A DNA stretch of 51,687 bases from Bacillota bacterium (GTDB lineage: Bacteria > Bacillota > Sulfobacillia > JAJZYS01 > JAJYTV01), in the NCBI GenBank assembly GCA_021847575.1, contig JAJZQO010000012.1, positions 1 to 51,687 on the forward strand, in the 5' to 3' direction. Position 1 is the stretch's first letter; each line of letters begins with the position of its first letter. The position numbers were made by a program, and so were the translations under genes. Shown in pieces: positions 1 through 51,687 of the stretch. Below the pieces are notes generated by a model. That model ran no database searches and was not told the origin of the DNA. It saw nothing but the letters and a program-made list of their open reading frames with translations.

Positions 1-92
1 TGCTTGAGGTCTCTCAGGAGCCGGATGCGAAAAACGCACGTCCGGTTCTGTGAGAGGGCTGACGCCGGGTTGATCACCCGGCGCCACCCTAC
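1..92 (+). mobile_element. 3' end of a group II intron (domains V and VI)
   Basis: Positions 18-48 fold as a group II intron domain V: GAGCCGGA pairs with TCCGGTTC, a two-base CG bulge follows, and a TGCG/CGCA upper stem carries an A-rich loop; the AGC triad is present. Positions 55-92 form a domain VI-like hairpin (CGCCGGGT 63-70 with ACCCGGCG 76-83, AGGG with CCCT outside) and leave A86 unpaired seven bases from the end. This suits a branch-point adenosine if the intron ends with AC at 91-92. The rest of the intron, including any reverse transcriptase, lies left of the window. The class is not assignable from this piece. Confidence 0.8.
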
Positions 93-118
93 TCGATGCG
101 CCTCCTGCCGGGGCGTGC

Positions 119-124
119 TACAAT
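119..124 (+). promoter_or_regulatory. possible -10 element (TACAAT) for rsmA
   Basis: TACAAT matches the SigA -10 box in five of six positions, but no convincing -35 lies 16-19 bases upstream and the intron boundary is only 26 bases away. If used, transcription would start at or next to the rsmA ATG, giving a nearly leaderless mRNA. The intron may have displaced the original -35 region, or the match may be chance. Confidence 0.3.
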
Positions 125-131
125 ATCGGAA

Positions 132-962
132 ATGGAGCCGAAATTGACCTCTCCAAGCGTCGTTCGGGAGGTACTCGCAGGCCTTGGCATCCGACCTCTG
201 AAACGTCTCGGGCAGAACTTTCTCGTGGACCACAACCTGCGCGAGCGGATCATCTCCGGACTTGAGATCGTGCCCGGAGACCGGATCGTGGAGATCGGGC
301 CCGGCCTGGGAGCCATCACCCAGGGCATTCTGGAGAAGTCTGACGACGTGCACGCGATCGAGATCGACCATGCACTCGCTGCGCACCTGCGCGATTTCTT
401 CGGCGCAAGGCTGCATCTGCACGAGGGCGATGCGCTCGAGGCCGACCTTGCGGCACTTCTCGGCCCGTCGGGCAAGCTAGTGGGCAACCTGCCCTACTAC
501 ATCTCGACGCCGCTCGTGGCCGCGGCAGTGGCGGCGCGTCCGGCCATCGCGGTGCTCATGCTGCAGAGCGAGGTGGCGGCGAGACTGCAGGCGCCACCGG
601 CCACGCCCGAACGCGGAGCCCTGACACTGCTTATCGAGTATGCGGCGGACGTCGAGCCCTGGGCCAAGGCAGGCCCGAACCTTTTCTATCCGCCGCCGAA
701 GGTCTCGTCGCAGGTGGTGCGCCTGCATCCTCGGCCGAGTCCCGTCGCCGCTCCCTGGTCGGCCATCCGACCGATCGTGGCGGCGGCGTTCCAGTACCGG
801 CGCAAGACGCTGGGACGGGCGCTTCAGGAGGGCCTCGGACTTGAACCGGAGGTGGCGGCGCAGGCTCTGCGGGCTGCTGGAATCGATGCGGTGCGGCGCG
901 GCGAGACCCTGTCCCTGCAGGAGTTCGGCCGACTGGCCGAGACCCTGGGCAGGGGTGGCTGA
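132..962 (+). CDS. rsmA: 16S rRNA adenine dimethyltransferase RsmA (KsgA)
   Basis: Transfers four methyl groups from S-adenosylmethionine to the two adjacent adenines in the 3'-terminal helix of 16S rRNA, a late step of small-subunit assembly in the cytoplasm. The 276 residues show the family motifs: QNFLVD near the N-terminus, the SAM-binding loop VEIGPGLGAIT, and the catalytic GNLPYYIS (NLPY) motif. Length agrees with the usual 270-290. The ATG at 132 is preferred over the in-frame ATG at 96 because the family begins just before the KRLGQNFL segment and the upstream extension looks non-coding. It lies immediately after a group II intron and, as in Bacillus, shortly upstream of veg. No good ribosome binding site is visible. 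Confidence 0.95.
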   Translation: MEPKLTSPSVVREVLAGLGIRPLKRLGQNFLVDHNLRERIISGLEIVPGDRIVEIGPGLGAITQGILEKSDDVHAIEIDHALAAHLRDFFGARLHLHEGDALEADLAALLGPSGKLVGNLPYYISTPLVAAAVAARPAIAVLMLQSEVAARLQAPPATPERGALTLLIEYAADVEPWAKAGPNLFYPPPKVSSQVVRLHPRPSPVAAPWSAIRPIVAAAFQYRRKTLGRALQEGLGLEPEVAAQALRAAGIDAVRRGETLSLQEFGRLAETLGRGG

Positions 963-1013
963 GCCGCACGGCGGTGAAGATGCTGCTATCCGACGGTGCT
1001 GGAGGGTGAGGGA

Positions 1014-1484
1014 GTGCTCTATCACAGCCCGAGCCGCGGCGTGTTGGACTTGGAGCAGGTGTTCAAGGACATCATCAACTTCATCCGCGAGGAGCCGCAG
1101 GCGGAGCACAAGCTCATCATCGGCACCGATTCGCAGGCGCGCAACGAAGTCACGTTCGTCACGGCCGTCGTGATCCATCGCCTTGGCAAGGGCGCGCGTT
1201 ACTACTACCATCGCGAAGTGCACCGGCGGTTGCCCAGCCTGCGTCAGCGGATCCTGCTCGAGACATCGCTGAGCCTCGGCGTCGCGAGCCGTCTGACGGA
1301 GATGCTTTCAAGACGCGGCTACCAGGGCTTCGACATCGAAATCCACCTCGACATCGGACAGAACGGCGACACGCGCGACCTGATCCGCGAAATCGTCGGC
1401 ATGGTCTCTGGCAGCGGCTTCGACGCGAAGATCAAACCCGACTCGTTCGGGGCGTCGAGCGTCGCGGACAAGTATACGAAGTGA
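1014..1484 (+). CDS. YkuK-family RNase H-like protein
   Basis: A 156-residue protein of the YkuK / DUF458 family, predicted to have an RNase H-like fold; its biochemical role is unknown. The visible signature is an early acidic core strand (IIGTDSQ) followed by alternating strands and a conserved IHLDIGQNGDTRDLI segment, which would supply further acidic residues as in RNase H folds. The GTG at 1014 is chosen because GGAGG at 1001-1005 lies eight bases upstream; a GTG at 996 is the alternative. It sits 51 bases downstream of rsmA on the same strand and may be cotranscribed. A function in nucleic-acid metabolism is inference from fold only. Confidence 0.8.
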   Translation: MLYHSPSRGVLDLEQVFKDIINFIREEPQAEHKLIIGTDSQARNEVTFVTAVVIHRLGKGARYYYHREVHRRLPSLRQRILLETSLSLGVASRLTEMLSRRGYQGFDIEIHLDIGQNGDTRDLIREIVGMVSGSGFDAKIKPDSFGASSVADKYTK

Positions 1485-1574
1485 GCACCGGCAAGGGTTT
1501 TTGCGTTGGTGCCAGGGTCCTTCCGACGACCGCGTGGCCCATCTGGACGCGAACGCTTGGCGACACAATGCTTC

Positions 1575-1604
1575 TTGACATGGTTTCTAAGCCTCTGCTA
1601 AAAT
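1575..1604 (+). promoter_or_regulatory. veg promoter P1 (SigA type)
   Basis: A perfect -35 TTGACA (1575-1580) and near-perfect -10 TAAAAT (1599-1604) are separated by 18 bases. The sequence lies 77 bases upstream of the veg start. The veg promoter of Bacillus subtilis is a well-known strong vegetative promoter, so the position is expected. Confidence 0.85.
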
Positions 1605-1613
1605 GCTTCGATC

Positions 1614-1642
1614 TTGACCGGATGCTTTCTTTCTGGTAGTAT
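1614..1642 (+). promoter_or_regulatory. veg promoter P2 (SigA type)
   Basis: TTGACC (1614-1619) and TAGTAT (1637-1642) are separated by 17 bases, 39 bases downstream of P1. Transcription from here would start near 1649, just ahead of the veg ribosome binding site. Confidence 0.7.
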
Positions 1643-1680
1643 GAGAGCGTACCGCTCCGTTCAGGAAGGAAGTGGGGCGT

Positions 1681-1953
1681 TTGGCGGCTAAGCGCGTCTT
1701 GTCCGACATCAAGCGCGACTTGGACGGCATGATCGGCGAGCGGATCCGCCTCAAGGCGAACCGCGGACGCCGAAAGGTGGACGAGCGGGAAGGCGTTCTG
1801 GAGCAGACTTATCCGTACATCTTCGTGGTGAAGATCGACGATGAGCCCTCTGGCGCAAGGCGTGTATCGTTCAGCTATGCCGACGTCCTTACGGAGACGG
1901 TCGAGCTCGAAGTGGCTTCGGACGGCGTCTTCCACAAGGTCAATGTGAATTAG
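1681..1953 (+). CDS. veg: Veg protein
   Basis: Small protein of the Veg family (DUF1021), 90 residues against 86 in B. subtilis, where it is abundant in vegetative cells and has been linked to biofilm regulation and spore outgrowth; its molecular activity is not settled. Recognisable blocks are LSDIKRDLDG, RIRLKANRGRRK, and FSYADVLTETVEL. The TTG at 1681 matches the family start (M-A-x-x-L-S-D-I-K) and has AGGAAGGA ten bases upstream. The in-frame GTG at 1672 lies too close to that site. It has its own two promoters and a strong terminator, so it is probably monocistronic. Confidence 0.92.
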   Translation: MAAKRVLSDIKRDLDGMIGERIRLKANRGRRKVDEREGVLEQTYPYIFVVKIDDEPSGARRVSFSYADVLTETVELEVASDGVFHKVNVN

Positions 1954-1967
1954 GCTCTCGAGAGCAG

Positions 1968-1998
1968 GAGGAGGCACCCGGCGGGTGCCTCCTCGTTT
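1968..1998 (+). terminator. veg terminator
   Basis: Perfect 12-bp stem (1968-1979 with 1983-1994), three-base loop, followed by GTTTG. Intrinsic terminator 15 bases after the veg stop codon. Confidence 0.85.
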
Positions 1999-2249
1999 GT
2001 CGTCCGGGCGGGGCGTGAGGGCTACGGATCACCCCCGGCCGTCGAAGCAGTCCGCCTGCGAAATGCGCAAGACGTTGCCTGCGGCAGCACACTAGCCTGA
2101 CATGGCTGAAGCCAGGGGCCTTGCGGCGCCTCGGCGTAAACGCCTTTCGGCGAACGGCCTCCCGCCCAGGCCACGTCGCCCATCATCATCCCCTGGGTGA
2201 ACCCACACGCCGCTGGGGCGGGCCATGCGGGGCGGGCTCCGGACGGGAG
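1999..2249. other. intergenic stretch between convergent veg and HAD hydrolase
   Basis: About 250 bases with no supported gene. The position corresponds to sspF in the Bacillus order, but no small acid-soluble spore protein can be read here. Short GC-rich hairpins occur (for example around 2130-2150), none with a T tract. Confidence 0.5.
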
Positions 2250-2933
2250 TCAGGGAGAGATCACGTCGAGAAGCTGCGCGAGGGACCGGATGCGGCCTCG
2301 GGACAGATCCGCAAACGCGTCCCAGGGGTCGTAGAGCAGCGCGTGCAGCCCTGCGGTCCTCGCGCCCAGGATGTCGACGTCGAACAGGTCGCCGACGAAC
2401 AGGGCGTCTTGGGCGTTGACGCCGAGTTGCTCGAGCGCCAGGTGGAAGATGCGTGGGTCGGGCTTTTCGACGCCCGTGAGATGCGAATCCACCACCACGA
2501 GGAGATTGTCGCGCAGGCCCGCGGCGGCGAGCTGTGACTCGACACGCCCATCCGCGTTCGAGACGACGCCGATCAGCAGCCCCTTCGCCGCCAGCGATGC
2601 AAGGGTCGCTGCTGCCCCCGGTGCGCATAGCCGCCAGAGCCCTCTCGGATCGGTGAGGTTTTCCTCGCGTGCGGCCGCGGCGAACGAGACGGCCTGCTCA
2701 CTGCCAAGGCCGACCTGCGCCGCAATGGCGCCGAAGTAGCCTTGAAAGAAGGGGATGGCGCGCCCCGCGCCGTCGCGCGTCGGCCAGCCGGTTCGGCCCA
2801 CCCGGGCCGCGGCCCTGCCGAGGTCGCCTGGCGCAGGCGCGAAGTCGCGTCGCAGGCGCCGTGCCTCGGCCGCAAGCCATGGGTAGTCGAGGTGCAACAG
2901 CGTGTTGCCGGCATCGAACATGACAGCGCGCAT
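2250..2933 (-). CDS. HAD-superfamily hydrolase
   Basis: A 227-residue haloacid-dehalogenase-like phosphatase; the substrate is unknown. All four HAD motifs are present: motif I FDAGNTLLHLD (the second catalytic Asp of DxD is replaced, FDAGNT), motif II VVSNADG, motif III Lys in GVEKPDPRIF, and motif IV VGDLFDVDILGA. DxG[N/D]T-type motif I is common in the phosphoglycolate phosphatase / YjjG-like group. The ATG at 2933 has AGGAGG seven bases upstream, which rules out the longer in-frame reading. It is divergent from the cyanophycinase gene and convergent with veg. Involvement in cyanophycin metabolism cannot be claimed. Confidence 0.85.
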   Translation of the reverse strand: MRAVMFDAGNTLLHLDYPWLAAEARRLRRDFAPAPGDLGRAAARVGRTGWPTRDGAGRAIPFFQGYFGAIAAQVGLGSEQAVSFAAAAREENLTDPRGLWRLCAPGAAATLASLAAKGLLIGVVSNADGRVESQLAAAGLRDNLLVVVDSHLTGVEKPDPRIFHLALEQLGVNAQDALFVGDLFDVDILGARTAGLHALLYDPWDAFADLSRGRIRSLAQLLDVISP

Positions 2934-3066
2934 CGCACTACCTCCTGCGCTGGGACATCGTGCCAAATGCAGCCGTTCTCGCCGCGGAGGCCCATTCCTG
3001 CCATGGACCGCGCGCATGGCCGCGCAGGCTGAGGGGTAGCCTGCTGGCGCAAGGAGGCTGACGACA

Positions 3067-3900
3067 ACGCCGGGAGGGACGCTTCTGCTGATCGGCGGGC
3101 ATGAGGAGCCGCGCGGCGAGATTCTCGCGCGCTTCAGCGACATGACAGGCGGTTCGCGCGAGATTGCGCTCGTCACGCTCGCGACCGAACAGCCGGCTGC
3201 CTCGTTCGAGCGCTATCGCGACAGTTTCCGGAACCTCGGCGTAAAGACGCTTCACCATATTGACGCCCGCATGCGGGAGGACTGCGCGGATCCTCAGGGC
3301 CTTGAGGTTCTGGAGCAGGTCGGGGGCATCTTTTTTACGGGTGGCGATCAGCTGCGCATCACGAGTGTCCTTGGCGGGACGCCATACGAGGAGGCCCTGC
3401 GGCGCGCGTATCTGCGCGGCGCAGCGATCGGCGGTACATCTGCGGGCGCCTCGGCGATGAGTGCGACCATGCTCGTGGGCGGCGCCGACGAGAAGTCGGC
3501 GTCGCGGGGAACCGTACGCATGTGCCCTGGCCTGGGGCTTCTGCGCGACGCGGTCGTGGACCAGCATTTCGCTCAGCGCGGCAGGATCAATCGCCTGCTG
3601 GCGGCACTGGCCCAGAATCCCGGCACCCTGGGCATCGGCATCGACGAGGACACCGCCGTGCTCGTGCACGGCGGCCTTGAGCACATGGAGGTCCTGGGCA
3701 GCGGCACCGTGACGGTGCTCGACGCGCGCAGCGCGTACGTTGGCGATGCCTCGGAGGCCGCCGTGGATGCTCCGGTTCGTCTCGGCCCGGTGGCGCTCTG
3801 GGTGCTGCCGCAGGGATCCTCCTTCGATCTCGTGCGGCGCAGGGCGACGCATAATCGCCCCCAAGCAGGGGAGCATAGCGCAGTGCCTGTATCGCGCTGA
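3067..3900 (+). CDS. cphB: cyanophycinase
   Basis: Serine exopeptidase that degrades the storage polymer cyanophycin to beta-Asp-Arg dipeptides. The nucleophile motif GGTSAGAS lies near residue 122, with FFTGGDQLRI and an N-terminal strand (LLLIGGHE) typical of the family. The conserved N-terminus is encoded from about 3073, but between the in-frame stop at 3037 and that point there is no ATG, GTG or TTG. AAGGAGG occupies 3051-3057, so ACG at 3067 (nine-base spacing) or, less likely, ACG 3061 or CTG 3058 would have to start translation. The first ATG, at 3142, would remove a conserved strand. The stop is 13 bases before cphA, with which it forms an operon. Confidence 0.88.
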   Translation, partial: TPGGTLLLIGGHEEPRGEILARFSDMTGGSREIALVTLATEQPAASFERYRDSFRNLGVKTLHHIDARMREDCADPQGLEVLEQVGGIFFTGGDQLRITSVLGGTPYEEALRRAYLRGAAIGGTSAGASAMSATMLVGGADEKSASRGTVRMCPGLGLLRDAVVDQHFAQRGRINRLLAALAQNPGTLGIGIDEDTAVLVHGGLEHMEVLGSGTVTVLDARSAYVGDASEAAVDAPVRLGPVALWVLPQGSSFDLVRRRATHNRPQAGEHSAVPVSR

Positions 3901-3913
3901 GGAGGAGCCTTTC

Positions 3914-6553
3914 GTGCAGATCCTCGCCTGGCGGTACTTCGACGGACCAAACCCGCACTGCCATAGGCCCATGTTGGAACTGGAACTTGAACTCGGCCCG
4001 CGGGCCGACCGTACGACTGAGCAGCTTCCCGGCTTCACCGACACCCTGCTTCTTGACGTTCCAGGCCTCGCCGACCACCACTGCAGCCTCGGCTATCCCG
4101 GCGGCTTCCTGGTGCGACTGCGCGAGGGTACGCGGCTTGGCCATGTGCTCGAGCACTTGGCACTCGAGCTTCTCCACGGTTGTGGCGCCGAGGGCGTCTA
4201 CGGCAAGACGCGTCAGATCGCCCGCACGAGCCGCTACCGCGTGGCGTTCGAGGCGCCCGAGCCTGAACTTGGTCGCGAGGCGGCAGATATCGCGTGCCGT
4301 TACCTGGACGGCCTCGCATCCGGCAATCGCCCTGAACTCGATCCAGAGAGGCTGCGCCTGCAGGCCCTATACGCGCGACGGTCGCTCGGACCCAGCACGC
4401 GGGCGATTCATGACGCCGCGCTGAGGCGCGACATACCCGTGCGCCGGACGGGCAGCGGCAGCCTTCTCGAGCTGGGGCAGGGGCGCTACGTGCACCGCGT
4501 GCAAGCTACGCTCACAGACCGATCTTCGGCCGTCGCGGTCGACCTCGCGGCGGACAAGCAAAGCTGCAAGGAGATCCTGGCGGCGCAGGGCATCCCGGTG
4601 CCGCGAGGCAGGGTCGTCGACAGCGTGGACGCCGCGATCGCCGCCCAGGCCGCCATCGGCGGACAGGTGGTGCTGAAGCCTCTCGCCGGAAGCCAGGGGC
4701 GAGGCGTCACGCTTGGCCTGCGGCGGGGCGGCGAAATCGCGGGAGCGTTCGAGGTGGCGCAGGAGATCATGCCCGACGTGCTCATCGAGGAGCAGGTGCA
4801 GGGCAGGCACTACCGTCTGCTGGTCGTCGGAGGGCGCCTCGTGGCGGCCGCGCAGCGGCTGCCGGCTCAGGTCACCGGCGACGGCCGCAGCACCGTGCGC
4901 GAGCTTGTGGCGCAGTTGAACGAGGACCCCAGGCGCGGCGAGGGACATGAAAAGCCCCTGACGCGGGTCCCCCTCGACGCGATCGCCCTGCGCTGCCTGG
5001 GACGCCAGAGGCTCGGGGTGGACGACGTTCCGCCTATCGGCCGCGCAGTGCTCCTGCGCGAGGCCGCGAACCTCTCCACGGGCGGCAGCGCGGTCGACGT
5101 CACGGACGAGGTGGCGCAGCCCTTCAGGTCCATGGCTGAGCGGGCCGCGCAGGCGATCGGCCTAGACGTAGCCGGGGTCGACATGATCGCACGCGACATC
5201 GCTGACCCCAGGAGTCCGGCGTGGGTCATCGAGGTGAACGCCGCACCGGGCATCCGCATGCACCACCATCCCACGCTGGGTGAGCCGCGCGATGCGGCTG
5301 GCGCCATCGTCGACTGGCTCTACCCGCCCGGCAGCCCCGCGCGGGTGCCGCTGGTCGCGATCACGGGGTCGAACGGCAAGACGACGACCGTGCGGCTGGT
5401 TCGCCAGATGCTCGAGGCCACGGGGGTGGCGGTTGGCTACACCTGCACCGACGGGCACGGTGTCGGGGATGACTTGATCGGGCGGGGAGACGACGCGGGA
5501 CCGCGTTCCGCGCGTGCGGTCCTGCGCGATCCGCGGGTCGAGGCGGCCGTTCTCGAGGTGGCACGCGGCGGCATCGCCCGCGGCGGGCTCGGTTACGACC
5601 GCGCCGATGTCGGCTGCATCCTCAACGTGACCGGGGATCACCTCGGCCAGGACGGCGTCGACACGATCGAGCAACTGAGACTGCTCAAAGCGCTCGTGGT
5701 AGAGGCGGTGCGACCTGGCGGGCGCGTCGTGCTGAACGCGGAGGACCCTGGAACGCCGCAGCTCCAGGAGCGGGCGGCAGCTCCCGTGATCCTGTTCGCA
5801 ACCAGTTCGGATGGCATCGTGCTGCGCCGCCACACGGCGGCCGGCGGCGCGGCCGTCGTCGTGGCGGCCGGCGAGATCGCGCTCGTGCGCGGGGGTCGGG
5901 CCGAGCCTGTGGTGCCGCTCGACGAGATTACCTTCGCCGATAGCGGCGCCTGCCGACCGATGCTCGAAAATGCCTTGGCCGCGGCAGCATGCGCCATGGG
6001 CCTCGGCCTGCCGGCGTCGGCCATCGCGGCCACCCTCAAAACGTTCAGAAGCGATCCGCAGCAGAACCCGGGTCGGCTCAACGTCCATGAACTGGGCGAC
6101 GTCCGCGTCGTCGTCGACTACGGTCACAACGCAGCCGCCCTGTCGGCTGTGGCCCCGGCCCTGCGCACGATGGCCAGCGGCCGTCTCTTTGGCGTCGTCG
6201 GCCTGCCCGGCGACCGCCGGGACGAGGACGCGCTGGCCCTGGGCCGAACGGCTGCAGCCGCCTTCGACGTCGTTTGCTGCAAGGAGGACCAGGACCGCAG
6301 GGGCAGGGCTGTCGGCGAGATGGCGCAACTTGTGGCACAAGGCGTCAGGCTGGGCGGCGGCAAGCCGCGCATCATCCTCTCGGAGCGCGAGGCCCTGGGC
6401 GAGGTGCTCGGGCAGGCTGCGCCGGGCGACGTGGTCGCGGTCTTCTTCGAGAAGCTCGAGCCGATCCTGGAGGAGATCGCGGTATGGCGCGACAGGCTGG
6501 CCGCGGGGCGGCCGCCTGCGCCATCGCTTGCGCGGCGGGGGGGAGCGGGCTAA
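3914..6553 (+). CDS. cphA: cyanophycin synthetase
   Basis: Makes cyanophycin, multi-L-arginyl-poly-L-aspartate, adding Asp then Arg in two ATP-dependent steps. The 879 residues fit the family (about 870-900). Order: an N-terminal domain of roughly 160 residues, an ATP-grasp domain around 200-470 (KPLAGSQGRGVTLGL, then the metal-ligand segment VIEVNAAPGIRMH), and a Mur-ligase-like domain with P-loop ITGSNGKTTT near residue 484 and a C-terminal part containing VVDYGHN. The GTG at 3914 has GGAGGAG six to seven bases upstream, directly after the cphB stop. The cphB-cphA pair occupies the interval between veg and ispE, where other spore formers usually carry little else; ispE follows 15 bases later. 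Confidence 0.95.
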   Translation: MQILAWRYFDGPNPHCHRPMLELELELGPRADRTTEQLPGFTDTLLLDVPGLADHHCSLGYPGGFLVRLREGTRLGHVLEHLALELLHGCGAEGVYGKTRQIARTSRYRVAFEAPEPELGREAADIACRYLDGLASGNRPELDPERLRLQALYARRSLGPSTRAIHDAALRRDIPVRRTGSGSLLELGQGRYVHRVQATLTDRSSAVAVDLAADKQSCKEILAAQGIPVPRGRVVDSVDAAIAAQAAIGGQVVLKPLAGSQGRGVTLGLRRGGEIAGAFEVAQEIMPDVLIEEQVQGRHYRLLVVGGRLVAAAQRLPAQVTGDGRSTVRELVAQLNEDPRRGEGHEKPLTRVPLDAIALRCLGRQRLGVDDVPPIGRAVLLREAANLSTGGSAVDVTDEVAQPFRSMAERAAQAIGLDVAGVDMIARDIADPRSPAWVIEVNAAPGIRMHHHPTLGEPRDAAGAIVDWLYPPGSPARVPLVAITGSNGKTTTVRLVRQMLEATGVAVGYTCTDGHGVGDDLIGRGDDAGPRSARAVLRDPRVEAAVLEVARGGIARGGLGYDRADVGCILNVTGDHLGQDGVDTIEQLRLLKALVVEAVRPGGRVVLNAEDPGTPQLQERAAAPVILFATSSDGIVLRRHTAAGGAAVVVAAGEIALVRGGRAEPVVPLDEITFADSGACRPMLENALAAAACAMGLGLPASAIAATLKTFRSDPQQNPGRLNVHELGDVRVVVDYGHNAAALSAVAPALRTMASGRLFGVVGLPGDRRDEDALALGRTAAAAFDVVCCKEDQDRRGRAVGEMAQLVAQGVRLGGGKPRIILSEREALGEVLGQAAPGDVVAVFFEKLEPILEEIAVWRDRLAAGRPPAPSLARRGGAG

Positions 6554-6568
6554 CCTCAGGTCGGGGGT

Positions 6569-7405
6569 GTGCCCGTGCGCTTCTTCGCGCCGGCCAAGCT
6601 CAACCTCAGCCTTGATCTCGGCCCGTTGCGCAGCGACGGCTACCACGAGATCAGGTCCGTCATGCAGGCGGTGTCCCTCGGGGACCGCCTGCTCGTTCTG
6701 CCGGCGCGCTCGTTTAACCTGGAAAACCCCGACGTGCGCCAAGGGGATCTCGTGGCGCGCGCCGCGGAAATCTTCCATCAGGCGACAGGAGTGGTGCCCT
6801 CGGTCGCGATCAGCGTGCGCAAACGTATTCCGATCGGGGCGGGGCTGGGCGGTGGCTCGAGCGACGCGGCCTGCGCCTTGCGGGCTCTGCGCGATGTGCT
6901 GCTGCCGCGGCTACCAGACAGGGAACTCGTGCAGCTGGGCAGCGTCGTAGGCAGCGACGTGCCGTTCTTTCTTGGGCCGGCGCCGCGGGCGCTCGTCAGC
7001 GGGCGCGGCGAGGTCCTTGCGCCACTGCCCGCCGCCGGGCCGCGCTTCGTCGTGATCGCATGGCCAGGTGTGCCGCTGGCAACGGCGGACGTCTACCGCG
7101 CGAGCACGTCAGGGGGCGGCGATGCGACCGACCGCGTCCTCGCAGGCTCCGAGACAGGACCGAACGATCTCGAGCCGGCCGCGGTGCAGCTCTCGCAGCC
7201 CCTCGCGGCACTGCTGGCACGGAGCAGGGTGGCAGGGGTTCCGCTTCAGGTGACCGGAAGCGGCAGCGCCGCGTTTGCCCTTTACCCGGATGCGCCGGCG
7301 GCGACGGCCGCCCTGCAGGCGCTGAGGCCCTTGGCGCCGCGGGCGATTCTCTGCCGCACGCTTGAGGCGTGGCCTTGGAGCGGGGCGGCGCGCCCTGGTT
7401 CGTAG
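6569..7405 (+). CDS. ispE: 4-diphosphocytidyl-2-C-methyl-D-erythritol kinase
   Basis: GHMP-family kinase of the non-mevalonate isoprenoid pathway; it phosphorylates the 2-hydroxyl of CDP-methylerythritol with ATP. The 278 residues show the N-terminal FFAPAKLNLSLDLG segment, the glycine-rich ATP loop PIGAGLGGGSSDAA around residue 90, and the late VTGSGSAAF motif. GTG at 6569 is used; an internal GTG two codons later is an alternative. It lies 15 bases after cphA and 102 bases before the next gene, so it may be transcribed with the cyanophycin genes in addition to its usual neighbours. Confidence 0.95.
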   Translation: MPVRFFAPAKLNLSLDLGPLRSDGYHEIRSVMQAVSLGDRLLVLPARSFNLENPDVRQGDLVARAAEIFHQATGVVPSVAISVRKRIPIGAGLGGGSSDAACALRALRDVLLPRLPDRELVQLGSVVGSDVPFFLGPAPRALVSGRGEVLAPLPAAGPRFVVIAWPGVPLATADVYRASTSGGGDATDRVLAGSETGPNDLEPAAVQLSQPLAALLARSRVAGVPLQVTGSGSAAFALYPDAPAATAALQALRPLAPRAILCRTLEAWPWSGAARPGS

Positions 7406-7507
7406 CGGGCTACGCCAGGATTTGCGCCGCTGCCGGCGAAGGGACGCCGAGTAGCGGCGGCTGGCACGGTTATCGCGGAGGCATGCTCACGACCGGAGGA
7501 ATGTCAG

Positions 7508-8278
7508 GTGGTCGATGTCATTGTTCTGGCTGGCCGACGCAACGAGGGACCGCTCAAGGCGGTCTCGGACGTCGCGTGGGAGGCGCTTGTGCCGATCGCC
7601 GGCAAGCCGATGGCCGCCTGGGTGATCGAAGCGCTCAAGGCGTCGGGGGTCGCGGCGCGCATCGTGGTCGTCGGGCCGGGGGAACTTGGTACCTACCTGC
7701 GCCCGGAGGATGCGGTGATGCCGCCTTCGGACGACCTCATCGAGAACGTGCGCCGCGGAGCGCACGCTGTGAGCCGCGATCATCCGCTGCTCGTCGCCAC
7801 ATCCGACATCCCCATGCTGACAGCGGGATCCGTCGCGGCCTTTGTCGCCGCCGCCAAGGCCATTCCCGCAGAGTTCCACTATCCCGTCGTGCGCAAAGAG
7901 GACGTTGAGCGGCGATTCCCCGGCAACAGGCGTACGTATGTGCGCCTGAGGGACGGCACCTTCACGGGTGGCAACATCGTGCTGCTCGATCCGCGCTCGG
8001 CGGCGAAGGCCATCGGTGTCGCCGAGGAACTCGTCGCCCAGCGCAAGAAGCCTTGGCGGCTTGCACTTAAAGTCGGCACCGCATTCATGATACGATTACT
8101 GCTTGGGCGGGCAACCGTCGCGGAAGCCGAGGAGCGCTTCTCGCGGCTTTTCGGCGTTGTGTCGCGCGCCGTGCCACTGCCATATGCCGAGATCGGCGTA
8201 GACGTCGACCATCCAGGCGACGTCCCGTTCTGCGAGGGTGAGCTGCGCGGCAGGGACAAGGGGGCAAGCGGTGGCTAG
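7508..8278 (+). CDS. NTP-transferase (MobA-like) family protein
   Basis: A 256-residue nucleotidyltransferase-like protein with a GT-A fold. The N-terminal VIVLAGRRNEGPL loop resembles the nucleotide-binding LAGG(x)S motif, though it is degenerate in the glycine/serine positions; PIAGKPMAAWVIEAL follows, and TSDIPML supplies a metal-binding acidic site. Substrate unknown: MobA, IspD and sugar-phosphate nucleotidyltransferases share this fold. GTG at 7508 has GGAGGA seven bases upstream. Its 3' end overlaps purR by eight bases, which implies coupling. Genes of this type between ispE and purR are known in some Clostridia (recollection, not checked). Confidence 0.75.
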   Translation: MVDVIVLAGRRNEGPLKAVSDVAWEALVPIAGKPMAAWVIEALKASGVAARIVVVGPGELGTYLRPEDAVMPPSDDLIENVRRGAHAVSRDHPLLVATSDIPMLTAGSVAAFVAAAKAIPAEFHYPVVRKEDVERRFPGNRRTYVRLRDGTFTGGNIVLLDPRSAAKAIGVAEELVAQRKKPWRLALKVGTAFMIRLLLGRATVAEAEERFSRLFGVVSRAVPLPYAEIGVDVDHPGDVPFCEGELRGRDKGASGG

Positions 8279-9125
8279 AGAGGCGCGGTACGCGCGGCTT
8301 AGGCGCATCGTCGAACTGACCCGGCGCATTGCGGCGGCGCCGGGGCGTCTCTATTCCCTGGCGGAGCTTTCTGCGGCCACAGGCGCCGCGCGTTCCACCC
8401 TCTCAGGGGACATCGCGCTGATCGACGACGTGCTGCAGGAGAAGGGTCTCGGCGCGATCGAGACCGTTACCGGCGCCGCCGGCGGCGTGCGCTACAGGGT
8501 GGGATTCGCCGCCCTCCACGCGGCCGATCTCGCGCAGGCCCTGACGGTCGAGCTCTCCGACCCGGAACGGATCATCCCTGGCGGATTCCTCTACATGACG
8601 GACGTCATCTTCTCGCCGCACTGGTCCGAACGCATCGGCTCGCTTTTTGCCGGACGCTTTCAGCAGGAGGCGCCGGACATGGTTCTGACCATGGAGACCA
8701 AGGGCATCCCCCTCGCGCTGATGACCGCCCGCTCGTCGGGCCTGCCGCTCGCCGTGGCCAGGCGCGAGAGCCGCGTCACCGAGGGATCCGCGATCGGGCT
8801 CAACTACGTCTCCTCGTCGGGCCGCATCGGCACCATGTCGCTGCCGCGCCGCGCGCTGCCGGCCGGAAGCCGCGTTCTCGTGGTGGACGACTTCCTCAAG
8901 GGGGGCAGCACCGTTCGCGGTCTCGTGGAGCTCTGCCAGGAACTCGGGGCGAGCTGCGTAGGGATCGCCGCGCTCTGCGAGACGCCGTCCGAGGAGAAGC
9001 ACCTGCCCGCACCGCACTTCAGCGTACTGCGTCTCGACGCGGTCGATGAGCACCAGCGCTTTGTGCGCCTGGGCCCGTCGGAGTCGTTCCAGCGCTATCT
9101 CGAGGAGGCTCGTCACCATGCCTGA
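8271..9125 (+). CDS. purR: purine operon repressor PurR
   Basis: DNA-binding repressor of purine biosynthesis genes in Gram-positive bacteria; it senses PRPP with a phosphoribosyltransferase-like domain. The 284 residues comprise an N-terminal winged-helix domain (about 1-75; SLAELSAATGAARSTLSGD) and a type I PRT domain with the PRPP loop VLVVDDFLKGGST near residue 210. GTG at 8271 overlaps the end of the preceding gene, and the stop overlaps the glmU start. The yabJ and spoVG genes that separate purR from glmU in B. subtilis are absent. Confidence 0.93.
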   Translation: MAREARYARLRRIVELTRRIAAAPGRLYSLAELSAATGAARSTLSGDIALIDDVLQEKGLGAIETVTGAAGGVRYRVGFAALHAADLAQALTVELSDPERIIPGGFLYMTDVIFSPHWSERIGSLFAGRFQQEAPDMVLTMETKGIPLALMTARSSGLPLAVARRESRVTEGSAIGLNYVSSSGRIGTMSLPRRALPAGSRVLVVDDFLKGGSTVRGLVELCQELGASCVGIAALCETPSEEKHLPAPHFSVLRLDAVDEHQRFVRLGPSESFQRYLEEARHHA

Positions 9126-10479
9126 GGGGATCCGCCCCGTCGTCCTGGCAGCCGGCAAGGGCACGCGGATGCGCTCCGAACTGCCAAAGGCCCTCCACCG
9201 TCTCGCCGGCCGCCCGATGATCGGCCATGTCCTGTCCGCGCTCACGGACGCGGGACTGCCCAAGCCGCTCTGTGTCGTCGGCTATGGCGGGGAACTGGTC
9301 GAGGAGTATCTCGGTTCGCGCGCCGACGTCGTCTGGCAGGAGGAGCAGCTCGGCACGGGCCATGCGGTGGCCACCGCGCTCAAGGCGGAAAACAAGGCGC
9401 AATGGCTCCTGGTCGTGAATGGCGACCTGCCTCTCCTGCAGAGCACATCGCTTCAGGCGCTCATCGAGCGAAGCGGCCCGCAGGGTGGCCTCCTGACCGC
9501 GGAAGTGGCCGATCCCGGGGGCTATGGCCGGATCGAGCGCAACCGCGAGGGCGGCCTGGGCCGCATCGTCGAGGACAAGGACTGCGACGAGCGGCAGCGG
9601 GCGATCAGCGAGATCAACGTGGGAGCCTACCTCCTGCCGGTCGCGCCCCTGCGCGATTCCCTCGCCCGCGTCGGTAAGGAGAATGCGCAGGGCGAGATCT
9701 ACTTCGTCGACGCGGTCACCGACCTAGCGTCGCAGGGCCATCTGGCCGTCGTGAGCGTGGCCCCGGACGAGGTTGCACAGGTCAACGACCGGCGCGAACT
9801 CGCCCGCGCCGAGTCCGCCCTGAGGCGCAGGCAGGTTGAGCGGCTGATGCTGGCGGGGGTGACCGTGCTCGACCCGGCGACGACTTATGTCGACGCCACC
9901 GTGCAGGTAGGGCGCGACACCGTACTGCATCCCTTCACCTTCCTCGAAGGCGAGAGCAGGATCGGCGAGGGGTGCGAGGTGGGCCCGCAGGTGCGGCTGC
10001 TCGACAGCGTGCTGGGCGACGCCTGCCAAGTCAGCTTCTCGGTCCTGGAGGAGACTGAGCTGGGGGACGGGACATCCTGCGGACCGTTCACGCATCTCAG
10101 GCCCGGCACGAAGACGGGCAGGCAGGTGTCGATCGGGAATTTCGTCGAAATGAAGGGCGTCGAGATCGGCGACCAGACGAAAGTCCGGCATCACAGCTAC
10201 CTCGGCAACGCGTCGATCGGCCGCCGGGTGAACATCGGGGCCGGTACCGTGATCGTGAACTACGACGGCCACCGCAAGCACCACACCAGGATCGGCGACA
10301 GTGCCTTCATCGGCTGCAACGCGAACCTCATCGCCCCGGTGGAAATCGGGCGCGAAGCGTACGTCGCCGCAGGTTCGACGGTCAACCAGGCAGTTCCGGA
10401 CGAGGCGCTCGCGGTAGCTCGGGAGCGCCAGCGCAACATCGAAGGCTGGGTCGCACGGCGTCGATCGCGGGAGGAGTAG
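9118..10479 (+). CDS. glmU: bifunctional UDP-N-acetylglucosamine pyrophosphorylase / glucosamine-1-phosphate acetyltransferase
   Basis: Makes UDP-GlcNAc for peptidoglycan: acetylation of glucosamine-1-phosphate, then uridylyl transfer. The 453 residues contain the N-terminal uridyltransferase (VLAAGKGTRM near residue 12, LGTGHAV, NGDLPLL) and a C-terminal left-handed beta-helix with hexapeptide repeats from about residue 250, including the NYDGHRKHHTRIGD active-site region. ATG at 9118 overlaps purR by eight bases and has GAGGAGG upstream inside purR. Confidence 0.97.
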   Translation: MPEGIRPVVLAAGKGTRMRSELPKALHRLAGRPMIGHVLSALTDAGLPKPLCVVGYGGELVEEYLGSRADVVWQEEQLGTGHAVATALKAENKAQWLLVVNGDLPLLQSTSLQALIERSGPQGGLLTAEVADPGGYGRIERNREGGLGRIVEDKDCDERQRAISEINVGAYLLPVAPLRDSLARVGKENAQGEIYFVDAVTDLASQGHLAVVSVAPDEVAQVNDRRELARAESALRRRQVERLMLAGVTVLDPATTYVDATVQVGRDTVLHPFTFLEGESRIGEGCEVGPQVRLLDSVLGDACQVSFSVLEETELGDGTSCGPFTHLRPGTKTGRQVSIGNFVEMKGVEIGDQTKVRHHSYLGNASIGRRVNIGAGTVIVNYDGHRKHHTRIGDSAFIGCNANLIAPVEIGREAYVAAGSTVNQAVPDEALAVARERQRNIEGWVARRRSREE

Positions 10480-10486
10480 AAGAGCA

Positions 10487-11431
10487 GTGGGATACCGCGA
10501 CGGGGAGCTCAAGATCTTCTCCGGCAGTGCAAATCCGGCGCTTGCGGCAGCAATAGCCGAGCAGATCGGCGTGCCGCTCGGGGACATGCAGGTGGGACGC
10601 TTCTCTAACGGCGAGGTGCGGGTCATGATCCGCGACAACGTGCGCGGATGCGATGTCTTCGTCATCCAGCCGACCTGTGACCCGGTGAACGAGAATCTCA
10701 TGGAGCTTCTGGTCATGCTCGATGCATTGCGTCGCGCGTCGCCGCAGCGCGTCACGGCCGTCATCCCGTTCTACGGCTATGCACGCCAGGACCGCAAGAC
10801 CATCGGGCGCGAGCCGATCACGGCCAAGCTTGTGGCGAATCTCCTGACAACGGCAGGCGCGGACCGCATCTTGACGATGGATCTGCATGCGCCGCAGATC
10901 CAGGGCTTCTTCGACATTCCGCTAGACCACCTGTTCGCGGTGCCGATCCTGGCAAAGTACTTCCGCGACCTCGGCATCCATGACGGCATCGTCGTCGCTC
11001 CGGACGCCGGCGGGGGCAACCGGGCGCGCGACCTCGCCGAAAGGCTGGACATGCCCATCGGCTTCATCGACAAGCGGCGCCCGGAGCCTGGCGTCAGCGA
11101 GGTGACGCACGTCATCGGCAAGGTGCGGGAGCGCACCTGTATCATGGTCGACGACATGATCGACACCGGCGGCACGATCGCAGCGGCTTCCGTGGCTCTC
11201 CTCGAGCATGGCGCGCGCGAGATCTACGTGGCGTGCACCCACCCGGTGCTCTCCGGCCCTGGCCTTTCGCGCTTGCAAGGCGCCCCCATCCGCGAAGTGG
11301 TCGTAACCGACTCGATCCCGCTGCGCGCTGACGCGGGAGCGCGCTTCCGCGTGCTTTCCATCGCCCCCCTGCTGGGTGAGGCGATCACGCGCATCCACGA
11401 GGACGAGTCCGTTTCGCTGCTCTTCCAATGA
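10487..11431 (+). CDS. prs: ribose-phosphate pyrophosphokinase
   Basis: Transfers pyrophosphate from ATP to ribose-5-phosphate to make PRPP, the precursor of nucleotides, histidine and tryptophan and the effector of PurR encoded two genes upstream. The 314 residues show FSNGEVRVMI, the DLHAPQIQGFF segment, the flexible-loop region YARQDRK, and the PRPP site CIMVDDMIDTGGTI. GTG at 10487; AGGAG is nearby at the end of glmU. The stop overlaps the pth start (ATGA). Confidence 0.97.
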   Translation: MGYRDGELKIFSGSANPALAAAIAEQIGVPLGDMQVGRFSNGEVRVMIRDNVRGCDVFVIQPTCDPVNENLMELLVMLDALRRASPQRVTAVIPFYGYARQDRKTIGREPITAKLVANLLTTAGADRILTMDLHAPQIQGFFDIPLDHLFAVPILAKYFRDLGIHDGIVVAPDAGGGNRARDLAERLDMPIGFIDKRRPEPGVSEVTHVIGKVRERTCIMVDDMIDTGGTIAAASVALLEHGAREIYVACTHPVLSGPGLSRLQGAPIREVVVTDSIPLRADAGARFRVLSIAPLLGEAITRIHEDESVSLLFQ

Positions 11432-12009
11432 GCCAAGGGCCGCGCCTCATTTGCGGGCTCGGCAACCCGGGACTCGAATACCACGGCACGCGGCACAACA
11501 TCGGCTTTCGCGTGCTGGACACGTTCGCCCGCGAGGAGCGCATTTCGTTCCGGCGCAGCCCGTACCAGGGCTACCTCGCGAAGGGTAGTGGCCCTGCACC
11601 GCTCTATCTCCTGAAGCCGACCACCTACATGAACCTCTCGGGCAGGTCGGTGCGCCAGGCCGTTCAGGCGCTCGGACTCGCGGCCGAAGAAATTCTCTGC
11701 ATCTGCGACGATCTCGACCTGCCCGTCGGCCAGATCCGGCTGCGGGCCGAAGGCAGCGCGGGCGGGCACAATGGACTCAAGTCGATCATCGCCGAGATCG
11801 GAACGCAACGGTTCGCGCGTCTGCGCATCGGCGTCGGTCGCCCGCCCGACGACGACGTGGTGCGCTTCGTGCTCGGCTCGGCGCGCGGTGACGATGCAGT
11901 GCGACTGGGATGGGCTGTGGACCTCGCGGTCCAGTGTCTGCGCACGGCGGTCGCGGATGGCATCGAGGCGGCCATGAACGCATTCAACGGCCGGTCCTAT
12001 CCCGCATAG
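11428..12009 (+). CDS. pth: peptidyl-tRNA hydrolase
   Basis: Hydrolyses the ester bond of peptidyl-tRNA released from stalled ribosomes, recycling tRNA. The 193 residues have the usual GLGNPGLEYHGTRHNIGF N-terminus with the catalytic His, KPTTYMNLSGRSV, the DDLDLP motif and GSAGGHNGLKSI. It overlaps prs by four bases. The ctc (ribosomal protein L25-like) gene found between prs and pth in Bacillus is missing. Confidence 0.97.
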   Translation: MSQGPRLICGLGNPGLEYHGTRHNIGFRVLDTFAREERISFRRSPYQGYLAKGSGPAPLYLLKPTTYMNLSGRSVRQAVQALGLAAEEILCICDDLDLPVGQIRLRAEGSAGGHNGLKSIIAEIGTQRFARLRIGVGRPPDDDVVRFVLGSARGDDAVRLGWAVDLAVQCLRTAVADGIEAAMNAFNGRSYPA

Positions 12010-12018
12010 GTAAAAAGG

Positions 12019-12034
12019 GGCGCCACGTGGCGCC
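12019..12034. repeat. 16-bp perfect palindrome between pth and mfd
   Basis: GGCGCCACGTGGCGCC is a perfect palindrome ten bases after the pth stop, followed by TTCT. It could form a weak intrinsic terminator or attenuator limiting read-through into mfd, or be a protein-binding site. A possible mfd GTG start (12027) lies inside it. Confidence 0.5.
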
Positions 12035-12050
12035 TTCTGGGGGGACGCGA

Positions 12051-15000
12051 TTGGACCTGACGGCACTGTGGCAAGCCGCTCCGGAGTACCGGGCGCTGCG
12101 CCAGGGCCTCAGCGGTGCACCTGCGGAACAACTTGTGGTCGGCCTGCAGGGGGCGGAGAGGGCCTTCCTGATGGCTGCTCTATTGCGCGATCGGCCAGGT
12201 CCGGCCGTCTGGCTCGTGCCGACGGTACAAGCGGCGGAGCGTCTCCAGGCGGACTTGCAAACCCTTCTGCCCGAGCGGGAGGTGCTTTTCTACCCCGAAC
12301 GCGAGGTTCTTCCGTTCGAGGTGATCGCGGAGTCGACGGAGCGCATCGCGGCGCGGCTCCACGCCCAGTCCCGCCTGCTCGCCGGGCGCGACGTGGTGGT
12401 GGTCGCATCGCTCGAGGCGGCCATGTCCCGCCTTACGCCGCCGGACGTCGCCAGGGATGCGAACCTTGAGCTGAAGACGGGGCAGCGCCTCGATCTCAGG
12501 CGGGCCGAGGCGGCTCTGGCGCATCTCGGCTATGTGCGCGAGGAGCGGGTCGAGGCTGCGGGCCAGTTCGCCGTCCGCGGCAGCATCCTGGACGTCTTCG
12601 GGCTTGGCGAGGAAGCCCCCGTGCGCGTCGACCTGTTCGACGACGAGATCGAAAGCATCCGGCGGTTCGATCCGGACACGCAGCGATCCCTCGCCAAGGT
12701 CCAGGAGATCGCCGTCGGACCCGCGAGCGAACTCGTCCTGACGCAGGCGGTGGCCCAGCAGGGAACCAGCGCGATACGCAGGGAGCTCGCTCTGCAGATC
12801 GCGCGCCTCAGGCGAGCGGAGCGGCTGGACATCGCGGCACGTCTCGAGGAGCGCATCGGACACGTGGTCGAGACGTGGGGCTCGCTGCCCGTGGGGCAGG
12901 GCGCCGAGCGCTTCCAGGCCTTCTTCTACGCCGAGGGCGCGAGCCTCGTCGACTACTTGCCGGATGGCGGCCTCGTGCTCGTCTCGGACCCCGACCGCTC
13001 CTGGGAGGCGGCGCGTGCGGCCCACCGCCTGGCGCAGGACCGCTCGGTGGCCTTGCTCGGGGAGGGGGCCATCCTGCCCCGCCAGGGCGAGGTGCTGGTC
13101 TCCGAGACGCAGGTGGAAACCGCGATACGGCGCCATCACCGCATCGCGTTCACCATCCTCGCGCGGCGCATAGGCCACTCCACCCTGGGCAGCGTCGTCT
13201 CCATAGCCTCGCGGCCCGTCGAGAACTTCCAGGGCCAGTGGCCACTTTTCCTCAAGGAGCTCGAACGCCATCGCGACGGCGGCTACCGTGTCGTGCTGCT
13301 GGCGCCGACCCCCGAGCGGCAAGAGCGGCTGCGCAAGGAACTGCAGAAGGCCGGCGTGAAGCCCCGCGAGGGTTCGCTTGGCGAAGCGCCGGAGCCGGGT
13401 GAGGTCCTGATCGTTCCCGCAGCGCTGGAGTCCGGGTTCCACCTGCCGGGGATCGCGCTCTGGCTGCTCGGTGACGCAGAGATCTTCGGGCGCGAGAAGC
13501 GTCGGGCCATGCGGACCCACAGTGCCGACGAGGGAGTCAGGCGCCTCAGGAGCACCGCCGAACTCAGACCCGGCGACTTCGTCGTGCACGTCCACCATGG
13601 CATCGGGCGCTACCTCGGCATGCGGGCGATGGAGATCGAGGGCGTGCAAAAGGAATACCTGCACCTCAGCTACGCCCAGGGCGACAAACTTTACGTGCCC
13701 GTCGAGCAGATCGACCTCGTGCAAAAGTATGTCGGGCAGGAGGGGCAGGAGCCGCGGCTCTATCGGCTGGGCGGCAGCGATTGGCACAAGGTCAAGGCCA
13801 GGGTCAGGGCGTCCGTGCATGAGATGGCGTCCGAACTCCTCGAGATTTACGCCCGTCGCGAGGCAACCTTGGGCCATGCCTTCTCGCCGGACGGCGAGTG
13901 GATGCAGAAGCTCGAGGACGCCTTCCCGTACGAGGAGACACCGGACCAGCGCAGGGCCATCGAGGAGGTGAAGCGCGACCTCGAGCGCCCCAGGGCGATG
14001 GACAGGCTGCTCTGCGGCGACGTGGGCTACGGCAAGACCGAGGTGGCGGTGCGCGCCGCCTTCAAGGCGGCCCTCGACGGCAGGCAGGTGGCTGTGCTGG
14101 TGCCGACGACCATCCTCGCGCAGCAGCACTTCAATACCTTCCAGCAGCGCTTCGCCGGCTTCCCGGTGGAGGTGGAGCTGCTTTCGCGCTTCCGCAGCCC
14201 GAAGGAGCAGCAGGACGTACTGCGGCGCCTCAGGCATGGCAGCATCGACGTCCTCATCGGCACGCACCGAATCCTGGCACAGGACGTCCAGTTCCACGAC
14301 CTGGGCCTCGTCGTCGTGGACGAGGAGCAGCGGTTCGGTGTGCGCCACAAGGAGCGGCTCAAGGCCCTGCGTGCCAGCGTCGACGTGCTCACCCTTACGG
14401 CGACGCCGATTCCCCGCACCTTGCACATGGGCCTCGTGGGCCTGCGCGACATGTCGACGATCGACACGCCGCCGGAGGATCGCTTCCCCGTCCAGACATA
14501 CGTCGTGGAGTGGGGTGAGGAACTCGTGCAGGATGCCGTTCGCCGCGAACTCGGCCGCGGCGGCCAGGTCTTTTATGTGCACAACCGCGTGCAGACGATC
14601 GAGGCGGCACAGCTTATGCTGCAGCGATTGGTACCCGAGGCCAGGATCGCGATCGGACACGGGCAGATGCCCGAACACCTGCTCGAGCAGACAATGCAGC
14701 GCTTCCTGGAAGGCGAGTACGACGTCCTGCTCTCGACGACGATCATAGAGTCCGGACTCGACATGCCGCGGGTCAACACGCTGATCGTCGAGGACGCGGA
14801 CAGGCTGGGACTCTCCCAGCTCTACCAGCTGCGCGGCCGCATAGGGCGTTCGAACCGCCTCGCCTATGCCTACTTCACGTACCGCCGCGACCAGGTGCTG
14901 TCGGAGGTGGCCGAGAAGAGGCTCGAGGCCATTCGCGAATTCACCGAGTTCGGCGCTGGCTTCAAGCTCGCGATGCGCGACCTCGAGATCCGCGGCGCGG

Positions 15001-15575
15001 GCAACATCCTCGGCGCGGAGCAGCACGGCTTCATCGTGGCGGTAGGGTTCGACCTCTACAGCCAGATGCTTGAAGAGGCCGTTCGCGAGCTCAAGGGAGA
15101 AGCCGCCGTGGAGCACCACCTGCCCTCGCTCGACTTGCCTGTCGACGCGTTCGTCCCGTCGGACTACGTGCAGGATCCCAGCCAGAAGATCGAGATCTAC
15201 AAGCGCCTGGCCGCGGCGCAGGACGTGGCGGAGGTTCAGGATCTCCTCGCGGAAGTCGAGGATCGCTTCGGGCAGACGCCGGAGTCCGTGGAGAGCCTGT
15301 TCCGCGTCGCCAGCATCCGTTTGCGCGGCGAGGAGCTCGACGTGAGCGGCATCCGTCGCGAGCGCGGCGATGTCGTTCTAAGCATGCACAGCCTTGGCGC
15401 ACTCTCGCGCGACCGACTGAAGGAGCTGCCGGTTCGCTACCGCGGGCGCGCGACAGTCTTCGCAGGACAGAGCCCGTATGTCGCCCTGCGCCTGCCAAGC
15501 GCCACGGGGCCTGAAATGCTCTCGGCCATCGAGGAACTCTTCGAGTTCCTGAAGCCGACCCAGGCCACCGCCTGA
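12051..15575 (+). CDS. mfd: transcription-repair coupling factor Mfd
   Basis: ATP-dependent translocase that removes RNA polymerase stalled at DNA lesions and recruits UvrA. With the TTG at 12051 the protein has 1174 residues, close to B. subtilis Mfd (1177). Domains: UvrB-like N-terminal region; RNA-polymerase-interacting CarD-like domain near 500-570 (GDFVVHVHHGIGRYLG); SF2 helicase with Walker A GDVGYGKTE near 656 and box II VVDEEQRFG near 756; TRG motif region (LEIRGAGNILG) and C-terminal TRCF domain. GGGGGG six bases before 12051 is the best ribosome binding site; GTG 12027 is possible but sits in a palindrome. Confidence 0.95.
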   Translation: MDLTALWQAAPEYRALRQGLSGAPAEQLVVGLQGAERAFLMAALLRDRPGPAVWLVPTVQAAERLQADLQTLLPEREVLFYPEREVLPFEVIAESTERIAARLHAQSRLLAGRDVVVVASLEAAMSRLTPPDVARDANLELKTGQRLDLRRAEAALAHLGYVREERVEAAGQFAVRGSILDVFGLGEEAPVRVDLFDDEIESIRRFDPDTQRSLAKVQEIAVGPASELVLTQAVAQQGTSAIRRELALQIARLRRAERLDIAARLEERIGHVVETWGSLPVGQGAERFQAFFYAEGASLVDYLPDGGLVLVSDPDRSWEAARAAHRLAQDRSVALLGEGAILPRQGEVLVSETQVETAIRRHHRIAFTILARRIGHSTLGSVVSIASRPVENFQGQWPLFLKELERHRDGGYRVVLLAPTPERQERLRKELQKAGVKPREGSLGEAPEPGEVLIVPAALESGFHLPGIALWLLGDAEIFGREKRRAMRTHSADEGVRRLRSTAELRPGDFVVHVHHGIGRYLGMRAMEIEGVQKEYLHLSYAQGDKLYVPVEQIDLVQKYVGQEGQEPRLYRLGGSDWHKVKARVRASVHEMASELLEIYARREATLGHAFSPDGEWMQKLEDAFPYEETPDQRRAIEEVKRDLERPRAMDRLLCGDVGYGKTEVAVRAAFKAALDGRQVAVLVPTTILAQQHFNTFQQRFAGFPVEVELLSRFRSPKEQQDVLRRLRHGSIDVLIGTHRILAQDVQFHDLGLVVVDEEQRFGVRHKERLKALRASVDVLTLTATPIPRTLHMGLVGLRDMSTIDTPPEDRFPVQTYVVEWGEELVQDAVRRELGRGGQVFYVHNRVQTIEAAQLMLQRLVPEARIAIGHGQMPEHLLEQTMQRFLEGEYDVLLSTTIIESGLDMPRVNTLIVEDADRLGLSQLYQLRGRIGRSNRLAYAYFTYRRDQVLSEVAEKRLEAIREFTEFGAGFKLAMRDLEIRGAGNILGAEQHGFIVAVGFDLYSQMLEEAVRELKGEAAVEHHLPSLDLPVDAFVPSDYVQDPSQKIEIYKRLAAAQDVAEVQDLLAEVEDRFGQTPESVESLFRVASIRLRGEELDVSGIRRERGDVVLSMHSLGALSRDRLKELPVRYRGRATVFAGQSPYVALRLPSATGPEMLSAIEELFEFLKPTQATA

Positions 15576-15717
15576 GAGCGGGAGGTCCCTCGGCGATCTT
15601 GGACAGGACCCCCGGAAAGGGCCTGCCGGACTCCGAAGTATATGGTGCTGCAAGCGACCGGCCTCAAGATTGACGAGGACGGCCTTTTGCCGTGGTCCGT
15701 AGCCGCTGGAAAAATCC

Positions 15718-15748
15718 TGCATGCGTCGGCTGGGGGCTAAATATACTA
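15718..15748 (+). promoter_or_regulatory. candidate SigG/SigF promoter for spoVT
   Basis: TGCATG (15718-15723) and TATACTA (15742-15748) are 18 bases apart. The B. subtilis SigG consensus is TGAATA with CATACTA at 17-18 bases, so the match is 4/6 and 6/7. spoVT is SigG-dependent in B. subtilis, which fits the position 36 bases before the start codon. Confidence 0.6.
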
Positions 15749-15783
15749 CGGTTGGCAAAACTACCGGCCGAGGGGGGAGCAGG

Positions 15784-16341
15784 GTGAAGGCTACCGGAAT
15801 CGTGCGTCGCATCGACGATCTCGGCCGCGTGGTGATTCCCAAGGAGATCCGTCGGACCTTGCGGATCCGTGACGGCGACCCGCTCGAGATCTTCGTGGAT
15901 CGCGACGGCGAAGTGATTCTGAAGAAGTACTCCCCGATCGGAGAACTCAGCGAGTTCGCCAAGGAGTACGCCGAATCTCTGAATGAGGCAGTCGGCCACA
16001 TCGCCGTGATCGCAGATCGCGACGCAGTCATCGCCGTCGCAGGAGCGCCCAAGAAGGAGTTCCTGAACAAGGCGGTAGGCTCGCTGACAGAACGCTGCAT
16101 GGAGGACCGGCAGATCTATGTCGGCCCGCGGCCGGGTGAGAAGCCGAAGGGTGCCCTGATCGGTGACGACGAAGACGAGACGCGCTTCACATCCATGGTC
16201 GTGGCGCCTATCATCGCCGAAGGCGACCCGATCGGCGCGGTGATCCTCTGCACCAAGGAGCCGAACGTGCAGATGGGCGACATGGAACGCAAACTTGCCG
16301 AGACGGCCGCAAGCTTCCTCGGCAAGCAGATGGAGCAGTAG
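15784..16341 (+). CDS. spoVT: stage V sporulation regulator SpoVT
   Basis: AbrB-family transcription factor acting in the forespore, where it tunes SigG-dependent genes. The 185 residues comprise an N-terminal swapped-hairpin DNA-binding domain (ATGIVRRIDDLGRVVIPKE) nearly identical to B. subtilis SpoVT, and a C-terminal GAF-like domain from about residue 55 ending in LGKQMEQ. GTG at 15784 follows a GGGGGGAG stretch; the N-terminal extension in the same frame is not conserved. It has its own forespore-type promoter candidate and a strong terminator. Its presence is the best evidence that the organism sporulates. Confidence 0.95.
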   Translation: MKATGIVRRIDDLGRVVIPKEIRRTLRIRDGDPLEIFVDRDGEVILKKYSPIGELSEFAKEYAESLNEAVGHIAVIADRDAVIAVAGAPKKEFLNKAVGSLTERCMEDRQIYVGPRPGEKPKGALIGDDEDETRFTSMVVAPIIAEGDPIGAVILCTKEPNVQMGDMERKLAETAASFLGKQMEQ

Positions 16342-16354
16342 CAGGCGTACATAC

Positions 16355-16393
16355 GGTCGGGAGCCGCGCGCGAGGCGCGGCTCCCGACCTTTT
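16355..16393 (+). terminator. spoVT terminator
   Basis: Perfect 15-bp stem (16355-16369 with 16375-16389), five-base loop, then TTTT at 16390-16393. It ends the housekeeping block. Confidence 0.9.
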
Positions 16394-16449
16394 GCGACAC
16401 CTTGGGCCGGCACGGGCCGATGGCGCCGGGTAGGTCAGCCACACCGGAC

Positions 16450-18045
16450 TCAGCTGTCCTGCCTTGCCCACTCCTGTTGCCTCAGCTCGACGCGCCGGAT
16501 CTTGCCCGATGTCGTCTTGGGCAGGGAGTCGACGAACTCGATCTTGCGTGGGTACTTGTAAGGGGCTGTCACGCGCTTGCAGTGCTCCTGGAGTTCCTGG
16601 GCGAGAGCGGCGGTACCGGCGTGCCCCGCCCGCAGCGTGATGAAGGCCTTCACCACCTCGCCGCGGTCGGCGTCGGGGGAACTGACCACGGCGGCCTCGA
16701 GAACGGCGGGATGCTCCACGAGCGCGCTCTCCACCTCGAACGGGCCGATGCGGTAACCCGAAGAGATGATGATGTCGTCCGCACGCCCGACGAACCAGAA
16801 GTAGCCGTCGTCGTCGCGGTAGGCCCGGTCGCCCGTAACGTAGTACGGCCCGCGCCTCGTTGCGCGCGTCGCCGCCTCGGCGTGCCAGTATCCCGCGAAG
16901 ATGGATGGAGCGTCGTCACGCACGGCCACATCCCCGACCTCACCGGGCTCCGTCTCCTTGCCTGCGTCGTCGAGAACCACGACGTCGTGGCCGGGCGTCG
17001 GCAGGCCCATGGACCCGAGACGCACCGGCAACTCGGGATGGTTCGCCACGAGGCAGACGGTTTCGGTCTGGCCGTAGCCGTCGCGGATCGTCACGCCCGT
17101 GGCGTCGCGCCAGAGGCGGATCACCTCCGGGTTGAGCGGCTCGCCCGCGGCGACGGCGGTACGCACCTGCGCGAGGTTGTAGCGGGAGAGGTCCTCCTTC
17201 ACGAGCAGGCGGAACTCGGTGGGTGGGGCGCAGAGTGCCGTGATGCCCTGGCTCTCGAGGATCTCGAGATGGCGGCGCGGCTCGAAGCGCCCGGCATACA
17301 TGAAGGTGGGCACGCCAAGTTCCCAGGGGCCGAAGAGGACGGACCAGGCGGCCTTCGCCCAGCCTGTCGCGGAAGTGGACCAGAAGAGGTCCTGCGGTGT
17401 GACACCGATCCAGTAGCGGGCGGTGACACGGTGCCCGATGGGGTAGCGGTGCAGGTGGAGAACTGCCTTCGGCTCGCCGGTGGTGCCCGAGGTGTAGTAG
17501 CAGATCGCTGGCTCGTCGCTGCGCGTCCGCACCGCGGGCGATCCGGTCGGGACGTCCCGCACCTCGAGGTCCAGCGCACGGAAGCCCTGGCGCTCGCCGC
17601 CGATCACGTAGCGCAAGCTGGGCGCCTCGTCGCCGATGGCGTCCACGACGTCGGCGAGTTCGGGCGTCGTCACGATCGCCTTGGCGTGCGAGTGCCGCGC
17701 GCGGTAGGAGAGGTCCCTGGGCCTCAGCATCTCAGAGCATGGGATGGCGAGGGCGCCGATCTTGAGCGTGGCGACCATCGTCTGGTGCCACGCCGGCAGC
17801 TTGGGCAGGATGATGAGGACGCCGTCCCCCTTGCCGACGCCGTCGCGCCGCAGCACGTGGCCGATCGCATCGGATGCCTCGGCCATCTGGCGGAATGTGA
17901 ATACCTCGACCGCGCCGTCCTGCGCCATGAAGCGCAGTGCTTGGCGGTCCTCCTGGGCCAGCCGGTCCACCACGTCCGTGCCGAAGTTGTAGAATTCGGG
18001 GATCTCCCAGCGGAACGCCTCATAGTCCGCCCGGTAGCTTGCCAC
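16450..18045 (-). CDS. acyl-CoA synthetase (AMP-forming, medium-chain/aromatic type)
   Basis: Adenylate-forming ligase that activates a carboxylic acid with ATP and joins it to coenzyme A. The 531 residues include the P-loop-like YYTSGTTGEPKA near 170, the DGYGQTET motif, YVTGDRAYRD with the hinge region, and the C-terminal catalytic Lys motif PKTTSGKIRR. Overall it resembles the medium-chain acyl-CoA synthetase group, which also includes benzoate-type ligases; it is not PaaK. The GTG at 18045 has GGGAGG eight bases upstream and is preferred over GTG 18066. Divergent from the EthD/crotonase operon, so probably supplies its substrate. Confidence 0.85.
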   Translation of the reverse strand: MASYRADYEAFRWEIPEFYNFGTDVVDRLAQEDRQALRFMAQDGAVEVFTFRQMAEASDAIGHVLRRDGVGKGDGVLIILPKLPAWHQTMVATLKIGALAIPCSEMLRPRDLSYRARHSHAKAIVTTPELADVVDAIGDEAPSLRYVIGGERQGFRALDLEVRDVPTGSPAVRTRSDEPAICYYTSGTTGEPKAVLHLHRYPIGHRVTARYWIGVTPQDLFWSTSATGWAKAAWSVLFGPWELGVPTFMYAGRFEPRRHLEILESQGITALCAPPTEFRLLVKEDLSRYNLAQVRTAVAAGEPLNPEVIRLWRDATGVTIRDGYGQTETVCLVANHPELPVRLGSMGLPTPGHDVVVLDDAGKETEPGEVGDVAVRDDAPSIFAGYWHAEAATRATRRGPYYVTGDRAYRDDDGYFWFVGRADDIIISSGYRIGPFEVESALVEHPAVLEAAVVSSPDADRGEVVKAFITLRAGHAGTAALAQELQEHCKRVTAPYKYPRKIEFVDSLPKTTSGKIRRVELRQQEWARQDS

Positions 18046-18125
18046 CGTACCCACCTCCCATGTCACATCGGCCAGGGATTCGCAGTATGACGGCGAAGAC
18101 CTGCGGGGCAGTCGGCTGAACCAGG

Positions 18126-18140
18126 TGACCCATTGGGTGA
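18126..18140. promoter_or_regulatory. inverted repeat in the divergent acs/ethD intergenic region
   Basis: TGACCCATTGGGTGA is an imperfect 7-1-7 inverted repeat midway between the divergent acyl-CoA synthetase and EthD genes. A shared operator for a repressor of acyl-CoA metabolism is plausible; no regulator gene is adjacent. Confidence 0.35.
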
Positions 18141-18202
18141 GTGGCCAAGTGATCGCCTGTCGCGCCCTGAGCCTGAGAACCGCAAGGGGGAAGGACAGCG
18201 TG

Positions 18203-18499
18203 GTGCAGTTGATCGCGCTTTACCGGCCGCCTGAAGACAAGGACGAGTTTCTGCGACGCTATCGCCTGGAGCACCTTCCGCTCGCCGCCCGCATGCCGGG
18301 GCTCATGGGCATGGCGGCCGGGCCGATCGAGGGTGTTGGGCTGGACCTGCCTTACTGGTTCATGGCGACGCTCGACTTCCCCGACCGCGAGACGCTAAAG
18401 GCCAGCCAGAGCTCGCCGGAGAGCCGAGCTGCGCGCAAGGCGCTGCTTGCCTTTGCGGATGGCCTTGTCGATTTCGCTGTCAGGGAGGTCGAGGCATGA
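18203..18499 (+). CDS. EthD-like ferredoxin-fold protein
   Basis: A 98-residue protein resembling the EthD family, small dimeric alpha-beta barrel proteins often found with oxidation or acyl-CoA pathways. Features: an N-terminal strand VQLIALYRPP, a PEDKDEFLRRYRLEHLPLA helix and a histidine typical of the family, and a C-terminal YWFMATLDFPDRETLKAS block. GTG at 18203 follows an AAGGGGGAAGGA stretch; the adjacent GTG at 18200 is equally possible. The stop overlaps the next start (ATGA), so it is the first gene of the crotonase operon. Confidence 0.7.
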   Translation: MQLIALYRPPEDKDEFLRRYRLEHLPLAARMPGLMGMAAGPIEGVGLDLPYWFMATLDFPDRETLKASQSSPESRAARKALLAFADGLVDFAVREVEA

Positions 18500-19290
18500 G
18501 CGGTGTCGCGGCAGATCGAGGGGCATCGCCTGTTCTGGTCGAGAGGCGGCCGCCGATCGCAATCGTCACGCTCAACCGGCCCGACGTGCGCAACGCGCTT
18601 TCCTTCGGGCTTATGGAAGCGCTGGCGCAGGCGATCGCATCGCTCGACAGGGATGCTGAGGTGCGGGCGGTCGTGCTGACGGGCCAAGGAGGCGTTTTCG
18701 CGGCCGGTGCCGACATCGGCGAGTTGTCCGGGCAAGGTATGGTCGACCTCATGCAGGAGGACCGGCTTGCCCTGTGGCGGAGGCTTCGCGAGACGAAACG
18801 GCCGCTTGTCGCCGCGGTCGAGGGACTGGCCCTCGGCGGCGGCATGGAACTGGCCATGCTCTGCGACCTGATCGTCGCCGGGGAAGGCGCGCGATTCGGC
18901 CAGCCCGAGATCCGGCTCGGCATCATTCCGGGCGCGGGCGGCACGCAGCTCCTGACCCGTGCCCTCGGCAAGTGGCGCGCCATGGAGATGGTGCTCACGG
19001 GCAGGCTCGCCAGCGGACGCGAACTCTACGAGGCGGGTGTCGTCACGCGCGTCGTTCCGGACTCGCAGGCTCTCCACGAGGCGACGCGCCTGGCCCTGGA
19101 GGTGGCCGCCATGGCCCCAGTCGCGGTGCAGCTGGCCAAGGAGTCGGTGCAGACGGCTTTCATGGCGGGTCTCGAGGAGGGGCTTGCCCTCGAGCGCAAG
19201 AATTTCTACCTGCTCTTTGCGACGCAAGACCGTGAGGAAGGCATGCGGGCGTTCCTCGAGAAGCGCGACGCCCACTGGCAGGGCAGATAG
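18496..19290 (+). CDS. enoyl-CoA hydratase / isomerase family protein
   Basis: Crotonase-fold enzyme of 264 residues, likely hydrating a 2-enoyl-CoA. It shows NRPDVRNALS, the oxyanion-hole segment FAAGADIGEL, GLALGGGMELAMLCDL, and the second catalytic acidic position in the FGQPEIRLGIIPGAGGTQLL block. This pattern, with both glutamates (in GGGMELA and QPEI), is that of true hydratases such as PaaF or FadB-type domains. Translationally coupled to the EthD gene and followed one base later by another crotonase. Confidence 0.88.
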   Translation: MSGVAADRGASPVLVERRPPIAIVTLNRPDVRNALSFGLMEALAQAIASLDRDAEVRAVVLTGQGGVFAAGADIGELSGQGMVDLMQEDRLALWRRLRETKRPLVAAVEGLALGGGMELAMLCDLIVAGEGARFGQPEIRLGIIPGAGGTQLLTRALGKWRAMEMVLTGRLASGRELYEAGVVTRVVPDSQALHEATRLALEVAAMAPVAVQLAKESVQTAFMAGLEEGLALERKNFYLLFATQDREEGMRAFLEKRDAHWQGR

Positions 19291-19291
19291 C

Positions 19292-20080
19292 ATGGACGTC
19301 TACGAAACGCTCCTCGTGCGTGAGCTCGACGGCGTGCTGGAGATCCGGATGAATCGGCCCGAAGTCCTGAACGCGTTGAACCGCACCCTCAAGCTGGAGT
19401 TGCAGTCTGCAATGAAGGCCGCGGCCCGGGGCCGGCAGGTGCGCGTGGTGCTGTTGTCCGCGGAGGGCAGGGGCTTCTGCGCCGGGCAGGACCTGCGCGA
19501 CGAGGAAACCGATGGCAGGCGATCGATCGGCGAATCCTTGCGTACCCTATACAATCCCTTGGTCGAGGCGATGCTCGGTATGCCGAAGCCGATCGTCGCG
19601 GCGGTGCAGGGGGTTGCCGCTGGCGCAGGCATGAGCTTGGCCCTCGCTGCCGACATGCGGCTGATGGGCGAGGGCGCCACCTTTGTGGCCGCCTTCTCGA
19701 GGATCGGGCTTGTCCCCGATTCAGGTCTCTCATACATGCTGCCCCGCTTGGTCGGACTCGGGCGCGCGATGGAGATCGCCATGCTGGCGCAGCCGATCGG
19801 CGCGGTTGAGGCCGAGCGGCTCGGGCTCAGCAACCATGTCTTCCCGGACGGTGAGCTCCATGAGGCCGCCCTTGACTTCTGCAGGCGGCTGGCGGACGGC
19901 CCTGCACAGGCCCTCGGGTTGACGAAGAAGGCCTTGCAGCGCGGTCTCGAGCTGCCGCTGCGCCAGGCCCTGGAGTACGAGGCGGCGCTGCAGGAGCTTG
20001 CGGGCCACGCAGGGGAATACGTTGAAGGAGTGGCCGCATTCAAGGAGAAGCGCAAGCCGGTTTACAAGACCGGAGACTGA
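19292..20080 (+). CDS. paaG: enoyl-CoA hydratase/isomerase, PaaG-like
   Basis: A 262-residue crotonase. It retains the oxyanion-hole motif FCAGQDLRDEET and AAVQGVAAGAGMSLALAADMR, but the first hydratase glutamate is replaced (GAGMSLA) and the second block reads FSRIGLVPDSGLSYMLPRLVG with an aspartate. This D-only arrangement is typical of PaaG, which isomerises the ring epoxide of phenylacetyl-CoA to an oxepin, and of related isomerases. ATG at 19292, one base after the previous stop. The paaABCDE epoxidase genes are not in the window, so a phenylacetate role is inference. Confidence 0.8.
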   Translation: MDVYETLLVRELDGVLEIRMNRPEVLNALNRTLKLELQSAMKAAARGRQVRVVLLSAEGRGFCAGQDLRDEETDGRRSIGESLRTLYNPLVEAMLGMPKPIVAAVQGVAAGAGMSLALAADMRLMGEGATFVAAFSRIGLVPDSGLSYMLPRLVGLGRAMEIAMLAQPIGAVEAERLGLSNHVFPDGELHEAALDFCRRLADGPAQALGLTKKALQRGLELPLRQALEYEAALQELAGHAGEYVEGVAAFKEKRKPVYKTGD

Positions 20081-20110
20081 ACAGCCCCCACTTGGAGGAG
20101 GTCCTCGCGG

Positions 20111-20977
20111 TTGGTGCTCCCGAACCCGAGCTTTGCGAGCGTCGGCATCGTCGGTGCTGGAACCATGGGGCAGGGGATCGCACAAATCGTCGCGCAGGCC
20201 GGCGTGCCTGTGCGCATCTATGACAAGGGACCAGGCAGGGCACAGGAGGCCGCCAAGCAGGCGGCAGCCGGGATCGAGCGTCAGGTGCAGAAAGGCCGCT
20301 TGAGCGCGGAAGACGCGCAAGCGGCTCTGCAGTGCCTCATACCGGTTGAATCGCTGCGAGAGCTCGCTCCGTCCGCGCTCGTGATCGAGGCGGTGGTCGA
20401 GAACGTGGGCGTCAAACAGCAGATCTTCCGCGAGATGCGCGACATCACGCAGGGCGTCCTCGCCAGCAATACAAGCTCGCTGTCGATCACGGCGTTGGCC
20501 GCCGCATCCGGTGCGCGCGAGCGGATGCTCGGCCTGCACTTCTTCAACCCGGTACCCGCGATGCGGCTCATTGAGGTGATCCGCCACGACGACCTCGACG
20601 ATCGCGTGCTGCGTCAGGTGCTGGGCTTCGTCGGGGAACTCGGCAAGGAAGCCGCGCTCTGCCAGGACACGCCCGGCTTCATCGTCAACCGCGTCGCGCG
20701 CCCGTTCTACGGTGAGTCGCTGCGCATGCTGGGCGAGAGGCTGCAGGAGCCTCTCGATCTGGACCGCGCTCTGCGAGACGGCGGCTTCCCGATGGGGCCG
20801 TGCGAACTGATGGACCTGATCGGCCTCGACGTCAACCTCAACGTCACTGAGGCCATGTTCCACGCCTACTACGGCGAGCCGCGCTACCGCCCGCACCCGC
20901 TGCAGGCGCGCATGGTGGCGGCCGGCCGGCTGGGCCGCAAGACTGGCAGGGGGTTCTACGAATATGAGCAGCGCTGA
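20111..20977 (+). CDS. 3-hydroxyacyl-CoA dehydrogenase (PaaH N-terminal half-like)
   Basis: NAD-dependent oxidation of a 3-hydroxyacyl-CoA. The 288 residues comprise a Rossmann domain ([15 protein letters not shown] at the start), the [10 protein letters not shown] segment and catalytic His in [12 protein letters not shown], and a C-terminal dimerisation domain ([32 protein letters not shown]). TTG at 20111 (GTG 20114 possible) follows GGAGGAGG by nine bases. Its end overlaps the next gene by 14 bases; together they match the two halves of the longer PaaH/PaaC proteins. Confidence 0.88.
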
Positions 20978-21755
20978 GATCGTCGTTTCCGGCGAGTCGG
21001 TGCTCGGGCTCGAATTGGCGCAGCTCGCCCAGGAACGCGGCATCGGCGTGCGCTACCTGCGTCCAGGGCGCATGGCGCCTCTGCTCCCGCCCAGCATACG
21101 CGTCCTCCGCGACCCCTCCGAGGCAGCCGACGCCGAGACCGTATTCGTCACGGCCGTTCATCCGCGCCGATCGTTCATCGCGGGCCTGCAGTTCCTTGAG
21201 ACGCAGATCGCTCCCGAGACGGCCTTGGTTGTCTCGGGTTTCAGTTCCGGCCCGACCTCGCTTGGCGCGTACCTGCGTCACCCAGGGCGTCTCTTTGCGA
21301 TCGGGGCCGTTCCGCCGCTTGAGCGGATGCGCGGAGTAGCCGTTGCCCGCGGCCTTTTGAGCCACGAGCGCAGCTATGACCGCGTGCTGTCGCTGGCGCA
21401 GGACCTGTTCAGCCAGAGCTACGCGGGGCCGGACGCGCCAGGCATGACCCTCCCGCGCGTCGTCGTCACGCTAGTCAACGAGGCGGCGTTTGCCTTGGGT
21501 GAGGGCGTCGCGCAGGCGCCCGACATCGATCGGGCCATGCTGCTTGGCGTGAACTATCCGGAAGGCCCCTTGGCCTGGGGTGACCGTATCGGGCTCGACG
21601 AGGTCCTCGGCGGACTCCTGTCGCTCTACGACCACTACGGCGAGAATCGGTACCGGCCCGCGCCGGCTCTTCGCCGACTGGTGCAAGCGGGATTCACGGG
21701 GAGGTGGCAGGGCAGGGGTTTCTACACGTACGCCGGATCCGGCATCCACACATAG
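20964..21755 (+). CDS. 3-hydroxyacyl-CoA dehydrogenase-like protein (PaaH C-terminal half-like)
   Basis: A 263-residue protein with a degenerate Rossmann domain: the position of the dinucleotide-binding GxGxxG reads [12 protein letters not shown] and the FNP catalytic region is altered. The C-terminal dehydrogenase domain is well kept ([38 protein letters not shown]). Long PaaH proteins have just this layout: a functional first half and a second half with a decayed nucleotide site. Here it is a separate gene overlapping the previous one by 14 bases. It is probably a structural partner rather than an independent dehydrogenase (inference). Confidence 0.75.
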
Positions 21756-21852
21756 AGCAGGCGACGCCGGCCCAGGACGAGACAGCGGACCTGATATTAC
21801 AGGGGGAAGCCGACCAACACCAGAGGATTGTTGGAATAGAGGGGGCCCTCCG

Positions 21853-22920
21853 ATGGACATATTTCAGGCTATGGCGGAATACGGCCACGAGCAGCTGATC
21901 TTCAACTACGATAAGGCGTCAGGTCTCAGGATGATTGTCGCCCTGCACGACACCACGCTTGGCCCAGGGCTGGGCGGCATGCGGAACTGGCATTACGCGA
22001 GCGAGGAGGAAGCGGTCGCCGACGCCCTGAGGCTGTCGCGAGGCATGACCTACAAGAACGCTTTCGCCGGAATCGACTTCGGCGGTTCGAAGTGCGTGAT
22101 CTTCAATGACCCCGACGTGAAGTCGGACCTGCTTTTGCGGGCGGCCGGCCGCTTCGTCGAGATGCTCGGCGGCCGGATCTACACGGGCGAGGACGTCGGG
22201 CTGAGCCCCGACGATATCGAGGTGATGGCGCAATCGACGAGGTACCTCGTCGGTCGGCCGCACAAGAGCGGCGATCCCTCCAAGGCAGCTGCGCTCGGCA
22301 CCTACGTCTCCATCCGGGCGAGTCTTGAGCATGTCTTCGGCCAGGGCGATCCCAAGGGAAGGCGCATCGCCATCCAGGGCGCCGGCAACGTCGGATCCGA
22401 ACTGGCACGGCGCCTTGCGGAGGACGGCGCGACGCTTTTCGTCTGCGATGTGCGCCCCGAGCGTGCCGAACGCGTGGCGGCCGCCACCGGCGCCACGCTG
22501 GTGACCCCAGCGGCGATCTACGATGTGGCATGCGACGTGTTCTCTCCCTGCGCCCTCGGCCTGACCATCAACCAGGACACCGTTCATCGGCTGCAGGCGC
22601 GCATAGTCTGCGGCTCGGCCAACAACCAGCTGGCCGCGGCAGAGATGGCCGAGGAGCTGCGGCGGAGGAATATCCTGTACGCCCCGGACTTCATCGTCAA
22701 CGGCGGCGGTATCGTCAACATCGCCGACGAGTTCGAGGACGGCGGCTACGACCATGAGCGTGCCTTCGCCCGCGTGGAGCGCATCGGCGATCGGCTGCGC
22801 CAGCTCTTCCAGCGCGCGGAGGCGGAGGACGTCACCACCGAGATTGCGGCGGAGCACATGGCCGAGGACCACATCAAGGCACTGGCGCAACAGCAGCGCC
22901 ACTTCGTGCCCAGGCGCTGA
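21853..22920 (+). CDS. Leu/Phe/Val dehydrogenase (Glu/Leu/Phe/Val dehydrogenase family)
   Basis: NAD-dependent oxidative deamination of a branched-chain or aromatic amino acid to its 2-oxoacid. The 355 residues are close to leucine dehydrogenase (about 365). The glycine-rich substrate loop GPGLGGMRNW, the catalytic lysine block MTYKNAFAGIDFGGSK, and the Rossmann motif IQGAGNVGSELA are present; CSANNQL-like GSANNQLA and VNGGGIVNIADE follow. ATG at 21853 is preceded by GAGGGGG. The substrate among Leu, Val and Phe cannot be decided. Its place after the acyl-CoA genes suggests amino-acid catabolism feeding that module. Confidence 0.9.
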   Translation: MDIFQAMAEYGHEQLIFNYDKASGLRMIVALHDTTLGPGLGGMRNWHYASEEEAVADALRLSRGMTYKNAFAGIDFGGSKCVIFNDPDVKSDLLLRAAGRFVEMLGGRIYTGEDVGLSPDDIEVMAQSTRYLVGRPHKSGDPSKAAALGTYVSIRASLEHVFGQGDPKGRRIAIQGAGNVGSELARRLAEDGATLFVCDVRPERAERVAAATGATLVTPAAIYDVACDVFSPCALGLTINQDTVHRLQARIVCGSANNQLAAAEMAEELRRRNILYAPDFIVNGGGIVNIADEFEDGGYDHERAFARVERIGDRLRQLFQRAEAEDVTTEIAAEHMAEDHIKALAQQQRHFVPRR

Positions 22921-22956
22921 GGACGTGAGCCTCGTCGCGCTCGCGAGGGCGCGAAA

Positions 22957-22990
22957 GCGACCCGAGGCCGCGTGGGCGTCCTTGGGTCGC
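22957..22990 (-). terminator. hairpin between convergent dehydrogenase and response regulator
   Basis: GCGACCC (22957-22963) pairs with GGGTCGC (22984-22990), with an AGG/CCT inner helix. Read on the minus strand it is followed by TTTCG, so it most likely terminates the two-component operon; on the plus strand no T tract follows. Confidence 0.5.
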
Positions 22991-23030
22991 AGGCATAAAC
23001 CTATGAGATCGGGTGTTGCTTGGCTAGGGC

Positions 23031-23702
23031 CTAGCCCTGCGGCTCTTCGCCGCCGTGCTCCGCCTCGAAGCGAGCGATGAAGGCGGCGGCCTCCGAACGG
23101 CGTGCCAAGCCCAGCTTCTGCAGAATGTTCGAGACGTAGTGCTTGACGGTCTTGTCGCTCAGGTAGACTTCCTTGGCGATCTCCTTGTTCGTCTTGCCGT
23201 CTGCGATCAAGTGCAGGATGCGGCGCTCCTGCGGCGTGAGGGACGAGATCGGGTCGTCCGGTCTCGTCGTTGTCTGGCCGCGCAGGCGCTCCAGCACACG
23301 TCCGGCGACGAGCGGGTCGAACAGGGAGCCGCCGCGCGCCACGGTCGTCACGGCTTCAACGACGACGCGGCCGCGCGTCTGCTTGAGGATGTACCCCGAT
23401 GCGCCTGCCATGATCGAAGCGAAGAGAGCTTCGTCGTCGGAGTAGGACGTGAGCATGATGACCCGCGTGTCCGGTAGTTCGGAGCGGATCTCGCGGCACG
23501 CCTCGACGCCGCTGCCATCCCCCAGCCGGACATCCATCACCACGACGTCGGGCTGCTCCTGGCGAACCACCTCCAGGGCCTCCGCGACACTTCCCGCCTG
23601 ACCAACCACCTTGACCTCGGGGTGGCTTTCAAAGAGAGAACTGAGCCCCATACGAACCACTTCGTGGTCGTCCACGATTACCAAGCGAATTTCTTGAGCC
23701 AT
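23031..23702 (-). CDS. NarL/FixJ-family response regulator (DevR-like)
   Basis: Two-domain transcription factor of 223 residues. The receiver domain has the acidic pocket DDH near residues 11-13, the phosphoacceptor Asp57 in VVVMDVRLGDGSG, Thr/Ser switch in MLTSYS, and Lys in YILKQ. The C-terminal LuxR-type helix-turn-helix covers about 150-215 (LTPQERRILHLIADGKTNKEIA, SDKTVKHYVSNILQKL). It directly follows the histidine kinase gene on the same strand, without a gap, so the two form a cognate pair. Targets are not visible in the window. Confidence 0.92.
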   Translation of the reverse strand: MAQEIRLVIVDDHEVVRMGLSSLFESHPEVKVVGQAGSVAEALEVVRQEQPDVVVMDVRLGDGSGVEACREIRSELPDTRVIMLTSYSDDEALFASIMAGASGYILKQTRGRVVVEAVTTVARGGSLFDPLVAGRVLERLRGQTTTRPDDPISSLTPQERRILHLIADGKTNKEIAKEVYLSDKTVKHYVSNILQKLGLARRSEAAAFIARFEAEHGGEEPQG

Positions 23703-25028
23703 CTACTCCGCGTCCTCCTCTACGACGGGATTCTCTTCCGGTTTGAATCGCACCTGCACCGTAGTCCCCTTGCCGCGCGCCGATAGGACCTGCAGATCGC
23801 CGTGCTGCTGGCGCGCCCGGATGCGCATGTTGCGCAGTCCGTGGTGGGTCTCGTCGAATTCCTGCAGGGCATCGAAGCCCTCGCCGTCATCGCGGAACTG
23901 GATCTGGACGCTGCCACCCGGTTCGTTGCTGACGGTGACCAGGATCTTGTGCGGGTGGGCGTGCCGGGCGGCGTTAGAGAATACCTCGCGTGCGATGTGC
24001 CAGAGGGCGGCTGTCTGGTCTCGGGACAATCGCCGCCAGGCGTCCGTCTGCATGTCCACGCGGGTGATCGGCTGGACGCCGATCTGCGTCGCGATCTGCA
24101 TCAGGGCTTCCGGCAACGCCAAGCCTGGGGTTTCGGAGCGAAGGTCGAAGATGTAGTGGCGAATGTTGTCGATCGTCTGATTGAGCTGATCAGCGACCCG
24201 GTCGAGGCGGTCGCGCGCCGAGGCGTTGGACTGCTCGCCCAGCATGCCGATCACAGACTCCAGCATCAGTCCGATGGCGTAAAGCTGCTGGATGGTGCCG
24301 TCATGCAGGTCCATACCGATGCGCTGACGCTCCTCGACGACCGCGAGACGCTGCACCTGCTGGTACAGCCGCGCGTTGGTCAGGGCGACCGCCGCATGCG
24401 CCGCGAATAGCTCCGCCATCTCACGGTCGGCTTCAGCAAATGCTATTCCTGATTCCTTGTCTGCGATGTACAAGTGGCCGATGGCCTTGCCCTGGTAGGT
24501 GACCGGGACCGACAGGAAGCTGCCGTCGTTGCGGTCGAGGGGCAGTGGCTGCTGAGCAGCAGGGCCTTGATCGGGTCGGCTGTAGATGAAGCGCTGGGTC
24601 TGGCCGTCTTCCCCGAACACGCCGAGCGCCGCGTAGCGCGCTTGGATGATTTGACGCGAGAGATCCACAACACGCTGCAAGAGCCGGTCCAGCGCGAGGT
24701 CCGACGCGAGGGCGAGACCTGCCTCCTGCACCGCCTGCAAGCGGTCGCGTCCTGCCGAGGCGTCCGCATACAGCTTGGACAGGTCGCGCTGAAGGCGGTC
24801 GAAGACACCGACCACGAACGTCGAGAAGATCAGCGCGAGCACCACGAGGATGGCTGTCTCGGCGATCCACCCCGACTGTCCGGGCAGCCAGTGGTCGATG
24901 ACAAAATGGCGGAACAGGCCCAGAAGGATCAGGCCCACCACCGGAACGACCGTGGCCAGCCAGCGCACGCGCCGCAGGATGGACACCTCCCCAAATGCAG
25001 CATACCGCAGAGTGGCGGGTGTTTGCAT
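23703..25028 (-). CDS. membrane sensor histidine kinase with GAF domain (HisKA_3)
   Basis: A 441-residue NarX/DevS-type kinase. Two predicted membrane helices (about 23-44 and 53-76), a GAF-like domain (about 105-225), the HisKA_3 dimerisation helix with phosphoacceptor His242 ([14 protein letters not shown]), and a HATPase domain (DDGEGFD near 385, [10 protein letters not shown] at the end). The GAF segment runs directly from FIYSRPDQ to [12 protein letters not shown] and lacks the long loop that carries the heme histidine in DevS/DosS proteins, so heme sensing is unlikely. ATG at 25028 has no strong ribosome binding site. It is divergent from nrdJ. Confidence 0.88.
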
Positions 25029-25098
25029 GGTCCATATGTCGAACGAAGTCAACCTGGCTCTTGGCAGGAAAGGAGAAGAGGTTGCCGAATAGCCTGTC

Positions 25099-25146
25099 CT
25101 ACTAGATGTTGTTCGGTTGCTGACCGTGTGACACAAGATGTTGTGG
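25099..25146. promoter_or_regulatory. candidate NrdR box pair upstream of nrdJ
   Basis: The 16-mer at 25131-25146 (ACACAAGATGTTGTGG) matches the NrdR-box consensus acaCwAtATaTwGtgt in about 13 of 16 positions. A weaker copy at 25099-25114 matches about 10 of 16. The boxes are separated by 16 bases, the usual three-helical-turn spacing of NrdR sites. NrdR represses ribonucleotide reductase genes when ATP/dATP levels are high. The core promoter itself is not clear. Confidence 0.65.
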
Positions 25147-25174
25147 CCGGGCAACGCTACGGACAGCGTAAGCA

Positions 25175-25199
25175 GGCAGGACCACAGGGGTGGCCTGCC
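25175..25199 (+). other. leader hairpin before nrdJ
   Basis: GGCAGG (25175-25180) with CCTGCC (25194-25199) and CCAC with GTGG form a stem with one bulged A, ending 11 bases before the AGGAGG of nrdJ. No T tract follows, so it is a 5' leader structure rather than a terminator. No B12-box of a cobalamin riboswitch is seen. Confidence 0.45.
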
Positions 25200-25223
25200 G
25201 ATTTCGGTCGAGGAGGCGACGAG

Positions 25224-28200
25224 TTGCGCACTGAGAAGAACCTTGGCCGCCAGGGGCTTAGCATCCAGCGCGTCTACACACGCAAGGGTGACGACCCCTT
25301 TGCATCCGTTGCGTGGGCGAGACGGACCTCGCGCATCACGGATCCGAACGGCAAGGTGATCTTCGAGCTCAAGGATGCGGAGATTCCCGCCGATTGGTCG
25401 CAGGTCGCGGCCGACATCATGGTGTCGAAGTACTTCCGCAAGGCCGGCGTGCCGCAGGCCGACAAGGATGGCAAGCCGGTGCTCGACGCGCAGGGGCAGC
25501 CAGTCCTTGGTGGCGAGACAAGCGCGCGTCAGGTGGTGCACCGCTTGGCTGGCGCCTGGCGTCATCACGCCGAGCGCTATGGCTATTTCGCCACGCCTGA
25601 GGACGCGCAGGCGTTCTACGACGAGCTCGTGTACATGTTGCTGCACCAGATCGCCGCGCCAAACTCGCCGCAGTGGTTCAACACGGGCCTGAGCTGGGCC
25701 TACGGCATCACGGGGCCGGGGCAGGGCCACTACTATGTCGACCCGGACGACGGTGTGCTGAAGGAGTCGCAGGACGCGTACTCGCGCCCGCAGACCTCCG
25801 CGTGCTTCATCCAGTCGGTACGCGACGACCTCGTCGGCGCGGGCGGCATCATGGACCTGTGGCTGCGCGAGAGCCGCATCTTCAAATACGGATCGGGCAC
25901 GGGCACCAACTACTCGAACATCCGCGGCGAGGGCGAGACGCTCTCGGGCGGCGGCACTTCCTCGGGACTCATGTCATTCCTGCGCATCGGCGACCGCGCG
26001 GCCGGCGCCATCAAGTCCGGCGGCACGACGCGCCGGGCAGCGAAGATGGTCGTCGTCAACGTCGACCACCCCGACATCGAGCAGTTCATCGACTGGAAGG
26101 TGGCCGAGGAGCGCAAGGTGGCGGCCCTGATCGCCGCCGGCTACCCGGGCGACTTCAATGGAGAGGCATACGCGACCGTTTCCGGTCAGAACTCGAACAA
26201 CTCGGTGCGGGTCACGAACGACTTCCTGAACACCGTTGCCGAGGACCGGGACTGGAATCTCACCTGGCGCACAACCGGGGAGGTCAAGAAGACGCTCAAG
26301 GCGCGCGACCTCTGGGACAAGATCGCGCGTGCCGCATGGGCCTGCGCCGACCCCGGCATCCAGTACGACAGTACCACGAACGAGTGGCACACCGTGCCGC
26401 AGTCCGGGCGGATCAACGCTTCCAACCCTTGCGTCACCGGAGACACCCGCGTGGCCACCGCGTACGGTTGGCGGCGGATCGACGAACTCGTGGGCGAACA
26501 CCCGCTTCTGAACGTCGGCGGTGGGCAAGCCGTGGCCAAGTCGGTCTTCCCGACAGGCGTCAAGGACGTTTACCGGTTGCGTACCCAGGCCGGGTACTCC
26601 GTCACGGTGACCGCCGATCACCCTGTGTTCACCTTGAACCGCGGCGATGTGCCGGCGCGGGAGCTGAGCGTGGACGACGAGGTGTTGCTGCAGGGCGCCG
26701 GATTCGGCGGGCAGCATCTCGATCGCGAGTTGGCCGAGATCATCGGTCTCGCTCTGGGCGAAGGCTGCGTCACGGAATCCAACGGCCAGCGCCAGGTCGA
26801 CATCACGGTGGCCCTCGAAGAGGCGTCTGCGCTCGGGCCCCACATCGGGTACCTCTACGACAGGAAGCCGAACCGGCCGACCGAGGGCGTGGTGACGACA
26901 GCGACATCGAGCCGTTTCGGTACATCCATACAGGGAATCGTGCCGGAGCTCGAGCGCTACGCGATCCTCGACCGGGGCGCGGACAGGGCCCTGCGGGAAG
27001 ATGCGTTCTATCTTGACGAGGCATCGGCGGCTGCCATGTTGCGCGGATTGTTCACCAGCGATGCCACCGTTTCGGACTTGAACGACAAGGGGCACTACGT
27101 CTCGCTCGAGGCCACCTCGATCACCCTGCTGGAGCAGGTCCAATTGTTGCTGCTGAGCTTCGGCGTCAAGTCGAAGCTCTACAAGAACAGGCGCGGCGGC
27201 AACCGCCACGCCCCCCGCCCCGGCGGACGCGGGGATCAGCGCGAATATCCGGTCCAGCAGAGGCACAGCCTGCGCATTTCGCGGAAGTCGCGCGTCCTGT
27301 TCGAGAACAAGATCGGTTTCCTGCCTGGTAGCGCGAAGGCGGAGCAGCTACGTGGCTTGAACGCGACGCGCGCCAGGTATCAGGAATGCACCACCATGTC
27401 GTTTGGCGGTGGATTCACGGATAAGTTCGTTTCCCTAGAAGCCCTAGGCAGGGCGCCGGTCTACGACCTGACCGAACCGACGACCGACCATTTCGTGGCG
27501 TCGGGGATCGTCGTCCACAACTGCAGCGAATATCTCTTCCTGGACGACTCGGCCTGCAACTTGGCCTCGCTCAACCTGATGAAGTTCTTCGACGTGGAGA
27601 GGGCGCACTTCGACGTCGAGACGTTCCGCCAGGCTACGAGGATCTGGACGATCGTGCTCGAGATCTCTGTGCTGATGAGCCAGTTCCCGAGTGCCGAGAT
27701 CGCGCAAGTGAGTTACGACTTCCGCACGCTCGGCCTTGGCTACGCGAACCTCGGCGCTCTGCTGATGGTTTCCGGCATGCCGTACGACTCTGACGAAGGT
27801 CGAGCGCTCGCGGCAGGGATAACTGCCCTCATGACGGGAGAGTCTTACGCAACTTCGGCCGAGATGGCGAGGGCGCTCGGACCCTTCACCGGCTTCGAGC
27901 GCAACCGTGCCGACATGCTGCGCGTTATTCGCAACCACCGCAGGGCCGCCTACCGAACTGCGGAACTCGAATACGAAGGGCTCGAGGTAAAGCCGCAGGG
28001 GATCGCGCAGGAACTGTGTCCCGCGAACATCCTCGAGGGGGCGCACCAGGCCTGGGACCGCGCCCTCGCGCTCGGCGAGGAGTGGGGCTATCGCAACGCG
28101 CAGGTCTCGCTGCTGGCCCCGACGGGCACGATCGGACTGCTGATGGACTGCGATACCACGGGCGTCGAGCCGGACTTCGCTCTCGTCAAGTTCAAGAAGC

Positions 28201-29591
28201 TGGCCGGCGGCGGCTACTTCAAGATCGTCAACCAATCGGTGAAGCCGGCGCTCCAGCACCTCGGCTACTCGGCCGAGGAGATCGAAGAAATACTCCGCTA
28301 CGCCGTCGGCAGCATGACGCTTAAGGGTGCCCCTGGCGTGTCGCGGGAGGCTCTCAAGGCCAAGGGCCTGACGGACGAGGAGATCGCGCGGGTCGAGGAT
28401 GCCCTGCCGGGTGTGTTCGAACTGGGCTACGCCCTGTCGCCGTGGGTGGTCGGCGAAGCTGCACTTGGCCGTCTGGGCATCAAGGCGGAGGAACTGCACA
28501 AACCCGGTTTCGACCTTGCCCGCCAGTTGGGCTTCACGCCGGAGGAGATCCGGAAGACATCGGATTACGCCTGTGGCCTCCAGACGGTGGAGGGCGCACC
28601 GCACCTGCGGGAGGAGGACCTGCCGGTCTTCGACTGCGCCAACCGTTGCGGCACGATCGGCCAACGCTTCATCCACTACCTGGGCCATATCCGGATGATG
28701 GGCGCCGTGCAGCCCTTCCTATCGGGCGGCATCTCCAAGACGATCAACATGCCGAGCGAGGCCTCCGTGGACGATGTCAAGCAGGCCTACTGGGAAAGCT
28801 GGCAACTCGGCCTCAAAGCGATTGCGATCTACCGCGACGGTTCGAAGCTGTCGCAGCCGCTTTCCACGTCGACTGCCGAAAAAGCGGAGGACAAGAAGGA
28901 GGAGCCGAAAGCGGCTTCTGTGGCAGCGGCCGTGGCGCCGGCCCAGGCTGTACGCAAGCGGCGGCCCTTGCCCTCGAAGCGCTTCGGCTTCACCCAGGAG
29001 GCGCGTATCGCCGGCCACAAGCTTTACCTGCGCACCGGAGAATACGAGGACGGGGCCCTTGGCGAGATCTTCATCGACATGCACAAGGAAGGCGCCTCTT
29101 TCCGCAGCCTGATCAACATGTTCGCGATCGCGGTCTCGAAGGGTCTGCAGTACGGCGTGCCGCTCGACGAGTTCGTCGACACCTTCACGTTCACGCGTTT
29201 CGAGCCACAGGGGATTGTAGAGGGACATCCGAACATCAAGCTCGCTACGTCCGTGATCGACTTCGTCTTCCGCGTACTGGGCATGGAGTATCTCGGGCGG
29301 ACCGACTTCGTCCAGGTGAAGCCCATCGATGACGGCAACGAACACGTGAGCCCGCAGCAGAACTTGAGCGAGCAAAGAGCCCCCGCTCGTCCGGCGGCGG
29401 AGCCCGCGGCGGAGAAACCGCCAGTCGTGCCGCAGCCTGCACTCGAGATCCGGCCGCGCGACGCGATGGACGAACAGCTGTCGCAGCTCATGGGTGATGC
29501 ACCGATCTGCGACCAGTGCGGGCACATCACGGTACGCAACGGATCGTGCTACAAGTGCCTCAATTGCGGCAACAGCATCGGTTGCTCCTGA
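25224..29591 (+). CDS. nrdJ: adenosylcobalamin-dependent (class II) ribonucleotide reductase containing an intein
   Basis: Reduces ribonucleotides to deoxyribonucleotides using a cobalamin-generated thiyl radical. The 1455 residues include a 364-residue intein (403-766); the mature enzyme would have 1091. The exteins show [47 protein letters not shown] (split by the intein), [21 protein letters not shown], and a C-terminal double CxxC ribbon (CDQCG, CLNCG) that likely delivers electrons. TTG at 25224 has AGGAGG seven bases upstream. A Lys/Ala/Pro-rich linker lies near 29350-29440. No other reductase class is seen in the window. Confidence 0.95.
26430..27521 (+). other. intein in NrdJ with LAGLIDADG-type endonuclease domain
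   Basis: Protein-splicing element, 364 residues, encoded in frame. Block [11 protein letters not shown] starts with the nucleophilic Cys; block B is TADHPVFT (TxxH); the endonuclease motifs are [11 protein letters not shown] (block C, Glu in place of Asp) and [11 protein letters not shown] (block E); blocks F and G are [16 protein letters not shown] and IVVHN, ending in Asn. The +1 extein residue is Cys. All residues needed for splicing are present. The endonuclease motifs keep one acidic residue each, so homing activity is possible. Confidence 0.93.
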
Positions 29592-29673
29592 AACTGAGCC
29601 CCAGAAAGCAGCGCGCGAAGGACCTTGCACGGTATGCGAGGCCCTTCGCGTTCCGTCTCTCGAGAGGAGCCAA

Positions 29674-30075
29674 CTACAGATTTCCATTGGAGGAGCAGCA
29701 CCGCTCTTCCAACCAGCTGACGAGCATCTCCTCGCTGACGTTGCCGGCGGCCAACTCAAGCATGTGAACGTAGAGATCTTCCTCAGGCGTGTCGAGCTGC
29801 CATCCGTTCAAGTCCAAGAACAGCAGAAGTACAACGAGCGCCACCCGCTTGTTGCCGTCGATAAAGGGATGATCCCTCGTTAGCGCATAGGCGTATGCGG
29901 CCGCAAGCCTCGGAACACTCGCGCTGTTTTCGTACAGCCACACATTTCGAGGGTGAGCGAGAGCGGCCTCCATGAGACCGGCGTCTCGGATGCCAGGTGA
30001 ACCGCCGTGCTCGGCGATTTGTCGGCCATGGACGGCTCTCACCACGGACGCGTGAACCCAGATCGGTTCACGCAT
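29674..30075 (-). CDS. doc: Fic/Doc-family toxin
   Basis: A 133-residue death-on-curing type protein. The Doc/Fic motif appears as HPFIDGNKR, the catalytic loop that in Doc phosphorylates and inactivates elongation factor Tu. Surrounding helices (SPGIRDAGLMEAALAHP, AYAYALTRDHPF) match the Doc family and its usual length of about 125-135. ATG at 30075 directly follows the antitoxin stop codon, so the genes are coupled. Likely mobile or addiction module; it opens the accessory island after nrdJ. Confidence 0.9.
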   Translation of the reverse strand: MREPIWVHASVVRAVHGRQIAEHGGSPGIRDAGLMEAALAHPRNVWLYENSASVPRLAAAYAYALTRDHPFIDGNKRVALVVLLLFLDLNGWQLDTPEEDLYVHMLELAAGNVSEEMLVSWLEERCCSSNGNL

Positions 30076-30300
30076 CTACTTGGCAAGTCTTCGGAGCACA
30101 TCCTTGTGTTTCCTCATGATGGCTTCGGCGCGGTCCATCTGCTCTGCCGTTTCGGGGTTATACGGTGTGAGTAAGATCCCGTCAGGTGCCTCGCTCACGT
30201 AGAGGCTGTCACCCTTGTCGACCCGGAGCCTTGAGAGAATCTCCTTTGGTAGGACGACCCCAGCCGAGTTCCCGACCGTCGTGATCCGAAGTACAGGCAC
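30076..30300 (-). CDS. AbrB/MazE-type antitoxin
   Basis: A 74-residue DNA-binding antitoxin with a swapped-hairpin AbrB domain at residues 1-45 (ITTVGNSAGVVLPKEIL, RVDKGDSLYV) and a C-terminal tail that would neutralise the Doc toxin. GTG at 30300 has GGAGGT six bases upstream. A SigA promoter lies 22-49 bases further upstream. Autoregulation of the operon by antitoxin-toxin complex is expected from the family. Confidence 0.88.
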   Translation of the reverse strand: MPVLRITTVGNSAGVVLPKEILSRLRVDKGDSLYVSEAPDGILLTPYNPETAEQMDRAEAIMRKHKDVLRRLAK

Positions 30301-30321
30301 GTGACCACCTCCACGCTGGAG

Positions 30322-30349
30322 ATTATAACACCCGTAGGTACAAGATCAA
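30322..30349 (-). promoter_or_regulatory. SigA promoter of the toxin-antitoxin operon
   Basis: On the minus strand TTGATC (30344-30349) and a perfect TATAAT (30322-30327) are separated by 16 bases, just upstream of the antitoxin ribosome binding site. Confidence 0.75.
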
Positions 30350-30460
30350 CTCCTGCTGTGATGAGCAGGCGCACTCAAGCCCGCCGATCGGGTGAAATGC
30401 GACATGGTGTGAATATGCGCACCTTACCAGTAAACCGGGCTGGCACGGCTGGCAAGGGCA

Positions 30461-30480
30461 AGAGAGAGAGAGAGAGAGAG
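30461..30480. repeat. (AG)10 dinucleotide repeat
   Basis: Ten uninterrupted AG units in the otherwise gene-free stretch 30350-30626. Such tracts are prone to slipped-strand length change. No convincing reading frame or promoter is positioned to be switched by it, so a phase-variation role is not supported here. Confidence 0.9.
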
Positions 30481-30626
30481 TACTTCCCGACAAAAGTGCT
30501 GGCCAGATGCTGGCTCGACTGGAGGTGTCTTGAACATGGGGGCTGTGACGCTCTTTCATCGTCGACACAGGGTCAGATCGAAGCGACTCATGGGTTTCAT
30601 GTGTGCGCTGAGGACTGGACAGAGCG

Positions 30627-31127
30627 GTGGATGGCCCGCTTCATCGACGCACTCTGCAACACCCGGAGTTCCGCGAGCAGTTCAAGTGGCAACCTCAACA
30701 GATCGGCCATGGTCATCCCACTGATACCGTCGCCTTGCCGGGCGGAGAGGCGGAGATCGACCGCGATCTGGCACCCGCCACTGCCGCGTTGAACGCCGCA
30801 GGCGTCCGCACCGCCAACTGTTGCCAAGGAGGCGCCGGAGCGACGGCTTACATCACCCTCGCTTCAGGGGCCGCCTTCCCACCGGAGTTCGTCGCCTCCT
30901 GGTCGGGTGCCGGCTTCTTCGCCAGTTCGCGTGATGTGTATGCCCTCGCGCCGTTCGGACTCGAGGATGAGGCGGCCGCTGGGTTTCGCCGATCGCTCGC
31001 TGACTGGATTGACGGGAATCTGGATCGAACGGGTGAGCGCTATGGGGTCAGGAGGCCCCGGCCGAACTCGCTCCCCGCATTACCTGTCTCCTGCCAGAAA
31101 TCCGAGGCGCAAAGCGGGAGCAAGTAA
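30627..31127 (+). CDS. conserved hypothetical protein, possibly frameshifted at the N-terminus
   Basis: A 166-residue reading frame with a protein-like centre: VALPGGEAEIDRDLAPATAAL followed by GVRTANCCQGG, a pattern I recall from uncharacterised proteins with a CxG-type motif after an acidic PxxxAL helix. GTG at 30627 lacks a good ribosome binding site. A neighbouring frame opens with ATG at 30631 (MARFIDAL) and the two read as one plausible N-terminus if one base near 30650 is lost or gained. Either the gene starts at the GTG or it is slightly decayed. Function unknown. Confidence 0.45.
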   Translation: MDGPLHRRTLQHPEFREQFKWQPQQIGHGHPTDTVALPGGEAEIDRDLAPATAALNAAGVRTANCCQGGAGATAYITLASGAAFPPEFVASWSGAGFFASSRDVYALAPFGLEDEAAAGFRRSLADWIDGNLDRTGERYGVRRPRPNSLPALPVSCQKSEAQSGSK

Positions 31128-31217
31128 TAGGCATTCCTGAACTTGAGTGTGAACCGCAGGCCCTCACTGCCAGGGCAAGCCGGCGGTTCCGTTCGTATTT
31201 GTGGGGGAGGTGGACAC

Positions 31218-31470
31218 ATGCTGGATCTCCGCGACTTCCAGCAGGAGGCCGTCGACGCCCTTGTGACCGAGGCCCGCGGGGGGTGCGGGTTATCCCGGCC
31301 GGCGGCGGCAAGACGCTCATCGTCGCTGCCCTGTCGCGACAGGCCCATGGCTAGCTAGGTACTCATGCTCGTCCACCGAGATGAGCTGGGACAACAGGCG
31401 GTCGAGACGTTTGGCTGGGGAGGCACCGCCTGTCACCTGCTACATGAAAGCACTCGATGCGGGCGCTCTT
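31218..31470 (+). pseudogene. remnant of a superfamily II (DEAD/DEAH-type) helicase
   Basis: Fragments of one helicase appear in sequence but in different frames: the Q-motif-like LRDFQQEAVDAL after ATG 31218, then a frameshift at the G run near 31277, then Walker A VIPAGGGKTLIVAAL, a TAG stop at 31351, and then motif Ia VLMLVHRDELGQQAVETFG. The rest of the protein (motifs II-VI) is missing. The gene is therefore inactivated by a frameshift, a stop and a 3' truncation. It was probably a UvrB/Res-type helicase carried on a mobile element. Confidence 0.8.
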
Positions 31471-31788
31471 CTCTGGCTCTTTCCCCGGATTCTGCTAGGC
31501 ATGACGTGGACGATTGCCTTTGTCCTGTCACCGCATGAGCGTTATTTCGCAAGCCGATCTGCGATTCGGCAGTCAAGGCAGCGTGGGGAAGCCGGGAAGG
31601 GGGGCGCCCTATGCGCCTGACAAATCGGCGCTTTTGGAAGCACTTGATTGCGGTTGACGGAAGGGGCCCGGCGGGTGACCAGAGAACTTTGAGGATGCAA
31701 TATTTGCGAGGTGCTGTCAGGGCACCTTCATCGCGGCAGTGAGACCATTGTTCCCGGAGCTCCGTGGTGGACCAGGAGGTGTGCGCTG
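31471..31788. other. gene-free stretch between helicase remnant and DUF4330 gene
   Basis: About 320 bases with no supported gene. A small open frame with a hydrophobic stretch overlaps the helicase remnant but shows no family features. An AGGAGG at 31774-31779 serves the next gene. Confidence 0.5.
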
Positions 31789-32277
31789 TTGCGACTTAGG
31801 TTCAATGGATTCGACGCCGTCGTGCTTGTGCTCGTATTGGTATTTGCCGGCCTTCTGCTGCGAAGTGCGTTCAGACATGCGCCGGCCACAGCGACAGCTG
31901 GTATAGCTCCCGCAACTCGTACCGTTGTCTTCACCCTGACTACCATGCCGACGCGCTACGCCGGCACGCTCGTTGGGCACCTGCAGCTGCCCGGACCGAT
32001 TATGGTCCAGACCAGCGGCAATTTCGTGCCGATGGGAACGTTGAACCACGTCAGTGTGGCACCTTACACGTACACCGTGAATGACGGTACCGGCAACCTT
32101 GTCAAGACAACAGACCCGACCGAGCACGTATTGGACATGATCGTCGTCGCCAAGGCGGTGGTCAGTGACAAGACGGTCTCGATCAACGGCACGCCTTATT
32201 ACATTGACCAGCATGCAGTCTTCCACCAGGGCGGCTCGCAATTCGAGGCCGTCATCACCAACGAGCAGGTACGCTGA
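31789..32277 (+). CDS. DUF4330-like membrane-anchored protein
   Basis: A 162-residue protein with one N-terminal membrane helix (about residues 6-26, rich in Val and Leu) and an extracytoplasmic beta-rich domain. FNGFDAVVLVLVLVFAGLLL closely resembles the start of DUF4330 proteins, whose function is unknown but which sit near polysaccharide or O-antigen genes. TTG at 31789 has AGGAGG nine bases upstream. The next gene, an O-antigen-ligase-like protein, begins three bases after the stop, so the two are cotranscribed and probably work together at the cell surface. Confidence 0.65.
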   Translation: MRLRFNGFDAVVLVLVLVFAGLLLRSAFRHAPATATAGIAPATRTVVFTLTTMPTRYAGTLVGHLQLPGPIMVQTSGNFVPMGTLNHVSVAPYTYTVNDGTGNLVKTTDPTEHVLDMIVVAKAVVSDKTVSINGTPYYIDQHAVFHQGGSQFEAVITNEQVR

Positions 32278-32280
32278 ACT

Positions 32281-33873
32281 GTGGGTGGGCTGATGACGTG
32301 GGTCGAGGGTAGCGGCCTCTATACCCTGGCGAGGCAACTGAATCGCGGCCTGTGGCGACTGTGGCTCGACTCCGTCGTGGGCAGGGCGTTCAATTCAAGC
32401 CTAAGGGCCTCGTGGCGTCGGTCCGGAACGGCCTGCGTTGTCCACGGCATTGGAGTGTGGATGCGCCAGAGCTTCATCATCTCCTTCTTCGCCTCCGCCA
32501 TCAGCCCGCAGCCATCCGTTGTGACGGCCTGGCTCCAGCGAGCGACAGGGCCAGAGCGGGAGATGTTCCGCGCCACTTCAGTCGAGAAGCTCCTGCTCTA
32601 CTTTGTCGTCTTCTTCGTCCCGATCGAGCTCTGGCTGATCACCCGCATTCCATCCAGCGCCAAGTACCTTGGTGATCTGGCTCTCGCTGCGCTCCTGGTC
32701 GGGACGCTCATTCGTGTCCAACAGGCAGGCTGGCCTCTGCGGCGGACGCCAGCCGATCTGCCGGTGCTGCTCCTGCTCGCTGTCGCGGTGGTCTCCACGC
32801 TTTGGAACGCGGTGCCATTGCACATCGCGCTCTTCGGCGTGCGGGCCTATGTCGAGTATTACGCTCTCTACCTTGTGTTGGCGTATATACCGCTGGCGGA
32901 TCGCGAGCGTCGGGCGCTGCTGCTCTGGTTCATCGCTCTCGGCGTGGCGATCGCGATTTTCGGCGACGCACAAAGGCTGTTGCACGTCGCGACACCGCGC
33001 CAGTGGCTGTCGACGCTCGAGGCGGCCACCACGCGCGCCTTCGGCACGATGGGCAACCCGAACACGTTCGGCGCCTTCCTCGTTGGACTGCTGGCCTTGC
33101 TCATGTCGCTGCTCGTAATGCCCGTACGTGGTGGTATCAGACTTCTGGCCCTCGCCGGGATCGTCGTCGCGTTTCCGGCCCTCGCGTTCACGCTTTCGCG
33201 CGAGGCGCTGGTTGCCGCCGCGTTCACCGCACTGTGCATCGGCGTCATTGCGGACCGTCGGGTCCTGATCGTCGTGGTCGTCGCGGCCCTGGCACTACCA
33301 CTGCTGGACCCGCACGTCGTCTCGCGCTTCGCCGAGTTGCTCAGTGGCAGCTATATCCGCATGAGCAGCTCGTACGGGCGGATTCTCTTCTGGGAGCGCG
33401 GTCTGCAGGCCTTTCTGGCCCAGCCGCTCGTCGGCTGGGGGCCAGGTCGCTTTGGCGGCAGCATCGCGCACATTTACGGATCCCCGGTCTACCAGATCTA
33501 CAAGCTGAATCTGAACCCTATCATCGATTCGCAGCATGTACAAACCTTGGTGGAACTCGGCATTCTCGGCTACATCGCCTACCTGTGGCTTGGTATCGCT
33601 GCTTGGCGAGCGGGACTCAAGCTCTTCCGCGGGGACAGCGACCCCTTCTGGCGCGCGATGGGCCTTGCGCTCGCGGCCGGCACGCTTGGCCTCTGGATCC
33701 AGTCCCTCTTCGCCTCGCTGCTTGAGACGCACCAAGTCATCCTCGTTTTCTGGCTGCTCTTTGGGATGGTCGCGTACCGCCTACGGACAATGGAGCGGGC
33801 GAGCTCGGCAGGCCAGACCGAGTGGGCTGAGACGGCAACCGACCAGGTCGGTCTGTCAGGTCGGTCTTCCTGA
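32281..33873 (+). CDS. O-antigen ligase / polymerase family membrane protein
   Basis: A 530-residue integral membrane protein with about ten or more predicted helices from residue 100 onwards. The large extracytoplasmic loop with GNPNTFGAFLVGLLAL and, later, GRILFWERGLQAFLAQPLVGWGPGRFGG matches the Wzy_C (O-antigen ligase/polymerase) family, which joins or transfers polysaccharide repeats outside the membrane. GTG at 32281 follows the DUF4330 stop; ATG 32293 is an alternative. No glycosyltransferases are adjacent, so this pair is an orphan of a surface-polysaccharide system. Substrate unknown. Confidence 0.85.
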   Translation: MGGLMTWVEGSGLYTLARQLNRGLWRLWLDSVVGRAFNSSLRASWRRSGTACVVHGIGVWMRQSFIISFFASAISPQPSVVTAWLQRATGPEREMFRATSVEKLLLYFVVFFVPIELWLITRIPSSAKYLGDLALAALLVGTLIRVQQAGWPLRRTPADLPVLLLLAVAVVSTLWNAVPLHIALFGVRAYVEYYALYLVLAYIPLADRERRALLLWFIALGVAIAIFGDAQRLLHVATPRQWLSTLEAATTRAFGTMGNPNTFGAFLVGLLALLMSLLVMPVRGGIRLLALAGIVVAFPALAFTLSREALVAAAFTALCIGVIADRRVLIVVVVAALALPLLDPHVVSRFAELLSGSYIRMSSSYGRILFWERGLQAFLAQPLVGWGPGRFGGSIAHIYGSPVYQIYKLNLNPIIDSQHVQTLVELGILGYIAYLWLGIAAWRAGLKLFRGDSDPFWRAMGLALAAGTLGLWIQSLFASLLETHQVILVFWLLFGMVAYRLRTMERASSAGQTEWAETATDQVGLSGRSS

Positions 33874-33959
33874 CGCGGACGGTTTGCGCTGCGGGCCTCC
33901 TGCGCCCGCCGCCGCCGCACCCTCGAGGCTGTGGCAGGTGGATGCGACCGTTCCGTTAG

Positions 33960-34223
33960 ACCTATCCCAAATACCCCGGCTGCCATTGCCACGCCGACCC
34001 GCCTCGCCTGCACGGACCTTACTTCCAACTCACGCGCAAGGTGGCGGCCAAGACCGTAACACGCCGCCTCACCCTACAACAGGCTGATCTCTACAAGGAA
34101 TGGCTCGCCAACGAACGTCGCCTTCGTCAGATCGTCAGCGAGATGGAGCACGTCTCTGCTGAGGCCATCGAGATCATCCTCCGGTCACATCCCGACAGCC
34201 CCGAAACCACCTCCGAACAGTAA
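33960..34223 (+). pseudogene. 5'-truncated DUF6788-type gene (mobile-element associated)
   Basis: Reading from just after the TAG at 33957 gives a PGCHCHADPPRLHGPYFQL segment, then TRKVAAKTVTRRLTLQQA and a helical C-terminus to the TAA at 34221. The CxC-(x)-DPPRLHGPY-(x)-KTVTRRLT pattern is that of DUF6788 proteins, which occur near transposons. The N-terminal part and a start codon for the conserved region are lost; a GTG at 34041 could yield only a 60-residue tail. Probably a remnant of a mobile element. Confidence 0.6.
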
Positions 34224-34237
34224 ATGGCCAAACACGA

Positions 34238-34272
34238 GAGATCATGTCGGACCCAAGGTCCGACACGATCTC
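34238..34272. repeat. 16-bp inverted repeat at the truncation point of TnpA
   Basis: Arms 34238-34253 and 34257-34272 are complementary in 15 of 16 positions with a three-base centre. The right arm is part of the TnpA coding sequence (EIVSD); the left arm is its inverted copy. The arrangement looks like a fold-back or template-switch breakpoint. Confidence 0.8.
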
Positions 34273-34524
34273 GAACGTCCAGCCCTGGCGGGCGCAATAC
34301 AACTCCAGGACCTGCTTCTGCCGCTCGAAGTCGTCCTTCTGGTCGTGGCTCGACACACGCGCGTAGGCGATCGTTCGGCGCTCGTCCGGCGCGGCACCTC
34401 TCAGGCTTGATCCTGGCCAATAGCGGCGATGCTTTCCGGCCGTGTGTTCAGGAATCAGATTGCCCTCTGCTTCCCACCGGCTGAGTGTCGTGATGGAGAC
34501 GCCCAAGGCTTTGGCCGCCTCACC

Positions 34525-34567
34525 AATCTCTCCTAACCTCTCCATATTGGAGAGGTTAGGAGAGATT
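34525..34567. repeat. 19-bp perfect inverted repeat at the 5' end of IS607 tnpA
   Basis: Arms 34525-34543 and 34549-34567 are perfectly complementary around ATATT. The repeat covers the probable tnpA start codon (34544) and the first codons. It may be a recombinase binding site or element end, or an autoregulatory operator or translation-blocking hairpin. Confidence 0.9.
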
Positions 34568-34572
34568 TGCAT

Positions 34573-35060
34573 GCTTTTTAAGCGAACCCTGACCGAAACC
34601 GGAAAACCTGAGTGGGGAGCGAGGAATATTCGCCGGGCTGGCAGAAACCAGTGTTGGTGTCCTTAGAGCCTGTGGACCACAGGCTTTGCCGAAGCGTGCG
34701 GTGGTGCGAGCTCAGACTTTTCGGCACGGGGGCCGAGATACACATGGAACAAGTCCTCCCCATCGGCGCTCGCGTCAGGGCTTCTGAGCCCCACGATGTC
34801 GTCCTCCCAGCTGTGAGAAGTCCACGAGGCACGGGGGCGTTAGCGTGGCTCGGCCCAAGCGGTACCGCAGCGGAGGGGGGCACGCAGGCCCGGAGCAGAT
34901 AGATGCGTACCTCCGGGCCGGAGTGCCACAGAGTTCGCGATGATGGCCGCAAAACAGGATCAGCTGCTTCGGTGCGCCATTGCCGACGCCGCCGACGGCG
35001 CTCGCCGCAAGACCGCTCCTTGCGAGGGCCTGTTGGCGGCGAGAAGGGTGGGATCGTCGC
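34573..35060. other. gene-free stretch with a two-step hairpin at 34879-34927
   Basis: About 490 bases without a supported gene between the IS607 remnant and the carbonic anhydrase. At 34879-34927 a strong hairpin forms: outer GGCAC/GTGCC, a symmetric three-base internal loop, inner GGCCCGGAG/CTCCGGGCC, and a 15-base loop. It lies about 130 bases upstream of the carbonic anhydrase start and could be a structured 5' leader or a small RNA. No known riboswitch consensus is recognised. Confidence 0.5.
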
Positions 35061-35570
35061 ATGCGGGGTTCCTCGGCGACCATGTTTCTCGACCGACTTC
35101 TGGCGGCCAACGAGCGTTATGCGGCCGGACACCCCCTGGCCAACCTCGACGCGCCGCCGAGCGAGCGCCTTGCCATTGTCACATGCATGGACGCGCGCAT
35201 CGATCCGCTGCCACTGCTGGGTCTCCGCCCCGGACAGGCGCACGTCCTGCGCAATGCGGGGGCGCGCGTGACAGACGACGTGCTGCGTTCCCTCGTGATT
35301 TCCCAACAGGCTCTCGGCACCGATGTGGTCATCGTGATGCCGCACACCAGTTGCGGCCTCCTCGGGCTTGATCCGGCGACGCTTCACCCGCGCAGGGCTG
35401 CGGGGCGCCCGGCGACTCGTCTGGACTTCCACCCTATGTCGGACCTTGAAGCCGCCCTGCGGCAAGACATCCAGAGTCTGCGGGAGAGCCCTTGGATCGG
35501 GGAGAATGCTGAGATCCATGGTCTTATCCTGGACACTGCAACGGGATACATTGTCAGGCCCGATCTCTGA
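35061..35570 (+). CDS. beta-class carbonic anhydrase
   Basis: Interconverts CO2 and bicarbonate with a zinc ion. The zinc ligands are visible: Cys in VTCMDARID, and His and Cys in MPHTSCGLL. The Asp-Arg dyad (CxDxR) and RNAGARVTDDVLRSLVIS block are typical of the short beta-carbonic anhydrases of Gram-positive bacteria (about 160-190 residues). With ATG 35061 the protein has 169 residues, preceded by AAGGGTGGGA; ATG 35082 (162 residues) is the alternative and starts at the conserved FLDRLLAAN helix. It stands alone. Confidence 0.9.
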   Translation: MRGSSATMFLDRLLAANERYAAGHPLANLDAPPSERLAIVTCMDARIDPLPLLGLRPGQAHVLRNAGARVTDDVLRSLVISQQALGTDVVIVMPHTSCGLLGLDPATLHPRRAAGRPATRLDFHPMSDLEAALRQDIQSLRESPWIGENAEIHGLILDTATGYIVRPDL

Positions 35571-35776
35571 TGATCTGACCTAGGCGGTCAAGCCATCGTG
35601 CGGGCGCCAACCCCAGCCAGGTATGGCATTCGTGCGAGCTTGGCCTTCGACGGGACAGCGAGGCGCGAAGGATGCATGTGCGTGCCATGGCCGCCACCAT
35701 TGGCCGCCTCGGTACCCTTGTGCCAGTATAGGTTGCGGGGCTATGCCGGTACGAAGGTGATTGGAGGACGACAGCA

Positions 35777-36364
35777 TTGAATGGCTGGGCGGTGCTCGCC
35801 ATTGTCCCCGCGTTCGGCATAGATACGTTTGCGGTGGCTACTGGGCTGGGCGCCGCGGGCATAGCCGATCGGCGCCGTCTGGCGCTGGTCGTCGCCCTCT
35901 TCGAAGGAGGCATGCCGATCGTCGGCGCGCTGATCGGCACTTGGCTCGGCGGGCTCGTGTCGGGCTACGCGGTCTGGATTGCCGCACTGATCCTGGCGGC
36001 GGTCGGCGTTTATGAACTGCTCGAGGGTGTCAAGGAGCTGCGCGAGGAGAAGGAGGTGGGCGCCGAAGAGGCGCATCGAAGCGGCGCCGCGGCGGTTGAG
36101 AAAAAGTTTGTGGGCGTTGGTCTCATCGCCGCTGGACTGAGCGTGAGCATGGACGAGCTTGCGGCCGGACTGGCGTCGGGGGCGGCACATATGCCCCTCG
36201 TCGTACTCGCGCCGGTCCTTGCTCTGCAGGCGGCTGTGTTCACCTACCTGGGGCTACACGCCGGCAACCGGCTGAGGAGTTGGGCTGGCCGATACGGTGA
36301 GCTTGTGGCTGGTGCAGCGCTGCTCCTTGCCAGCGTCGTCATAGTGCTGATCGGCTCCCGCTAG
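35777..36364 (+). CDS. MntP/YtaF-family manganese efflux-like membrane protein
   Basis: A 195-residue protein with six predicted membrane helices in two related halves, each starting with an acidic FxxDxFAVA-type motif: IDTFAVATGLG in helix 1 and VSMDELAAGLASG in helix 4. This duplicated pattern is that of MntP manganese exporters and the sporulation-linked YtaF group. The middle loop is charged (EEKEVGAEEAHR). TTG at 35777 has GGAGGA nine bases upstream. No yybP-ykoY manganese riboswitch is recognised in the 206-base leader. Confidence 0.75.
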   Translation: MNGWAVLAIVPAFGIDTFAVATGLGAAGIADRRRLALVVALFEGGMPIVGALIGTWLGGLVSGYAVWIAALILAAVGVYELLEGVKELREEKEVGAEEAHRSGAAAVEKKFVGVGLIAAGLSVSMDELAAGLASGAAHMPLVVLAPVLALQAAVFTYLGLHAGNRLRSWAGRYGELVAGAALLLASVVIVLIGSR

Positions 36365-36386
36365 AGCGCCAACGAAGTTGCGCAGG

Positions 36387-37316
36387 TCAGCCGAGAAACC
36401 CGAGGATCTCCCGCGAGAATCGGTCCGGTTCTTCGAGGTGCGTGAAGTGGCTCGAGTGGGGGAAGATGCTCAGTTCGGTCTCGGGCTTGGCCTCAAGGTA
36501 TTTCGCGATTTGGTCACCAGCCATAACCGCGTCGTAGCGGCCCTTGATCAGTAGTGTCCTCTGACGGACTTCCTTGAGGCGGTCTGCAAGCGAAGTGAAC
36601 ATCCGGCCCTCGCTTACCAGCCGCGAATGATGGACACCGCCACGCTGCCACCAGGCATCAGGGAACGGGCTGCCTGCCATGATGTCCGCCACAAGACGTT
36701 TGTTCTCCCCGTGGATGTAGAGGTTGTCTCGCAAGTCGCCCAGGCCAGCTAGCTTGAGCGTGAGGTCTGCCCAGAGAGACGCGACAGGCGTGTCTGCGGG
36801 GCTGTGCGCCAGCGCAAGACAGCCCCTCGCCTGTGTCCGGTCGCCGTGCGCTCCGTATTCCATGGCCGCCACGCGCAGAAGCGAGCGTGCGGAGGAACCG
36901 AGATCGAGAGCCGCATTTTCCAGCACGAGCCGGTCTACAGCATCGGGTCGCGTCATGGCGTACAGCAGGGCGGCGTAACCGCCAAAGGAATGGCCGATGA
37001 GGGACCAGTGCTCGATGCCGAGCAGTTCACGCAAGGCGTCGCAGTCGGACACGATATCCATCACGCCAAAGGCTTCCTCATCCGCGATGGGCGCGGATCG
37101 CAGCACGCCCCTCTGATCGACCGAAATGAGCCGAAGGCCAGTACGCAAGCGTTCAGCTTGAATTGACTCGAAGTGGAAGGCGCCCATGCCCGGGCCGCCG
37201 TGCAGGTACAGGACAGCCGGGGCGGCCGGATCCCCGAATTCCTCGACGTGGAGCATATGCCGGCCCACCGTCACGTCACGTCCCGTGACGACACCCCCCA
37301 GTCGACGCACCTTCAC
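36387..37316 (-). CDS. alpha/beta hydrolase (prolyl-aminopeptidase-like)
   Basis: A 309-residue serine hydrolase. It has the oxyanion HGGPGMG loop, the nucleophile elbow GHSFGGYAA near residue 120, a late acidic residue in LIKGRYDAVM, and the catalytic His in PHSSHFTHLEEP. The HGGPG and GHSxGG combination is typical of proline iminopeptidases (peptidase family S33), but many members hydrolyse other esters. It is divergent from a MerR/TipAS regulator, which may control it. Substrate unknown. Confidence 0.82.
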   Translation of the reverse strand: MKVRRLGGVVTGRDVTVGRHMLHVEEFGDPAAPAVLYLHGGPGMGAFHFESIQAERLRTGLRLISVDQRGVLRSAPIADEEAFGVMDIVSDCDALRELLGIEHWSLIGHSFGGYAALLYAMTRPDAVDRLVLENAALDLGSSARSLLRVAAMEYGAHGDRTQARGCLALAHSPADTPVASLWADLTLKLAGLGDLRDNLYIHGENKRLVADIMAGSPFPDAWWQRGGVHHSRLVSEGRMFTSLADRLKEVRQRTLLIKGRYDAVMAGDQIAKYLEAKPETELSIFPHSSHFTHLEEPDRFSREILGFLG

Positions 37317-37405
37317 CGCAGCTCATGGTAACTCTTCTCTTGGCCAGATGACCGAGGAACGTGTCTCGGCGTAGTCCCGCGAACGCGACATGAAGCGGTA
37401 CACTC

Positions 37406-37436
37406 TTGACCCTGACGCAACGTGAGGGTGTAGTCT
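37406..37436 (+). promoter_or_regulatory. MerR-type promoter with 19-bp spacer and operator
   Basis: TTGACC (37406-37411) and TAGTCT (37431-37436) are 19 bases apart, the over-long spacer typical of promoters activated by MerR-family regulators. An inverted repeat, ACCCT (37409-37413) with AGGGT (37425-37429) plus inner ACG/CGT, occupies the spacer. Confidence 0.75.
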
Positions 37437-37490
37437 GCAACGCGAGGTGATGCCCAGCGATGTTGCGAGTTTCGTACGGGGGTGTCTGAG

Positions 37491-38240
37491 ATGGGTTACA
37501 CGGTGAAGATGGTGGCCGACCTGGCTGGCGTCAGCGTCAGGACGCTGCACCACTATGACGCGATAGGCATCCTCTCTCCACAGGAGCGGAGCCCAGCTGG
37601 ATACCGCGTGTACAGCCATGCGGATCTCGAGCGACTGCAGCAGGTGCTCTTCTTCAGGGAGTTGGGTTTCGGCCTACGGGAGATCAAGACGATTCTGAGT
37701 GATCCGAGCTTTGACCGCAGGCAGGCACTGCGCGGCCATCGGGAGTTGCTGTGCAGCCGCAGGGAGCGGATCGAACGCCTGATCGGGGCTGTCGACGGGA
37801 CGCTGGCCAGTCTTGAGGGAGGGAGCGAGTTGTCCGAGGAAGCCATGTTCGAGGGATTCGACAACGCCGAGTACGAGGAGGAGGCCCGCCGCAAGTGGGG
37901 CCACACGGCGGCCTACAAGGAGTCTCGCGAACGGGCTGAGGCATACAGCCAGGACGACTGGAACGACATCATGCAGCAGCAGCAGACGATCTTGCGGGAC
38001 ATTGCAGGTCTTGCGGACCGGTCGCCTGATGACCCGGATGTACTGGACGCGGTCCGGCGGATGCACAACTTGATCAATGACCGCTTCTACGCGTGCCCGC
38101 TGGCGATGTTTCGGGGTCTCGGAGACCTCATGGTCGAGGACCCGCGTTTCACTGACACGTTCGATAAGCTGCGGCCAGGTCTCGCCTTGTTTTACCGCCA
38201 GGCGGTCCACGCCTACTGTGACCAAGTCCAGGGGCAGTAG
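37491..38240 (+). CDS. MerR-family regulator with TipAS ligand-binding domain
   Basis: A 249-residue activator. Residues 1-70 form the MerR winged helix (YTVKMVADLAGVSVRTLHHYDAIGIL, ERSPAGYRVYSHADL), followed by a dimerisation helix and, from about 105, a TipAS domain (YEEEARRKWGHTAAYKES, RFYACPLAMFRGLGDLMVEDPRF) that binds thiopeptide antibiotics in TipA/Mta proteins. ATG at 37491 has GGGGGTG upstream; GTG 37482 adds three residues. Its own promoter carries a MerR-type operator, so it is probably autoactivated and may serve as a multidrug-responsive regulator. Confidence 0.92.
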   Translation: MGYTVKMVADLAGVSVRTLHHYDAIGILSPQERSPAGYRVYSHADLERLQQVLFFRELGFGLREIKTILSDPSFDRRQALRGHRELLCSRRERIERLIGAVDGTLASLEGGSELSEEAMFEGFDNAEYEEEARRKWGHTAAYKESRERAEAYSQDDWNDIMQQQQTILRDIAGLADRSPDDPDVLDAVRRMHNLINDRFYACPLAMFRGLGDLMVEDPRFTDTFDKLRPGLALFYRQAVHAYCDQVQGQ

Positions 38241-38248
38241 GACCCAGA

Positions 38249-38283
38249 GCAGGCAGGGCCGCGCACCGCTCGGCCCTGCCTGC
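38249..38283. terminator. 12-bp perfect hairpin between convergent merR and ogt
   Basis: Arms 38249-38260 and 38272-38283 pair perfectly around an 11-base loop, eight bases after the MerR stop. There is no T tract on either side, so termination is likely but not certain. Confidence 0.5.
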
Positions 38284-38324
38284 GCATCGCCGCGCCGGGC
38301 TCCACGTGCCGCGGGCCGGTGGCC

Positions 38325-38870
38325 TCAGTTGGGCGCAAGGGTACTTGGGTGCATGCCGCCATCGGCTACGTACGCTTCGTGCGCCAGGAGCCAGTCTTTG
38401 CGATGGAGTCCCCAGGCGTAGCCTGTCAGGCCTCCGTCCCGTCCGACGACCCGATGGCAAGGGATGACGAGTGAGATCGGGTTGCGGCCGTTGGCCTGGC
38501 CAACCGCCCTGGCAGCTCCCGGTCTGCCGATCGCGGCTGCGATCGCGCCGTAGCTCGTCGTCTCCCCGTACGGGATGCCGACGAGGTGTTGCCACACCTG
38601 TCGCTGAAAGGGTGTGCCTCGCGGCGCGAGCTGCAGACTGAAGGTGCGCAGGACGCCGGTGAAGTAGGCTTCGAGCTGTCCCTGCGCCGCACCGAACACG
38701 TCATCCCTGCGCTCGAGCGTGGCAGCGAAACGGGGATCGAGCGCACCCTCGCCCAGATAGAGCCCTGTGAGGCTCTGTCCGTCTCCCACCAGCATTAGGT
38801 AACCCAAGGGACTTGGCATCACGCCGAAGTACCTGTCCCCATCGCTCTCATGGAACGCGCTTTCCTTCAT
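38325..38870 (-). CDS. ogt: methylated-DNA--protein-cysteine methyltransferase
   Basis: Suicide repair protein that takes the alkyl group from O6-alkylguanine (and O4-alkylthymine) onto its own cysteine. The 181 residues end with the methyltransferase domain: FQRQVWQHLVGIPYGETTSYG helix-turn-helix, RAVGQANGRNP with the arginine finger, and the active site IPCHRVV. The start overlaps the stop of the Ada-AlkA gene (ATGA), so they are translated together as an alkylation-repair operon. Confidence 0.95.
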   Translation of the reverse strand: MKESAFHESDGDRYFGVMPSPLGYLMLVGDGQSLTGLYLGEGALDPRFAATLERRDDVFGAAQGQLEAYFTGVLRTFSLQLAPRGTPFQRQVWQHLVGIPYGETTSYGAIAAAIGRPGAARAVGQANGRNPISLVIPCHRVVGRDGGLTGYAWGLHRKDWLLAHEAYVADGGMHPSTLAPN

Positions 38871-40384
38871 CCCTCGCTGCCTCCCTCAAGCTGCCCAACC
38901 CAATGTCCTTGGTCGGCGGGCGGCGCTGCCGGTGGGACCGTCCAGAGGTACTGGACAGCGTAGGCACGCCAGGGCCGCCAGCGCTCGGCCAGCCTGAGTG
39001 CGGAGGCGGGGTCGGTGCGGTGGCCGAGGCGCTCGAAGGCCCTGCGCACGCCGAGGTCGGAAGGCAGGAACGCGTCAGGATCGCCGAGCGCCCGCATGCG
39101 CAAGTACTGTACGGTCCAGGGACCGACGCCGCGGAGCGCCAGCAACCGCCTCGATACGTCCTCCCGGTCCGCCCCAGGGTCCAGGACGACCGATCCCTCG
39201 GCGAGGGCCCGCGCGAGCGTGATCAGTGCCTGCGCCCTGCTGAGGGGCAGGCTGAGCGCTTCCGGCTCGAGCGACGCCAACCGGGCGGCGTCCGGGAAGG
39301 CGTGCGTCAGGGTGCCGTGCGGACGGGAGAGAGGCGTGCCGTAGCGCTGGACCAGCCGCCCAGCGAGCGTGCGGGCGCCGGCCACGGACACCTGCTGGCC
39401 GAGCACCGCGCGCACTGCCGTCTCTTCGCCGTCGACGCTCCCGGGTACCCGCAGCCCTGGCCGGGCGACAGCCAGAGCGCCGAGGAGATCATCGCCAGCG
39501 AAGGCATCCAGCACCTGGAAGGGGTCCGCGTCAAGGTCGAAGAGACGGCGCATCCGCTCCACGGCTGCCTGGACATCGCGCACGTCGGTCAGTTCGAGCT
39601 CGCACTCGAGAAATGCCATGTGGGAAGAGGCAGGCTGCGTCACCGCTGCCACCCCCAGGCCGTGCGGCAATCGCAGGGCCCGGCTGTATGTCCCGTCTCG
39701 CACGACCTCGACGCCGGGTACCGCGCGCGCACCGAGGAAATCGAGCAGGTGCGCGAACGCAAGCGGCGGCCGATAAGGCAGGCGGAGTCGGATCACTGTC
39801 TCCCCCGTTGGTGCATGGCCCCAGGGCGTTGCACCGTTGCGCAGTTCACTTGGGGTCTGCCCGTAGATCTCGCCGATTGTCGCGTTGAACTGGCGCACAC
39901 TCGAGAAGCCGGCGCCGAAAGCCACCTGGGCGACAGGCAGCGACGTGGTCTGCAGGAGCACGCGCGCCGCGTGTGCCCGCTGCGCGCGGGCGAGCGCAAG
40001 CGGCCCCGCTCCCAGCTCCGCCGTGAGCAGGCGATGGAGCTGGCGCGGACTGTAACCGAGGCGGCGAGCCAATCCCTCCACACCGTCGCGATCGACGACG
40101 CCGTCCAGGATCAGGCGCATCGCCCTGCCCACGAGATCCGCCCGGTTGTTCCACTCTGGCGATCCGGGGCTCGCGTCGGGGCGGCAGCGCTTGCAGGCAC
40201 GAAAGCCCGCGCGCTGGGCCGCCGCAGCCGTCGGGTAGAAGCGCGCGTGCTCAGGCCTCGGCGTTCTCGCGGGGCAGCTTGGCCTGCAGTAGATCCCCGT
40301 GCTCGTAACGCCGACAAAAAATACGCCATCGAAGCGCGCGTCACGGCTCGCCAGTATCCTCCAGCGGATTGCGTCATTGAGCAT
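38867..40384 (-). CDS. Ada N-domain / AraC / AlkA fusion: 3-methyladenine DNA glycosylase II
   Basis: A 505-residue fusion. Residues 1-75 form the Ada metal-binding domain with four cysteines (GIYCRPSCPAR, RACKRCRPD), which accepts methyl groups from phosphotriesters. Residues 80-180 are an AraC-type helix-turn-helix (LGYSPRQLHRLL, GFSSVRQFNATI). From about 190 lies AlkA: an N-terminal beta domain and the helix-hairpin-helix glycosylase (GEETAVRAVLGQQVS, LLALRGVGPWTVQYL with the catalytic Asp later in PSDLGVRRAF). ATG at 40384 matches family starts. It is probably a methylation-activated regulator of its own operon with ogt. Confidence 0.93.
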   Translation of the reverse strand: MLNDAIRWRILASRDARFDGVFFVGVTSTGIYCRPSCPARTPRPEHARFYPTAAAAQRAGFRACKRCRPDASPGSPEWNNRADLVGRAMRLILDGVVDRDGVEGLARRLGYSPRQLHRLLTAELGAGPLALARAQRAHAARVLLQTTSLPVAQVAFGAGFSSVRQFNATIGEIYGQTPSELRNGATPWGHAPTGETVIRLRLPYRPPLAFAHLLDFLGARAVPGVEVVRDGTYSRALRLPHGLGVAAVTQPASSHMAFLECELELTDVRDVQAAVERMRRLFDLDADPFQVLDAFAGDDLLGALAVARPGLRVPGSVDGEETAVRAVLGQQVSVAGARTLAGRLVQRYGTPLSRPHGTLTHAFPDAARLASLEPEALSLPLSRAQALITLARALAEGSVVLDPGADREDVSRRLLALRGVGPWTVQYLRMRALGDPDAFLPSDLGVRRAFERLGHRTDPASALRLAERWRPWRAYAVQYLWTVPPAAPPADQGHWVGQLEGGSEG

Positions 40385-40463
40385 GGACCCATTTTGACGT
40401 ATTTGCGTGACCTTCGCTGGCGGCTTTCGGACAGGACAGAGGCAGGGTGGCACCATACCCGAG

Positions 40464-41102
40464 TCAGGTGACGTGCGCTATGGCCGACTGCGTGAGCTCC
40501 AGGGCATAGCGCAGTGCCACGGCCCACATCACCAACGCTGAGATGCGACCTAGGCGGCGCCGGGCCCCTGCGGTTCTCGCCGCCTGCCCGATGACGCGCC
40601 CGACCAGCGCGAGGCCGAAGAACCAGAGCCAGGAAACGAGCAGGGAACCCAGCGCGTAGGACCATCTGTCCAGGTACGACGCGTACATTGCGGCGCCACC
40701 TCCGATCACGACCACCGTGTCCATGATCGCGTGCGGATTGAGCAGCGACACCGCCAGGCTGCGGCGCACAGTGCGGCCCTTCGACCCATCGCCCGGTGCC
40801 GCATCCGGCGCCGCGCCCGCTGGAGCCGTCCAGGTAGCGATGCCCATGTACGCGAGGAACAGGACCCCTGTGATGCTCAGCAGGAGGCGCAGCGCCGGAA
40901 TAGCCAGGACGACGAGCGAGATGCCGCCAACCGCCACGGTGATCAAGGCCGTGTCGGAGAGGGCCGCCGTCGCGACGACTGGCAGCAGAAGGCGCCAACG
41001 GGGCTGTGTCGCGCCCTGCGTCAGGATGAACGTGTTCTGGGGCCCGAGCGGCAGGATCAGCGCCAAGCCGAGCAGGAAACCGTGCAGGAAGGCACCCGTC
41101 AT
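40464..41102 (-). CDS. LysE/ArgO-family amino-acid exporter
   Basis: A 212-residue inner-membrane protein with about six helices. The N-terminal GLALILPLGPQNTFIL and the central LLNPHAIMDTVVVIGG are the hallmark motifs of LysE/ArgO, which export basic amino acids such as arginine and lysine. ATG at 41102 follows the acetyltransferase gene by 37 bases on the same strand. Arginine export would fit an organism that turns over arginine-rich cyanophycin, but that link is only inference. Confidence 0.9.
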   Translation of the reverse strand: MTGAFLHGFLLGLALILPLGPQNTFILTQGATQPRWRLLLPVVATAALSDTALITVAVGGISLVVLAIPALRLLLSITGVLFLAYMGIATWTAPAGAAPDAAPGDGSKGRTVRRSLAVSLLNPHAIMDTVVVIGGGAAMYASYLDRWSYALGSLLVSWLWFFGLALVGRVIGQAARTAGARRRLGRISALVMWAVALRYALELTQSAIAHVT

Positions 41103-41139
41103 ACCATGTGCCGTCGCTCCGCTCCGCCTTCTGTCGCGG

Positions 41140-41622
41140 TCACGTCAGATCCTTCGCCATCAGGATGTTGGTCGGTCTGTAGCCTGTCCGCTCGTAGACA
41201 TGGATCGCGGATACGTTGGAGCCGAAGACGTGGAGTGCGAGCCGGCTCAGGCCCAGGGACCGCACCTCCGGCTCGATCGCCAGCAGGGCGGCCGAGCCGT
41301 AGCCTTTGCCGCGGTACGCCTCCCAGATGACGAGGTTGTAGATGAAGGCCTGTGCAACGCCGCCGTCGGTTCGCTCGGCGAACCAGATCACGCCGACCGC
41401 TTGGCCGCTCGCGGCGTCTGTGACGGTGTAGAGATGTTGCGCGGGCGAACCGGTTCCGTCCGGCAAGAGCTGCCTGAATTCGTTGTCGGCCATCGCGCGT
41501 GCCGCTTCCTCCGTGATGTTGCCGGTGGCCGCGTGTCCCGCGGCGTAGTCGCCGACGACCCAGTCGTACCATGTGCGATACTCGTCGTCGCTCATCGGCC
41601 TCAGGCGTATCTGTGCTGGCAA
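41140..41622 (-). CDS. GNAT-family N-acetyltransferase
   Basis: A 160-residue acetyl-CoA-dependent acetyltransferase. The core runs IYNLVIWEAYRGKGYGSAALLAIE, with the pyrophosphate-binding RGKGYG (Q/RxxGxG/A) loop, followed by LHVFGSNVSAIHVYERTGY, the usual beta5-alpha4 block of the fold. The N-terminal RLRPMSDDEYRTWYDWVV helix is shared with a group of GNATs from actinobacteria and Firmicutes. TTG at 41622 has GGGAGGGG five bases upstream; ATG 41595 is an alternative. Substrate unknown; cotranscription with the exporter hints at an amine or amino acid. Confidence 0.85.
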   Translation of the reverse strand: MPAQIRLRPMSDDEYRTWYDWVVGDYAAGHAATGNITEEAARAMADNEFRQLLPDGTGSPAQHLYTVTDAASGQAVGVIWFAERTDGGVAQAFIYNLVIWEAYRGKGYGSAALLAIEPEVRSLGLSRLALHVFGSNVSAIHVYERTGYRPTNILMAKDLT

Positions 41623-42125
41623 GTGGTCCCCTCCCTGCCGTGTGCGCAACTTGAGCGGGTGGTGCTTCGCCCGGCAGCGCCCCGTATCCTGCGCGCCGCC
41701 CCAGCGCCGCCAGCCCCGTGGCGACAGGATTTCGTCTGCACCAGTACGAGCCGCCGCCACAGCGAAACAGACTTCGGGGCTACGCTGCGGACCGGGGCCC
41801 CAGATGCCTCGGTGGCGCGCACGATCCTGGCCATATTCACCCGAGGGGCGACGCACGTGTACGCGACCGCACGGAACGCAGTCCCAAGGAGCGCGTGCGC
41901 CTCAAGCCCTGCCTCTGCCCCGTGGGTCGTGAGGATGTCCTTGTCCTCGGCGGGCCCACGCACCACCTCAACCCGTCGCGCGGGAGGCGCCTGAGTGAGC
42001 GCGTCTATCCCGGCAGCGAATAGGGGATGGCCGCTCGCGTGCAGGAACCCGCGGCATCACGGCCAACCAACGGCCCCCCAAAGCGAGGTTTTGGCAAGTG
42101 ATAGGCCCTCCTGGGCATAACGGGA
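41623..42125. other. gene-free stretch between acetyltransferase and TetR genes
   Basis: About 500 bases. Open frames exist on both strands, including one of 121 codons on the minus strand, but none shows a family motif or a good ribosome binding site. Possibly the remains of a lost gene. Confidence 0.45.
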
Positions 42126-42153
42126 TTACGTGAAGGCGTAACTGTGTTATGTT
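42126..42153 (+). promoter_or_regulatory. inverted repeat and -10-like element upstream of tetR
   Basis: TTACG (42126-42130) and CGTAA (42137-42141) form an inverted repeat with a six-base spacer; TATGTT (42148-42153) could be a -10 box seven bases before the start codon. This resembles a TetR autoregulatory operator. The mRNA would be nearly leaderless. Confidence 0.45.
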
Positions 42154-42159
42154 GAACGC

Positions 42160-42672
42160 ATGGAAAAGGACGAAGCGTCGGTTCGCGATCGGATTCTCGC
42201 CGCCGCTGAAGCCGCCTTCGCAGCCCATGGCTACGGATCGGTGGGCGTTTATGCCATCTCAAGCGCGGCCGGCGTAACCACGGGGGCGCTCTACCACCAC
42301 TTTGGCGGCAAGCTAGAACTTTACCGAGCGGCGCGCGAGGCGTACGAGGGCAGATTGCTTGCGGCCATGCGCGAGGCCACGTCGGACGTGGCGCCTGGTG
42401 TGCGGGCGGTGCGTGTAGCACTCCTCGTCGCATGGGACATGGCGTCGAGGGACGGCATGGCGAGACTGTTCACGGAGCCTGGGCCAGGTGTGGGGCCCGA
42501 TGCGCTCGGCCGGTTCGTGCACGGTCTCTGGCCATGGGGACCCGGCGCGGTCGGACACGTGCTGGTGTTCGCGTGGCTTGGGGCGTTGGAGGTGTCGCTG
42601 CGCGGCTCGGACAGCGATGCGAGGCTCGTTCTGGACGGCATACTGCGCGGTATCGCCGGGGATCTCGGGTAG
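42160..42672 (+). CDS. TetR-family transcriptional regulator
   Basis: A 170-residue repressor. Residues 1-55 form the TetR helix-turn-helix (RDRILAAAEAAFAAHGYGSVGVYAISSAAGVTTGALYHHFGGKLELY). The C-terminal ligand domain is short and not assignable to a subfamily. No ribosome binding site is evident before ATG 42160, consistent with a nearly leaderless transcript. It is divergent from the GNAT gene across a long gap and convergent with the His/Cys-rich small gene. Target and ligand unknown. Confidence 0.9.
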   Translation: MEKDEASVRDRILAAAEAAFAAHGYGSVGVYAISSAAGVTTGALYHHFGGKLELYRAAREAYEGRLLAAMREATSDVAPGVRAVRVALLVAWDMASRDGMARLFTEPGPGVGPDALGRFVHGLWPWGPGAVGHVLVFAWLGALEVSLRGSDSDARLVLDGILRGIAGDLG

Positions 42673-42708
42673 GCTGAAGGTCGCAGGCAGCCGGAAGCGG
42701 AAGGCAAA

Positions 42709-42732
42709 GCGGGCATCGCTAGCGATGCCCGC
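42709..42732 (-). terminator. perfect 24-base palindrome, terminator of the His/Cys-rich gene
   Basis: Positions 42709-42720 and 42721-42732 are exactly complementary (GCGGGCATCGCT and its reverse complement). On the minus strand TTTGCCTT follows, 14 bases after the stop codon of the small gene, giving a good intrinsic terminator. It may also stop the convergent tetR transcript, though no T tract lies on that side. Confidence 0.75.
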
Positions 42733-42745
42733 CGGGGAAGCTATA

Positions 42746-42910
42746 TCAGTGCGTGTGGCCGCAACCGCATCCGTCGCCGTGCTCGTGCCCACCGCAGCCG
42801 CACGAATGGCCCTCGCCGTGCTGGTGGTCGTCTTCGTGGTCGTGGCAGCCGCACACGTGGTCCGACTCCGCCTGACCTTGACCGGCCGGCACGAGGCGAA
42901 TGAGCTTCAA
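42746..42910 (-). CDS. 54-residue His/Cys-rich small protein, candidate metal-binding
   Basis: TTG at 42910 has GGAGGGG (42916-42922) five bases upstream; the frame ends with TGA at 42746-42748. The product has 10 His and 6 Cys in its last 37 residues, arranged as three Cys-Gly-Cys units, each followed by a His/Asp/Gly-rich tail (HDHEDDHQHGEG, GGHEHGDG, GHTH). The first 15 residues (KLIRLVPAG) are ordinary and might form a strand or short anchor. Such composition indicates Ni, Zn, Cu or Co binding, as in His-rich metallochaperone tails. A promoter-like sequence and a terminator flank it exactly. No homologue is recalled; function is inferred from composition. Confidence 0.75.
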   Translation of the reverse strand: MKLIRLVPAGQGQAESDHVCGCHDHEDDHQHGEGHSCGCGGHEHGDGCGCGHTH

Positions 42911-42939
42911 GGGATCCCCTCCAGTCTTGTCCTGGTATC

Positions 42940-42969
42940 AGCCTAGACTGAAGGGCATACCTGCGTCAA
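42940..42969 (-). promoter_or_regulatory. candidate SigA promoter of the His/Cys-rich gene
   Basis: On the minus strand TTGACG (42964-42969) and TAGGCT (42940-42945) are 18 bases apart, placing the transcript start about 23 bases before the TTG codon and just ahead of its ribosome binding site. The -35 is strong, the -10 weak. Confidence 0.5.
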
Positions 42970-43063
42970 CGCGTCTCGTGGCGACCGAGGCAGGTATTGC
43001 CTGTGGCCGAGCGAAGCCGTCAGTCTGGGGGATCAGGTCTCTTCTCGCATGGGAGGGAATCAT

Positions 43064-43759
43064 ATGAGGATCGCCGCGCTGTACGACATCCATGGCAACC
43101 TGCCCGCGCTCGAAGCCGCGCTGCATGCCGCCAGAAAGGCGGGCGTCGAGAAGGTGATCCTTGGCGGCGACATCGCGGCAGGGCCGCTACCGGCGGAGAC
43201 GATGGAGATCCTGATGGCGCTCGGTGACTGGGCATCCGTCTTGCAAGGCTCTTCGGACCGTGCCGTGGTCACCTGCTACGACCTGCTTATGGCGAAACAC
43301 AGGATCGAGCTGCAGACCTGCGACCCGCTCGTCCGCTGGGCGGCGGAGCACATCACAGGCCACCAGCGTGATTTTCTCGAGGCGCTGCCCCGCGATCTCA
43401 GCTTCCACTCGCAGGACCTGGGGGAGATCCGCTTCTACCATGCCGCGCCGCAGGACGGAGAGAGTCCGAGTTTATCCGAGCCGCACGGCGGCGTTGTCGT
43501 CGCTGGCCTCGACCATCGTCAGGGTACCGAGCGCAGGGGTGGCGTGCTTCAGGTGCATCCGGGCAGCGTGGGCATGCCGCAGGGCGGCGGGACCGGTGCC
43601 TACTGGGCCCTGCTTGGCGAAGAGGTCGAGTTGAAGCGGACGGAATACGACACTACGCAAGCCGCTAGGCGCATCATGCGCTGCGGCATGCCGGACGCCA
43701 AGGCCTGGGCACAGCGCTACGTGCTGATGGAGGGGGTAGATACGGTAGGAACCACGTGA
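43064..43759 (+). CDS. metallophosphoesterase-like protein with altered metal-site motifs
   Basis: A 231-residue calcineurin-like fold. The first motif is intact (ALYDIHGNLPALEAAL) and the second is present (ILGGDIAAGP), but the usual GN(H/C)D reads QGSSDRAV and the final GHTH reads AGLDHRQ, followed by the well-kept LQVHPGSVGMPQGG. So two metal ligands (the bridging Asn and one His) appear replaced. Related YfcE/DR1281-type proteins hydrolyse phosphodiesters. ATG at 43064 has GGGAGG seven bases upstream. Either activity is altered or lost, or the protein is a regulator. It stands alone next to the small metal-binding gene. Confidence 0.75.
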   Translation: MRIAALYDIHGNLPALEAALHAARKAGVEKVILGGDIAAGPLPAETMEILMALGDWASVLQGSSDRAVVTCYDLLMAKHRIELQTCDPLVRWAAEHITGHQRDFLEALPRDLSFHSQDLGEIRFYHAAPQDGESPSLSEPHGGVVVAGLDHRQGTERRGGVLQVHPGSVGMPQGGGTGAYWALLGEEVELKRTEYDTTQAARRIMRCGMPDAKAWAQRYVLMEGVDTVGTT

Positions 43760-43882
43760 AACGATTTGGATGGTCGGCGGCGGTTCCGGGGTGCGATTCC
43801 CCGGCAGGCTAGTCGTCGGCCAGGCTGTTCGGCCCGCCCATTGCGGACTTCAATCTGTGAATGTCTGCGTTTCCGGGAACGG

Positions 43883-45778
43883 CTAGAAGCTGACGCTGCT
43901 GGCGACCTCCTGCCAGACGAGACCGCCGTCGGACGTGGCGTAGACGGTGCCTGCCGTCGTCAGAAGCCAGCCGTGCATCTCATCGACGAAGCTCACGTCC
44001 GCAAGCACGCCGGCTGCACGCAGCGCGATCCGCCGGAAGCTCTGGCCGCCGTCCAGGCTGAGCCAGACGTTTTGACCGGACCAGAGCCAGACGAGCCCAT
44101 CGGTTCCTACGCGCATGCCGATCGGAGCTCCCTGCCCAGGCAGCCAGTGGGGCAGGCCGATGGGGATCCAGTGCAGTCCCCCGTCGACGCTGCGCCAGAG
44201 GTAGGGTAGTGCGGAGTCCAGCACAGTTGGCTTGCGCCCCTGACGGTTGGGCTTCAAATAAATGCTCGGCACCTTCGGCGTTCCTACGCCGAGAACGGTT
44301 TGCCCCCCGAGCGGTGCAACGGCGCTCGGAATGAACGGCGTAGAGAGGGCTTGCCACTTCGCGCCGAGGTCCTGGGTGAAGAAGAGCTGCCTGCCCTGGC
44401 CTGGACGGTAGCCGATGATCCAACCCTGGTCGACGCTCGACATCCCGAGCGCCGCCGGATACCAGCCATGCGCGAAGGGCTCGATCTGCCATGTCCGCCC
44501 GCCGTCCAGCGAGACGTAGGGGGCGTCCGGGCCGAGCACCATGATCTGACTCGGCCCGAGGACCTCGAGGGTGGACAGCGAAGCGGGAGCCTCGCCGGTA
44601 GCGGTCCAGGTCCGGCCGCCATCCACGGTGCGCAGGACGGTTGCTCCGTCGTATGTCCAGCCCGCTGCGTAGCCGAGCTGGTCGCTGAAGAAGGAGAGGG
44701 CGGTGCTTGGGCTGAGCGGCGGGTAGACAAGCTGCCATGTCAGGCCGCCGTCGACCGTCGTGTAGAGCGGGGGGCCATCGCCCGCGAGTAGCCAGCCGTG
44801 CTCCGGGTCGCTGAAACCGACGGAGAAGGCCTGACCGCCTGCGGTGGGCAGCGGCTGTCCGAAAACGGCCTGCCAGGTCGCACCGCCGTCCCGCGTCATA
44901 TAGATGCCGCCCCGGTCGAGGCCGATGAACCCCGTCTGCGAGCTGAGGAAAAACATGCTGTGCACGTACCCCGCGAGTGGCAGGCCGCCAAGACTTGCGT
45001 TGACCGCCTGCGCCGACGAGACCATCGTCCAACTGCGGCCACCGTCTCGTGTCGCGTAGAAGGACTTCGGCTGCAGCCCGCCTCCCTCGGCTCCGCCGCA
45101 GATCAGGAAGCCCTGGTACGCGTTCAGGAACGAGATGGCCTGCAGGCCAGATCCTTTGTAGGGGCAGAGCGTCGCGCGGCTGCTCCAGATGAGGCCGCCG
45201 TCCGTCGTGCTGAAGACCTCGGTCGTTGCCGCCGCGGTCCCCGATGTGTGGCCGACGATGAAGCCAGTGCTCGACGACGGGAAGCTGATCGAAGACGCGT
45301 AGAAGCCGGTGACCTGGAAGATGTTCTGCCACGTCCGTCCGCCGTTGAACGTGGCTTCCACGGCCGTCAGGCCGCAGCGGCCCTGGTTGCAGCCGTTTTC
45401 GAGCACGAAGGCGGTGCTCGCTGTCGGCGAGTCCACCTGCACCGCCGTCCTGGTGGGAACGAGCAGCGTATGCCAGCTCGCGCCGCCGTCGCTCGTGTAG
45501 GCGGCGGCCGTGCCGTGCAGGAGCTGAAGGATGGCCCAGCCGTCGCTCGGCGTATCCATGCGTATCGATGTGAGCGCAGGTCGCTGCGGGAGCGCAAGCG
45601 GCACCACCTGCGCGGTGTAGGTGGGCAGGCCTGCCGCGGCGACCGGATGCACGTAGGACTTGTCTCGCACGACCCGGTGGTGCTTTTGCGGGCTGGTGAC
45701 GTGCGTGTTGGGCGCTGTTCCGCCGCAGCCGGCGAGGAGCAGGGCAGCGGCCCATGCGGTGAGCCAGATCCTTCTCAA
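43883..45778 (-). CDS. lipoprotein with Asp-box / YCF48-like beta-propeller repeats
   Basis: A 631-residue exported protein. The N-terminus is a lipoprotein signal (RRIWLTAWAAALLLAGC, lipobox LLAGC). The rest is built of about twelve Asp-box-like repeats of the form S/T-x-D-G-G-x-x-W (for example TSDGGASWH, TRDGGRSWTM, TVDGGLTWQL, SVDGGLHWIP), as in YCF48/BNR/sortilin propellers, probably two propellers. Such proteins bind ligands or help assembly outside the membrane; catalytic activity is not implied. TTG at 45778 has AGGAGG nine bases upstream. It overlaps the end of the MFS transporter gene by four bases, so they form an operon. Confidence 0.82.
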   Translation of the reverse strand: MRRIWLTAWAAALLLAGCGGTAPNTHVTSPQKHHRVVRDKSYVHPVAAAGLPTYTAQVVPLALPQRPALTSIRMDTPSDGWAILQLLHGTAAAYTSDGGASWHTLLVPTRTAVQVDSPTASTAFVLENGCNQGRCGLTAVEATFNGGRTWQNIFQVTGFYASSISFPSSSTGFIVGHTSGTAAATTEVFSTTDGGLIWSSRATLCPYKGSGLQAISFLNAYQGFLICGGAEGGGLQPKSFYATRDGGRSWTMVSSAQAVNASLGGLPLAGYVHSMFFLSSQTGFIGLDRGGIYMTRDGGATWQAVFGQPLPTAGGQAFSVGFSDPEHGWLLAGDGPPLYTTVDGGLTWQLVYPPLSPSTALSFFSDQLGYAAGWTYDGATVLRTVDGGRTWTATGEAPASLSTLEVLGPSQIMVLGPDAPYVSLDGGRTWQIEPFAHGWYPAALGMSSVDQGWIIGYRPGQGRQLFFTQDLGAKWQALSTPFIPSAVAPLGGQTVLGVGTPKVPSIYLKPNRQGRKPTVLDSALPYLWRSVDGGLHWIPIGLPHWLPGQGAPIGMRVGTDGLVWLWSGQNVWLSLDGGQSFRRIALRAAGVLADVSFVDEMHGWLLTTAGTVYATSDGGLVWQEVASSVSF

Positions 45779-47013
45779 CGCTGGGCACCTCCTTCCGCCG
45801 CGACGGTAGGAGTTTTCGTCCTGGGCGCCGGACCTACCTCTGCTCCGGAATTGAGCCAGAGGCTGAGTGCGAGGGCGATGAACAGCATGAGCGCCGCAAC
45901 CAGGAAGGCGTCGGAGAAGCTGCCGAAGTGCTCCACCAGGATGCCGCCCAACGCGGGCGCCGCGACGGACGCCAGCATGCCGACGAAGTTCATCGTCCCG
46001 TAGGCCTTGCCGTATTGTTCCCCGCGCAGACTGAGGGCCACCTCGCTCAGGATCATGGGGTCGAGCACCAGCTTGCCGCTTGCGCCGTAGACCACGAGAG
46101 CGATAAGGAATGCCCAGGTGCCCCCTGCGGCGCCCATGGCCAGCAAGGACAAGGCCGCTGTGGCCAGGAGCCACCGCATCCGCCCAAGCCTTGCCGCGGC
46201 GGGCCTGCGGTTCCACAGAATGGTGGCGGGAATGGCCACGAGCGTGGGCAGCGAGGCTGCAACGCCGAGCCCGACGCCTTGCAGCCCTTGATGCAGCCCT
46301 TGATGCAGCCCGAGGTAGTAGGGGAGCCAGGCAAGCATGAAAAAGAAGGGGTAGAGCGAACAGAAGTTGATGGCGAGCAGAAGCGCGAACCTGCGCGCGG
46401 ATGGCGCCACGGCTGGCAAGGTCACGGCCTGGGCCAGGGGGCGCTGCACGTCTTGCGGCGTCACGCGATAGAGCCACAGGCCCACGCCAACGGTCAGAAG
46501 ACCGAGCAGGACGACGGGCAGGCGCCAGTCGCTCGGTGCCAGCGTGGAGGCAATCAGGTAGCCACCGGCAATGCCTGCCCCCATCCCCGAAGTGATCACG
46601 GCGTTGGCGGCGGAGAGGGCCGAGGGCGGAATGCGCCTTGCCGTCACCGCGAATTGCGTTGGATAGTAGACCCCCTGGAACGCGCCTGCCAGCGCCGAGA
46701 GCACCAGGAGCGCGGGGTACGAGCTGGCGGCGCCCGTCAGGGCGATGAAAAGGCCAAAGCCGACATAGCCCACGCCAAGCAGGGTACGAGGCGACACCCG
46801 GTCGGCCAGGTGGCCGACCGGGATCTGCACGAATGTGTAGGTGAGGAAAAAGGCGGAGGAGATGAGCCCAAGCTCTCCCGGCCCCACATGGAACTGCAGG
46901 CCGAAGATATGCAGGAGCGGGCTGAGAACGGCGCGATCTGCAAAGACGAAGAACCAGCCAATCCCGCCAAGGAGAGCCCAGGGCAGGTAGCGCTCCTGAT
47001 TCGGGGCCGACAA
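45775..47013 (-). CDS. MFS transporter
   Basis: A 412-residue major-facilitator protein with 12 predicted helices. Between helices 2 and 3 it has GHLADRVSPRTLLG, the family GxxxDRxGRR-type loop, and LSALAGAFQGVYYPTQFAVTAR in helices 4-5. It resembles the anion:cation symporter / sugar-acid transporter group (for example hexuronate or glucarate carriers), but the substrate is uncertain. TTG at 47013 follows GAGGTG. A 12-bp tandem duplication near 46290 repeats the residues HQGL in a central loop. Translationally coupled with the Asp-box lipoprotein. Confidence 0.85.
   Translation of the reverse strand: MSAPNQERYLPWALLGGIGWFFVFADRAVLSPLLHIFGLQFHVGPGELGLISSAFFLTYTFVQIPVGHLADRVSPRTLLGVGYVGFGLFIALTGAASSYPALLVLSALAGAFQGVYYPTQFAVTARRIPPSALSAANAVITSGMGAGIAGGYLIASTLAPSDWRLPVVLLGLLTVGVGLWLYRVTPQDVQRPLAQAVTLPAVAPSARRFALLLAINFCSLYPFFFMLAWLPYYLGLHQGLHQGLQGVGLGVAASLPTLVAIPATILWNRRPAAARLGRMRWLLATAALSLLAMGAAGGTWAFLIALVVYGASGKLVLDPMILSEVALSLRGEQYGKAYGTMNFVGMLASVAAPALGGILVEHFGSFSDAFLVAALMLFIALALSLWLNSGAEVGPAPRTKTPTVAAEGGAQR
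46281..46311. repeat. 12-bp tandem repeat within the MFS gene
   Basis: GCAGCCCTTGAT occurs twice in tandem plus a seven-base partial copy. It keeps the reading frame and duplicates four residues in a loop, the mark of recent slipped-strand duplication. Confidence 0.85.
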
Positions 47014-47143
47014 ACGGCTTGCACCTCAAGGGAAGTTTGGCTAATGGGCGCCGCACATCCTGCCTCGACGCCGGACCAGGTCCTGGCTGCTGCATGCGGG
47101 GGGCGCCGCCCGCCGGGCGATGCCCCCCAGGCTGCCCTCGGCC

Positions 47144-48679
47144 TCAGCCCACGGTGACCTCCGTCCGACCTTGCTCGAGAGCGTAGTCGGCGGTGGTCGT
47201 CTCGTCCACGCCGTTGCTGACCTTCACGGCATGGAAGACAAGCGACAAGACCACAACGACGACCAGATTGGCGATGAGCGCCCAGATGCCGGCGTAGCCC
47301 GGTACGCCGAAGAGCGGCACGATGGACGACTTGAAGTCCACCGAGGCCGTCATCGCGATGCCGATGATTTCGCCGACGGCCCAGCCGAGCAGAAGTGCCG
47401 TGCGGTGGAACCAGCGGCTGTAGAGCCCGCCGACGATCATCACGATCGTCTGCAGGATCATGATGCCGCCGAGCGTCTGCAGGTAGAGCGAATATTGCAC
47501 CGGGATTCCGAGCGCGAACACGAGACCGAGGATCGTGACGCAGACCGAGACAATCTTGGCGACCCACGCCTCGTTTTTGGGAGACCCACCCCGGGCGAAG
47601 TACTCCTTGTAAATGTTGCGCGAGAACAGGCTGCCAGCCGCGATGGACATGATGGCCGCCGGCACGAGGGCCCCGATGAAGATCGCGGCGAACGCGAACC
47701 CGACAAACCACTGCGGGAACTGCTGCTCAAAGAGCAGCGGCACTGCGAGGTTGCTGTCGCCGTGTACATTTACGCCAGCCGCGAGCGCCATGATGCCCAG
47801 CAGGGCGATGCCGCCCAGCATCAACGAGTAGAGCGGGAGAAACGCCGCGTTGCGTCGGATGACCTGCCGCGACTTGGTCGCGAACATCGCTGTGATGGCG
47901 TGCGGGTAGAAGAAGAGGGCAAGCGCCGACCCGAGAGCCAGGGTGCCGTATGCCGCGTAGAGCGGCGGGGAGAGGATCACGGAATGCGGCGGCGTGGCCG
48001 CGAGGAGCTTCGCGTTCGCGACGCTGAAGATGTGACCGAAGCCGCCGAGGGCCGCAGGGATCGCGATCATGGCGGCAATGACTGTGATGTAGATGAGCGT
48101 GTCCTTGACGATGGCGACCATGGTCGGCGCGCGAAGACCTGAGGTCCAGGTGTAGAAGGCGACGACGAGGAAGGCGATGACCAGGGCGATATCGCCCGCG
48201 CTGCCCGTGCCGCCGAGCCCGAGCGTCTGCAGGACGGCCTGCATGCCCACGAGCTGCAGCGCGATATACGGCATGGTGGCGATGATTCCCGTGACAGCTA
48301 CGGCGAGGGCCATGCCGCGCGATTCGAAGCGGCCCTTGACGTAGTCCGAGGCTGTGATATAGCCCTTCGCCTTGGCCACCGACCAGAAACGCGGGAAGAC
48401 GGTGAAGATGAAGGGGTAGATGACGATCGTGTAGGGCACGGCGAAGAAGCCGAGGGCTCCGGAGCCGTATGCCAGCGCCGGCACCGCGATGAAGGTGTAC
48501 GCGGTGTAGAGGTCGCCGCCGATCAGGAACCACGAGAGCAGGGTGCCGAGCCGCCTGCCGGCCAGACCCCACTCGCTGAGCTGGGACAGATCGGCCTTGT
48601 GCCACCGCGAGGCGTAGAAGCCAAGGACGGTGACGAACACGAAGAGAACCAGAAAGATCACGAATGCTGTCGTGTTCAA
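47144..48679 (-). CDS. sodium:solute symporter family protein (monocarboxylate type)
   Basis: A 511-residue transporter with about 13 membrane helices, of the SSS family. Characteristic are GGDLYTAYTFIAVPALAYGSGALGFFAVPYT in helices 2-3, YTWTSGLRAPTMVAIVKD after helix 5, and ALFFYPHAITAMFATKS. Together with the small upstream DUF3311 protein this resembles MctP/MctC-type carriers of pyruvate, acetate, lactate or propionate. The start at 48679 follows the DUF3311 gene by 33 bases; GAGGAGG-like bases precede it. Uptake of short carboxylates suits the acyl-CoA metabolism seen elsewhere in the window. Confidence 0.85.
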   Translation of the reverse strand: MNTTAFVIFLVLFVFVTVLGFYASRWHKADLSQLSEWGLAGRRLGTLLSWFLIGGDLYTAYTFIAVPALAYGSGALGFFAVPYTIVIYPFIFTVFPRFWSVAKAKGYITASDYVKGRFESRGMALAVAVTGIIATMPYIALQLVGMQAVLQTLGLGGTGSAGDIALVIAFLVVAFYTWTSGLRAPTMVAIVKDTLIYITVIAAMIAIPAALGGFGHIFSVANAKLLAATPPHSVILSPPLYAAYGTLALGSALALFFYPHAITAMFATKSRQVIRRNAAFLPLYSLMLGGIALLGIMALAAGVNVHGDSNLAVPLLFEQQFPQWFVGFAFAAIFIGALVPAAIMSIAAGSLFSRNIYKEYFARGGSPKNEAWVAKIVSVCVTILGLVFALGIPVQYSLYLQTLGGIMILQTIVMIVGGLYSRWFHRTALLLGWAVGEIIGIAMTASVDFKSSIVPLFGVPGYAGIWALIANLVVVVVLSLVFHAVKVSNGVDETTTADYALEQGRTEVTVG

Positions 48680-48712
48680 GGTGTCAGTGCCTCCTCTCGG
48701 CTTTCTCGCGGG

Positions 48713-48919
48713 TCAGGCGGTCAAGTAGTGGACCACGATGGTGAGAATCCCCGTGATCACAACCCACATCAGCTGGTACCAGTAGAAGTAGGGCATGCCC
48801 CCGAGTGCCGGCAGCGCGGAGCTGTAGAGCTGCGGGAACAAGGTTGCGAAAAAGGGGATGATCAGCACTAGGTACCACCAGCGCCGATTGCGACGGCTCG
48901 CGTTGGAATCTCCTTGCAC
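48713..48919 (-). CDS. DUF3311 small membrane protein
   Basis: A 68-residue protein with two predicted membrane helices (YLVLIIPFFATLFPQLY and FYWYQLMWVVITGILTIVVHYL). DUF3311 proteins are nearly always encoded directly before a sodium:solute symporter and are thought to be an accessory subunit. GTG at 48919 has AGAGGTG just upstream; a longer in-frame reading begins far upstream but lacks support. First gene of the symporter operon. Confidence 0.82.
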   Translation of the reverse strand: MQGDSNASRRNRRWWYLVLIIPFFATLFPQLYSSALPALGGMPYFYWYQLMWVVITGILTIVVHYLTA

Positions 48920-49190
48920 AGGACACCTCTCCCCTCCCACGTGATTGGCCCCGAACATGGAACTGGGCGCAATGTGGTAAATTAGGCGCCTATACTTTGG
49001 GTCCTGCCACGATGACTGGTGCACTCTGGATTGGCCGGCCGAGGCTGCACGTGCGTGCCCGTTGCAACGGTGCGAGCGGTGGTGGACTGCCGCCGAAAAG
49101 CGGGGATGCTGAAAGCGAACTCTTGGTCCGAGACCACAGAAAACCGCGGTGGTGTCTGACTAGCGGAATGCGGGAAGGCAGGCGAAGGGC
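48920..49190. other. intergenic region upstream of the DUF3311-symporter operon and the DUF202 gene
   Basis: About 270 bases between divergent genes. It contains TAGGCGCCTA, a ten-base palindrome near 48986, close to AT-richer bases that may hold the symporter promoter. No gene is supported. Confidence 0.4.
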
Positions 49191-49541
49191 ATGGCGTCGG
49201 CGCATCGCCGTCCGAGTGCGCGCGCACTCTGGGCATCCGAGCGTACTCTCCTGGCCTGGCTTCGTACGGCGATCTCCCTGCTTGCGTTCGGCTTTGTCGT
49301 CGCCCGCTTCGACATCTTACTGCACCGCCAACCGTCGCATGCCGGCAGCATTTTGGGCGCGATGCTCACAGGAGTGGGGGGCCTTTTCGCGGTGTTGGCG
49401 GTGCTGCGCTACTGGCGTGAGGCCCATGGCGCGCGGCAGGGCAGACCCAGGCCGGGGCTCGGCGTGACTGCCGGCCTGGCGGTGGCACTAGCTGCTGCTG
49501 TTGTGACGGGGTACCTTTTGACCCATCGGATGTCACTTTGA
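49191..49541 (+). CDS. DUF202 (YidH-type) membrane protein
   Basis: A 116-residue protein with three predicted helices and the DUF202 N-terminal signature ASERTLLAWLRTAISLLAFGFVV. Members include E. coli YidH; function unknown. ATG at 49191 has only a weak purine stretch upstream. It stands alone ahead of the abrB promoter. Confidence 0.85.
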   Translation: MASAHRRPSARALWASERTLLAWLRTAISLLAFGFVVARFDILLHRQPSHAGSILGAMLTGVGGLFAVLAVLRYWREAHGARQGRPRPGLGVTAGLAVALAAAVVTGYLLTHRMSL

Positions 49542-49574
49542 CATGTGAAATCAAACCATCTGAGTTTTCTATTA

Positions 49575-49604
49575 GAGACATCGTCTGGGTTACTGTGGTA
49601 AAGT
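49575..49604 (+). promoter_or_regulatory. candidate abrB promoter
   Basis: GAGACA (49575-49580) and TAAAGT (49599-49604) are 18 bases apart in an AT-richer stretch, 39 bases before the abrB start codon. Each box matches the SigA consensus in four of six positions. Confidence 0.45.
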
Positions 49605-49642
49605 GAAGTCAGGTCTTGCAGAGTGAGGTGAGCAGAGCCGTG

Positions 49643-49900
49643 ATGAAGTCAACTGGCATTGTCCGCAAGGTCGATGATCTCGGACGTGTCGTCCTGCCGA
49701 TCGAACTCAGGCGCACCCTGAGCATTGCCGAGAAGGACTCTCTCGAGATTTATGTCGACGGCGAGCAGGTCATCCTCAAGAAGTATGAACCGGCCTGCAT
49801 CTTCTGCGGGAACGCCGCCGACATGGTCCACTTCCACGGCAAGAACGTCTGCCGCGGTTGCGCCGCCGAGCTCATGTCTCTGGCCTCGCGCGCCAGCTGA
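49643..49900 (+). CDS. abrB: AbrB-family transition-state regulator with zinc-ribbon tail
   Basis: An 85-residue DNA-binding regulator. The N-terminal domain (KSTGIVRKVDDLGRVVLPIELRRTL, KDSLEIYVDGEQVILKKYEP) is close to B. subtilis AbrB, repressor of post-exponential genes. The C-terminal half differs: it holds two CxxC pairs (CIFCG and CRGCA, 19 residues between the pairs), a small zinc-ribbon found in AbrB proteins of several Clostridia-like lineages. ATG at 49643 or the adjacent GTG at 49640 starts it; GAGGTGA lies 8-11 bases upstream. Probably regulates entry into stationary phase and sporulation together with spoVT. Confidence 0.9.
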   Translation: MKSTGIVRKVDDLGRVVLPIELRRTLSIAEKDSLEIYVDGEQVILKKYEPACIFCGNAADMVHFHGKNVCRGCAAELMSLASRAS

Positions 49901-49914
49901 GTCGTTCCATAAAG

Positions 49915-49950
49915 ACGGCTGGATTACGGCATGCCGCAATCCAGCCGTTT
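49915..49950. terminator. bidirectional terminator between abrB and ribH
   Basis: An 11-bp perfect stem (49915-49925 with 49938-49948) is extended inward by CGGC/GCCG after an A-C mismatch. TTT follows on the plus strand and TCTTTAT on the minus strand, serving both convergent genes. Confidence 0.85.
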
Positions 49951-49977
49951 CCATTCGTTTCGCGTCAAGGTGCTCCG

Positions 49978-50436
49978 CTAGACGCTGGTAAGCAGACGGG
50001 CCATCTCGAGAGCTGTCAGGGCGGCTTCCTGGCCCTTGTTCTGCTTGAGACCGGCACGCGCGAGGCCCTGCTCTATGGTGTCGACGGTCAGGACACCGAA
50101 GCCGATGCCCACCTTGCCCTGGAGCGCCACCTGCTGCATGCCCTGCGCACACGCGTCCGCCACCACCTCGAAGTGGTACGTCTCGCCACGCAGTACGACA
50201 CCCAACGCCACGATGGCGTGCAACTGCCCCGTGTCAGCCAGCCGCCTCGCCGCGGCGGGCAACTCGAAGGCCCCCGGCACCCGAACCAGGACGATGTCCT
50301 CGTCCTTCACGCCGGCGTCGAGCAGAGCCTCGTGGGCGCCGTCGATCATGTGCTGCACCAGCATCCCGTTGTAGCGCGCGGCGACGATGCCGACGCGCAG
50401 CCCGCCGCCCTGTGCCCTTTCGCGCAACTCCCGCAC
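49978..50436 (-). CDS. ribH: 6,7-dimethyl-8-ribityllumazine synthase
   Basis: Condenses 3,4-dihydroxy-2-butanone 4-phosphate (made by RibBA) with the ribitylaminouracil to give lumazine, the penultimate step of riboflavin synthesis. The 152 residues include VGIVAARYNGMLV, the RVPGAFELPAAARRL loop, VALGVVLRGETYHFEVV with the catalytic His, and GVLTVDTIEQGLARAG. GTG at 50436 has AGGAGG eight bases upstream, which fixes the start. It lies 20 bases downstream of ribBA in the same operon. Confidence 0.95.
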   Translation of the reverse strand: MRELRERAQGGGLRVGIVAARYNGMLVQHMIDGAHEALLDAGVKDEDIVLVRVPGAFELPAAARRLADTGQLHAIVALGVVLRGETYHFEVVADACAQGMQQVALQGKVGIGFGVLTVDTIEQGLARAGLKQNKGQEAALTALEMARLLTSV

Positions 50437-50456
50437 CCCAGCCGCCTCCTGTCTCG

Positions 50457-51653
50457 TCACTTCGTCAACAGGTGACCGAGCTTCGTTCGCTTTGTCTCCA
50501 GATAGCGGGCCATCTCGGGCCGTTGTTCCACCTCGAGCGGCACCCGTTCCACGATCGAGATGCCGTAGCCTTCCAGGCCAGCCACCTTGCGCGGATTGTT
50601 GGTGAGCAACCGCAGCGAGCGGACGCCCAGGTCGACGAGGATCTGGGCGCCGATGCCGTAGTCGCGGAGGTCTGGCGGGTAGCCAAGGCTGATGTTCGCC
50701 TCCACTGTGTCCAACCCGCGGTCCTGCAGAGCGTAGGCGGCGATCTTCGGCCCAAGGCCGATGCCACGTCCTTCGTGTCCGCGCAGGTAGATGAGCATGC
50801 CACGTCCTTCCGCCTCGATGCGCCGCAGCGCGGACGCCAGCTGGTCGCCGCAGTCGCAGCGCAGCGAACCGAGGACGTCGCCGGTCAGGCATTCCGAGTG
50901 CATGCGGCACAGCACAGGCTGGCCGTCGTCGATGTCGCCCTTGACCAGGGCAAGATGCGAGCTCCGGATGAGCACGTCCTCGAACGCGATCGCGCGGAAG
51001 TGGCCGTAGCGGGTCGGCAGTTCGGCCTCGCCGACGCGTTCGACCAGGCGCTCGCGCTGGCGGCGGTGGTGGATGATGTCGGCGATCGTCACCACCTTGA
51101 GCCCGTGTTGCTCCGCGAAGGCGAGCAGGTCGGGCGTGCGGGCCATGGTGCCGTCGTCCTTCATAATCTCGCAGATCACCGCCGCAGGTGACATTCCGGC
51201 CATGCGCGCAAGGTCGACCGCGGCTTCGGTGTGACCTGCCCGCTTGAGGACGCCGCCCGGCTGCGCCTCGAGCGGGAAGATGTGTCCTGGGCGCACGAAG
51301 CTGTCCGGACCGACCTTGGCGTCCGCCGCCAGACGGGCGGTGAGGGCGCGGTCCGCCGCCGAGATGCCTGTTGAGACGCCCTTTGCGTCCATCGAGACGG
51401 TGAATGCGGTCTCCCAGTGCTCGGTGTTCTCGGACACCATCGGGGGCAGCTGCAGTTCCTTGACGCGCTCGCTTGCCAAGGGCAGACAGATCAGACCTCG
51501 GCCCTGCGTGGCCATGAACGTGATGATTTCCGGCGTCACCTGTTCCGCCGCGGCGACGATGTCCCCCTCGTTCTCCCGGTCCTTGTCGTCGATGACGACG
51601 ATCATGCGTCCCCTGCGGATCTCCGCGACCGCTTCCTCGACACTCGCGAACAT
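50457..51653 (-). CDS. ribBA: bifunctional 3,4-dihydroxy-2-butanone-4-phosphate synthase / GTP cyclohydrolase II
   Basis: Supplies both precursors of riboflavin. The N-terminal RibB domain (about 1-200) shows VIDDKDRENEGDIVAAAE, FMATQGRGLICLPL and RPGHIFPL...RAGHTEAAVDLARMAG. The C-terminal RibA domain (about 205-398) has the zinc-binding CLTGDVLGSLRCDCG cysteines, the catalytic YLRGHEGRGIGL, and LLTNNPRKVAGLEGYG. ATG at 51653 has AGGAGG seven bases upstream. Genes ribD and ribE, and any FMN riboswitch, would lie right of the window. Confidence 0.97.
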   Translation of the reverse strand: MFASVEEAVAEIRRGRMIVVIDDKDRENEGDIVAAAEQVTPEIITFMATQGRGLICLPLASERVKELQLPPMVSENTEHWETAFTVSMDAKGVSTGISAADRALTARLAADAKVGPDSFVRPGHIFPLEAQPGGVLKRAGHTEAAVDLARMAGMSPAAVICEIMKDDGTMARTPDLLAFAEQHGLKVVTIADIIHHRRQRERLVERVGEAELPTRYGHFRAIAFEDVLIRSSHLALVKGDIDDGQPVLCRMHSECLTGDVLGSLRCDCGDQLASALRRIEAEGRGMLIYLRGHEGRGIGLGPKIAAYALQDRGLDTVEANISLGYPPDLRDYGIGAQILVDLGVRSLRLLTNNPRKVAGLEGYGISIVERVPLEVEQRPEMARYLETKRTKLGHLLTK

Positions 51654-51687
51654 GGTCAGGCCTCCTCGATACGGGTCAAAGCTTCAA

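Follow-up and report, generated by a model that had tools for sequence, protein, structure and literature searches.

Organization of the microgene locus

The window analysed here, a stretch of 51,687 nucleotides from a Bacillota genome, carries a short minus-strand gene (the microgene) between the genes for a TetR-family regulator and a YfcE-like metallophosphoesterase. The features of the locus, in window coordinates, are as follows:

42160 to 42672, plus strand: gene for a TetR-family regulator, convergent neighbour of the microgene in all six genomes of the genus
42709 to 42732, no strand assigned: 24-nt perfect palindrome, probably a two-way terminator stem, with a stem predicted in five distinct homologous sequences
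42746 to 42910, minus strand: microprotein gene of 54 codons with a TTG start, homologues in six of six genus genomes, dN/dS of 0.28-0.39 versus other lineages
42918 to 42922, minus strand: Shine-Dalgarno sequence GGAGG, located 7 nt before the TTG and found in all seven copies at nearly equal spacing
42940 to 42969, minus strand: promoter TTGACG-N18-TAGGCT, with TTGACG, a spacer of exactly 18 nt and TA(C/G)GCT in seven of seven copies
42989 to 43001, no strand assigned (read on the minus strand): conserved GGCAATACCTGCC block, 19 nt upstream of the -35 element
43064 to 43759, plus strand: gene for a YfcE-like metallophosphoesterase, divergent neighbour of the microgene in all six genus genomes

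The frame translates into a product of 54 residues, MKLIRLVPAGQGQAESDHVCGCHDHEDDHQHGEGHSCGCGGHEHGDGCGCGHTH, in which the six cysteines form three CGC units and a His-rich tail comes after each unit; the last 37 residues hold 10 His and all 6 Cys. The initial annotation had described this TTG-started minus-strand frame with its three CGC units and had given the same residue counts, and in both respects it was accurate. When the single sequence was submitted to AlphaFold, the microprotein was predicted to be unfolded (mean pLDDT 50.6).

The expression signals proposed for the gene in that annotation, namely a strong ribosome binding site, a promoter-like TTGACG-N18-TAGGCT and a 24-base perfect palindrome followed by TTTGCC, are likewise all present, and they are retained in the homologues. 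The palindrome, GCGGGCATCGCTAGCGATGCCCGC, starts 13 nt past the microgene stop and is followed by TTTGCC with no T-run. Three base pairs of this 3' stem are changed on both sides among the five distinct homologous sequences, and the stem probably acts as a terminator in both directions, serving the convergent microgene and TetR gene. Generic scans for sigma-70 promoters and terminators reported nothing at the microgene, where the -10 element is poor and the T-run absent. Because these scans were silent and the palindrome lacks a T-run, the signals are weak on their own; however, their conservation in every homologue is the stronger evidence.

Two further conserved stretches were noted in the alignment. 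Upstream of the microgene promoter, GGYRATMCCTGCC occurs in all seven copies (minus-strand reading, 42989-43001), and this block could serve as an operator or belong to the divergent promoter. From codon 4 onward, ATTCGCCTCGTGCC (42888-42901, minus strand) shows no nucleotide difference among the seven copies while many other synonymous sites vary, and such identity near the start may reflect a constraint at the RNA level.

Conservation and coding status within the genus

A search of 60 related genomes recovered homologues of 59-61 residues, in the same gene order, from all five other genomes of the genus, and no convincing homologue outside it. The homologues align over their full length: the M-LIRLVP residues of the conserved N-terminus, M(K/N)LIRLVP, the six cysteines and the CGC pattern are invariant, the His tails differ in length, and every copy of the gene begins with TTG. 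The stop-to-stop distance between the microgene and the TetR gene is 57-73 nt across the six genomes.

Altogether, the six genomes yield seven copies, two of them in G004. One of these is the copy of G003 and the other is that of G005 bar a single residue, and the neighbouring genes match in the same way. We therefore rejected an interpretation of the two copies as paralogues and read them as the product of a mixed assembly. With G003 and the first G004 copy identical, and G002, G005 and the second G004 copy close to one another, the family represents about four independent lineages.

Purifying selection on the microgene is visible. Between the window and the other lineages, dS was 0.68-1.05 and dN 0.27-0.29, giving a ratio of 0.28-0.39; among the other distinct lineages the ratio ranged, over few sites, from 0.14 to 0.69, and that of the adjacent phosphoesterase gene was 0.10-0.26. 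The initial annotation had judged a real gene likely from the agreement of its signals and had named loss of the frame in close relatives, or stops and frameshifts in homologous loci, as findings that would speak against it. The frame is kept in all five other genus genomes, and neither stops nor frameshifts occur. As the frame, the start, the ribosome binding site, the promoter, the CGC units, the terminator stem and the gene order are kept in all six genomes, the microgene is almost certainly, on this comparative evidence, a real protein-coding gene.

Distribution of the family and its likeness to known metal-binding proteins

Beyond the genus, the family profile found nothing in the sister genus or in other families of the order, and nothing at E 1e-4 in a phylum sample of 398 genomes; a class-wide search (154 genomes) gave four matches outside the genus, with E values of 4e-4 to 0.007. 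In our judgement, neither the sister genus nor the remainder of the class nor the phylum sample contains a convincing homologue. In the sister genus, the phosphoesterase is found in three of four genomes (51-55% identity), and in two of these, as judged by eye, its neighbour encodes a pentapeptide-repeat-type protein, with no such microgene seen to adjoin. Sequence searches of Pfam, NCBIfam and the PDB returned no match to the microprotein, and for no member was a Pfam family, the metallothionein family Metallothio_Pro included, found at E <= 1. With no convincing match outside it, this one uncultured genus seems either to be where the family originated or to be the only one that has retained it.

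The plasmids and phages searched held no homologue. Ten viral contigs encode proteins of about 420 residues with a short internal HDCGCGGHEDSCGC stretch, and this similarity was judged to be convergent. In three of them (L074, L080 and L083; related contigs L075-L082) the HDCGCGGHEDSCGC-type stretch follows CKECTIETKC, and a metal site is likely there.

A His- and Cys-rich layout of this kind is known from the tails of SlyD, UreE, HypB and HspA, and the free-standing Hpn shows another form of it. The initial annotation saw no described family with this layout, which holds for the family models of Pfam and NCBIfam but not for the layout itself, well known as it is from chaperone tails. We surveyed Cys/His density in the loci collected for analysis, which gave 4394 open stretches with 40 codons or more; this set is not random because SlyD and the UreE-like locus were chosen for their resemblance. 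The density of the microprotein family is more than chance, and outside the family it was equalled only by E. coli SlyD, by a UreE-like protein and by a single irregular stretch, which seems to be read in the wrong frame; an ordered density was confined, among these loci, to the microprotein family and the SlyD and UreE-like tails.

The UreE-like protein (L032, 5500-6276) comes from an uncultured Duodenibacillus, and its body matches the NCBIfam UreE models at E 1e-9. Its tail, like the microprotein, contains CGCGGHHH and CGCGHDH units, and the alignment between the two beat 498-500 of 500 composition-preserving shuffles (0-2 of 500 did as well), a likeness beyond composition. This tail is fused to a UreE body, whereas the microprotein is free-standing and lacks such a body by Pfam and NCBIfam models. 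The Duodenibacillus tail is unusually long, with repeated CGCGGHHHH / CCCGHDHDHEH units. Among the ORFs listed for its 12-kb stretch, of which the UreE-like ORF itself was scanned against families, none was recognised as a urease gene. The tail of E. coli SlyD aligned locally with microprotein members at scores of 90-122. The likeness was clear beyond composition for one of three members, the scores of the other two being reached by 21 and 115 of 500 shuffles, and the SlyD match is mostly one of composition. Such likeness to nickel-chaperone tails could be the result of convergence.

The SlyD tail is unstructured, and SlyD binds up to 7 Ni (PMC7055735). Both this tail and the microprotein are rich in His, Cys, Gly and Asp, but the tail belongs to an FKBP enzyme, whereas the microprotein, with 54-61 residues, carries neither an FKBP prolyl-isomerase domain nor any other Pfam domain. 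His-rich regions of HypB have been proposed as nickel stores, and the N-terminal CXXCGC / His region of HypB provides CGC and His as nickel ligands (PMC7055735). The combination of CGC and His is shared with the microprotein, which is too short for the GTPase that contains the HypB region and matches no model of its domain. Hpn is a lineage-restricted protein that sequesters and stores nickel (PMC4671568). Like Hpn and Hpn-2 of Helicobacter, the microprotein is small, free-standing and His-rich, has Cys pairs and is found in a single lineage; in contrast, as judged from models and motifs, Hpn carries CC motifs and is richer in His, the microprotein has CGC and matches no Pfam or NCBIfam model, and the lineage of Hpn has urease while the genus of the microprotein has none. 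Bacterial metallothioneins of the SmtA and MymT types have about 55 residues and Cys pairs. The microprotein is similar in both respects, but it has far more His and no Pfam match.

A probable metal store and the alternatives

Taken together, these comparisons are best explained if the microprotein corresponds to the His/Cys tail of a nickel chaperone in the form of a separate protein. We infer metal binding, a storage role and a cytoplasmic site, and the likeness to SlyD and UreE tails, the parallel with Hpn and the absence of a predicted fold make a flexible, unstructured store or buffer of metal in the cytoplasm the likeliest role, and a probable one. The modular metal store suggested in the initial annotation thus seems a sound idea, given the composition and the match to nickel-chaperone tails. 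That same tail likeness makes nickel our first guess; it would be the likeliest metal, although this choice is tentative, and zinc, copper and cobalt are possible next candidates. The microgene would be expressed from its own promoter, with a probable terminator, as a small unfolded cytoplasmic protein whose CGC pairs and His tails may bind several metal ions. The metal would be soaked up and released, as Hpn does with nickel in Helicobacter and the SlyD tail in E. coli. It is conceivable, if rather doubtful, that this family was born in the genus as a modular store made solely of CGC-His units, independent of nickel enzymes and with its capacity tuned by the length of the His spacers.

No metal-transport gene adjoins the microgene, its neighbours being the TetR regulator and the phosphoesterase. 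About 6-7 kb away, the window contains a putative manganese efflux pump (Mntp, 35777-36364) and a partial carbonic anhydrase match (34980-35570).

Nickel enzymes in the genus bear on a more specific role, in which the microprotein would serve specifically to deliver nickel during the maturation of [NiFe]-hydrogenase, replacing a metal-rich region that is short in the HypB of this genus. Five of the six genus genomes encode both HypA and HypB, with a hydrogenase large-subunit match outside profile positions 1-67 beside them in four (G001-G004), and HypB, as read in one genome, has merely a short MCETKGEGHHHQH start; the sister genus lacks HypA and HypB in every genome and also lacks the microgene. 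However, the microgene lies outside the hyp operon, and in the window genome (99.4% complete), where it is still under purifying selection, we found neither HypA nor a HypB match above cut-off, and likewise no clear NiFe hydrogenase or urease, the last being absent from all six genomes of the genus. The hydrogenase-model matches of the window genome fall only within profile positions 1-67, and we read such matches as complex-I-like. Because this genome keeps a constrained microgene without these nickel proteins, the microprotein is not purely a nickel store for hydrogenase; a role limited to hydrogenase nickel is unlikely in the window organism, and a dedicated donor is improbable in general.

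That retention without nickel enzymes would suit a metallothionein-like protein that detoxifies copper or zinc and is not a nickel protein. CxC units are typical metallothionein ligands and are present in the microprotein, but the Pfam metallothionein models are unmatched, and with at least 10 His beside six Cys the microprotein resembles nickel-chaperone tails more than it does metallothioneins that use Cys alone. This explanation is somewhat unlikely, although ahead of a dedicated donor. The microprotein, whose conserved N-terminus precedes a repetitive region of Cys, Gly and His, also resembles the precursor of a modified peptide, with a leader and a Cys/Gly/Ser core; however, no modifying enzyme was recognised adjoining the microgene, and the one family of such enzymes looked for across the genomes, MNIO/DUF692 (PF05114), which modifies copper-binding peptides such as bufferin and methanobactin, has no member in any of the six. 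Such a precursor is very improbable. Least credible are the readings as an ORF open by chance or as a regulatory leader peptide, in favour of which the TTG start, the stem without a T-run and the silent generic scanners might be adduced: the frame, start and signals are kept in six genomes, dN/dS against the window is below 0.4, and the downstream gene is convergent, leaving a leader nothing to regulate.

Among these readings, a metal store or buffer places the microprotein in a type of protein that is already known, while the family itself is missing from the protein-family libraries searched. Small metal-binding proteins are easily overlooked by gene callers and family libraries, and the comparative support for this microgene is unusually complete given its size. 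As the module of a chaperone tail in the form of a free gene, the microprotein would add, alongside Hpn, a second example confined to one lineage, and the window species, which has the microgene without nickel-enzyme maturation, allows one to ask whether such proteins serve nickel supply or general metal buffering.
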